In this document: positions 1 to 39,523 of the stretch, piece after piece
Numbering within the stretch: the first letter of the stretch is position 1
How the letters are laid out: each line of letters starts with the position of its first letter
Assembly: GCA_020444075.1 (NCBI GenBank)
Contig: JAHLLR010000048.1
Coordinates: 1-39,523, forward strand
Direction of reading: 5' to 3'
From: Deltaproteobacteria bacterium
GTDB lineage: Bacteria; Desulfobacterota; Desulfobacteria; Desulfobacterales; Desulfosarcinaceae
Length of the DNA: 39,523 bases
Position numbers and translations under genes: made by a program
Notes under the pieces: generated by a model
Told to the model about the DNA's origin: nothing
Seen by the model: the letters and a program-made list of their open reading frames with translations, nothing else
Database searches by the model: none

Positions 1-171
1 GAGAATCGGATCGCCGCCTAATTTTTCCATACACAACTATTGACCATAACTCGACATATCATCTGCAGGTCAAGGTTCTCTAACTAAAAAATAATTTTTG
101 AATTGTTACCATATCTTTACTATACATCTTAAATCCTATAAAATTTTTATAATAAAACAATTCTTGTTATT

Positions 172-696
172 TCAAACAAACTGAATCCCACATTGATCGT
201 TTTTAATCCACTTAACAATTGATCTTTTTGTTAATTCTTTTTTTCTTTTTGCGAATGGAATTATCACATAGATTTCTGATTCTTTCCTTATAACAAATTT
301 ATTATTAATAAGGATATTAGCGCCTCCCTTGCTAAGGTTATTTATCATTGCGGAAAGTATCTTTGATTCTGTGAAAATTGTTATTTTTCTTTGATAAATT
401 TTTCTGGGATTTTTTCTCCTATAAAACTTAATCCCAAATCGGTCATTCTCAATCCACCTTACAAAGGATTTTATTTTTATACTACTGTGTTTATTTTGAA
501 ATGGGATAGCAATTAATATTTCGTTTCCAACTGCGACATTTAATAGACTATTGTTATTTATCAGTGCTCCTCCTTTACTAATATTAATACATTTAGCATG
601 AGCGGCTATTGTCCCTCTAACGAAAAATATATCTTGCTGATAACTTTTCCGTTCAGAAATTCTTTTGTTTATATTAATGATTTTTTCTGATTTCAT
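172..696 (-). CDS. tandem PilZ-domain protein
   Basis: A 174-residue soluble protein made of two PilZ-like halves. Each half has the core pattern of a short beta strand followed by N-x-S-K-G-G-A: NISKGGALI near residues 38-46 and NLSKGGANI near 119-127. PilZ domains usually bind cyclic di-GMP through an upstream R-x3-R motif plus the D/N-x-S-x2-G loop. Here the loop is intact in both halves, but the arginine motif is degenerate: ERKSYQQ in the first half, PRKIYQRK in the second. Ligand binding may therefore be weakened or lost. No signal peptide or membrane segment is visible. No clear Shine-Dalgarno sequence precedes the ATG. The gene is much more AT-rich and lysine/asparagine-rich than the secretion and housekeeping genes further on, which hints at separate ancestry. 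The specific output is unknown. Confidence 0.75.
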   Translation of the reverse strand: MKSEKIININKRISERKSYQQDIFFVRGTIAAHAKCINISKGGALINNNSLLNVAVGNEILIAIPFQNKHSSIKIKSFVRWIENDRFGIKFYRRKNPRKIYQRKITIFTESKILSAMINNLSKGGANILINNKFVIRKESEIYVIIPFAKRKKELTKRSIVKWIKNDQCGIQFV

Positions 697-792
697 ATGA
701 ATTATAATGAAAAGATTATAGTTACCTTATGGTCAAGATTTTTTATTGAAAGGACCTGGCGACTAAGAGGCCGACCTTTTATCTTTTTCATA

Positions 793-848
793 GGATGCAG
801 AAAAGCCTATTTAAAAATAGTCGGCAAAAAAAAGTTCTTTCTGCATCC
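793..848. repeat. inverted repeat with nested small palindrome
   Basis: Arms GGATGCAGAAA (793-803) and TTTCTGCATCC (838-848) are perfect 11-base inverted copies separated by 34 bases. Inside the loop lies a second inverted pair, CTATTT/AAATAG, followed by a run of eight adenines. The structure lies about 95 bases upstream of the PilZ minus-strand start and 50 bases upstream of the PilZ-like fragment. It lacks the T-run of an ordinary terminator. The role is unknown. Confidence 0.5.
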
Positions 849-897
849 GTATTGGAGTAAATTTCCTTAAGCAAAGCCACGTGTTAATAACAGGTGA

Positions 898-1080
898 ATG
901 CTTGTGAAATCCAGGAACTTGGAGTCAGAAACGTCAAAAGTGCTTCAGATGAATAACGGTATCGAATCAATATCAATTGGGGGGATTTGCTTTTTTATGC
1001 AAAATATGTATTTCGATCAATATAATTTAAAAATACTTAAGTTACTATATCCTGTCAAACTGTTTTATAGTCGAGAATAA
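898..1080 (+). pseudogene. short PilZ-like fragment
   Basis: A 60-codon frame whose middle reads IESISIGGICF, close to the PilZ core (hydrophobic-x-S-x-G-G-hydrophobic-x-F), followed by a second hydrophobic strand near LKILKLLYP. A full PilZ domain is about 100 residues, and the arginine motif that should precede the core is missing. I read it as the remnant of a diverged PilZ gene or a minimal orphan domain. It faces away from the intact tandem PilZ gene at 172-696, and an in-frame TGA lies directly before the ATG. Evidence rests only on this short motif and the neighbourhood, so confidence is low. Confidence 0.3.
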
Positions 1081-1411
1081 TTATTTTCACTATGTTGTAG
1101 CTATTTAATACCTAAATTATTCAAATCTTGGGATAATCCAGATGCGAAAGTGGCAACTCAACATCCCAGACACTCTATTTTTTTGTACAGCTCCAACTAA
1201 AAGCCAGTTTCGCCTACGACAGATAGCCACATCCCTTGAATCCGAAATCGATTTCAGTGCCGGCACAGAGTACAATACCGTAAATGCAATCGAGCGGAGT
1301 CATCTGATACCAAACATAGGTCGGGTTGATAGGGAGGCATCAGCATAATAGTGGTAAAGGTGCTTTTACTTTCGAAATGCGAATAATATGCAATGATGGG
1401 GATCGAAAAAT

Positions 1412-2305
1412 TTAGGATGATTTCGGGTTTTTGTCCCAGAAAGGTTTGTAGGCCTGCCACATGGCAGAGGTATCTTTAGAGCCGAATCCTTGAGCCCGGG
1501 CCATTTCGTTGATAGTCTGAATTAATTGTCCCAAGATGGCAGGAGCGCCGTTTTCACTGGCCATGCGTACAGCAAGACCAACGTCTTTGCAGAGCAGGTC
1601 AATTGAAAAAGTTGGACGATGATAATTTTCGTTAACTATATTCCGACCCAATTCTATGAACAGATTACTCACAGTCCCCGCCCTGCTATCAATAATGGTT
1701 TCGTAGAGCAAATTGGGCGAAATCCCAACATGGCTTGCGATAGCCATCATTTCCGCTGTCATGGCATTGATAGCTGAAAACATAAGTTGGTTGAGAAGTT
1801 TGATTTTGTTTCCCATTCCTGATTCGCCCACGGGAATAATCCTACCTGAAAAGGTCTCAAGAACCGGGCGGCAGCGGCCCAGGGTTTCCTGTTCGCCTCC
1901 GATCGGAAGTGCCCAGTGACCGACTGCTGACGGACGGCCCAATACCGGTGCATCCAGATAGCCTATCTTCTTTTTCGCGGCCAGAGCTGCCATCGCTACT
2001 GTAGTTCCAGGGTCAATTGTACTGTGATCGACAATGACTGCATCTGGAGATGCATACTGTAACAGGCCTTCCTCTCCGCTTACACAATCAATTACCTGTC
2101 TTGGACCGGGTAAAAACATCAGGATGATAGAGCACGTTCTTGCCAGATCGGCCGGACTCGGCTTTAGAGACGCGCCCATTGCTACCGCTTTGTCAATTGC
2201 CGATTTCGTGACATCATATACATACAAGGGGTAACCAGCTTCAAGGATTTTGCTACCGGCCTCGCTTCCCATCACCCCAAATCCAATTAACCCAACCGGT
2301 TCCAT
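1412..2305 (-). CDS. 3-hydroxyisobutyrate dehydrogenase-family oxidoreductase
   Basis: Predicted cytosolic NAD(P)-dependent beta-hydroxyacid dehydrogenase of 297 residues, the usual family length. The N-terminal Rossmann fold shows GLIGFGVMG (residues 5-13). The second family signature is DAPVLGRPSAV near 118-128, a variant of the usual DAPVSGG. The catalytic lysine lies in GNKIKLLNQ, about K169. Family members oxidise 3-hydroxyisobutyrate, tartronate semialdehyde partners, L-threonate or related hydroxy acids; the substrate cannot be fixed from sequence. I start at the ATG at 2305 because GGAG sits seven bases upstream. A TTG four codons earlier would place that GGAG inside the gene. It is the last gene of the minus-strand LacI/ABC/LarA module, about 110 bases after the LarA-like gene, so it probably oxidises a product made by the preceding enzymes. 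Confidence 0.88.
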   Translation of the reverse strand: MEPVGLIGFGVMGSEAGSKILEAGYPLYVYDVTKSAIDKAVAMGASLKPSPADLARTCSIILMFLPGPRQVIDCVSGEEGLLQYASPDAVIVDHSTIDPGTTVAMAALAAKKKIGYLDAPVLGRPSAVGHWALPIGGEQETLGRCRPVLETFSGRIIPVGESGMGNKIKLLNQLMFSAINAMTAEMMAIASHVGISPNLLYETIIDSRAGTVSNLFIELGRNIVNENYHRPTFSIDLLCKDVGLAVRMASENGAPAILGQLIQTINEMARAQGFGSKDTSAMWQAYKPFWDKNPKSS

Positions 2306-2414
2306 AGTAATCTCCAATCAGAGCGACTGTCTCTGTCTTCCTTTTAATCCCTATCAAATTGGATGGAAAAGAGAGTTGCGTTTCGACAATAAATGGTTCT
2401 CCCTATCCGAAACT

Positions 2415-3845
2415 CTAATTTTTTTTCAGACCGATATTAACACCAACACCACCGGTAAAGCAGTCGGGAGTACAAAGGATTCTGGGATTGGAACCGACGT
2501 ACCTTTTTGCTTTTTCCATAGCATCCTTGAAGGTTGATGTTGGAATAAAACCCATACCACGAGCATAGGCAGGCGCCTTGGCTCCAGCTATAAATACGGC
2601 GCTGGTATAAGGCGCCAATACGCCGCCACCGCTGATCATGGACATCGCATGAAATGGATGATACGTGTTGAAATTGGAGTATTTGAAGCAATATTCCGTA
2701 TCTTCGGCGATACGAATCATATCGTCTGAAGCCAGGAACTCCGGGATACTGCAGTATTTCTGAAGCGATTCATAGGTTTCTTTGTAAGACGGAAACCAGT
2801 TGTCATTAAACCAACCGTCGCAAATGCTTGCGGCAATGACCACCCCACCTTCGCGAAAGGCGTTCCAGCAACGTGACAGTTGTCCTCCAATGGCCAGGCT
2901 CATCAGACAAGGGTTGGTTCCCATTCCCGGACCATAATGAAAATTTCTAGGTACACCGATGATGAGGACATCCGCCGGTTCAGCCATATCAAGGGAGAGA
3001 TTGGTCCGTTGATCGGCCAAGGGCCAAGTAGCGTCTTCAATCAGTCCGAGACGCCCGGCCTTGACATCCAAAACCTGGGCCTTTCGTCCGAGAACGGCGT
3101 CAACACCGAATACTTTTTTTCCAATGCCTTCTTCCATGGCCAAGCCAATTGAATGGAACTGACGGCGCATATGGGACTTCGTCGAGGCGCCGAGCCAGTC
3201 GCGGCGATGCATGGTTTCGGGACAGTGATGGGACCCGATTGAACGCCAACCAGAATGGCCCGTGACCAGCATTTTATAGCCACCACTATACCCTCCGTAC
3301 GGATTGCCTGCACAATGACCGACAACTATTGGAAGATCGGCGTCTGCCAGAAGCTGGTTACACTGGATAACATTGCCCATCTCATCCACGCCGTAGTTAC
3401 GCAGACCTGGATCTTCGGCATCATGATTAACGATTCGACCGGGATAAAAAAGATCGACGATTTCCTTACCCAGATACCAATACCATTCCTCCAAGGTATT
3501 CTGGCGATGGAGTCCCACAGCGCAGAGCAAGGTAATATTTTCTATCTTGGCACCACCTTTCAGCAACTCTTCCACAATGAGGGGAATAGCGATGCGGCGA
3601 TGTGCTTTGTCGTGGGCGCCACCTTTGACCCGGTCCGGAAAACCGATCACGATTTTTTTGTCCGGTCCGCTGAGTTCTTTAAGCGGTGGAAAACCGAGTG
3701 GTTTCTTCAGTGCACGGCGAACGGCTTCGGTCGGATCTACTTCAGGCGGATCGTTATCCAAACGACCGAGGTTGAAAACAGTTGCCGAATCTGGCAGTTC
3801 GATACCCATTTTGCCGTCACCATAATCTAATTGGACTTCTTTCAT
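2415..3845 (-). CDS. LarA-like nickel-pincer racemase/epimerase (DUF2088)
   Basis: A 476-residue homologue of lactate racemase LarA, which inverts the carbinol centre of 2-hydroxy acids using a covalently bound nickel-pincer nucleotide. Visible landmarks match the family: GLHRQNT at 111-117 (catalytic His-Arg), NHDAED at 140-145, and the cofactor loop GHCAGNPYGGYSGGYK ending at K191, the expected lysine that tethers the pincer nucleotide, with histidines at 206-207 after it. The family's D-x-T-R-P segment is replaced by PDRVK at 70-74, so this is a divergent member. LarA homologues include racemases and epimerases for several hydroxy and sugar acids, so lactate is not the safe assumption. No larB, larC or larE cofactor genes are in the window, so maturation would need genes elsewhere. 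AAAGGA precedes the ATG. It sits between an SDR epimerase gene and a beta-hydroxyacid dehydrogenase gene. Confidence 0.85.
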   Translation of the reverse strand: MKEVQLDYGDGKMGIELPDSATVFNLGRLDNDPPEVDPTEAVRRALKKPLGFPPLKELSGPDKKIVIGFPDRVKGGAHDKAHRRIAIPLIVEELLKGGAKIENITLLCAVGLHRQNTLEEWYWYLGKEIVDLFYPGRIVNHDAEDPGLRNYGVDEMGNVIQCNQLLADADLPIVVGHCAGNPYGGYSGGYKMLVTGHSGWRSIGSHHCPETMHRRDWLGASTKSHMRRQFHSIGLAMEEGIGKKVFGVDAVLGRKAQVLDVKAGRLGLIEDATWPLADQRTNLSLDMAEPADVLIIGVPRNFHYGPGMGTNPCLMSLAIGGQLSRCWNAFREGGVVIAASICDGWFNDNWFPSYKETYESLQKYCSIPEFLASDDMIRIAEDTEYCFKYSNFNTYHPFHAMSMISGGGVLAPYTSAVFIAGAKAPAYARGMGFIPTSTFKDAMEKAKRYVGSNPRILCTPDCFTGGVGVNIGLKKN

Positions 3846-3913
3846 AACTCATTTATCCTTTCACTGTCATGCATGGGCTACTATAATCGAATTCTGGTAA
3901 AGCGCCGGATTCA

Positions 3914-4831
3914 TCACTTTTTCGATACTATTTCAACATGTTCCTTAACAGCATCTTCGATGCTGTATGAGGGATACCAACCAATCTCCCGACGCGCGAC
4001 GCTGTCGTCATACGCCGCTGGATATGGAGACTGCCTGCCTCCGTCTTCGACCAGTGTGATTCTCGCATCGGGCTTAAATGTCTTAGCGACCTTTACGACA
4101 TCCCGGATCGAATAGGCACCGCCGGCAATATTGTATATTCGTTGTGTGGGGGTTTCAGCATCGTACAGGGTCATAATCGCTTTAACTGCGTCTTTAACGT
4201 ACAACCAGTCTCCGGTCTCATCCGGATTGGAAACAACCAGGGACTCGCCACGGGCAACGGCATCCAAAATAGCCGACGACCACAGGGCCGTAATGCCTCT
4301 GGTCCGCCCCGGTCCGAAAACCCAAGTGAATCTCAACGCTCGAGCATCGATTCCATGCTTGCGATAAAACCATTTCAGAAGATGCTCCGAGGCCAGTTTG
4401 GTTTGACCGTAAATCGTTTCCGGATTCTTAACCGCATCATCGCTTACCGGTTCGCTTACATCTCGCCCGAAAACCGAAATGGAACTGAGCATGATGAACC
4501 GATTCACCTTCATTGCCACGGAAGCATCCAGCAAGTGAAGCGTTGATTCCATATTGACCTGAAAACCCAGGCGCGGATTTTCTTCGCACGGTCCAGCCAG
4601 AATTGATCCAAGGTGAAACACATCCGTGATTTTCTCGGTCATCATCACACGGTACAAATCCGGCCCTGAACTCAGATCCCCTTGAATGTAATTAATTTTG
4701 TCAAGAATCGGGACCAAAGCTAACGGCTCCCTGGCCAGATCGAATGCTGTTACTTCAAATCCTCTGCGCAACAACTCAGGAATTAAGTATGACCCTATAA
4801 ATCCAGCACCGCCGGTCACTAATGCTCTCAC
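3914..4831 (-). CDS. extended SDR NAD-dependent epimerase/dehydratase
   Basis: A 305-residue extended short-chain dehydrogenase/reductase. The NAD site is TGGAGFIG (6-13), with aspartate D31 at the end of the second strand, which favours NAD over NADP. The catalytic residues are Ser in LSSISVFG (116-117) and Y141-x3-K145 in YGQTK. The length and the ending YNIAGG...GWYPSYSIEDAV are typical of nucleotide-sugar epimerases and of uronate-type dehydrogenases. The start is GTG, with GGAGG six bases upstream. The gene lies between the ABC ATPase gene and the LarA-like gene on the same strand with short gaps, so it is probably part of the same catabolic operon and acts on an imported free acid or sugar, rather than on cell-wall nucleotide sugars. 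That substrate assignment is inference. Confidence 0.85.
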   Translation of the reverse strand: MRALVTGGAGFIGSYLIPELLRRGFEVTAFDLAREPLALVPILDKINYIQGDLSSGPDLYRVMMTEKITDVFHLGSILAGPCEENPRLGFQVNMESTLHLLDASVAMKVNRFIMLSSISVFGRDVSEPVSDDAVKNPETIYGQTKLASEHLLKWFYRKHGIDARALRFTWVFGPGRTRGITALWSSAILDAVARGESLVVSNPDETGDWLYVKDAVKAIMTLYDAETPTQRIYNIAGGAYSIRDVVKVAKTFKPDARITLVEDGGRQSPYPAAYDDSVARREIGWYPSYSIEDAVKEHVEIVSKK

Positions 4832-4916
4832 TACTCACCTCCAAAAAATTACTTTTGCATTCAATAAATAAGCTACTCTCGCCATCAGCAACCGCAAATT
4901 AGACCCGAAAGATAGA

Positions 4917-5699
4917 TTATTGCCGTTGTTTTTGAAATTCCTCCCGAACGACTTTGTCAATTTCGGCTCGAATCTTGACAAAGTCCGGAGTTGTTTTGAC
5001 CGAAGCCTTGCGAGGATAGGGGATGTCGATCGGAATGACTTCGCGTATGCGTCCCGGCTTGGATGCCATAACCACCACGCGAGTGGATAAGAAAGTGGCT
5101 TCTTCGACACCGTGGGTAATAAAGACAACCGTTTTCTTTTCTTCTTCAAGGATATCCAGCAATGATTCCTGCATGAATTGACGTGTCTGGGCATCTAACG
5201 CTCCAAAGGGTTCGTCCATGAGCAAAACCTGCGGATTGACCGCATAAGCCCTGGCGATGGCAACACGTTGCTTCATTCCTCCGGATAGTTCCTTGGGGTA
5301 GGATTTTTTGAAATCTTGAAGTCCGACCAACTCCAAAAAATGATCAACGATTTCATCAATTCGATCATGCGCCGTCTTGTTGGCAGCCAGCTTCAACCCA
5401 AACGCGACATTTTCTACCACAGTTAGCCAGGGGAAAATGGCGTACTGCTGAAAAACAACACCACGCTCCGGTCCAGGGCCATTGATAGGTTTACCGTCCA
5501 GGCAGGCCTGTCCCGTGTTTGATTTCAGGAACCCGGCCAGAACGTTGAGCAAAGTGGTTTTACCGCATCCTGATGGACCGACGATGGAGATAAATTCTCC
5601 AGGTTCTATCTTAAGGTTCACGTCCTTCAAGGCTTCAAACGTTCCTGAGGCCGTTTGGTAGGTAACGCCTACCCCCTCTATTATTATCCCTTGTTCCAT
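4917..5699 (-). CDS. ABC transporter ATPase, TauB/SsuB/NrtD type
   Basis: A 260-residue nucleotide-binding subunit of an importer. Walker A GPSGCGKT spans 41-48, the Q-loop lies at FQQYAIFPW (83-91), the signature LSGGMKQR spans 138-145, Walker B is VLLMDEP (158-164), and the switch histidine is H196 in FITHGVEE. The W after the Q-loop (IFPWLTV) and the C-terminal tail are typical of the nitrate/sulfonate/taurine branch. It would hydrolyse ATP at the inner membrane to drive uptake with the permease and binding protein encoded just upstream. The gap to the permease gene is about 100 bases and to the SDR gene about 85 bases, all on the minus strand. All catalytic motifs are intact. Confidence 0.93.
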   Translation of the reverse strand: MEQGIIIEGVGVTYQTASGTFEALKDVNLKIEPGEFISIVGPSGCGKTTLLNVLAGFLKSNTGQACLDGKPINGPGPERGVVFQQYAIFPWLTVVENVAFGLKLAANKTAHDRIDEIVDHFLELVGLQDFKKSYPKELSGGMKQRVAIARAYAVNPQVLLMDEPFGALDAQTRQFMQESLLDILEEEKKTVVFITHGVEEATFLSTRVVVMASKPGRIREVIPIDIPYPRKASVKTTPDFVKIRAEIDKVVREEFQKQRQ

Positions 5700-5798
5700 G
5701 ATTTTCTCAACCCGGTAAGTTCTCTTTTCCGTTCAAGTATTAATCTGTTGTGTGCCCATGCCACCATAGGACAACCGAGGCCTCCTACCCGACCAGCT

Positions 5799-6644
5799 TT
5801 ATGTGCGCTTCTCCTGCCATGCCGTGGCTCGACGTTCGATGGCTCGAACAATGCTGTCCATCACCAGCGATATTACGCCTATTAGCAGCACGCCGAGGAC
5901 CAATGGCGCCATCTGGAAAAAATTTTGTGCCTCCACCATCATTGCACCGATGCCTTTCTGGGCGGCAATCAGTTCAGCAGCGACCAGCGTGGCCCAGCAC
6001 ACGCCCAATGAAACCCGGCAAGCCGTGATGATATGGGGGTAAAGTTGTGGGAGTATGATCTTGCGGAACATCTCCCAGTTGTTGGCCCCGAGAGTTTGAG
6101 CGGCTCGGCCGTAAATAGGTTCAAGGCCGATCAAAGCCTGATAGATCACCACCAGGGCTGGAAAAAATGAAGCATACGTCAGGACAATAATTTTTGACGT
6201 TTCGCCGATGCCAAAAAAAATGATCATTAAAGGAATAAGAGCAATCGGCGGCAATGCGCGAAAGAAACTCACCAGAGGATCGACAATCAACCGAACCACC
6301 CTAAACCATCCGATCAAAAACCCAAGGATGACAGCGCCGACGATCCCCAATGAAAAACCGATAAGAACCCTCACAAAGCTAGCGTACATATGGGCCAGCA
6401 ACGTTCCGTCCTTCAGGAACTGAACAAAGGCCCTACACACGGCGGCAAAAGAGGGAAATAGCTTGGGATTGACCAAGTGAGTCGCACGCCCCACTTCCCA
6501 AACCACAAGCACCAAGACGAACGAAGCAATAAAATAACCAATTTTTTCTATTTGCTGCCGTTTTTTAACGGCCTTGAATGTTTGGATGACGGCATCCCGA
6601 CTCGAATGGTCCGTCATGAGACCACCCTCTTTATCCGATTCCAT
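5799..6644 (-). CDS. ABC transporter permease, TauC/SsuC type
   Basis: A 281-residue inner-membrane permease with about six hydrophobic segments, the first near 36-55. It carries the cytoplasmic EAA-type loop that docks the ATPase: TLGANNWEMFRKIILPQLYP near 183-202. The family is the BPD_transp_1 importer permeases for nitrate, aliphatic sulfonates, taurine or pyrimidine precursors. Two starts are possible: the ATG at 6644, and an ATG nine codons later (MTDHSSRD), which has a better AGAGGGTGG upstream. I keep the longer form. It lies between the binding-protein and ATPase genes of the same operon and forms the translocation path of that transporter. Confidence 0.9.
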   Translation of the reverse strand: MESDKEGGLMTDHSSRDAVIQTFKAVKKRQQIEKIGYFIASFVLVLVVWEVGRATHLVNPKLFPSFAAVCRAFVQFLKDGTLLAHMYASFVRVLIGFSLGIVGAVILGFLIGWFRVVRLIVDPLVSFFRALPPIALIPLMIIFFGIGETSKIIVLTYASFFPALVVIYQALIGLEPIYGRAAQTLGANNWEMFRKIILPQLYPHIITACRVSLGVCWATLVAAELIAAQKGIGAMMVEAQNFFQMAPLVLGVLLIGVISLVMDSIVRAIERRATAWQEKRT

Positions 6645-6706
6645 TTAGGGTTCCCTTCTTGATCTGCGAGGGAGGTGAAGTCCTCACCTCCCCCGCTCCG
6701 GAACAA

Positions 6707-7693
6707 TTATTGTGCAACTGACAAGTATAAGTTTGGATCAAAAAAGTTTTCAGGCGGCACCACCTTTGGGATCGATCCTATTTCTACAAATACTTTCTGA
6801 ACCTGTCCGATCCATTTGGCCACGGAACCGTCCTTGTAAAGTTTGACCCACTCTTTTGAGGTGAAAACTTTTTCTGCCTCCCAACCGGCTTGAATATCAG
6901 CGAAGGGAATTTCCGAGTAAGCCTTTGTGTGGATGAGTTTCAGAGCCTCGTCCGAATGGTTGATCAAGTAGTCATTAGCCGGAATCCAAGCTTTAATAAT
7001 CTTCTTGAGCATATCCTTGTTGGTGTCATAGTTCTTGTTCGTGGCAACCCACCCGCCCATGATAGCCGAATCCGGATAGAAGTCTGAAGCAGAACTGAGC
7101 ATGATAGCACCGGGAACCTTATCCCGAATTAGAACATGGAACGGAGACCAGGTGGCTACAAAAGGAACCGCACCGGTGATAAAGGCAGAAACCGCACCAG
7201 CCATGTCCATGCTGACGATCTCGACGTCTTTGCTTGAGTCTATCCCGTTGTTTTTCAAAGCGGTGTGCAGGAAAACATGCGCAGTGGTGCCTTTTACCGT
7301 GGCAATTTTTTTGCCTTTAACATCCTGAATCGTCTTTGCACCAGTTTCAGGCCGTGCGAAAAGCATCGCTGTATCGTATTCAATGTTATTTACCAGAAAA
7401 ACTTTACCCACACCCTGGGCGGGGAAATTGGAAATCACCGCCCCCATGATGGCCACGTCCACACTGCCGCCGCTTAAGGCCTGCATTAGCGGGATGCCGG
7501 AGGTAAATTTAATGGGCTCCATTTCAAGTCCCTGGTCTTTGAAATATCCCTTTTCCATGGCAATCCAGAACTGACCGTCCACAGCCAAGGTGTGCAGGTA
7601 GCCCACTTTGATTTTTTCTGCCGCGGCCGGGCCTGAAAAGCCCAGTACCATCGCTAAAACCAATACTAATACAACTAACTTGGCAACTCTCAT
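6707..7693 (-). CDS. periplasmic substrate-binding protein, SsuA/TauA/NMT1 family
   Basis: A 328-residue binding protein with a classical signal peptide: basic start MRVAK, a leucine/valine-rich core, and likely cleavage after AAA near residue 25. The mature part begins KIKVGYLHT and follows the NMT1/SsuA fold, including ALSGGSVDVAIMG near 75-87. Family members bind sulfonates, nitrate, taurine, thiamine precursors, aromatic acids or riboflavin; this sequence does not reveal the ligand. The ATG is preceded by AAGGAGACGAGAA, the strongest ribosome binding site in the module, as expected for the most abundant component of a transporter. It is the first structural gene after the LacI-type regulator gene, 86 bases away, and probably defines the substrate of the whole module. 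Confidence 0.9.
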   Translation of the reverse strand: MRVAKLVVLVLVLAMVLGFSGPAAAEKIKVGYLHTLAVDGQFWIAMEKGYFKDQGLEMEPIKFTSGIPLMQALSGGSVDVAIMGAVISNFPAQGVGKVFLVNNIEYDTAMLFARPETGAKTIQDVKGKKIATVKGTTAHVFLHTALKNNGIDSSKDVEIVSMDMAGAVSAFITGAVPFVATWSPFHVLIRDKVPGAIMLSSASDFYPDSAIMGGWVATNKNYDTNKDMLKKIIKAWIPANDYLINHSDEALKLIHTKAYSEIPFADIQAGWEAEKVFTSKEWVKLYKDGSVAKWIGQVQKVFVEIGSIPKVVPPENFFDPNLYLSVAQ

Positions 7694-7779
7694 TTCTCGT
7701 CTCCTTTTTAACCGTCAAACGAATTAATGTTTTCCTCAGTTTGTGGTCCTTTCGAAGACCTCGCCTGAGGCGCCATCCC

Positions 7780-8808
7780 CTATTCTAATGAACGGCATGA
7801 GTTTCTGACTACCAAATCAGTCTTTAGACAAATCTGTCGTGGCTGAGGAGAAGGATTTTCAATCATGTCCAGGAGGCAGCTGAGCGCCATCTCGCCGATT
7901 TCAATACCGTTGACCCTAATGGTTGTTAATGGAGGATCGGCGTAGGCTGAAAAATCAATATCGTCAAAGCCGGCAATGGAAACGTCGGCCGGCACTTTCA
8001 ATCCCTTTTCCTTAGCTGCCGCCATGGCACCGAATGCCATAACGTCGCTAGCGGCAAAAACGGCAGTCGGCCGATTTGCCAAAGACATAAGACGATTCAT
8101 GGCTTCCATCCCATCGGCCAAGGTTGGTTCCTTTTCCACCACCAGCAAATCGTCCCAAGGCAGCCCATGGTCGGATAGGCAATCCCGATAACCCTCAAAT
8201 CTCTTATGAACCCGATCCACTTTGGAATAGGGGCCAAGAATAAGACCGATACGTTGATGTTTGAGGCCAATCAGATACTCAGTCATCGTATAAGCCGCAC
8301 GATAATTATCAATGCCGACGTAACTGAGCTGCGGGTCGTCAGGTTTTTCCCACATGATCACCGTTGGGATTCCGCTCCGATTAATCTCTTCAAGTAGTTC
8401 CTCTTTTCGAACGCAGTAACCGGTGAGCAATAGACCCGCCGGATGGCGTTCATTTAGAGTTCGCAACACTGACATTTCGATTTCGGGATTGTACTTCGAA
8501 TTGCCAATGGTGACTGTGTAACCATGCTCCTGGGCTTTCTCCAGAATGGCAAACACTGTTCTTACGAAGATAGAGCCTATTGTAGAGGGGATGATCAATC
8601 CGATGTTTGCCGAACGCTGTCGGGAAAGATCGGCGGCTAAGGCATGATAGACGTACTTTTTTTCTTTGATGATCTTCAACACACGCTTGCGTGTTGAATC
8701 TCGCACCATTTCAGGTGAACGAAGCGCTCTGGAGACGGTGGCTGGAGAGACACCCGCTAGTTTAGCCACTTCTTCAATGGTTATTTGGCCCATAGGCGTA
8801 TTATCCAT
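7780..8808 (-). CDS. LacI-family transcriptional regulator
   Basis: A 342-residue repressor-type protein. The N-terminal helix-turn-helix is ITIEEVAKLAGVSPATVSRA (9-28) with the LacI hinge continuing to about 60, followed by a periplasmic-binding-like effector domain (NIGLIIPST, then VGIDNYRAA, FAASDVMAFGAM and VSIAGFDDIDF). LacI proteins bind palindromic operators and release or engage DNA when they bind a small sugar-like effector. It precedes the transporter and enzyme genes on the same strand, so it probably controls them and itself, with the imported compound or its product as the inducer. The ATG at 8808 lacks a strong ribosome binding site; an internal ATG at codon 6 is an alternative. 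Confidence 0.92.
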   Translation of the reverse strand: MDNTPMGQITIEEVAKLAGVSPATVSRALRSPEMVRDSTRKRVLKIIKEKKYVYHALAADLSRQRSANIGLIIPSTIGSIFVRTVFAILEKAQEHGYTVTIGNSKYNPEIEMSVLRTLNERHPAGLLLTGYCVRKEELLEEINRSGIPTVIMWEKPDDPQLSYVGIDNYRAAYTMTEYLIGLKHQRIGLILGPYSKVDRVHKRFEGYRDCLSDHGLPWDDLLVVEKEPTLADGMEAMNRLMSLANRPTAVFAASDVMAFGAMAAAKEKGLKVPADVSIAGFDDIDFSAYADPPLTTIRVNGIEIGEMALSCLLDMIENPSPQPRQICLKTDLVVRNSCRSLE

Positions 8809-8813
8809 AAAAA

Positions 8814-8827
8814 TGATGACGCTTTCA
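8814..8827. promoter_or_regulatory. possible LacI-type operator
   Basis: TGATGACGCTTTCA is an imperfect palindrome with a central CG, and one half (CTTTCA) matches the common LacI-family half-site. It lies directly upstream of the regulator's start codon, where autoregulation would act. The other half is poorly matched and I found no second copy before the binding-protein gene, so this is tentative. Confidence 0.25.
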
Positions 8828-9186
8828 TTTATAATCAGATCAATTCTCCCGGGTCAAGAAAAATTCGGACCTTGATCCAACCACCAAGAGGGATAGGTAA
8901 ATCATTTAACGATTCACAAGTATTTTTATTTTATTTTTCAATAATTTGAACTGATGTTTCCTTTAGTTTAAAAATCATTTTGCATTTTGTCTAAGACCAT
9001 CCTTGCGGTTTTTGGTGACAATAGGATACATGGATTTCAGGTTTATGTTCCTGACGATTTTATGAATTAACAAAGAATTAATGATGGCGATTACATTTGA
9101 TGTATGCCCTGTCTTTTTCAGACTCAGAAACTCAGTTACGGTGACGGAGATAAAATGATAGAGTATTTTATGGGATATCAGCATAA
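8828..9186. other. AT-rich intergenic stretch without a recognised gene
   Basis: It separates the regulator gene from the hairpin and intron remnant. Short open frames here carry no recognisable motifs and have AT-driven composition. A promoter for the regulator gene should lie in the first part, but I cannot pick out convincing boxes. Confidence 0.5.
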
Positions 9187-9237
9187 CACTGGCCTGAGAG
9201 TGGGAGATCCCTGTTATCTCCGACTCTCAGGCCAGTG
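9187..9237. repeat. long perfect hairpin
   Basis: CACTGGCCTGAGAGT (9187-9201) pairs perfectly with ACTCTCAGGCCAGTG (9223-9237). After a single G/G mismatch the stem continues as GGAGAT (9203-9208) with ATCTCC (9216-9221), closing on a seven-base loop. The result is a 21-pair hairpin. Neither side has a T-run, so it is not a standard terminator. It lies about 60 bases beyond the 3' end of the group II intron remnant. It could be a mobile hairpin element, a recombination scar or part of a small RNA. Confidence 0.7.
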
Positions 9238-9296
9238 GCTTCCCAACCCTTTGAATCAGATACCGAGACTTTTGCTGACCGAGGGAGAATGGCCCA

Positions 9297-9450
9297 ATCG
9301 AGTAGAAGGGGGCCTCACGGCCTCCCCCTCTCACACCACCGGGCATACGTGCTACGTACCAGGCGGTTTACTTCCGTTGCCACTCCCCGAAAGGCGGCGA
9401 CCTGCCCGCTTCCCCTGCCCGGTTACCCTGGCACAGGGGGCCGCCGCTAC
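9297..9450 (-). mobile_element. 3'-end remnant of a group IIC-type self-splicing intron
   Basis: Read on the minus strand, 9368-9335 forms a 34-base domain V: AACCGCC opening, a short apical loop around TAGC, and GGTGGT closing, with CGC as the catalytic triad. It continues as GTGTGAGAGG into a domain VI hairpin with a GTGA loop (9334 to about 9305). The remnant ends CTACTCGAT at 9297, with the expected branch-point A seven bases from the 3' end. This combination is typical of bacterial class C introns. The upstream part to about 9450 has domain IV-like composition, but no reverse transcriptase/maturase gene is present, so the element is dead or a trans-acting relic. The upstream limit is approximate. 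Confidence 0.6.
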
Positions 9451-9651
9451 ATGATGAACGAGCAATTATCATGGCTGACTCCTTTCAGTCAGCAAGTCGC
9501 ACCAGGCTTATCCTGGCGCTCCGGAGGACACGGAAAAAAAGAACACAAAAAACCTGATGGTCCAGTAAAAATTGGCAAACCGTATCACTACCGCGACGGC
9601 GGGGCACGTAGTGAAGCTTTAGCGCTTTCTATAACTGTCTGAAAATCTTGG

Positions 9652-9667
9652 ATCCCCGCGCGGGGAT
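9652..9667. repeat. short perfect palindrome, REP-like
   Basis: ATCCCCGCGCGGGGAT is a perfect 16-base palindrome in the context TTGGATCCCCGCGCGGGGATGACA. It resembles the dispersed GGAT...GGGAATGAC intergenic palindromes of many proteobacteria. It lies about 130 bases before the EamA gene. Confidence 0.5.
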
Positions 9668-9794
9668 GACAACAAAGAGGATATTTCGACGTTTACGAGC
9701 GCATCACCAATTGCAATACGAATGTCGATGCACTAAATACCGCATGGAACGAATCGGATTTTGTTTAGCGGATGCATCTATAGACTCGAATTGA

Positions 9795-10664
9795 ATGGGT
9801 GGGATCGTCTTGAATGGAGTCACGTCAATAGCCCTGGCCATAACTTTTTCCAGCGGAGTGGCGATTACCATGAAGGTCGCCAATGCCAAAAATCTCAAGC
9901 TGGGGCAGTTTCTTGCCGTCAACTATCTGGTATGCAGCCTGGGACTTCTGGGCTGGGGCGCCTGGCGCACCCTCGGCTTTAATTCGCCCTTTATCTGGTC
10001 GCTGGGCATCCTCGTTGGAATCATGTATGTGCTCTGCCTCTGGTTGTTCAATCGAGCCATCGCATCCGGGGGACTGGCGCTGTCTACCACGCTGATGCGT
10101 CTGTCCGCGGCAATACCCACGATGGGGTCCTTGATTCTGTTTGCCGAACAGACCAATCTTTACCAGATCCTCGGAATCGTCCTTGCTTTCATGTGTCTGC
10201 CGCTGGCGAGCAAGGCCCCCTTGCGGTTCGACCAGGCTGGCAAGGAAGCCTTGAAAGGGATGACCTGGGGGCTGCTGCTTTTTGCAGCTTATGGGATGAC
10301 CGACTTTGCGTTTAAGGTGCAGGCCGAACTGGAACCGTCGGCAGATCCCAACGCCTTCATGGCCACCATTTTCGGCACAGCCCTGTTGTTCACGTTTCCC
10401 CAGCTCTTCAAGGGGATTAAACCGAACCGGGAGTGTCTTTTCTGGGGCTTCGTTCTGGGCTTGACAAACGTTCTTGCCACTTATTTCTGGATTCTGACCC
10501 TGGCCCATATGCCGGGCGCCGTGGCATTTCCGACGCTGGGTCTGGGGGTGATCGCGGTGACCACTCTGGCCAGCCTGCTGATCTGGCGCGAGAGACTGCG
10601 CCCGGCAAACTTCACTTTTCTGGTGTTGGCGAGTGTGGCCGTTTTTCTGATCAACCTGGGGTAG
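9795..10664 (+). CDS. EamA/DMT-family permease
   Basis: A 289-residue inner-membrane protein with about nine or ten hydrophobic segments and two repeated EamA halves (roughly 8-140 and 150-289), as in drug/metabolite exporters and amino-acid or nucleotide-sugar permeases. Loops are short, and a glutamate and arginine occur near the end of the last helices (IWRERLRPANF), as is common in the family. The substrate is unknown. The start is uncertain: the ATG at 9795 has no clear ribosome binding site, whereas TTG at 9810 follows GGGTGGG. It stands alone, with non-coding DNA on both sides, so it is probably a single-gene transcript. Confidence 0.82.
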   Translation: MGGIVLNGVTSIALAITFSSGVAITMKVANAKNLKLGQFLAVNYLVCSLGLLGWGAWRTLGFNSPFIWSLGILVGIMYVLCLWLFNRAIASGGLALSTTLMRLSAAIPTMGSLILFAEQTNLYQILGIVLAFMCLPLASKAPLRFDQAGKEALKGMTWGLLLFAAYGMTDFAFKVQAELEPSADPNAFMATIFGTALLFTFPQLFKGIKPNRECLFWGFVLGLTNVLATYFWILTLAHMPGAVAFPTLGLGVIAVTTLASLLIWRERLRPANFTFLVLASVAVFLINLG

Positions 10665-10720
10665 CTTATAGCATTCAACCACGGAATACCCGTAAACGCC
10701 GGAAAATATAAAAAACTTCA

Positions 10721-10746
10721 GTGTATTCAGTTTGTTCTGTGGTTTC
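10721..10746. repeat. 26-base dispersed repeat, copy 1
   Basis: GTGTATTCAGTTTGTTCTGT followed by GGTTTC. It matches the segment at 11290-11315 with one mismatch. Such degenerate repeats in intergenic DNA are typical of inactive spacer sequence in this group. Confidence 0.55.
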
Positions 10747-10929
10747 ATTGTTTAAACACCAGGGGGACCTACCTTGAAGCATAAGCGCTATCCACTATGC
10801 TCAATCAGCTTTCCGGATCCCGGATATCCGCTTGGCTGCTTCAGTAATGACAAGCGCTGGTGTTGAGGTCTTGGAAGGAATGCGGCGAGCGTCATTCAAC
10901 CGGGCATCAGCAAGCCCGGCTATAAACGG

Positions 10930-10963
10930 AACAGGCAGAGTCCTGTTATGGGCTCTGCCTGTT
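10930..10963. terminator. hairpin, possible transcription terminator
   Basis: AACAGGCAGAG (10930-10940) pairs perfectly with CTCTGCCTGTT (10953-10963) around a 12-base loop. Followed on the plus strand by GTATTTG and on the minus strand by CCGTTTAT, it has only a weak T-run either way. It could end minus-strand transcripts of the small gene at 11005-11139 or plus-strand transcripts from the permease gene. Confidence 0.35.
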
Positions 10964-11004
10964 GTATTTGAAGTGAGCTTTGCAATCGATCAGTTCAGTT
11001 TCAC

Positions 11005-11139
11005 TTAGCCTGCAACATCGATTCCCGGATCACATCCCAGGTTCTTATCTTTATTTTCGCACTCGAAATTGGCTTCACGAGTATCAACATGTCCTTCGTT
11101 TCTGTCGTCGCTGTAGTCCTGCACTTTATTTTCAGCCAT
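11005..11139 (-). CDS. 44-residue acidic hypothetical protein
   Basis: A very short protein starting MAENKVQDYSD and ending PGIDVAG, rich in Asp, Glu and Asn, with two cysteines (residues 27 and 36). I do not recognise it. The case for a real gene is the ribosome binding site: AAGAGGTGATATC directly before the ATG, better than that of most genes nearby. An upstream extension of the same frame begins with low-quality sequence, and an overlapping alternative frame (11001-11264) lacks such a site. A hairpin that could stop transcription lies 40 bases downstream. There is no signal peptide, membrane segment or known motif. Confidence 0.45.
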   Translation of the reverse strand: MAENKVQDYSDDRNEGHVDTREANFECENKDKNLGCDPGIDVAG

Positions 11140-11289
11140 GATATCACCTCTTGGGTTGATTGTTTGATTGGTTGGTTCCGTCTTGCTTGAATGTAAAATA
11201 CGGCATCCAGGGAATTTTGCAATGTGAGCGGGTTGAGCGGTTGATGGCAGGTCAAAACTACCATTGAAAAAATGAATCAAAAATATCCT

Positions 11290-11315
11290 GTGTATTCAGT
11301 GTGTTCTGTGGTTTC
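11290..11315. repeat. 26-base dispersed repeat, copy 2
   Basis: GTGTATTCAGTGTGTTCTGT followed by GGTTTC, one mismatch from 10721-10746, in the same orientation. The pair flanks the hairpin region and the small acidic gene. Confidence 0.55.
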
Positions 11316-11371
11316 TTGCATTTTGTACGATCCGTTGAATTTCAGTGTAAGCGAGGTGCGCGCATGACCGA

Positions 11372-12037
11372 TCATTCAAAATCATCCGGAACAGTTAACG
11401 CGTCGATATCATGGCGGGCATTGTCGATTATCGACTTGGGAAACATTTTGAGTTCAGATGATGAGAATTTATACTGAGGGAAATAACGGCTGACGATCCA
11501 GGCGACGGTGAGTGCCTGACACCGGTCCCGCTGTTTTTTAAGCGGGTCCCGATCGGGCTGACGGCTCATCCAGATCTTATGAACCGCAAACGCCCTGGGA
11601 TCGGGACAAACCATCGCCGCCGGGTAGCCGTTGTTCCCGATGACCACCTGAGAAAATTTGGGGGATGACACCAGCCATTCAAGGTTGCCGATTTCTGCAG
11701 CCTCCAGATCGGATTCATCGCCTAAGCGTGTTGGCTCAGCGGCAATGACCGACTTGGGCCTGGGTTTGATAAGATTGACCATGTATCCGTCTTTGTTGAC
11801 GGCACGGAACGGTTGCCGACGAACCCGCCTGAAAGAACGGTCGGATTTTTTCAAGAGATCGATCATCCATCCTGCAGGGCGGTCTTGATCCATGGCTGCC
11901 AGGTTAAGCCGCGCCTTGACGTCCCACAGCATATCAATATCCTGCGTCGCCATGATCGGACTGTCCACGAACACTCCGGCTGCAGCCTCATAGGCATAGA
12001 TGGCATTGGTACCAGTCCAGTTACCAAGCTGATCATC
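11372..12037 (-). pseudogene. 5'-truncated nucleotidyltransferase (GSU2403/NTP_transf_8-like)
   Basis: The frame is open from a TGA at 12038-12040 and reads LGNWTGTNAIYAYEAAAGV, then PIMATQDIDMLWDVKARL. This matches the core of the nucleotidyltransferase family first named from GSU2403, where G-T-N-A-x-Y-A-Y-E-A-A-A-G and A-T-x-D-I-D-x-L-W-D hold the nucleotide and metal sites. Complete members are about 320-350 residues; only about 220 codons remain here and the first hundred or so are absent. The only in-frame start that would avoid the stop is a GTG at 11974, inside the conserved core. I therefore call it a 5'-deleted remnant. Family members often occur with partner genes in mobile or defence-like neighbourhoods; no partner is visible. 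AT-rich DNA and the tRNA-Leu gene follow on the upstream side, which may mark the deletion or integration junction. Confidence 0.65.
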
Positions 12038-12119
12038 TCATGGTCGGCTTAGTCTTTTTAACAGTCGTAAATTACTTATCGGCAAAAATATTAATTTGTT
12101 AGTTTTCATGAAATGGCGT

Positions 12120-12158
12120 AAAAAAAGGGTTTGCAGAACCTGATCTCTGCAAACCCTT
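12120..12158 (-). terminator. rho-independent terminator of tRNA-Leu
   Basis: On the minus strand GGGTTTGCAGA and TCTGCAAACCC (12127-12137 with 12146-12156) form an 11-pair perfect stem with an eight-base loop, followed by seven T residues (12126-12120). It lies 11 bases after the encoded CCA of tRNA-Leu. Confidence 0.85.
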
Positions 12159-12168
12159 AATTTTCTTA

Positions 12169-12255
12169 TGGTGCCGAAGGGGAGACTCGAACTCCCACTG
12201 GGGAACCCCAACTAGACCCTGAACCTAGCGCGTCTACCAATTCCGCCACTTCGGC
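12169..12255 (-). tRNA. tRNA-Leu (anticodon CAG)
   Basis: Minus-strand sequence begins GCCGAAGTGGCGGAATTGG and ends CTTCGGCACCA. Acceptor GCCGAAG pairs with CTTCGGC, the discriminator is A and CCA is encoded. The anticodon loop TTCAGGG gives CAG. A long variable arm (TTGGGGTTCCCCA) is present, as required for leucine tRNAs, and the T-arm is GGGAG-TTCGAGT-CTCCC. Confidence 0.97.
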
Positions 12256-12305
12256 ACGTTTCAGCCTGATTTCAAAAAGGTTGATTTCAAACTGAAGATG
12301 CACTA

Positions 12306-12332
12306 ACTATATTTTTTTGTTTTTCGTGTCAA
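12306..12332 (-). promoter_or_regulatory. sigma-70-type promoter for tRNA-Leu
   Basis: On the minus strand TTGACA (12332-12327) is followed after 15 bases by TATAGT (12311-12306). Transcription would start about 40 bases before the tRNA. The spacing is slightly short, but the -35 box is a perfect consensus match. Confidence 0.5.
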
Positions 12333-12442
12333 GCCAAACGTTGCATAAAAAATATCGAAACGCATAATTATGGCAGGTCATAGAGGCTCTGCGAATGTTG
12401 CTTCGTTAAGCCCAAGCTCATTTTACAGTTAGTTGAAAGATC

Positions 12443-13390
12443 ATGCGAATTATACAACATATCGAAACCATAAAAGAACCTTTCAAGTCCGCCGTGATCA
12501 CCATCGGTAATTTCGACGGCGTGCACATCGGCCACCAGGCCCTTTTTCACGAGGTTATCGAACTGGCCGAGGCCATGGACGGCACGGCCGTCGCCATGAC
12601 CTTCGATCCCCATCCCATCCGGGTGATCGCCCGCAACGGGCACCCGCCCCTGATCACCCTGTATGAGCAGAAACAGGAACTGATCGAAAAAGCCGGCATC
12701 GACGTGCTGATCTGCATCCCGTTCACCATGGACTTTGCCGCCTTGTCGGCAAGGACTTTCGTCGAAGATATCCTGGTGAGGCGCATCGGCATGAAAGCCA
12801 TCGTCGTCGGCCAGGATTATACCTTCGGCAACAATCGCGAAGGGAATGTGGACCTGTTGAAACGATACGCCGGGGAACTGGGCTTCAAGGTCATTGTGGC
12901 CGACTGGATCCAGTCATCCACCGTCGACAACGACCGCATCAGCAGCACGGCCATCCGGGAACTGGTCATGGACGGCCAGATCGAAAAAGCCGGAAAGATG
13001 CTTGGCCGCGACTACCAGATCCGCGGCACCGTGGCCCACGGCCGCGACCGGGGCGGAAGACTGCTGGGCATCCCCACCGCCAACATCAACCTGCAGGACG
13101 AACTGTGCCCCAAGGTCGGCGTCTATGCCGTGATCGTCTACTATGACGGACAGCGCTACCCGGGCGTGGCCAACATCGGCTTCAGCCCCACCTTCGACGA
13201 CCATGTATTTACCGTGGAAGCCCATATTCTTGACTTTAAAAAGGACATTTACGGCCAGAAAATCATGGTCAACTTCGTTAAGCGGCTAAGGGACGAAAAA
13301 AAGTTTTCCGGCATCCCCGAACTGATCGAGCAGATCGATCGAGACATCACCGAAGCCCGCCGGATCCTGGCCCCCCATTTTGAAACCTGA
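12443..13390 (+). CDS. ribF: bifunctional riboflavin kinase/FAD synthetase
   Basis: A 315-residue cytosolic enzyme that phosphorylates riboflavin to FMN and adenylates FMN to FAD. The N-terminal adenylyltransferase domain shows GNFDGVHIGHQ (22-32) and ISSTAIRELVMDG near 166-178, the nucleotide-binding motifs of the cytidylyltransferase-like fold. The C-terminal kinase domain begins at about 190 and contains GIPTANI, the PTAN motif that binds Mg-ATP and flavin. The length is normal and both halves look complete. It is transcribed divergently from tRNA-Leu and leads the plus-strand block, with a 188-base gap before def. The region upstream of the ATG has only a weak GAAAGAT ribosome binding site. 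Confidence 0.97.
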   Translation: MRIIQHIETIKEPFKSAVITIGNFDGVHIGHQALFHEVIELAEAMDGTAVAMTFDPHPIRVIARNGHPPLITLYEQKQELIEKAGIDVLICIPFTMDFAALSARTFVEDILVRRIGMKAIVVGQDYTFGNNREGNVDLLKRYAGELGFKVIVADWIQSSTVDNDRISSTAIRELVMDGQIEKAGKMLGRDYQIRGTVAHGRDRGGRLLGIPTANINLQDELCPKVGVYAVIVYYDGQRYPGVANIGFSPTFDDHVFTVEAHILDFKKDIYGQKIMVNFVKRLRDEKKFSGIPELIEQIDRDITEARRILAPHFET

Positions 13391-13578
13391 AGGAACCCTG
13401 CCCAGAGGACCAGGCTTTGTTTTGCGTTTGAAAAGGGCTGCGGACCGTCTTCTGAACTGGTGCCAAGAATCCAGAAACCAAGGGTCGGGAGCCGGAATGA
13501 AAAGGAATTTGAAAATATGTAAATATGCTTTAGTTTATATGGTTGGCCGATGACAACGATCAAAAGAGGTTGAACCCA

Positions 13579-14088
13579 GTGACGGTGTTAGACATACTCA
13601 CATATCCGGACAAGTTCCTGAAAAAGCAGACAAAGCCCGTCGAAAATATCGACGGGGCCCTGCAGACCGTTTTCGACAGCATGGCCACGACCATGTACGC
13701 GGCCCCAGGTGTGGGCCTGGCCGCCCCCCAGGTGGGCATCGGCCAGAGCTTTATCATCTATGACGTCGCGCCAAAGGAAGACGGGCACGATCTGCATGTG
13801 CTGGTCAACCCGAAGATCATCACCAGTGAAGGTGAAATCATCTCCGAAAACGAAGGCTGCCTGAGCGTGCCCGAATTCCGGGCGGACGTCCAACGGGCCG
13901 AACGGGTTCTCGTCGAAGGGGTCGACCGGGACGGAAACCCCCTGCGCTTTGAGGCGGAGGGACTTCTGGCCATCGTCATCCAGCACGAACTGGATCACCT
14001 CAACGGCACCCTTTTTATCGATCGCATCAGCGCGCTGAAGCGCCAGATGTACAAGCGCCGGGTGAAAAAGGAGATGAAGCAGCAGTGA
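13579..14088 (+). CDS. def: peptide deformylase
   Basis: A 169-residue metalloenzyme that removes the N-formyl group from nascent proteins. All three motifs are present: GVGLAAPQVG (44-53), EGCLS with metal ligand C94, and HELDH with H136, E137 and H140. I choose the GTG at 13579 because AGAGG lies ten bases upstream and the protein then begins TVLDILTYPD like other deformylases. An ATG 12 codons earlier would add an atypical leader. The stop codon overlaps the start of fmt (GTGA), so the formylation and deformylation enzymes are translationally coupled. All metal ligands are intact. Confidence 0.97.
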   Translation: MTVLDILTYPDKFLKKQTKPVENIDGALQTVFDSMATTMYAAPGVGLAAPQVGIGQSFIIYDVAPKEDGHDLHVLVNPKIITSEGEIISENEGCLSVPEFRADVQRAERVLVEGVDRDGNPLRFEAEGLLAIVIQHELDHLNGTLFIDRISALKRQMYKRRVKKEMKQQ

Positions 14089-15026
14089 ATCGCCCGCTGA
14101 AAATAGTCTTCATGGGCACACCGGATTTTGCCGTGCCGTCGCTTCAGGCCCTGCATGACAGCGGCCATGAGGTGCTGGCTGTGGTCACCCAGCCCGACCG
14201 CCCCAAAGGCCGGGGGCGCAAGTTGACCCCGCCGCCGGTCAAAAGCACTGCCATGCGATATGGGTATCCGGTTCTCCAGCCCGAAACGGTAAGCGCCGAT
14301 GCATTTCACCGGCATATGGCCGAACTGGAACCGGACCTGTATGTCGTGGTGGCTTTCGGCCAGATTCTGCCTCAATCCCTGCTGGACATTCCCGGCATTG
14401 GGTCCATCAACGTCCACGCCTCGCTGCTGCCCCGCCACCGCGGTGCCGCACCCATTCAGTGGGCCATCATCAACGGGGACCGAGAAACCGGTGTCACCAC
14501 CATGATGATGGACAAGGGCATGGACACCGGCGATATGCTGCTGGTGGAAAAGACGGCCATCGGGCCCGACGAAACCGCCGCCGACCTTCACGACCGCCTC
14601 AGGGTTATGGGCGCCCGCACGCTGATCCGGACATTGGAAAGGCTGCAGAACGGCGGTCTGGAGCGTGTGCCCCAGGACCCCGACAAGGCGACCTATGCGC
14701 CCATGCTGAAAAAGACGGATGGGGAGATCGACTGGTCCCTGCCCGCCGAACGGATCGAATGCCTGATCCGCGGCGTGACCCCGTGGCCCGGGGCGTATAC
14801 CTTCAGCGACGACATGCGCCTGAAAATCTTCAAAGCCAGCGTTCTGGAACGGGAGATCAGCGTCCCGCCGGGAACCATTCTCGAGTGCATTCCCGGCGAA
14901 CTCCGCGTGGCCACCGGAAAATGGGCCATTGCCATCCAGGAGATCCAGGGGGAATCGGGCAGACGCCTGGCCATCGACGATTTTCTGTGCGGCTGTCGCC
15001 TGCCGGACGGCACGTGTCTGGGATAA
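14085..15026 (+). CDS. fmt: methionyl-tRNA formyltransferase
   Basis: A 313-residue enzyme that transfers formyl from 10-formyltetrahydrofolate to initiator Met-tRNA. The formyltransferase domain has SINVHASLLPRHRGAAPIQW, with the catalytic set N109, H111 and D147, each three residues on from the E. coli positions. The C-terminal tRNA-binding domain starts at about 210 and is of normal length. Translation starts at GTG, overlapping the def stop by four bases. The stop codon TAA directly abuts the next gene, rsmB. Confidence 0.97.
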   Translation: MNRPLKIVFMGTPDFAVPSLQALHDSGHEVLAVVTQPDRPKGRGRKLTPPPVKSTAMRYGYPVLQPETVSADAFHRHMAELEPDLYVVVAFGQILPQSLLDIPGIGSINVHASLLPRHRGAAPIQWAIINGDRETGVTTMMMDKGMDTGDMLLVEKTAIGPDETAADLHDRLRVMGARTLIRTLERLQNGGLERVPQDPDKATYAPMLKKTDGEIDWSLPAERIECLIRGVTPWPGAYTFSDDMRLKIFKASVLEREISVPPGTILECIPGELRVATGKWAIAIQEIQGESGRRLAIDDFLCGCRLPDGTCLG

Positions 15027-16445
15027 TTGACCGTGGCCACATCATCCGCTCGAAACCCAAGCCGCAACCGACCAAGACAGAACCGACCCATCACCGACCC
15101 CCGAGCCGCTGCCCTGATCGTGCTGGATCGCCTGGACTATGGAAAGGCGACCCTGGACGCCGTTCTCGATGACACCGCGCCCATGATGACCGGGATCTCC
15201 CGCCGGGACCGGGCCCTGTTCAACCAGCTGGTATACGGCGTGCTTCGCCGGCGCCTGCGACTGGATGCCGTTGTCGGGGCTTACGCCGACCGGCCCCTCA
15301 AAAAGATATCCCCGCCCATCCTGAACATCCTGAGAATCGCCCTGTTCCAGATCCTGTTCATGGACCGGATCCCGCCGTCGGCGGCGGTGAACACGGCGGT
15401 CAACCTGGTGAGAGCCCAAAACGCCTCAAAAGCGGCCGGATTCGTCAACGCCCTGCTCAGAAACGCACTGCGGGATCCCGACCGGTTCCGCCTTCCCGAT
15501 GCCCTGGATTCGCCGGTGGAGCACATGGCCGTTTCCCATGCCTTTCCCCACTGGCTGGCCTCGCGCTGGATCGACCGGATGGGCGTTGGCGAAACCCAAC
15601 GGCTGTGTGAGGCCATGAACACCATCCCGCCAATCACCCTACGCTGCAACGGACTGAAAAACAGCCTGGCGGAACTGGTGGATGCATTGACGGACCAGGC
15701 GGAAGAGATCCGGACCCTGGACACCGTCCCCGGCGGAGTCAACCTGATCCGCCCCCGGTTGCCGATCCCGGAGATGAAGGCGTTCGTCGACGGCCGTTTT
15801 GCCGTTCAGGACGGCGCCGCCCAGCTGGTTTCCCTGCTGATGGCACCCCAGCCGGGAGAAACCGTGCTGGACGCCTGTGCCGGCCTGGGCGGAAAGACGA
15901 CCCATCTGGCCCAGCTCATGAACGACAGGGGCACCATCGTGGCCATGGACAACGTGCCGGCCAAACTGATCCGTCTGGAAAACGAGGCACGCCGACTGGG
16001 GGTGTCCATCATTCGCACCCGACGGTCGGACCTGGACCGGCCGCTCCCATCCGAAGCCCTGCCCCGGTTCGACCGGGTTCTTCTGGATGCGCCCTGCTCG
16101 GGCCTGGGGGTGCTGCGCCGCAACCCCGACGCCAAATGGTCCTCCCAACAAGCGGATATCGCCCGATTGGCCGTGCAGCAGTCGCGCTTTCTCGATCACC
16201 TCGCTCCGCTGGTCAAAAAGAACGGGGTTCTGGTTTTTGCCGTCTGCAGCATGGAACCGGAAGAAAATGAAGGGGTAATCAAGACTTTTTTGAAAAACCA
16301 TGCAAACTTTGCTATAATCGATACGCAATCGATAGAAGAGAAGACCGTGCTTCCTTTTTTGGGCGATGACGGCTTTCTCAGAACCGCTCCCCACATTCAT
16401 CACATGGACGGCTTTTTTGCAGCCCGGCTTCAACGCACGCGCTGA
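15027..16445 (+). CDS. rsmB: 16S rRNA (cytosine-C5) methyltransferase
   Basis: A 472-residue enzyme that methylates C967 of 16S rRNA using S-adenosylmethionine. An N-terminal NusB-like RNA-binding domain (about 26-160) precedes the methyltransferase domain: DACAGLGGKTTH (282-293) binds the cofactor, PCSG holds C357, and AVCSMEPEENE holds the second conserved cysteine, C407. These two cysteines carry out covalent catalysis and product release. A short basic tail precedes the NusB part. The start is TTG directly after the fmt stop, with GTG two codons later as an alternative. The gspF gene follows after 14 bases, so the translation-factor genes probably run into the secretion operon. Confidence 0.95.
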   Translation: MTVATSSARNPSRNRPRQNRPITDPRAAALIVLDRLDYGKATLDAVLDDTAPMMTGISRRDRALFNQLVYGVLRRRLRLDAVVGAYADRPLKKISPPILNILRIALFQILFMDRIPPSAAVNTAVNLVRAQNASKAAGFVNALLRNALRDPDRFRLPDALDSPVEHMAVSHAFPHWLASRWIDRMGVGETQRLCEAMNTIPPITLRCNGLKNSLAELVDALTDQAEEIRTLDTVPGGVNLIRPRLPIPEMKAFVDGRFAVQDGAAQLVSLLMAPQPGETVLDACAGLGGKTTHLAQLMNDRGTIVAMDNVPAKLIRLENEARRLGVSIIRTRRSDLDRPLPSEALPRFDRVLLDAPCSGLGVLRRNPDAKWSSQQADIARLAVQQSRFLDHLAPLVKKNGVLVFAVCSMEPEENEGVIKTFLKNHANFAIIDTQSIEEKTVLPFLGDDGFLRTAPHIHHMDGFFAARLQRTR

Positions 16446-16459
16446 CAGGATTAAACGCC

Positions 16460-17686
16460 ATGCCCGTTTATGATTACGAAGCCCTTGACGCCAAGGGGAA
16501 AACCATTACCGGGATCATCGATGCCGACGGCGCCCAGGCGGCCCGCCAGAAAATCCGTGCCATGGGCAGTTTTCCCGTCACCGTAAAAGAGGTCACGGAA
16601 GGCGAAACCAGCAAAGAGACCCGGGGCATCACGTTCCAGGGTCTGTTCAGCCGTGTCACGCCGGCCCATGTCAGCCTGTGGACCCGTCAGCTGGCGACCT
16701 TGACCGGCGCCGGATTCCCGCTGGTGACCGCCCTGACCACCCTGGTTTCCCAGGCCAAAACCCACGGATTCACCAAGATCGTGGCCCGGATCAAGGACTC
16801 CATCGTCGAGGGCAACAGCTTTGCCTCGTCCCTGACGCTCTTCCCGTCCGTATTCTCCCAGATTTACATCAACATGGTGCGCGCCGGTGAGACATCGGGA
16901 ACGCTGGAAATCGTGCTCCAGCGTCTGGCGGACATCATGGAAAAGCAGCAGGAGCTCAAGTCCCGGATCCAGACCGCCATGGCCTATCCGATCCTCATGA
17001 CGATTATCGGCACCCTGGTGCTTTTCTTCCTGATGACCTTCGTCGTCCCCAATATCACCACCATCTTCACGGACATGAACCAGGCGCTGCCGACCCCGAC
17101 CCGCTTTCTCATCGCAGCCAGCGATCTGTTCAAAAGCTACTGGTGGCTGCTGGTCGTCGTGGTCGTGGCCGCTCTGGTGGCGTTAAAGGCCTTTCGAAAG
17201 ACGGAACGCGGCCTTGCCACGACCGACCGGATGATGCTTTCCACACCCGTCATGGGCTCGCTGCTCAAAAAGATCGCGGTGGCCCGTTTTGCCCGGACCC
17301 TCGCATCGCTGCTCGAAAACGGCGTGACCATGCTGCCGGCCCTGGAGATCGTCCGAAATGTCACCGGCAACGTCGCCATCTCCGGTCTTATCGAAAACGC
17401 GTCCAATGAAGTCGAACGGGGCCAGGGGCTGGGTTTGTCCCTGGCGGCCGACGACGTCTTTCCCGACCTTGCCGTACAGATGGTTCAGGTGGGTGAGCAA
17501 AGCGGTGAACTGGAATCCATGCTGTACAAAATCGCCGAAGTATATGAAAACGAAGTCCAGTCATCGATCATGAGCATGATGGCCATGCTGGAACCGGTGA
17601 TGATCCTGGTCATGGCGGCGGTGGTGCTGTTTATCGTTCTTTCCATCTGCCTGCCCATTTTCGAAATGAACCAGTTGGTGGGATAG
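16460..17686 (+). CDS. gspF: type II secretion inner-membrane platform protein GspF
   Basis: A 408-residue PulF/PilC-family protein that forms the inner-membrane platform of the secretion machine and contacts the GspE ATPase. It begins PVYDYEALDAKGK, typical of the family, and has two repeated T2SSF domains (about 68-195 and 272-396). Hydrophobic spans lie near 173-195, 222-245 and 378-400. Length and layout are normal. It opens this cluster, whereas in most organisms gspC opens the operon. A roughly 196-base gap to gspG contains no other gene. Confidence 0.95.
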   Translation: MPVYDYEALDAKGKTITGIIDADGAQAARQKIRAMGSFPVTVKEVTEGETSKETRGITFQGLFSRVTPAHVSLWTRQLATLTGAGFPLVTALTTLVSQAKTHGFTKIVARIKDSIVEGNSFASSLTLFPSVFSQIYINMVRAGETSGTLEIVLQRLADIMEKQQELKSRIQTAMAYPILMTIIGTLVLFFLMTFVVPNITTIFTDMNQALPTPTRFLIAASDLFKSYWWLLVVVVVAALVALKAFRKTERGLATTDRMMLSTPVMGSLLKKIAVARFARTLASLLENGVTMLPALEIVRNVTGNVAISGLIENASNEVERGQGLGLSLAADDVFPDLAVQMVQVGEQSGELESMLYKIAEVYENEVQSSIMSMMAMLEPVMILVMAAVVLFIVLSICLPIFEMNQLVG

Positions 17687-17882
17687 GGATCGTTGGTTTA
17701 ATTGGTTGGGTTGATTGGGTTGAGCTTTCACCTTCGACCTTCAACCTACGCCCTTTGAGCCTTTAGCCTGTTTACCTGTTGTCATTGATTGTCGGGGCGC
17801 ATTGGGTTAGAATTCGTCCGCAGACAAAAAGCGATCGACCAGGCCGCTATTTAAACGCCGGGTATGGAACCATGGAGGAATT
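17687..17882. other. low-complexity spacer before gspG
   Basis: This gap contains degenerate repeats such as GGTTGGGTTGATTGGGTTGA and runs of TTCGACC/TTCAACC and CCTTTGAGCCTTTAGCC. No gene is visible. The final bases carry GGAGGAATT, the ribosome binding site of gspG. A secondary promoter for the pseudopilin genes could lie here, but I cannot identify boxes. Confidence 0.45.
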
Positions 17883-18338
17883 ATGAAGCTGTCTTTACCG
17901 CAGAATGTGGGTAGCCGCCGCGGCTTTACCCTGATCGAACTGATGGTGGTCATCGTCATCCTCGGTATTCTGGCCGGCCTGATCGTCCCCCGCATCATGG
18001 GCCGTCCGGAGCAGGCCAAGCAGGTCAAAGCCAAAATGCAGATCGAAAGCATTTCCACGGCGCTCAAACTCTACAAACTGGACAACGGCATGTACCCCTC
18101 AACCGAACAGGGGCTCCAGGCCCTGGTGGAGCCGCCCACCTCGGGCAACATTCCCAAAAACTGGCGCAAGGGCGGATATCTGGAAAAGGGCAAGGTGCCC
18201 AAAGACCCCTGGGGCAATGAGTTCGTCTACCTGAGCCCGGGCGTTCATGATGAGTTTGACATCATCGCCTACGGCGCCGACGGGGCCGCCGGCGGTGAGG
18301 ATAAAGATGCCGATATCAACAGCTGGGAGTCCGAATAA
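17883..18338 (+). CDS. gspG: major pseudopilin GspG
   Basis: The main subunit of the periplasmic pseudopilus, 151 residues. The leader ends RRG, with prepilin peptidase cleavage after G14 to expose F15; the required glutamate is E19 in FTLIE. A hydrophobic helix follows ([16 protein letters not shown]). The C-terminal part has the T2SSG pattern [29 protein letters not shown] and a D/G-rich calcium-site-like loop near the end ([15 protein letters not shown]). GGAGGAATT precedes the ATG. It heads the pseudopilin set G-H-I-J-K. Confidence 0.97.
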
Positions 18339-18385
18339 CGCGGCGCCAGCGTTCACCCGGCGAGCCCGCACGCGTCGCCCATGCC

Positions 18386-18955
18386 ATGACATCAAGCCAG
18401 GCCGGCCTTGAATTCGCCCTGCACAGGCAGGCATCCGCAGAAAAACATACAGGAATGACCCTAGTGGGCAACCGGGGATTCACACTGATTGAAATGATCG
18501 TCGTGACTGCGCTGATCAGCATCATGCTGATGCTGGCCATTCCCCGCCTGGAAGGCGGGCTCTTTTCCGACGGGTCCGACGAAACCGCCCGCTGGATCAT
18601 CGCCAACGTCCGCAACCTCAAGGAAAAGGCGGTCGTCGAGAAAAAAACCTATCTGCTCAACGTGTCCCCCGACGTCCAGCGGCTCTGGGTCACCGAAGCC
18701 GGCATGGCGGATGCCGACGCCGACGCCGCCCGCGAGGCAGGCTACGCGCTGCCACGGGGAGTGACCATCGACCACGTGGCTTTTTCACAGACCGAGCGTT
18801 TCTCCAGCGGGACCATCCCCATCGGTTTTTATCCCGAGGGGTATTCAGACAAAGCCGTCATCCGCGTGCGAACCAGCGACGGCGATCGTCTCGCATTTTT
18901 CATCGAACCGTTTCTGGCCGGGGCCGATCTGGTCCGGGGCCCCGAAGGATGGTAG
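18386..18955 (+). CDS. gspH: minor pseudopilin GspH
   Basis: A 189-residue pseudopilin with cleavage site NRG/FTLIE after G31 and E36 as the position +5 glutamate, then a hydrophobic helix. The body after the helix is a beta-rich GspH-type domain ending GADLVRGPEGW. The 31-residue leader is long; an alternative start at codon 24 (MTLVGNRG) gives a leader of normal length but has its AGGA too close to the ATG. The start is therefore uncertain, the end secure. It overlaps gspI by seven bases. Confidence 0.88.
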   Translation: MTSSQAGLEFALHRQASAEKHTGMTLVGNRGFTLIEMIVVTALISIMLMLAIPRLEGGLFSDGSDETARWIIANVRNLKEKAVVEKKTYLLNVSPDVQRLWVTEAGMADADADAAREAGYALPRGVTIDHVAFSQTERFSSGTIPIGFYPEGYSDKAVIRVRTSDGDRLAFFIEPFLAGADLVRGPEGW

Positions 18956-19386
18956 CCATGGTATCGGGCAACCATCGCCGTCGCCGAACCGGGCTGGTCC
19001 CAAAAGGCGCCCCTGAAAACGGCTTCACCCTCATGGAAGTGATGGTGGCCCTGTCCGTGGTGGCCATCGCCCTGATGGCCATCTATCGCATGCATACCCA
19101 GACCCTGTTCATGGACGCCAGGGGGCGGTTCGACACGGAGGCGACCCTGCTGATGGGTCAGAAGCTGGCCGACCTGGAGACGATTAAACTGGAGGATTTT
19201 TCCGGCGACAGCGGAGATTTCGGCGACGCCCACCCCGGTTACGCGTGGCGGATCCAGACGGAAGACGTCTCGTCCGACCTGCTCAAAGAGGACGGGCCGA
19301 CGCTCAAACGGATTACCGTCACCATCAGCTTTAACGGGGAAGCATCCGTTTTCAACCTGACCACTTACAGGCACCTGTATGAATAG
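18949..19386 (+). CDS. gspI: minor pseudopilin GspI
   Basis: A 145-residue pseudopilin with cleavage site ENG/FTLME after G25 and E30 at position +5, followed by a hydrophobic helix (VMVALSVVAIALMAIYRMH). In well-studied systems GspI forms the tip complex with GspJ and GspK. The start overlaps gspH; a second ATG three codons later is possible. The end overlaps gspJ by eight bases, consistent with coupled translation of the tip proteins. Confidence 0.9.
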   Translation: MVAMVSGNHRRRRTGLVPKGAPENGFTLMEVMVALSVVAIALMAIYRMHTQTLFMDARGRFDTEATLLMGQKLADLETIKLEDFSGDSGDFGDAHPGYAWRIQTEDVSSDLLKEDGPTLKRITVTISFNGEASVFNLTTYRHLYE

Positions 19387-20083
19387 CGCCCACCGGCGGT
19401 CATCGACGGCCTCCGATTCAGACAGCGGATTCACCCTGTTGGAGATCCTGGTGGCGATCTTTATCTTCGCCCTGGTGATCACCATGGTTTTCGGCTCGTT
19501 CCGGGCCGTTTTCTCCAGCGCCGATGCCGTCGGCGGTGACGTGGCCATTTTCGAAACGGCCCGGACCTGTCTGGGGCGCATGGCCACGGATCTGGGAGCC
19601 CTGGTCGTCTCCGACTATCCACGCTATATCAAACCGGAATTCAATCACCCGCAGGATCCCTATCGTCTGGTGGGAGATACGACCGACGTGGGCGGCAGCA
19701 GCTTCGGTCGCCTGCAGTTCGCATCACGGGCCCACCTGCGATTGAACCGGGATCCACGGCAGGGGGTGTGCCGCATCGTCTACTACGCCCATCAACGATC
19801 CGACGGGTCGCTGGTCCTGCGCCGCGCCGACGACCTTTACCCCTTTCCCGATTTCGAGGAGAGCGCGGACGATCCTATTTTATGCGACACCCTGCTGGCC
19901 CTCGAATTCGGGTATATCGGCAACGAGGAAGAAATGCGCGACCGGTGGGATTCGGAATCGGCCGACACCGATTACGCCACACCGCGGTCGGTGGAGATCC
20001 GGTTGACGGTGGGAACGCCATCCCGGCCCAAGACATTCACCACACGGGTACCCCTGCATGTATACCGCAAAGCAGTTGAATAG
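19379..20083 (+). CDS. gspJ: minor pseudopilin GspJ
   Basis: A 234-residue pseudopilin with cleavage site DSG/FTLLE after G17 and E22 at position +5. The helix is EILVAIFIFALVITMVFGSF, and the large beta-rich C-terminal domain (about 60-230) fits GspJ, which with GspI and GspK caps the pseudopilus. The leader is rich in Ser and Asp rather than strongly basic, with an RR pair near its start. It overlaps gspK by 26 bases. Confidence 0.9.
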   Translation: MNSAHRRSSTASDSDSGFTLLEILVAIFIFALVITMVFGSFRAVFSSADAVGGDVAIFETARTCLGRMATDLGALVVSDYPRYIKPEFNHPQDPYRLVGDTTDVGGSSFGRLQFASRAHLRLNRDPRQGVCRIVYYAHQRSDGSLVLRRADDLYPFPDFEESADDPILCDTLLALEFGYIGNEEEMRDRWDSESADTDYATPRSVEIRLTVGTPSRPKTFTTRVPLHVYRKAVE

Positions 20084-21161
20084 CCCCAATGGGCCCACGG
20101 TCCTGGACAACCGCCGCGGGGTAGCGATCCTGGTCGCCATCGGGGTGGTGGCCGTGCTGCTCACCGCCGGATTGGCCCTGAACCGCCGGATCCGCAGTTC
20201 GGTTACCGAGGCCTTCCTTGCCCGGGAGCAGGTGGTGCTGTCGGAAATGGCCGTTTCCGGGGTCCATGCCGCCATGGTGATGCTGATCAATGACCGCAGG
20301 GAAAACGACACGGATACGCTCCAGGAGGATTGGGCCAATCCGGAAAAAGTGGCCGAAATGGTGGGGCTGATCCCCTTTGATGAAGGCAGCGTCGATGTCC
20401 GCATCACCGATGAACGGGGCAAAATCCAGGTGAATGCCCTGGTCAAGTTTCCCGAAGGCCAGCAGTTTTCCGCCAGCCAGCGTTTTCTGTGGGAGCGCCT
20501 GCTCGATCAATTGTTCTCGGCATTTGAAGCGGCGCCGGACAGCGACCCCAATATGATCATCAATTCGCTCAAAGACTGGCTGGACAGCGGGGATGACGAT
20601 GCCATTACCGGGTTGAGCGGCGCCGAGTCCGACTACTACGAAGATCTGGATCCGCCTTACAGCAGCAAGAACGGCCCGATCGATGATCTGGGAGAAGTCG
20701 CCCTGATCCACGGGGTTACCCCGGAACTGTTTGCCGGCGCAGGCGGTGCAGCCGGACTCTCATCCCTGTTGACCGTCCAGGGGATGTCGGCCGTCGGTGA
20801 CGGCCGCTTCACCTTTGACGGCAGGATCAACATATCAACGGCCGACGTTGCCGTGCTCGCCGCCCTGCTTCCGTCTGAAAATTCCGACCTGGCGGAAGCG
20901 CTGGCCGACTTTCGCGTGGCCAAAGCGGATGAGACGTTTACCAACCCCATCACCAATGCCCAGTGGTACAAAAATGTACCGGGCGCCGGCGGCATCACCA
21001 TCAGTCCCGACCTGATTACCGTGTCCAGCGACCTGTTCCGGATCGTCGCGACCGCCAAACGCAATGAGAGGACCGCTACCGTCACGGTGGTGGTCCAGCG
21101 GGAAAAAGAGCCGGTCACCGGCAGATGGCTCTGTAAAACCTTGATTTGGCAGGCAGAATAA
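20058..21161 (+). CDS. gspK: minor pseudopilin GspK
   Basis: A 367-residue tip pseudopilin. The leader ends NRRG, with cleavage after G21, and the mature chain starts VAILVAIGV. Position +5 is hydrophobic rather than Glu, the known hallmark of GspK that suits it to the fibre tip. The large insert domain includes acidic stretches such as LDSGDDDAITGLSG (about 179-192), similar to the calcium-binding helical region of the family. A roughly 100-base gap without a gene separates it from gspL. Confidence 0.9.
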   Translation: MYTAKQLNSPNGPTVLDNRRGVAILVAIGVVAVLLTAGLALNRRIRSSVTEAFLAREQVVLSEMAVSGVHAAMVMLINDRRENDTDTLQEDWANPEKVAEMVGLIPFDEGSVDVRITDERGKIQVNALVKFPEGQQFSASQRFLWERLLDQLFSAFEAAPDSDPNMIINSLKDWLDSGDDDAITGLSGAESDYYEDLDPPYSSKNGPIDDLGEVALIHGVTPELFAGAGGAAGLSSLLTVQGMSAVGDGRFTFDGRINISTADVAVLAALLPSENSDLAEALADFRVAKADETFTNPITNAQWYKNVPGAGGITISPDLITVSSDLFRIVATAKRNERTATVTVVVQREKEPVTGRWLCKTLIWQAE

Positions 21162-21261
21162 GATATATGGGACAGATCGAGAAATGATTGATGCCCGTTA
21201 GAAAAAAACGGATCGAGGTTTTCTGTATGATGGCCACGAAACCCCAAACGAGCGAACACCC

Positions 21262-22704
21262 ATGAGTCGCAAGATCCTCAGCCTGGAAATTCGAGAGGGG
21301 TCGATCGCAGCCGTGATGCTGGACAGCGGTTTCAAGGGCAGCCAGCTGGAAGCGCAGGGCTATTTTCCCATCCCGGCGGACAAAGCGGGCAATGAAGGAA
21401 TAAAAGCAGCCCTTGAAACCCTGGTTGAAACGCTCCATCCCACCGGCGCCACCTGTGTGCTGGGCATTCCCGCGGCCGTTGTTTCCTTCAGAAATCTTTC
21501 CGTGCCCTTTCATGACATCAAGAAAATCCGGCAGATCCTTCCGTTTGAGCTGGAGCCCGCCCTGCCGATACCGATAGAGGATCTGTTATTCGATTTTGAG
21601 GCCGTGAAAAGGGATAAACAGCAGGATCTGCTGACGTTCTCCGTCAGAAAAAAGGAAATCCAACGGTATCTGGATATTCTCGGATCGGTGAATTTAAGGC
21701 CGGCGGTGATCATGCCCGGCGGATATGCGGCGGCCCGTTTCATCTCCTCGATGACCGATGACAGCGATGATTTTCTCTTCATCGACACTGGAGAAAACCA
21801 CCACACGATCTACGCCGTCTGTTCCGGACACGTTCGCCTGGTCCGCACCCTCCCGGTGGCCCATGACGGCAACCCGGTCGTTCGCAACCTGGAAACGACC
21901 ATGCAGCGGACGTTCACGGCCGTTCAGGAAAGCCTGGGAATTGCCGTCAACCCGTCGACGGTTTTTTGCGCGGGTCCCCAAGCGCCGCTCATCACCACGG
22001 GAAACGGGTCGTCCACCTTGCTGGGTGTACCGGTTAAATCCATTGACGGCATACGGACGTTTCCCCGGTTGAAGGGATCGCTGGCAACCCAGGACTGGCA
22101 ATCCGGACGTCTGGACATCGCCCTGGCCCTGGCCCTGATGGAAACCGAGGCCGTCACCGGCGTCAACTTCTCTACAGAGCGGTCAACGATCCAGCATTAC
22201 TGGAGCGAATATCGAAAAAATATCATCCTGACGGCGATACTGATCGGGCTTACCCTGGCGACCGCACTGGGGGTGCAGATCCTCGGGGTGAATGCCAAGG
22301 AGCGGCGCCTGGCAGAACTGGACCGGCAGATCGAAATGATCTTCAAAAGCACGTTTCCCGAAGTCACCCGCGTGGTGAACCCGCTGCAGCAAATGCAGAT
22401 CAAGATCAAGGAAGCCGGAGACGGCAGCACCGGCTTCGATCTGACGGGCGCCCGCGTTCGGGTCATCGACATCCTCAACGCCCTGAGCCAGCAGATCCCA
22501 TCGTCCGCAGACGTCAAGGTCAACCGCATGGTTGTCGGTGCCGACAACGTCGTGCTCTCAGGCGATACGGACACCTTCAACACGGTGGACGAGATCAAGG
22601 GGCGGCTGGAAGAAGCGGACCTGTTCAAAAGTGTGACCATCAGCTCGGCCGACCTTGAGAAATCGGGAAACCGGGTGAGATTCAAACTGAAGCTGGATTT
22701 TTAG
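21262..22704 (+). CDS. gspL: type II secretion inner-membrane protein GspL
   Basis: A 480-residue bitopic protein linking the ATPase GspE to the membrane. The cytoplasmic actin-like part (about 1-310) has the PilM/GspL-type features VLGIPAAVVSFRNLSVPF, FELEPALPIPIEDLLFDFE and FLFIDTGENHHTIYAV. A single membrane helix follows near 316-338 (IILTAILIGLTLATALGV), then a coiled segment and a periplasmic ferredoxin-like domain (about 380-480) that should pair with GspM. Length and layout are complete. It is the first gene after the pseudopilin block. Confidence 0.88.
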   Translation: MSRKILSLEIREGSIAAVMLDSGFKGSQLEAQGYFPIPADKAGNEGIKAALETLVETLHPTGATCVLGIPAAVVSFRNLSVPFHDIKKIRQILPFELEPALPIPIEDLLFDFEAVKRDKQQDLLTFSVRKKEIQRYLDILGSVNLRPAVIMPGGYAAARFISSMTDDSDDFLFIDTGENHHTIYAVCSGHVRLVRTLPVAHDGNPVVRNLETTMQRTFTAVQESLGIAVNPSTVFCAGPQAPLITTGNGSSTLLGVPVKSIDGIRTFPRLKGSLATQDWQSGRLDIALALALMETEAVTGVNFSTERSTIQHYWSEYRKNIILTAILIGLTLATALGVQILGVNAKERRLAELDRQIEMIFKSTFPEVTRVVNPLQQMQIKIKEAGDGSTGFDLTGARVRVIDILNALSQQIPSSADVKVNRMVVGADNVVLSGDTDTFNTVDEIKGRLEEADLFKSVTISSADLEKSGNRVRFKLKLDF

Positions 22705-22710
22705 CGCACC

Positions 22711-23238
22711 ATGGCCATCAAACTCAACAAACGGGAAAAAATCGGCGTGGCGGCGGCAGCGGCAGCTATCGTCATCTTTCTGGTACTGCAGGTGCTGATT
22801 TTCCCCCTGTTCGAGAAAAACGCCCAATTGTCGAAAATGCTGGCCACCCGCCAACAGGAGCGTGAACAGATTCTGCAGCTGCAGACCGACTATCGCAAAA
22901 CGGCCGAAAAGGCTGAACAGGCGCAGCGTCATCTGAAAACACGCCAGCGGGGCTTCACCCTCTTCTCCTTTCTGGAAACACTGGCGGGACAGACGGGGGT
23001 CAAAAGCCATATCTCCTACATGAGGCCGACCACCACGACCCTGAAGGACAGCCCGTACCGGCTCTCCATGGTAGAGATGAAACTGGAGGAGATTACCATG
23101 GCCCAGCTTCTGACGTACCTGCACGGCATTGAAACATCCCGGGACATGATTTCCATCAAACGGCTCTCCATCTCCAAGGGAGAGCAGAAGGCGGATCTGA
23201 TCAATACGGTATTTCAAGTCGAAACAGTGGAGATGTAG
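22711..23238 (+). CDS. gspM: type II secretion protein GspM
   Basis: A 175-residue bitopic protein: cytoplasmic basic start (KLNKREKIG), one helix (about 13-33, AAAAAIVIFLVLQVLIFPLF), a coiled-coil segment (about 35-80, rich in Gln/Glu), and a small periplasmic alpha/beta domain (about 85-175). This layout matches GspM, which pairs with GspL and stabilises it. The sequence is poorly conserved, so the call also relies on its position six bases after gspL and before gspN. Confidence 0.82.
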   Translation: MAIKLNKREKIGVAAAAAAIVIFLVLQVLIFPLFEKNAQLSKMLATRQQEREQILQLQTDYRKTAEKAEQAQRHLKTRQRGFTLFSFLETLAGQTGVKSHISYMRPTTTTLKDSPYRLSMVEMKLEEITMAQLLTYLHGIETSRDMISIKRLSISKGEQKADLINTVFQVETVEM

Positions 23239-23246
23239 CGATTCTT

Positions 23247-24116
23247 ATGGTTTCCGCTAAAACCATTCTTGCCTATTTGCTGTACGCTCTGCTGGCGGCA
23301 ATCCTTTTTCTGGTTCTGCTGTTTCCCGACCAGGCGGTAAAAGCCTATGTGGACAGCCGGCTGGCAGCCATCGACCCATCGCTGAGCATGGAGGCGGAAA
23401 CGATTCGACCGGCCATGCCGCCGGGACTCAAAATGACCGGCGTAGACCTGAACCGCAACAACGTTCGCCTGGCCCACTTCGAAGATGCCCGGGTGTCGCC
23501 CGATCTGGCGACGGTGCTCCAGGACAAAAAACAGGTCCGGTTCCAGGCACGGATAGCCGGGGGGACCGTCAATGGTCGGGCAACGCTGGAAGGCACCGGT
23601 CCAGCCGGCCCCTTGCGGGTGGAAGCGGATCTGTCGGATATTCGTCTGGGTAAGCTCGATGCAATCCGGACCCGCGTTCCCTTCAGCCTTTCCGGTTCCC
23701 TCAGGGGCCGGATAACCCACGATGGGGCGCGTGCCCCGACGGGAATGACCAACGGGTTGTTGAATGTATCGGATCTGCACATCACCCTGAGAGAGCCCTT
23801 TTTCGGCATCAGCGAGCTGGTGATGGATCAGACGGATGCGGATTTTTCGGTCAGCGGAGGCAATCTTCGGCTCAAATCCCTCACTTTCGATGGCCCCATG
23901 GTTGAGGGTAAAATTACCGGAACCATCGAACTGAGGCAGCCCGTCGAGCAGAGCCGCCTGAACCTCACCGGAAACGCCAAGCCCCGGCCGGAATTGCTTG
24001 CCCGGCTCCAGGAAACCCTCCCCCAGGGGATCGTCAACACCCGGACAATGGGAACCCGGGGACTGACCTTCCGGGTCCGCGGTTCCATCGACGACCCCGA
24101 TTTGTCCATGAGATAG
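23247..24116 (+). CDS. gspN: type II secretion protein GspN
   Basis: A 289-residue protein with one N-terminal membrane segment (about 5-26) and a beta-rich periplasmic body resembling GspN/AsmA-type chains, for example QVRFQARIAGGTVNGRATLE and SGSLRGRITHDG. GspN is not found in every system and its role is poorly known; it is considered an accessory inner-membrane component. It is eight bases after gspM and three bases before gspC. It ends DDPDLSMR, a normal family ending. Confidence 0.78.
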   Translation: MVSAKTILAYLLYALLAAILFLVLLFPDQAVKAYVDSRLAAIDPSLSMEAETIRPAMPPGLKMTGVDLNRNNVRLAHFEDARVSPDLATVLQDKKQVRFQARIAGGTVNGRATLEGTGPAGPLRVEADLSDIRLGKLDAIRTRVPFSLSGSLRGRITHDGARAPTGMTNGLLNVSDLHITLREPFFGISELVMDQTDADFSVSGGNLRLKSLTFDGPMVEGKITGTIELRQPVEQSRLNLTGNAKPRPELLARLQETLPQGIVNTRTMGTRGLTFRVRGSIDDPDLSMR

Positions 24117-24119
24117 GCG

Positions 24120-24989
24120 ATGATACCAAAAGCCATTTTCACCTTCGTCAATCTGCTCTGCATCACCGTCTCCGCCTATTTTGTCGTGGACGGTTTTTAC
24201 GGCACCATCTCGGCGCGGCTGACCCAGCCCCCCCTGGCGACGCAACAGAATGTCTACCGGGTCGGCGATACCGACACCAATAGCCTCCCCTTGTCCACCT
24301 ACAAGGCGGTACTGGAACGGAACCTGTTCGATACCCGTTCAGACAGTCAACCCCGGACGCAACAAGTGGATGTCGAATCCCTGGAAGAGACAAACCTGAA
24401 CCTGAAGCTGTGGGGAACGGTTTCCGGCACCGACAACGTCGACTACGCGGTTATTGAAGATGTCAAGGCCCGCGAGCAGAACCTGTACCGCATCGGCGAT
24501 GCCATCCAGACGGCCACGGTCAAAGAAATATACAGGGAGAAGGTCGTCCTCACCGTGAACGGGAAGGACGAAGTACTCCAGATGCAGGAACTGGAATCGG
24601 GCAAGGGAGCCTCGCGACCGGGCGGACTGCCCCTTCGTGCATCGGAACCCTCCTCCGGCGCGGTGCGTGCCCAGCGGATCTCCCTGAGGCGATCCTACAT
24701 CGAGCAGTCCATGACGGACATGGCGTCGCTGATGACCCAGGTGCAGATCCAGCCCCACATGGAAAACGGGGTACCGGCAGGCCTGGCCCTGTCCAGCATC
24801 AAACCCAATTCCATTTTCCGGAGAATGGGACTGAGAAACGGAGACATCATCTCCGGGGTGGACGGCAATGAAATTTCATCGGTAGACGATGCGTTGAAGT
24901 TGGTGGAAAGCCTTAAATCCTCATCCAATCTCTCCGTACAGCTAAAACGCAGGGGACAGGAAAAGAACATCGAATATAGCATCAGATAG
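24120..24989 (+). CDS. gspC: type II secretion protein GspC with PDZ domain
   Basis: A 289-residue inner-membrane protein that connects the platform to the secretin. It has one helix near 4-25, the homology region at about 45-150 (YKAVLERNLFDTR and LKLWGTVSG are typical) that binds the secretin N0 domain, and a C-terminal PDZ domain at about 195-289 (GLALSSIKPNSIFRRMGLRNGDIISGVDG). It is unusual in being placed after gspN rather than at the operon start, but it is directly before its partner gspD. Confidence 0.93.
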   Translation: MIPKAIFTFVNLLCITVSAYFVVDGFYGTISARLTQPPLATQQNVYRVGDTDTNSLPLSTYKAVLERNLFDTRSDSQPRTQQVDVESLEETNLNLKLWGTVSGTDNVDYAVIEDVKAREQNLYRIGDAIQTATVKEIYREKVVLTVNGKDEVLQMQELESGKGASRPGGLPLRASEPSSGAVRAQRISLRRSYIEQSMTDMASLMTQVQIQPHMENGVPAGLALSSIKPNSIFRRMGLRNGDIISGVDGNEISSVDDALKLVESLKSSSNLSVQLKRRGQEKNIEYSIR

Positions 24990-25040
24990 CCGGTCGGGCA
25001 CCCCCGGGCCCGTTGCCGGTGCAAACAGGAAAAAGAAGAT

Positions 25041-27407
25041 ATGGCAACTGAAAACACAATGGATGCTACCAGAAAACGCTTGATCGGCGCGCTTATCGCC
25101 GCGCTGACGTTCTTTCTCCTCGCCACCGGCGCCCCCGCCCAGGATCAGAATCAGAGCCAGAAGCAGGGGCAGGCAACCGGCGGCGGCACGGCGGCAAACG
25201 GGTCACAGCGCTATGTCTCCATCGATTTCAACAATGTGGATATCAGCGTGTTCATCAAGTTCATCAGTGAACTCACCGGGAAGAATTTCGTCATCGACCA
25301 GCGCGTCAAGGGCAAGGTAACCATCATCTCCCCGTCCAAGATTTCTGTCGAAGAAGCCTACAAGGTGTTCGAATCGGTTCTCGATGTTCACGGCTTCGCC
25401 ACCGTGGAGACCGGCAAGCTGATCAAGATCATTCCTTCTCCTGACGCCCGCACCAAAAACATCGAGACCCGAACCCAGGCCAGAGGCGATTCGGATAATG
25501 ACCAGGTGGTCACCCAGCTGATGCCCCTGCGCTTTGCCGACCCTGACGAAGTCAAACGGCTGTTCACCCCCATGGTTTCCAAAAGCAGCGTCATCCTTTC
25601 GTACGCGCCCACCAACACATTGATCATCACCGACAATTATTCCAATATCGCCCGCTTGATGAAGATATTGAAAACCATCGACATTCCCGGCGTGGGACGG
25701 GAGATCACCATATTTCCGATCCACAACGCCGATGCGGCCAAGCTGGTGTCCCTGCTGGAAACGGTGTTCAAGACCTCATCGGCGCCGGCCAAGAAAGGAG
25801 CCGTCCCAACGGACCGCAATGCCGCCTTCGTGGCCGACGAACGCACCAACAGCATCATCATGGTGGCCAGCGAAGTCGACACTAACCGGATCCGCAACCT
25901 GATCGACAACCTCGATCAGGAAACCCCCAAAGGCAAGGAAAGGATCCACGTCTACTACCTGGAATATGCCGTAGCGGAAGAAATCGTCGCCGTGCTCAAG
26001 GATCTTCCCAAGGAAGACAAGACCAAAGCCGCGGCTGCCAAGGAAGCGCCGGTGGTTTCCGACAAAGTCACGATCACGGCCGACAAAGCCACCAACAGCC
26101 TGATCATCACCGCCGACCGGGACGACTATGCCACACTGGTGGAAATCATCCGCCAGGTCGACATTCCCCGGTCCATGGTCTACATCGAAGCCCTGATCAT
26201 GGAGGTCAATGCCTCGAAAAGCTTCGATCTGGGCACCGAATGGATCGTGGGCGACGATGTCTCGCTGAACGAAGGCCGTCAAGGGGTCGTCGGCGGCGGT
26301 TTCGCCACCGACGAATCGAACCTGTCCCTATTACGCAGCACGACCCCCTCGCTCGCCTCCGGCTTTTCCCTGGGCCTGGTCGGCGAGGCCATAACCATAA
26401 GCGGCGTCTCGTTTCCCAGTATCGCCGCCATCGTGCAGGCCTACAAAAAAGACACGGATGTCAACATTCTCTCCACGCCCCAGTTGCTGACCACCGACAA
26501 CCAGGAAGCCAGCATTACCGTGGGCAAAAACGTCCCGTATCAGACCACGACATCGACGACCAACAACGACACCTACAACTCCTTCGAATACCGGGATGTG
26601 GGCAAAACCCTCAAGATCACGCCTCAGATCAACAAGGACCGCATGGTGCGGCTGAACCTGTCGCTGGAAGTCTCCTCGCTGGCCGATGCCAATACGACCG
26701 ACAGGCCCACGACGCTCAAGCGCACCGTGGAAACCACGGTAATGGTCAAGGACAGCGGTACCGTGGTCATCGGCGGGCTTATCGACGACACCTTTTCCCA
26801 AACCGAATACAAGGTCCCCTGCCTGGGGGACGTTCCCGGGCTGGGCTGGCTTTTTAAAACCCGATCCAAGGGCAGCGACAAGACCAACCTATTCATCTTC
26901 ATCACCCCCAAGGTGATCCAGAACCCAGGAGAAGCCACCGCCGTCTTCGAGTCCAAAAAAAACCAGATCGATGAAATGCGCGAGATGCAGATCAAGCTGT
27001 ATCAGGGCGGTAAGGTGCCCACTGATTCACCGCCTATTGCAACGGGTTCCCCAACCGAAACCGCCCCCGGGGCCATGAGGGACAACACGGGCGAAACCGG
27101 TACCGCCAACAGCGGCCCACTCATGCAGTCCCCGCCGGCCGCAGCTGAGTCAGTGAACAATCGTGCGTCAGGCGGTTATCTTCTTCAAGTGCAGTCTTTC
27201 AGCGACGAAATGTCGGCATTGGAATCGGTCGAGCGTCTCAAACGGATGGGGCATCCGGCCTATATCGCCGAAACGGATGTGGGCGGAAAGATCTGGTATC
27301 GAATACAAATCGGCGGCTTTCCGGACCGTGCGGCCGCACAAGCGGCCCGGGATGCTCTTTCCGACCAGGGCATTGCAGACACGCTAATCCTAAAAAACGA
27401 CCAATGA
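25041..27407 (+). CDS. gspD: type II secretin GspD with C-terminal SPOR domain
   Basis: A 788-residue outer-membrane secretin. A signal peptide ends near residue 33 (ATGAPA). The N0 domain spans about 53-125 (YVSIDFNNVDISVFIKFIS), followed by N1-N3 repeats and the secretin core from about 385, with the signature VPCLGDVPGLGWLFKTR near 592-608 and TNLFIFITPKVI after it. A Pro/Ser/Thr/Ala-rich linker (about 655-710) then leads into a SPOR domain (711-785: GGYLLQVQSF, WYRIQIGGF). SPOR domains normally bind denuded septal peptidoglycan. Ordinary secretins end in a short S-domain bound by a pilotin, so the SPOR tail may replace or supplement that anchor. No pilotin gene is seen here. The stop codon overlaps the gspE start. 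Confidence 0.95.
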   Translation: MATENTMDATRKRLIGALIAALTFFLLATGAPAQDQNQSQKQGQATGGGTAANGSQRYVSIDFNNVDISVFIKFISELTGKNFVIDQRVKGKVTIISPSKISVEEAYKVFESVLDVHGFATVETGKLIKIIPSPDARTKNIETRTQARGDSDNDQVVTQLMPLRFADPDEVKRLFTPMVSKSSVILSYAPTNTLIITDNYSNIARLMKILKTIDIPGVGREITIFPIHNADAAKLVSLLETVFKTSSAPAKKGAVPTDRNAAFVADERTNSIIMVASEVDTNRIRNLIDNLDQETPKGKERIHVYYLEYAVAEEIVAVLKDLPKEDKTKAAAAKEAPVVSDKVTITADKATNSLIITADRDDYATLVEIIRQVDIPRSMVYIEALIMEVNASKSFDLGTEWIVGDDVSLNEGRQGVVGGGFATDESNLSLLRSTTPSLASGFSLGLVGEAITISGVSFPSIAAIVQAYKKDTDVNILSTPQLLTTDNQEASITVGKNVPYQTTTSTTNNDTYNSFEYRDVGKTLKITPQINKDRMVRLNLSLEVSSLADANTTDRPTTLKRTVETTVMVKDSGTVVIGGLIDDTFSQTEYKVPCLGDVPGLGWLFKTRSKGSDKTNLFIFITPKVIQNPGEATAVFESKKNQIDEMREMQIKLYQGGKVPTDSPPIATGSPTETAPGAMRDNTGETGTANSGPLMQSPPAAAESVNNRASGGYLLQVQSFSDEMSALESVERLKRMGHPAYIAETDVGGKIWYRIQIGGFPDRAAAQAARDALSDQGIADTLILKNDQ

Positions 27408-29128
27408 ACAAATCCCTGGAAGATATCTTAAAAAGCAAATACGGCCTCTCCGATGAGGACTATGCCGACGCCGTCAGGCTCCACGATGAAAAAGGGGACC
27501 GCCTGCCGGACGTGCTGCTGCGTCGCAAGGTCATCAGCGAGACCCAATTGCTGGATGCCTTGAGCGACCAGTATGACCTCCCCTTCTGGCCGGAGCTTCC
27601 TCTGGAAAGCTTTGGGGAAGACCGTACCCGCAGTGCCCCCATCGCTTTTCTCAAGCGCCATGTCATGGTGCCGCTGGTGCTGAAGAACATCCCGGCGGCA
27701 GGGGTTACCGTTCTGCCAGAGGAGATGGTCAACATCATCGCCGTCAACGATCCTGCGGCCTTTCAGCCTCTGGACGACCTGGCCCGAATGATCGGCTTTT
27801 CGTCCTACAACCTGGTGCTCTCCACCAAAAGCGCCATTTTTGCCGCCATCAACCTGATCTTTGACATGAGCCGGGGCACCGCCGAGCAGTTGGTTCAGCA
27901 CATGGAAGAGGACGGCAGCACCATCATCAGCGAGATCGAGGACACTGCCGACCTGCTCGAGGACACCAGCGATGCCCCCATCATCAAGCTGGTCAATCAT
28001 ATCATCTCCCAGTCCATCAAGGCCCGTGCCAGCGACATTCACATCGAGCCGTATCAGGACAGCTTCAAGGTACGCTACCGCGTGGACGGAATCCTCTACG
28101 ACCTGCTCGCACCGCCAAAATGGATTCAGGCCTCACTGATTTCACGTATCAAGGTCATGGCCAAACTCAATATTGCCGAAAAGCGGCTGCCCCAGGACGG
28201 CCGCCTGGAAGTCAAAATCGGCAGCCAGAATGTGGATGTGCGTGTCTCCACCCTGCCCACCACCTTCGGTGAGCGAGTGGTCATGCGGCTGTTGAACAAA
28301 TCCGAAGAGGTATTGAACCTCAAGGAACTGGGGTTGTCGCCCGAGGATCAGGAACTGTTCAACAAGCTGGTGACCCAACCCAACGGTATCATTCTGGTGA
28401 CCGGCCCCACCGGAAGCGGCAAGACCACCACCCTCTATTCCGTGCTGGCCTCCATCATCAAACCGGACATCAACATCATCACCATCGAAGACCCGGTGGA
28501 ATACCAGCTCAAAGGCATCAGCCAGATCCAGGTGAACCCGAAAATAGATCTCACCTTTGCCCGCGGCCTGCGTGCCATCGTCCGCCAGGACCCGGATGTG
28601 ATCCTCATCGGCGAGATCCGCGACAAGGAAACCGCCACCATCGCCGTCCAGTCGGCCCTGACCGGCCACCTGGTGTTTTCCACCCTGCACACCAACGATT
28701 CGGCCGGTGCGATTACGCGGCTGGTGGACATCGGTGTCGAGCCGTTCCTCATCTCCTCTTCCGTCGTGGCGGTGATCGCCCAGCGTCTGGTGCGGGTGCT
28801 GTGCGATCACTGCAAGGAAGCCTACACCCCGGGTGTAATCCTGGAAAGCATCGGCATTTCCCGGGAGCAGTTGCGCAGCCACACCCTTTATCAGGCCAAC
28901 GGCTGTGAGAAGTGCTTTAACACCGGATACCGGGGTCGCATCGCCATATTCGAGATCATGCACATGCGCGAGGGATTAAAAAATCTGATCCTGAAGACCT
29001 TTGACGCCACCCAGATCAGACAATTCGCCCTGCAGTACAACATGAAAACCCTGCGCCAGAGCGGCATTGAGAAGGTGCTGGCCGGCATGACCACCATCGA
29101 AGAGGTCCTGCGGGTGACCCAGCAGTAA
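27404..29128 (+). CDS. gspE: type II secretion ATPase GspE
   Basis: A 574-residue cytoplasmic ATPase that powers pseudopilus assembly. An N-terminal GspE/PilB-type domain (about 1-150) precedes the motor: RASDIHIEP (208-216), Walker A GPTGSGKT (334-341), Walker B DVILIGEIRD (398-407), a His box (STLHTNDSAGA), and a zinc-binding tetracysteine motif (C467, C470, C501, C504). All catalytic residues are present. The ATG overlaps the gspD stop, so the two are translationally coupled. It closes the gsp gene set here; gspO is not present. Confidence 0.97.
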   Translation: MNKSLEDILKSKYGLSDEDYADAVRLHDEKGDRLPDVLLRRKVISETQLLDALSDQYDLPFWPELPLESFGEDRTRSAPIAFLKRHVMVPLVLKNIPAAGVTVLPEEMVNIIAVNDPAAFQPLDDLARMIGFSSYNLVLSTKSAIFAAINLIFDMSRGTAEQLVQHMEEDGSTIISEIEDTADLLEDTSDAPIIKLVNHIISQSIKARASDIHIEPYQDSFKVRYRVDGILYDLLAPPKWIQASLISRIKVMAKLNIAEKRLPQDGRLEVKIGSQNVDVRVSTLPTTFGERVVMRLLNKSEEVLNLKELGLSPEDQELFNKLVTQPNGIILVTGPTGSGKTTTLYSVLASIIKPDINIITIEDPVEYQLKGISQIQVNPKIDLTFARGLRAIVRQDPDVILIGEIRDKETATIAVQSALTGHLVFSTLHTNDSAGAITRLVDIGVEPFLISSSVVAVIAQRLVRVLCDHCKEAYTPGVILESIGISREQLRSHTLYQANGCEKCFNTGYRGRIAIFEIMHMREGLKNLILKTFDATQIRQFALQYNMKTLRQSGIEKVLAGMTTIEEVLRVTQQ

Positions 29129-29135
29129 GGCCGGG

Positions 29136-29525
29136 ATGAATGCCGCCATTATGGATAACTGCCTTATGAAAATTTTTTACATGGCTATGCTGTTTTTTCT
29201 GTCTGTCGGCCCCGCACTGGCCGGCCCCGTGGAACCGGGGCCGACGATGCAATGGGAGTCCTTGCCGGCAGCGGCAGCGCCCGTCCGTTTTTTCCAGAAA
29301 TACCTGTCCGGGGCGGACGGCCACCGCTGCCCCATGACTCCCTCGTGTTCCAGCTATGCCCTGCAGGCCATGCAGCGCCATGGAAGCGTCATGGGATGGA
29401 TCATGGCCTGCGACCGCCTGATGCGCTGCGGCCGTGACGAACTGAAGCGAAGCCCGTCCGTAATGACCCGCAGCGGCATCCGCTGCCAGGATCCGGTTCG
29501 AAACAACGACTTCTGGCTGCACTGA
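29136..29525 (+). CDS. yidD: YidD-like protein with N-terminal signal peptide
   Basis: A 129-residue protein whose core (about 50-103) fits the YidD/haemolytic-domain family: RFFQKYLSGADGHRCPMTPS, then CSSYALQAMQRHGSVMGW and RLMRCG. Typical YidD proteins are 70-100 residues, cytoplasmic at the inner face of the membrane, and help YidC insert membrane proteins. Here a hydrophobic segment (about 12-27) ending ALA-G looks like a signal peptide, so the protein is probably exported, which changes its likely role. Cysteines C65, C71, C92, C98 and C117 could form disulfides in the periplasm. It lies seven bases after gspE and seven before a TPR/membrane gene, suggesting work in the envelope with them. 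Three in-frame ATGs near the start make the exact beginning uncertain. Confidence 0.75.
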   Translation: MNAAIMDNCLMKIFYMAMLFFLSVGPALAGPVEPGPTMQWESLPAAAAPVRFFQKYLSGADGHRCPMTPSCSSYALQAMQRHGSVMGWIMACDRLMRCGRDELKRSPSVMTRSGIRCQDPVRNNDFWLH

Positions 29526-29531
29526 CACCCG

Positions 29532-30479
29532 ATGGCATCTCCCATGGCAATTCGACCCGTTTTCCGTTTTCTGATCATCGCCATCGGCGTCCCCCTGGTG
29601 CTGTTTGCCGCCACCACCCGCGCCTTCACCCAACTGACCATCGATGCGGACAGTCAATACCGCTACGCCCAATCGCGCCTCGATGCCGGGGCCGTCGACG
29701 AAGCGATTGTTGAATTCAACCGTTTTATTTATTTTTTTCCTGAAGACCCCAGAATTCCCCGGGCCCGATTTCAGACGGGCATGGCCCACTTCAATGCCGG
29801 CCGGTATCAAGCGGCAGCAGCCATTTTCAACCGGCAAACCGAAGCGTTTGCCGGTTCACCACTGGACAACCAGGCCTTTTTCATGCTCAGCCGCAGCCAT
29901 GCCCGCCAGGGCATGACCGAACAGGCCATATTGGATCTGCATAACCTCGTGGCCTTGTCTTCAGAGACGGATGTGATCGACCGGGCCCGCTACGAACTGG
30001 GATGGCTCCATGTGGATCAGGGTCGCTGGAACGACGCCGACCAGTCCTTCGGCGGCATATCCCCCGGCAATCAGAACCGCTTTCAGGTGGCTGACCTGAA
30101 GCAGGCCCTGGCCCTCAGCGAAGCGATCCCGGTCAAGCATCCAATGACCGCCGGTCTGCTTTCCATCGTGCCCGGCGGCGGCCAGCTTTACTGCAACAGG
30201 TATCAGGATGCGTTGACCGCCTTTTTGATCAACGCCGGCCTGATCTGGGCGGCATGGGAGGCATTTGACGATGAACAATACGCCCTTGGCGGCGTAATCG
30301 GTTTCGTGGAATTCGGTTTCTACGCCGGCAATATTTACGGCGCCGTCTCCGGTGCCCATAAGTACAACCGCGACCGGATTGCCGAGTATCGTGAACGTCT
30401 TAACCAGCGCAGGCAGGTGTCCTTATCTCTGGCCCCGGTACCCGAGGGTGCCGCCCTGCGCCTGACCCTCAGCTTTTAG
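29532..30479 (+). CDS. exported TPR protein with C-terminal membrane region
   Basis: A 315-residue protein of unknown role. A signal peptide or anchor spans about 11-29. Helical TPR-like repeats follow at about 38-190 (YAQSRLDAGAVDEAIVEFNR, ARFQTGMAHFNAGRYQAAAA, ARYELGWLHVDQGRWNDAD). Next is the PGGGQLY motif (214-220) with two or three hydrophobic segments (about 226-275), a pattern seen in DUF5683/TM2-like membrane proteins. The chain ends LRLTLSF, an aromatic end like that of outer-membrane proteins, though the hydrophobic spans look alpha-helical. The gene is tightly linked to the exported YidD-like gene and the PASTA gene. Envelope scaffolding is a reasonable guess, no more. A second ATG four codons on is possible. 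Confidence 0.65.
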   Translation: MASPMAIRPVFRFLIIAIGVPLVLFAATTRAFTQLTIDADSQYRYAQSRLDAGAVDEAIVEFNRFIYFFPEDPRIPRARFQTGMAHFNAGRYQAAAAIFNRQTEAFAGSPLDNQAFFMLSRSHARQGMTEQAILDLHNLVALSSETDVIDRARYELGWLHVDQGRWNDADQSFGGISPGNQNRFQVADLKQALALSEAIPVKHPMTAGLLSIVPGGGQLYCNRYQDALTAFLINAGLIWAAWEAFDDEQYALGGVIGFVEFGFYAGNIYGAVSGAHKYNRDRIAEYRERLNQRRQVSLSLAPVPEGAALRLTLSF

Positions 30480-30483
30480 CCTT

Positions 30484-31479
30484 ATGCCATCTCCCCCCGC
30501 TTCCCCGGTAAAGACGCTGGCAAAAAAAGCATTGCGAATCTCGCTGCTGGTCGCCCTTTTCGTAATCATGGCCGGTATGGGAACCTACCTGGCCCTGACC
30601 CTGATCATCAAGGGGGAGGATACCGTCATCGTCCCCGATCTGGTGGGAAAGGACGTCCTGTACGGGCTTGAAATCCTGTCGGACTTAGGACTCAATACCC
30701 GCGTCAAGGGAACGGAATATCATGACCGGGTGCCCAAAAACCACATCATCGATCAGGATCCGGGTCCCGGCGCTGCCATCAAGCGGGGGCGGGACGTTAA
30801 GATACGCGTCTCCCGGGGCACGGAAACTATTTTCATGCCCAATCTGGCCGGCTTTTCCCTCCAGCAGGCCAGGATCCTGTTGACGGAAAACGGCTTGTGC
30901 CAAGGGGTGCTGTCCGGCATGATCAGCTCCCGGTTCGACGCCGGACAGGTCATGGCGCAATATCCGCCCCCCGGTGGCATCGTTTCCCGCAACACCTGTG
31001 CCGATCTGTTGGTCAGCCGGGGGCCGTCGCCCCCGGCGTTTGCCATGGTGGATCTGTCCGGGTTTATCCTGGAGACGGCCATTCGCCGTCTGGAACAGAT
31101 GCAGTTGACAGTGGGAAGCATCCGTACCGCTCGCCGGTCCGATGCGCCGCTGGAAACCATCGTGGATCAAATGCCGCCCGCCGGGTACCGCGTGGCTTCG
31201 GGAAACCGGGTGGACCTCACGGTCAACCGATCCAATGACGGCCGGTATGCAGGCAATGCCGAAAACGGGAATCAGTTGGAATTGTTCAGGTTTTTCCTGG
31301 AAAACGGTTTTTTAAAGAAACGGGTCCAGGTAAAGATGAATCGGCGGCAGCTCTCACTCAACCTGTTCGATGATTTTTTGGCGCCGGGCCAAGAGATCTG
31401 GCTTTTAGTACCGAAAAGTGGTAACCCCACGATACTTGTGTATGTAGATGGCCAGTTGGTGGAAACCCGGTTTATGTGA
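30484..31479 (+). CDS. membrane-anchored PASTA protein without kinase
   Basis: A 331-residue bitopic protein: short basic cytoplasmic tail, one helix (about 18-42), then three PASTA domains (about 47-112, 114-178 and 182-250; IVPDLVGKDVLYGLEILSDL and FMPNLAGFSLQQARILLTEN open the first two), and a C-terminal alpha/beta part of about 65 residues with a KKRVQVKMNRRQLSLN stretch. PASTA domains bind peptidoglycan fragments or beta-lactams and usually sit on serine/threonine kinases or penicillin-binding proteins, but neither domain is present here. Similar kinase-less PASTA genes lie beside rpe in other deltaproteobacteria. It begins four bases after the TPR gene. Confidence 0.82.
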   Translation: MPSPPASPVKTLAKKALRISLLVALFVIMAGMGTYLALTLIIKGEDTVIVPDLVGKDVLYGLEILSDLGLNTRVKGTEYHDRVPKNHIIDQDPGPGAAIKRGRDVKIRVSRGTETIFMPNLAGFSLQQARILLTENGLCQGVLSGMISSRFDAGQVMAQYPPPGGIVSRNTCADLLVSRGPSPPAFAMVDLSGFILETAIRRLEQMQLTVGSIRTARRSDAPLETIVDQMPPAGYRVASGNRVDLTVNRSNDGRYAGNAENGNQLELFRFFLENGFLKKRVQVKMNRRQLSLNLFDDFLAPGQEIWLLVPKSGNPTILVYVDGQLVETRFM

Positions 31480-31528
31480 CGGGGTCTGGCCGTCGGACCG
31501 ATCGTGGAACTAGTGAGGAGAAGTGAAG

Positions 31529-32179
31529 ATGAAATGTATCGCACCGTCGATTTTATCGGCTGATTTTTCCCGACTGGGAGAAGAGGTTCGTGCTGTGGAG
31601 ACGGCCGGCGCAGACTGGATCCATGTGGATGTCATGGATGGTTGTTTCGTCCCGAACATCACCATGGGGCCACTGGTGGTTGAAGCGGTGCGCCGATCCA
31701 CCGCGCTGACCATCGATGTCCACCTGATGATCGACTCCCCGGAACGCTATATCAAAGATTTTTGCGATGCCGGCGCCGACTATATCGCTGTTCACCAGGA
31801 GGCCTGCACCCATCTGCATCGGACCATCCAGTTGATCCGCGAACACGGGGCCAAACCCGGAGTGGCCCTGAACCCCGCCACACCGGTCGAAGCCCTCCAA
31901 TGGGTGGTGCAAGACCTGGACTTCGTCCTGATCATGAGTGTCAACCCCGGTTTCGGCGGCCAGCAGTTCATCCCGTCGGCGCTGGACAAGGTGGCCCAAC
32001 TCAGGACAATCATCCGCAAGCGGAAATTATCCACCCTGATCCAGATCGACGGCGGCGTGAATGCCGGCACCATCGGCCGCATCTCGGCAGCCGGCGTGGA
32101 TGTGTTCGTGGCCGGCAGTGCCATCTTCGGCAGCGAAGACTATGAACGGACCATTTCAGAACTCAAGGCAAAGTGGTAA
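31529..32179 (+). CDS. rpe: ribulose-phosphate 3-epimerase
   Basis: A 216-residue TIM-barrel enzyme of the pentose phosphate pathway that interconverts ribulose 5-phosphate and xylulose 5-phosphate. Motifs in order: IAPSILSADFSRLG, HVDVMDGCFVPN (metal and catalytic Asp), VHLMIDSPERYI, MSVNPGFGGQQF, IDGGVN with the second catalytic Asp, and VAGSAIFG for phosphate. All are intact. I choose the ATG at 31529 because AGGAG lies eight bases upstream; a GTG two codons before it would be only two bases from that site. It is followed closely by aroQ. Confidence 0.96.
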   Translation: MKCIAPSILSADFSRLGEEVRAVETAGADWIHVDVMDGCFVPNITMGPLVVEAVRRSTALTIDVHLMIDSPERYIKDFCDAGADYIAVHQEACTHLHRTIQLIREHGAKPGVALNPATPVEALQWVVQDLDFVLIMSVNPGFGGQQFIPSALDKVAQLRTIIRKRKLSTLIQIDGGVNAGTIGRISAAGVDVFVAGSAIFGSEDYERTISELKAKW

Positions 32180-32191
32180 AGGGGGAAATCG

Positions 32192-32644
32192 GTGGCTGAC
32201 AGTCGGCAGAACTCATCCATTCTGGTGGTCCACGGCCCCAACCTCAACATGCTGGGAAAACGTGAACCCGAACACTACGGCAGCCAAACCCTGGACGACA
32301 TCAACGACGCCCTGCGTGCGAAGGCGGCGGGACTGGGACTCGAGGTTTCCACCTTCCAGTCCAACCACGAAGGGGAAATTGTCGAGGTCATCCAGGATGC
32401 CGTCGGGCAAATACAGGGCCTGATCATCAACCCGGCCGCTTACACCCATACCAGCGTGGCCATCCGGGACGCTGTCCTGCTCCTGAATGTACCGACGATC
32501 GAGGTCCACCTGTCCAACATCCATAAACGGGAACCGTTCCGGCACCGGTCTTTTATCGCCGACATCGCCACCGCGCAAATCTCCGGGTTAGGGGCTTCGG
32601 GGTATCTGTTCGCCCTGGAGGCCCTGGCGCAGCTGATCGCCTGA
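32192..32644 (+). CDS. aroQ: type II 3-dehydroquinate dehydratase
   Basis: A 150-residue enzyme of the shikimate pathway that dehydrates 3-dehydroquinate; type II enzymes form dodecamers. Motifs: [16 protein letters not shown] with the catalytic tyrosine, [28 protein letters not shown], and [17 protein letters not shown] with the catalytic histidine in the NPAAYTH segment. The start is GTG, with AAAGGGGGAAATCG upstream. The short N-terminal extension ADSRQNSS is the only departure from the usual start. It is twelve bases from rpe and nine from the next gene. Confidence 0.95.
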
Positions 32645-32653
32645 CGCGTTGCC

Positions 32654-33817
32654 ATGGCCGTCTACGTCAGACCACTATCGATGAGCGCCGACCGGGTTTC
32701 CTCCCTCCAGTCAATCTTCGATCGCCGGATCCTGCGCGGTCTTCTGGCAGAATGGGAAAACGCCTTATGGACGTTGCCCGAACCCCTTCGGCAATCCGTC
32801 AAACGACCTCTTTTTGCCATCCGGAACATGCCGAACCGGCTGGGCTGCTGGAGCCGGAACAAGCGGGAAATCACCCTTAGCCGGGAAATCATCAGCGGTC
32901 ACCGGTGGGATGACATCAAGGAGGTGCTGCTCCACGAAATGGCCCATCAGGTAGCCCACGAGGGGTTACAGGCCACCTCGGAACCCGACCATGGCGACAG
33001 TTTCCGACAGGCCTGCCGCCTGCTTCGGGCCAACCCGGCAGCCTCCGGCACCTACCGCCCCCTTCACGCGCGCCTGCGTCAGGGAGAAGCCCTCAACGAC
33101 CGGGACCGCATCGTGGTCAGGATTCACAAGCTGATGGCTCTGGCCGAAAGCAGCAACCCCAACGAAGCCAAGGCCGCCATGCTCAAGGCCTACGAGCTGA
33201 TTTCCCGCCATAACGTGGACCTGATCGCTCAGGGTGTTGATCAGGATTACCACAGCATTTTTTTAGGGGCACCCCGACTCAGGCATTTTCGCGAGGCCTA
33301 TTATCTGGCCCATCTGCTCCAGGATTTCTACTTCGTCCAGGGCGTATGGATCCAGGCATGGGTTCTGGAAAAGGGAAAGATGGGACGCGTGCTGGAGATC
33401 AGCGGCACCCGGAAAAACGTCCGGATCGCCGAATATATTCACGCGGCTATAGAAAGATATATAGACGCGGCCTGGGCAGACTATCGACGGGACAACGGTC
33501 TGAACCATTTCCGCAGAACCGACTTTGCCGTCGGCATCATCGAAGGATTCAAAGCCACCTTGCAGCAGGCATGCCCAGCAGGATCCCGGGGCGTTGACAC
33601 CCGTCTGCCCGTTCGCGTGGAGGACCATGCCTTGACCCGTTACCTGTCCCGGCGTTATCCCCATGTCCGCTCATTTTCAAGAAGAGGCCCCGGACACGAC
33701 GCCCGGGTGTTGGCGGACGGCAAGGAAAGGGGACGGAAACTGATCATCGCCAAGGGCATCACCCGCAGCGACGGGTTCAGAAATCAGGTACTGGAATACA
33801 ACCATGAACTGAAATAG
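32654..33817 (+). CDS. SprT-like metallopeptidase/DUF2786 fusion protein
   Basis: A 387-residue cytosolic protein with two recognisable parts. The N-terminal half is SprT-like: LLHEMAHQVAHEG carries the HEMAH zinc motif at 94-98, with H113 in PDHGDSF as the likely third ligand. A DUF2786 segment (about 150-192) reads VRIHKLMALAESSNPNEAKA. The rest (about 195-387) includes a basic C-terminal region with RRYPHVRSFSRRGPG and resembles the region that follows DUF2786 in other proteins. SprT-family peptidases act on DNA-protein crosslinks in some organisms, but whether this one cuts protein is unknown. The neighbours aroQ and yvcK give no clue to function. Confidence 0.72.
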   Translation: MAVYVRPLSMSADRVSSLQSIFDRRILRGLLAEWENALWTLPEPLRQSVKRPLFAIRNMPNRLGCWSRNKREITLSREIISGHRWDDIKEVLLHEMAHQVAHEGLQATSEPDHGDSFRQACRLLRANPAASGTYRPLHARLRQGEALNDRDRIVVRIHKLMALAESSNPNEAKAAMLKAYELISRHNVDLIAQGVDQDYHSIFLGAPRLRHFREAYYLAHLLQDFYFVQGVWIQAWVLEKGKMGRVLEISGTRKNVRIAEYIHAAIERYIDAAWADYRRDNGLNHFRRTDFAVGIIEGFKATLQQACPAGSRGVDTRLPVRVEDHALTRYLSRRYPHVRSFSRRGPGHDARVLADGKERGRKLIIAKGITRSDGFRNQVLEYNHELK

Positions 33818-33839
33818 GCGAATTCCGAATCAAGGGGTC

Positions 33840-34892
33840 GTGGCCTTGAGACATTGTGGGGCCAGGATGTTGATACAGGGGAAATCCGTGGAAGACAACA
33901 TAGCTAAAGCGAAAAAGAAACCGGTTCATGTGGTCACGATCGGCGGCGGCAGCGGTCAGTACGCCCTGCTGTCCGGCCTGAAGCATCTAAAAGGCATCCG
34001 CATCAGCGCCATCGTTTCCATGATGGACAGCGGGGGCAGCACCGGCCGGCTCCGCGATGAGCTGGGCACCCTGCCTCCCGGTGACATCCTCAAGTGCATC
34101 CTGGCGTTGTCTCCCCATCAGGAAACCGCCCGTTTCATCTTTCAAAAGCGGTTTACCAAAGACCGTCGTCTCAAGGGCCACAATGCCGGCAACATGCTCC
34201 TGACCATGCTCTCCCGCTATACCGGCAGCTTTCCCGCCGGCGTGCAGGCCCTGGCGGAGATTCTGGATGTCAGGGGTGAAATCCTGCCGGTCACCATCGA
34301 CCGGGCCACCCTGGTTGCGGAACTGACCGACGGCAGCCGGATTTACGGCGAAAGCGCCATCGACACCCCCCGGGGCCATCAGCGCGAAACCATCCGGGAT
34401 GTCTACCTGGTCCCCCACCACAGCGACGCCATTGCCGTTTATCCGCCGGTGCTCAAGGCCATCGCCGATGCCGACATCATCATCCTGGGACCGGGTGACC
34501 TGTTCACCAGCATCATTCCCAACCTCATCGTTCCCGGCTTGCGGGAAAAGCTCAGCGCCGTGTCCGCGCCAATTTATCATGTGGTCAACATCATGACCAA
34601 ATTCGGCGAAACCAACCACTTTCAGGCTTGCGATTTCATTTCCACGATCGAAGGCTTCACCGGCCGGAAAATCAGCGGCGCCATCGTTAACACCCGACGG
34701 CCCGAAGAACGTCTCCTGAACCTCTATCGCAAACAGAAAGCCGAATTCGTGGACGTCGGATTCCCGGACACCGGCTGTAAAGTCATTTTAGAAGATCTTC
34801 TGGAAACATCGGGAGGCATCATCCGCCACGATCCGGAAAAGCTCGCCGGGCTGATCGACCGAATCATTTCCGGCGATCCATTCCAAGGCTGA
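33840..34892 (+). CDS. yvcK: YvcK/CofD-family gluconeogenesis factor
   Basis: A protein of about 334-350 residues with the CofD-like fold. Motifs: VVTIGGGSGQYALLSGLKHL, SMMDSGGSTGRLRDELG, LPPGDILKCILAL, and the phosphate/nucleotide loops ILGPGDLFTS and HVVNIMTKFGET. YvcK binds UDP-sugars and supports growth on gluconeogenic carbon sources and cell-wall homeostasis in Bacillus and relatives. The start is uncertain: the GTG at 33840 has AAGGGG close by, whereas GTG at 33888 follows AGGGGAAATCC with better spacing and gives MEDNIAKAKKK as the beginning. The end is firm. It is the last gene of the plus-strand block and converges on ispD. Confidence 0.88.
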   Translation: MALRHCGARMLIQGKSVEDNIAKAKKKPVHVVTIGGGSGQYALLSGLKHLKGIRISAIVSMMDSGGSTGRLRDELGTLPPGDILKCILALSPHQETARFIFQKRFTKDRRLKGHNAGNMLLTMLSRYTGSFPAGVQALAEILDVRGEILPVTIDRATLVAELTDGSRIYGESAIDTPRGHQRETIRDVYLVPHHSDAIAVYPPVLKAIADADIIILGPGDLFTSIIPNLIVPGLREKLSAVSAPIYHVVNIMTKFGETNHFQACDFISTIEGFTGRKISGAIVNTRRPEERLLNLYRKQKAEFVDVGFPDTGCKVILEDLLETSGGIIRHDPEKLAGLIDRIISGDPFQG

Positions 34893-34913
34893 AGGGTTTG
34901 ACCGATCCCCTTC
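34891..34913. terminator. weak bidirectional hairpin between yvcK and ispD
   Basis: GAAGGG (34891-34896) pairs with CCCTTC (34908-34913) in the 29-base gap between two converging genes. The T-runs are short on both strands, so it may be only a modest terminator. Confidence 0.25.
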
Positions 34914-34921
34914 TTCAATGG

Positions 34922-35623
34922 CTATCCGGGGGTTTTCGCACGCCATCTGGCAAGAATGACCGTGGCTATCGATAAATCTTCCGGCGTGGTGATCTTGATG
35001 TTGTCCGGGTCACCGGCCACCACGGTCACCGTCTCTCCGGCGAATTCGGCGATGGAAGCGTCGTCGGTAGCGCTGAAGCCGCCTTGACGGGCCAACCGGT
35101 GGGCGTCCAGGATCAAGTCGAGGGAAAAGGTCTGGGGGGTCTGGGCCAGAAGGATCTGTCGCCGGTCCAGTGTTCGGATGATCCGCCCGTTTGCATCCAC
35201 CTGCTTCAAGGTGTCGGTGGCCGGTATCGCCGGAACGCACCCGCCGGAAATCTTGACGCCGTCAAGACAGGCATTCATGAGAGGAACGCCCACGAATGGC
35301 CGCACCCCGTCGTGGATCATGACGGTTCCATCGCCCCTCCCCACGGCGTTCAGCCCGTTGAATACCGAGTCCTGCCGACGACGCCCGCCGGCTATCAATT
35401 GGACATCATGATCGAGGCAAAGCGGCCCCAGAATGTCGGTCCGGCACCATTCAAGGTCATTTTCAGGCACCACGAGAACCATCCGGTCCAGATCGGAGTG
35501 CCGGTCGAAAGCCATCAGTGTATGGGCGACAATGGGCACGCCGTCCAGGTTGAGGTATTGTTTTCTCACCGGTGCCTTCATGCGGGAGCCGCTTCCTCCG
35601 GCGACAATGACGGCGCAGATCAT
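34922..35623 (-). CDS. ispD: 2-C-methyl-D-erythritol 4-phosphate cytidylyltransferase
   Basis: A 233-residue enzyme of the non-mevalonate isoprenoid pathway that makes CDP-methylerythritol from MEP and CTP. The glycine-rich CTP site is AGGSGSRMKAPVRKQYL (8-24) with conserved basic residues, followed by GGRRRQDSVFNGL, IHDGVRPFV, QTPQTF and TDDAS, all family motifs. The start ATG overlaps the TGA of the preceding HPr-domain gene (ATGA), so translation of the two is coupled. ispF is not next to it in this window. Confidence 0.96.
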   Translation of the reverse strand: MICAVIVAGGSGSRMKAPVRKQYLNLDGVPIVAHTLMAFDRHSDLDRMVLVVPENDLEWCRTDILGPLCLDHDVQLIAGGRRRQDSVFNGLNAVGRGDGTVMIHDGVRPFVGVPLMNACLDGVKISGGCVPAIPATDTLKQVDANGRIIRTLDRRQILLAQTPQTFSLDLILDAHRLARQGGFSATDDASIAEFAGETVTVVAGDPDNIKITTPEDLSIATVILARWRAKTPG

Positions 35624-36924
35624 TTGAGGTAGCTTAATTCACCGGGAAGCGGTACGCCCTTGCCCATGGTGTCTTCCCCGTAATTGACGCCGGCCAGGAT
35701 CTGGATGGCGGCCAGCGCACGGGTGTCCCCTTCGAAAGTCACCTCGGTGATCTTCTCTTTTTGAATCTTGCCGCCGGCCCACTGGATGTCCAGCACACTG
35801 CTGGCGTCAAACCGGTCTTGACCCACCACCAGTTCCACCTGCCCGCCGAAATGCTGAACGATCTTGGCCACCAGGAGACTGGGCCGGCTGTGAAATCCCA
35901 GCTTGACCGGAATTCCCACGGTAATGGTGGAGCGCTCGATGTTTTCGTTGAGAATTTCGCGCGCCAGTTTCTTGCCCGAATTGAGGTAATGGCAGGCGTA
36001 GTACAGCCCGTAGTTGATGGTCCGGTCCAGCAGGATCACCGGGTCCACCAAAGACGCCAGTTTATCCTGGACCCGCTTGTAGGTGTTCTTATAACCGGCT
36101 TCGTGAAGGTGCCGTTCGTAGAAATGAAGCAGGCGCCCCATCATCTGCAGCAAATGAAAAACAATAGAGAAATAACTTCTCAGCGACTTGAGCTTGCGGT
36201 CGCCGAACCGGAAACCACCGTGGATTACATAGGTGTCAAAGGAGGACTGAAGATTATGCACCAGCATCTCAAAACGGCGGACCTGCACCTCGTTCACCGT
36301 TTCGGGCACCAGGACGGCGATCTCGTCATTTCCATATGGCTCATAGAACCCCATCGGATCGAAGCTGGCGGCGATGGAAAGAAACTCGCTGGCAATTTTC
36401 ACGATGTTGCGCTTTTGAACATCCTTGGCATCATCGTCAATGTCGTATTTGAGCATTTCGCCGGTGGTGATGCCGGGGAAGTCCTCTGGCCCGAAAGCGT
36501 CCACGGGCATGCCTATGTTCAACCGCGAGGCCTCGTCAATGATCACGGGAGCCAGTTTCCGCAGGGCATCATTCAAGAACGTGAGCGTTTTTTCCCCTTG
36601 CTCCCGGAACACGTCGGTGTCGGGAATATCGTAGAATATCAATCGGTTTAAGATATGTTTCTGGCAGTACGCACCAAGGCTCAGGTGCCTGACGGTGGCA
36701 CACAGTTCGCGGTACAGGTACCAGTCTTCACTGTTCTTCGCTCCGTGGAAGTCGAGGAAGTCTTCAAGCACCTGAGAGGTACTGATCAGCTTGGAGTAGA
36801 GTTTTTTGGTAAATACGTGATTGGGTGTATGCCGGTTGGAGATGTAGATACAGCATTTCAGGTAATCTAATGAGAAGATTCTGACCTTTTCGGAAAAAGA
36901 GATTTCACAGTAGGGATCGTTCAC
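35620..36924 (-). CDS. large protein with C-terminal HPr phosphocarrier domain
   Basis: A 434-residue cytosolic protein. Residues 1-330 match no domain I can name; they are helical, rich in charged and aromatic residues, without membrane segments. The C-terminal domain (about 336-420) is HPr-like: GIPVKLGFHSRPSLLVAKIV has the phosphoryl-accepting histidine at H345 in F-H-S-R-P, and S376 lies exactly 31 residues on, where the regulatory Ser46 of HPr would be. HPr carries phosphate in the PTS or in regulatory PTS-Ntr branches. Canonical HPr is about 85 residues, so this is a fusion with a large unknown domain. The start is GTG, with GGAG seven bases upstream. Its end overlaps the ispD start. 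No EI or EII gene is in the window, so a regulatory role is more likely than sugar transport. Confidence 0.7.
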   Translation of the reverse strand: MNDPYCEISFSEKVRIFSLDYLKCCIYISNRHTPNHVFTKKLYSKLISTSQVLEDFLDFHGAKNSEDWYLYRELCATVRHLSLGAYCQKHILNRLIFYDIPDTDVFREQGEKTLTFLNDALRKLAPVIIDEASRLNIGMPVDAFGPEDFPGITTGEMLKYDIDDDAKDVQKRNIVKIASEFLSIAASFDPMGFYEPYGNDEIAVLVPETVNEVQVRRFEMLVHNLQSSFDTYVIHGGFRFGDRKLKSLRSYFSIVFHLLQMMGRLLHFYERHLHEAGYKNTYKRVQDKLASLVDPVILLDRTINYGLYYACHYLNSGKKLAREILNENIERSTITVGIPVKLGFHSRPSLLVAKIVQHFGGQVELVVGQDRFDASSVLDIQWAGGKIQKEKITEVTFEGDTRALAAIQILAGVNYGEDTMGKGVPLPGELSYLK

Positions 36925-37049
36925 GGCGCGCTCCGTTGGTCAATTGAGAAAGAAACAGCATCAGGTCCATCGATCCCCAAATGATATGTTCAATTTGGTT
37001 TCCCTGCTCCTGAAGCGTCTGATCCCAAAGATGCCTTATATATAGATAC

Positions 37050-37446
<397 letters not shown>

Positions 37447-37447
37447 C

Positions 37448-38167
37448 CTATCCTGGTTCCTTCCAATAGATGATTCGATGGCAGTGGGGGCAGAACCGGA
37501 GTTCATCAAACCGCTGCAGTTCATTAAACAACTGCGCCGGAATGTTCATGTGGCACCCCATGCAGATGGCCTGCTGAACCGGCACCACTGCCAGCCCGCG
37601 GACCTTTTTTTTCACATCGTCCAGAACGGTAATTAATTCGGGATCGGCCTTGGCGCTGATCTGCGCCTTTTTTTCGTTCAATGCGTCCACAGCCTGTCGT
37701 TCACGCTGCGCCTTAACCGCAAACGATTCCTTTTTTTCCTGGCAGGATTGAAGGAACCCCGCCAGTTCCGCCTCTTTTACCTTCGCCGCTGCCTCCGCGG
37801 ATTCAATGGCATCTAAAAGCTCCAGCATTCGGTCTTCGATGCCCGAATTTTTTTTGCGGGTTTCATCTATTTCTTTCAGGATGGACTGATACTCTTTATT
37901 GGTTTTAACCCCGCGAAGCTTTTCGTTGCTTTTGACGATCATGCCAGCGTTGATCTTGGATTCGGATTCAAGCTCGCGGTAGGATTTTTTCAGAGCGTCA
38001 AGGGTCTCTTTTTCGGCGGAAACCAGGGCCTTGCGCTCGGCCGCGGCCTGATCCATCGCGGTAACCTCGTCGCTCAGCGCATTGACCAGTCGATCGGCTT
38101 GAAGGATCTCCACCTCAACGCCCTGCACCTCGACGAGGATGTTAATCTGTTCCTGAATATTGCTCAT
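37448..38167 (-). CDS. coiled-coil C4-type zinc-ribbon protein
   Basis: A 239-residue cytosolic protein: a long coiled coil (about 5-185, rich in Glu, Lys, Ala and Leu) followed by a zinc ribbon with C202-M-G-C205 and C226-P-H-C229 (zf-RING_7 type). Homologues are widespread in bacteria, usually beside Nif3/DUF34 genes; nucleic-acid or protein-partner binding has been suggested, without a settled function. I start at the ATG at 38167 (MSNIQEQINI) because AAAGGCAGG precedes it; a longer frame upstream would run into the Nif3 gene. It ends just before rnpB, so the two could be transcribed together. Confidence 0.9.
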   Translation of the reverse strand: MSNIQEQINILVEVQGVEVEILQADRLVNALSDEVTAMDQAAAERKALVSAEKETLDALKKSYRELESESKINAGMIVKSNEKLRGVKTNKEYQSILKEIDETRKKNSGIEDRMLELLDAIESAEAAAKVKEAELAGFLQSCQEKKESFAVKAQRERQAVDALNEKKAQISAKADPELITVLDDVKKKVRGLAVVPVQQAICMGCHMNIPAQLFNELQRFDELRFCPHCHRIIYWKEPG

Positions 38168-38192
38168 GCCTGCCTTTCTCGTATCCCGCTTT

Positions 38193-39311
38193 TCACAGGT
38201 AATGAAATGGGTCCGTTTCCGTGTCGACGGCTTCCACGGTGGCCGATATTCCCGCGGCTGTGAGGGCATCCCGGATGAGTGCAGCCAGAACGTCGACGAC
38301 CAGGTGCTCCGAACCGAAATGTCCGACATCGATGAGCCCGATGCCTGCCTGCTCAGCATCTCTGGCCGAGTGATATCCCAGATCTCCGCTCACGTAAGCC
38401 TGTGCACCCGAAGCAACCGCTGCGCTCAGCAGGCTGGAGCCGCTTCCCGAGCACACCGCCACCGTCTCCACCATCCGCTCCCCGCTGCCGACCACCTTCA
38501 CCGTAGGGAGGTTCAATGCGGTTTTCAGTTTCACGGCGAAGGCGTCCAGCGCCAATGGGGACGCAAGCTCCCCCACCCGCCCCAATCCCGTCTGTTGATC
38601 GCGAACCGTGAGGGGGTAGACGTCATAGGCCATGGATTCATAAGGGTGCACCTTTTTTACCGCATCCACCACCGCATTCAGGTCATCGTTGGGCACGAGA
38701 ATTTCAATACGGCTTTCCTGGACTTCCGTGAGCACCCCGGTTTTTCCAATTGCCGGCGATGCATCCGCACCCGGCAAAAAGGTTCCAACACCCTCGCATC
38801 GGAAGGTACAGCATGAATAGTTGCCCATCCGGCCGGCATCCAATGCAAAAAGGGTATCGAGGATAGCTTTCACACGATTCGAAGGAACGAACACCGCCAG
38901 TTTGCACATGCCGGCATCGGCAGGCCCGGCAAGCACCCGAACCGTGCGCAACCCCATCCGGTCAACCAGGACATCATTTACGCCCCCCGGTACACTGTCC
39001 AGGTTGGTGTGGGCACTGAAAATGGCCAACCGTCGGGACAAGGCCATTTCGGCAATCCGGCCCAGTGGTGAATCGCAATCGATCTGCCGGATCGGCTTGA
39101 AAAACAGAGGATGGTGGGTAACCAATAAATCCACATCGTTTTCACAGGCCCTGGCCACCACCTCGGGAAGCGGGTCCAGGGCCGTCCACACTTTTTTTAC
39201 TGGCCAGTTCCGGTTTCCAATCTGAAGCCCGACATTGTCCCACGATTCCGCCAGACGGGGAGGCGCCAGGTGGTCGAGGATCCTGACAAATTGCGCAACG
39301 GTGGCTGTCAT
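38193..39311 (-). CDS. Nif3/DUF34 dinuclear-metal protein
   Basis: A 372-residue member of the Nif3-like family (YqfO/YbgI). Metal-site motifs are present: VTHHPLFF (H66, H67), SAHTNLD (H101, D105), and DVGHFGSEH near the C terminus. The middle insert (about 130-235, including KLAVFVPSNRVKAI and HPYESMAYDVYPL) is the PII/CutA-like domain found in longer homologues. Suggested roles include GTP cyclohydrolase I-like or metal-handling activity; none is established for this branch. I start at the ATG at 39311 because GAGG lies seven bases upstream; an ATG 24 codons earlier would add an atypical hydrophobic leader. The zinc-ribbon gene follows after 25 bases. Confidence 0.93.
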   Translation of the reverse strand: MTATVAQFVRILDHLAPPRLAESWDNVGLQIGNRNWPVKKVWTALDPLPEVVARACENDVDLLVTHHPLFFKPIRQIDCDSPLGRIAEMALSRRLAIFSAHTNLDSVPGGVNDVLVDRMGLRTVRVLAGPADAGMCKLAVFVPSNRVKAILDTLFALDAGRMGNYSCCTFRCEGVGTFLPGADASPAIGKTGVLTEVQESRIEILVPNDDLNAVVDAVKKVHPYESMAYDVYPLTVRDQQTGLGRVGELASPLALDAFAVKLKTALNLPTVKVVGSGERMVETVAVCSGSGSSLLSAAVASGAQAYVSGDLGYHSARDAEQAGIGLIDVGHFGSEHLVVDVLAALIRDALTAAGISATVEAVDTETDPFHYL

Positions 39312-39351
39312 TCGGTTTTCCTCAAACGGTGAACTTGCCGGCAAAAACCAT

Positions 39352-39398
39352 AAAAAAAGGCGCGGTAGCCGGAGTCTCACCACGCCGAATCGCCTTTT
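39352..39398 (-). terminator. candidate terminator after the tRNA gene
   Basis: On the minus strand AAAAGGCG (39398-39391) pairs with CGCCTTTT (39362-39355), with a partly paired interior, followed by seven T residues (39358-39352). It lies about 75 bases after the tRNA and before the Nif3 gene, so it should end the tRNA transcript. The large, imperfect loop lowers confidence. Confidence 0.5.
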
Positions 39399-39471
39399 CC
39401 CCTCAACGATACCGGATGTTGAGGCCTCCGGGCGTTATTGGTTTGACGAACGGCGCCGGAGTTTTTTTAAG

Positions 39472-39523
39472 TGGGCCCACCTGGGATCGAACCAGGGACC
39501 GACCGGTTATGAGCCGGTGGCTC
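39472..39523 (-). tRNA. partial tRNA with CAT anticodon (Met or Ile2)
   Basis: Only the 3' part is in the window. On the minus strand the anticodon arm reads CCGGCTCATAACCGG with anticodon CAT (39511-39509). The T-arm is CCTGG-TTCGATC-CCAGG, then acceptor strand TGGGCCC and discriminator A at 39472. The next bases are CTT, so CCA is not encoded, unlike tRNA-Leu above. CAT tRNAs can be elongator Met, initiator Met or lysidine-modified Ile. Without the 5' half I favour elongator Met or Ile2, because the anticodon stem lacks the three G-C pairs of initiator tRNA. Confidence 0.88.

Follow-up and report, generated by a model that had tools for sequence, protein, structure and literature searches.

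Ordinary YidD is a small helper protein that works on the cytosolic side, next to the YidC membrane-insertion machine. What, then, would a YidD-domain protein be doing if it carried an export signal and lay among type II secretion genes? The question is raised by a 129-aa ORF at positions 29136–29525 (plus strand) of a 39,523-nucleotide stretch of DNA from a Deltaproteobacteria bacterium (contig JAHLLR010000048.1; the whole stretch is called the window below, and its order, Desulfobacterales, simply the order). The ORF lies 7 bases downstream of gspE (27404–29128, plus strand; T2SSE by Pfam) and 6 bases upstream of the next ORF. A preliminary description of the locus held that this is a YidD that appears to be exported, possibly with a new role in envelope assembly alongside the type II secretion system (T2SS) it follows. 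The reading preferred here is that the exported YidD paralogue and the TPR/hairpin protein encoded next to it form an envelope module, in which a YidD on the periplasmic side helps its partner to assemble in the envelope; we would give this a probability of about 0.45.

A YidD core behind an export signal

The YidD core claimed for the protein is there by the curated cut-offs of both family models. PF01809 matches ORF residues 47–99 (29274–29432, plus strand) at E 5e-16 and 58.7 bits, against a cut-off of 27, and TIGR00278 matches residues 46–100 at 64.2 bits, against an NCBIfam cut-off of 40. Residue conservation and a structural model support the same core, which holds four (C65, C71, C92 and C98) of the five cysteines that had been counted in the mature part; the fifth is C117. 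The exported form shares with YidD (formerly DUF37 or haemolytic domain) the first helix, the motif Cx5C(S)xY, the helical hairpin, RC and D-P, and the window protein has the three domain cysteines of YidD (C65, C71 and C98). There are multiple differences. First, an export signal takes the place of a bare N-terminus. Second, the canonical C-terminal HPxxxGGxDPVP is absent from the window protein: the Pfam match covers profile positions 5–57 of 67, the HPxxxGG loop gives way to a longer insert (residues 99–118; 29430–29489, plus strand; placed by the end of the Pfam match, by canonical sequences and by the model), and the protein ends in DPVxxNDFWW, of which DPVxxNDFW (residues 119–127; 29490–29516, plus strand) is marked out by residue conservation. 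Third, the gene does not lie between rnpA and yidC and is tied to a TPR partner. In the AlphaFold model of the window protein (mean pLDDT 84.5) a signal helix (3–23) leads into a long first helix and then a hairpin of helices, with core helices at 45–64, 71–82 and 84–97 and insert strands at 108–111 and 114–118. None of 17 PDB structure matches to this model reached E <= 0.001, and VIA-align against 33 PDB chains gave Z <= 2.7, neither of which proves a new fold; no sequence relatives of the window protein were found among the PDB chains searched.

The preliminary description had proposed a search for a second, normal yidD between rnpA and yidC, the lack of which would speak against an exported version. 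Such a gene exists in the same genome (G000:C93:42774-42971, E 1.3e-29): Pfam places rnpA (PF00825) before it, yidC (PF02096 and YidC_periplas) after it and mnmE farther on. The order rnpA-yidD-yidC-mnmE is the usual one and is described for E. coli too in a passage of a published paper (PMC10502375). Since the canonical gene occupies that place, the window copy, which follows gspE, is a paralogue. Judged by sequence and position, the window protein is thus a member of the YidD family by profile, yet two features of the YidC helper are missing: a gene position flanked by rnpA and yidC, and the canonical C-terminal end. A plasmid search gave a single record, in which the matched stretch is annotated as yidD and rnpA. 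Farther along the window lies the RNase P RNA (class A; 37058–37435, minus strand; 322 bits), and the ORFs listed there are probably spurious.

Whether the paralogue is exported depends first on where translation starts. A hydrophobic segment ending PALA|G stands before the YidD core, as had been noted from the letters. In the Desulfosarcina alkanivorans locus (L063; 72% identity to the window protein and, with L064 at 73%, one of its nearest named relatives) the ORF opens NIRLMKYF with no ATG, GTG or TTG in frame ahead of MKYF, and in a DNA alignment of the window with both relatives conservation begins at the third ATG. For these two reasons the start is probably that third ATG, at 29166, which would open a complete 19-residue signal peptide of the Sec type, MKIFYMAMLFFLSVGPALA (29166–29222, plus strand), with predicted cleavage before G30 in the numbering of the 129-aa ORF and equivalents in relatives. 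The preliminary description had named a start at the third ATG, with the hydrophobic segment as an uncleaved, cytosol-facing anchor, as the outcome that would undo it. The first half of that alternative probably holds; the second does not follow from it, since the same start opens a signal peptide and a lipoprotein branch of the family speaks against an anchor.

The family as a whole gives the export signal more weight. We judged export from hydrophobicity and from a motif test devised for this analysis, applied by script to 101 loci, 92 of which had an ORF with an assignable start. (A scan of genome contigs gave 8 loci. Three loci, L118, L127 and L130, in which the script found no start or core pattern, were excluded from the N-terminus count and the alignment, though each of them has, by eye, a hydrophobic stretch; L072 and L103, copies of L065 and L069, were excluded from both as well and are included in the 89 order loci discussed below; L154 was kept out of the exported-YidD alignment, and L159 was excluded because its sequence is not of the exported type.) A hydrophobic segment upstream of the core (nine-residue mean Kyte-Doolittle value of at least 2.0) was present in 91 of the 92, the exception below 2.0 being L154, a fusion of TPR repeats with a YidD domain. 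Among 34 canonical YidD rows, two of them the same gene, 1 reached 2.0 and 11 were too short for the region. Hydrophobicity by itself is common in these genomes: a value of 2.5 within the first 92 residues was reached by 84/92 exported-type ORFs and also by 196/568 neighbouring ORFs. A lipobox is therefore the better test of export, and a lipobox-like cysteine occurs in all 36 members of one branch, marked by the motif RGPLNHLSAVR and its variants, against 26/568 background ORFs. Outside that branch 14 of 59 tested members have one. The window protein has no lipobox, as its signal peptide ends PALA|G without a cysteine; signal-peptidase-I-like sites are found in many members of its own and related branches. 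At 12 of 12 distant loci read by eye the exported YidD had an export-type N-terminus. Taken together, these sequence features make it very probable that the window protein is sent beyond the inner membrane, and the claim of export stands at that strength. In the lipoprotein branch none of the 36 members has Asp after the lipobox cysteine. By the E. coli sorting rule, a lipoprotein lacking Asp at this position goes to the outer membrane, which suggests an outer-membrane location for this branch.

It is very unlikely, then, that the protein is just a cytosolic duplicate, an ordinary YidD copy with an uncleaved N-terminal anchor. The still recognisable YidD core would fit such a copy, and export is read here from sequence, but the lipobox-like cysteine in every member of one branch and the signal-peptidase-I-like sites in many others are not what an anchor would call for; moreover, the rnpA-yidC neighbourhood is absent and the partner itself begins with an export-type N-terminus.

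A tree (134 rows, 92 columns) agrees with a separate family: a branch with SH-aLRT 97 (starred) has the 17 canonical YidD rows on one side, and the 36-member lipoprotein branch has SH-aLRT 99 (starred). We used only the large splits, because the columns are few, 67 of the 131 inner branches stay open, and L156, a long row, meets the canonical branch. The other 91 aligned exported sequences are 25–73% identical to the window protein. Over all 92, C65, P69, R94 and L95 are invariant, C71 is kept in 89 and C98 in 90, and in the C-terminal motif D119 is kept in 91, P120 in 88, N124 in 85 and W127 in 71. Such conservation of residues and motif across the sequences, together with that of the partner, makes a chance or decayed copy without function hardly credible. 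The five cysteine positions are filled variably (three, four or five per member, and two in three members); some exported proteins lack C98 or C71, and C98 is lost in many from outside the order. Cysteine pairing as proof of export was dropped on these grounds. For the same reasons, the varying counts and the frequent loss of C98, we claim neither a fixed disulfide nor a fixed metal site.

The TPR partner and its co-occurrence with the exported YidD

The gene directly downstream (29532–30479, plus strand) encodes a 315-aa protein, recognised by Pfam TPR matches, co-occurrence and a model (mean pLDDT 91.3), which begins with a signal-like helix (7–26). Behind the TPR half lies a conserved hydrophobic helical domain, residues 204–295 (30141–30416, plus strand), delimited by invariant columns and by the model and bearing PGxGxxY...GNIYG...AHKYN (in the consensus, PGxGxLYCxRYxDA...GNIYG...AHKYNR). 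The model adds a C-terminal beta-hairpin, strands 296–303 and 306–313 (30417–30470, plus strand; pLDDT about 56–70), shortly before a terminal Phe. The last residue is Phe in 48 of 53 partners and Tyr in three of the 53; among distant partners 9/12 end in Phe or Trp. The TPR half resembles known periplasmic TPR proteins: a chain of the PpiD-YfgM complex (8zht_B; rmsd 3.0 over 168 columns, E 1.2e-4), BamD (3qky; E 6.5e-5) and, by sequence, CpoB (E 2.5e-5). These are generic TPR matches, and we know of no hairpin domain in, or YidD pairing of, YfgM-PpiD, BamD or CpoB. The hydrophobic domain has a weak match to DUF5683 (PF18935; E 0.049, 24 residues aligned), whose 14.1 bits lie below the cut-off of 26.7, and the partner is not a member of that family by this measure. 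Most of the weakest partner hits outside the order, eleven of them, reach the profile solely in the hairpin domain (positions within 174–301); three others (G224, G190 and G154) match the TPR part only and may be unrelated TPR proteins. The gene behind the partner, at 30484–31479, encodes three PASTA repeats, and no kinase domain was matched in its product.

How closely do the two genes keep together? Presence was entered manually from the scores of the matches listed, so that weak relatives may be missed. The samples were 146 genomes of the order and 285 of the phylum outside it, both drawn from larger groups. In the order 139 genomes have a YidD match and 87 the exported kind among the matches listed; a genome was counted for the exported kind if it had at least two YidD matches (except G014, whose two are canonical-like) or if its sole match was of the exported kind, and the divergent G086, G123, G026 and G020 were counted after their loci were read. 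Outside the order a match counted at about 60 bits or more if it reached profile position 116, or else at 75 bits or more; three genomes, G257 (65.6 bits, uncertain), G421 and G378 (too weak), were not counted, and the match in G181 is a fragment and that in G273 contains stops.

Among the matches listed, 82 genomes of the order have both genes, 5 the exported YidD alone, 7 the partner alone and 52 neither; for the 118 order genomes with gspC the corresponding figures are 78, 3, 7 and 30, and for the 285 genomes outside the order 46, 2, 7 and 230. The three uncounted weak genomes have no partner match and would change the last set to 46, 5, 7 and 227. These counts ignore relatedness among genomes, so that P values computed from them overstate the association and are not relied on here; the coupling is seen in many families and in both gene orders. 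It does not depend on adjacency, either: the two are an adjacent pair at 47 of 89 order loci and not neighbours at 42, and in 35 order genomes both are present, among the matches listed, but apart. Outside the order the partner lies within 1.5 kb at 42/50 exported-YidD loci. The TPR-YidD fusion mentioned above, a single ORF (L154:3377-4279) directly before a partner homologue, fits a link between the two. As far as sequence can tell, a two-gene module, an exported YidD with a secreted TPR protein that bears a hydrophobic helical hairpin, is well supported. That the exported YidD nearly always shares a genome with this one membrane-anchored repeat protein suggests an undescribed envelope-assembly pair.

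Type II secretion and zinc uptake as genomic settings

The preliminary description had tied the protein to the type II machine, and part of that tie holds. The exported yidD follows gspE at 37 of the 89 order loci: 36 read gspE-yidD-TPR and 1 has gspE only, while 11 have the TPR gene without gspE in view, 18 have znuABC-type genes alongside and 23 remain (L125 among them, whose sole znuB score comes from its own ORF). The tie is closer for the partner. We examined 40 loci where the partner stands away from the exported YidD of the same genome (33) or in a genome without one (7), with G084, G123 and G137 left out, and at 32 of them the partner lies directly behind gspE; within the order, it is thus the partner gene that keeps its place in the T2SS operon. 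The exported YidD instead tracks the adjacent TPR gene. It is present in 81 of 118 gspC-bearing order genomes and absent from 37 among the matches listed, so that the T2SS is a frequent setting of the module and not its definition. A core T2SS component would be present in every T2SS of the group, and at 81/118 the exported YidD is not. The module is accessory to the T2SS and lies outside its core. Outside the order, a gspE match was found within about 1.5 kb in 2 of 19 exported-YidD loci that have the TPR partner; a GspC match was present in 33/48 carriers of the exported YidD against 80/237 other genomes, among the matches listed. For 15 of the 48 carriers no GspC match was found among those listed (GspC is poorly conserved), and G043, a genome 99% complete, has the pair and no GspC match. 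The module is probably not confined to the T2SS. In the window the secretin GspD (25041–27407) has a C-terminal SPOR domain (residues 709–781), to our knowledge unusual for a T2SS secretin.

The same counts bear on the main competing explanation, namely that the pair is a T2SS biogenesis factor, pilotin-like, that delivers the secretin GspD to the outer membrane. There is precedent in PilF/PilW, a TPR lipoprotein that is the pilotin for the type IV pilus secretin. Several observations point this way: the 36 gspE-yidD-TPR loci and the 32 separate partners directly behind gspE; a GspC match in 81 of 87 order genomes with the exported YidD and the excess among carriers outside the order, all among the matches listed; and the missing Asp after the lipobox cysteine and the terminal Phe of most partners, both of which fit the outer membrane by E. 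coli rules. A T2SS evidently works without the exported YidD, however, because 37 of the 118 gspC-bearing order genomes lack it among the matches listed, and the carriers outside the order that have no GspC match, G043 included, likewise tell against a dedicated pilotin, subject to the poor conservation of GspC. On balance this explanation is unlikely, and the envelope module, with the T2SS as one setting, is preferred.

Another setting is zinc uptake. Genes for ZnuA-like or ABC-3-permease-like proteins lie on the same strand within 1.5 kb at 17 of the 89 order loci, with one more locus (L112) having them on the opposite strand, and Pfam confirms the identity of two Znu-type neighbour proteins. 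If the conserved cysteines bound zinc or another metal, the lipoprotein branch could serve ZnuABC uptake, and the near constancy of C65, C71 and C98 would agree with that. Those three cysteines are also present in canonical YidD, though, and are therefore not new to export; C98 is missing in many members outside the order; and, with the profiles used, the T2SS-type loci showed no ZnuA- or ZnuB-like gene. Metal handling is accordingly improbable, more so than a pilotin-like role. A ZnuABC link as the general role was rejected, as it is true of just 18 of the 89 order loci. At two loci the exported YidD is directly followed by a gene whose product either has, by Pfam, the CxxCxxCC domain that putatively chelates zinc or iron (L135:3250-4044) or resembles such a protein (L148:4366-5112), and in a third (L107:4262-5005) a highly repetitive ORF lies immediately downstream.

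A working model and its place in the YidD family

The preliminary description expected an exported YidD to need a new role, possibly in envelope assembly, and because the exported form is conserved it presumably has its own envelope function. Export and pairing are well supported by the sequences; the mechanism we infer as follows. Sec would carry the exported YidD across the inner membrane, where signal peptidase I would cleave it, or, in members of the lipoprotein branch, lipidation would take place instead. Once periplasmic, it could rest on a membrane surface by its first helix and by the helical hairpin that bears cysteines. In passages of two papers YidD figures as a putative insertion efficiency factor (PMC8082313; PMC3573977), and cytosolic YidD is believed to aid the clients of YidC. 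By analogy with this cytosolic YidD, the exported protein might assist the insertion or assembly of a hydrophobic client, namely the hairpin domain of its partner, and the completed TPR protein would then serve an envelope machine. In Desulfobacterales that machine may often be the T2SS, since in most cases the partner gene still stands behind gspE when yidD is elsewhere. The biochemical activity may nonetheless differ from that of YidD, because the canonical C-terminal HPxxxGGxDPVP is altered. A bolder version is more doubtful and is put forward only tentatively: that a lineage of Gram-negative bacteria evolved a YidD for the periplasmic or outer-membrane face, which with the TPR/hairpin protein inserts or assembles hydrophobic helical envelope proteins beyond YidC and SecYEG.

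Among the literature matches listed, with most subscription journals outside the coverage, neither an exported YidD nor a YidD-TPR pair was described. TIGR00278, an equivalog model, matches 92/92 aligned exported proteins at E <= 0.001, and these proteins are therefore liable to be named as helpers of the YidC pathway. The model does not separate the exported paralogues from the YidC helper, which is an annotation problem. YidD is widespread, and here is a natural version that kept the core, very probably left the cytosol and acquired one fixed partner. It would separate the function of the YidD fold from that of YidC, and it offers a defined two-protein system in which that function could be tested.
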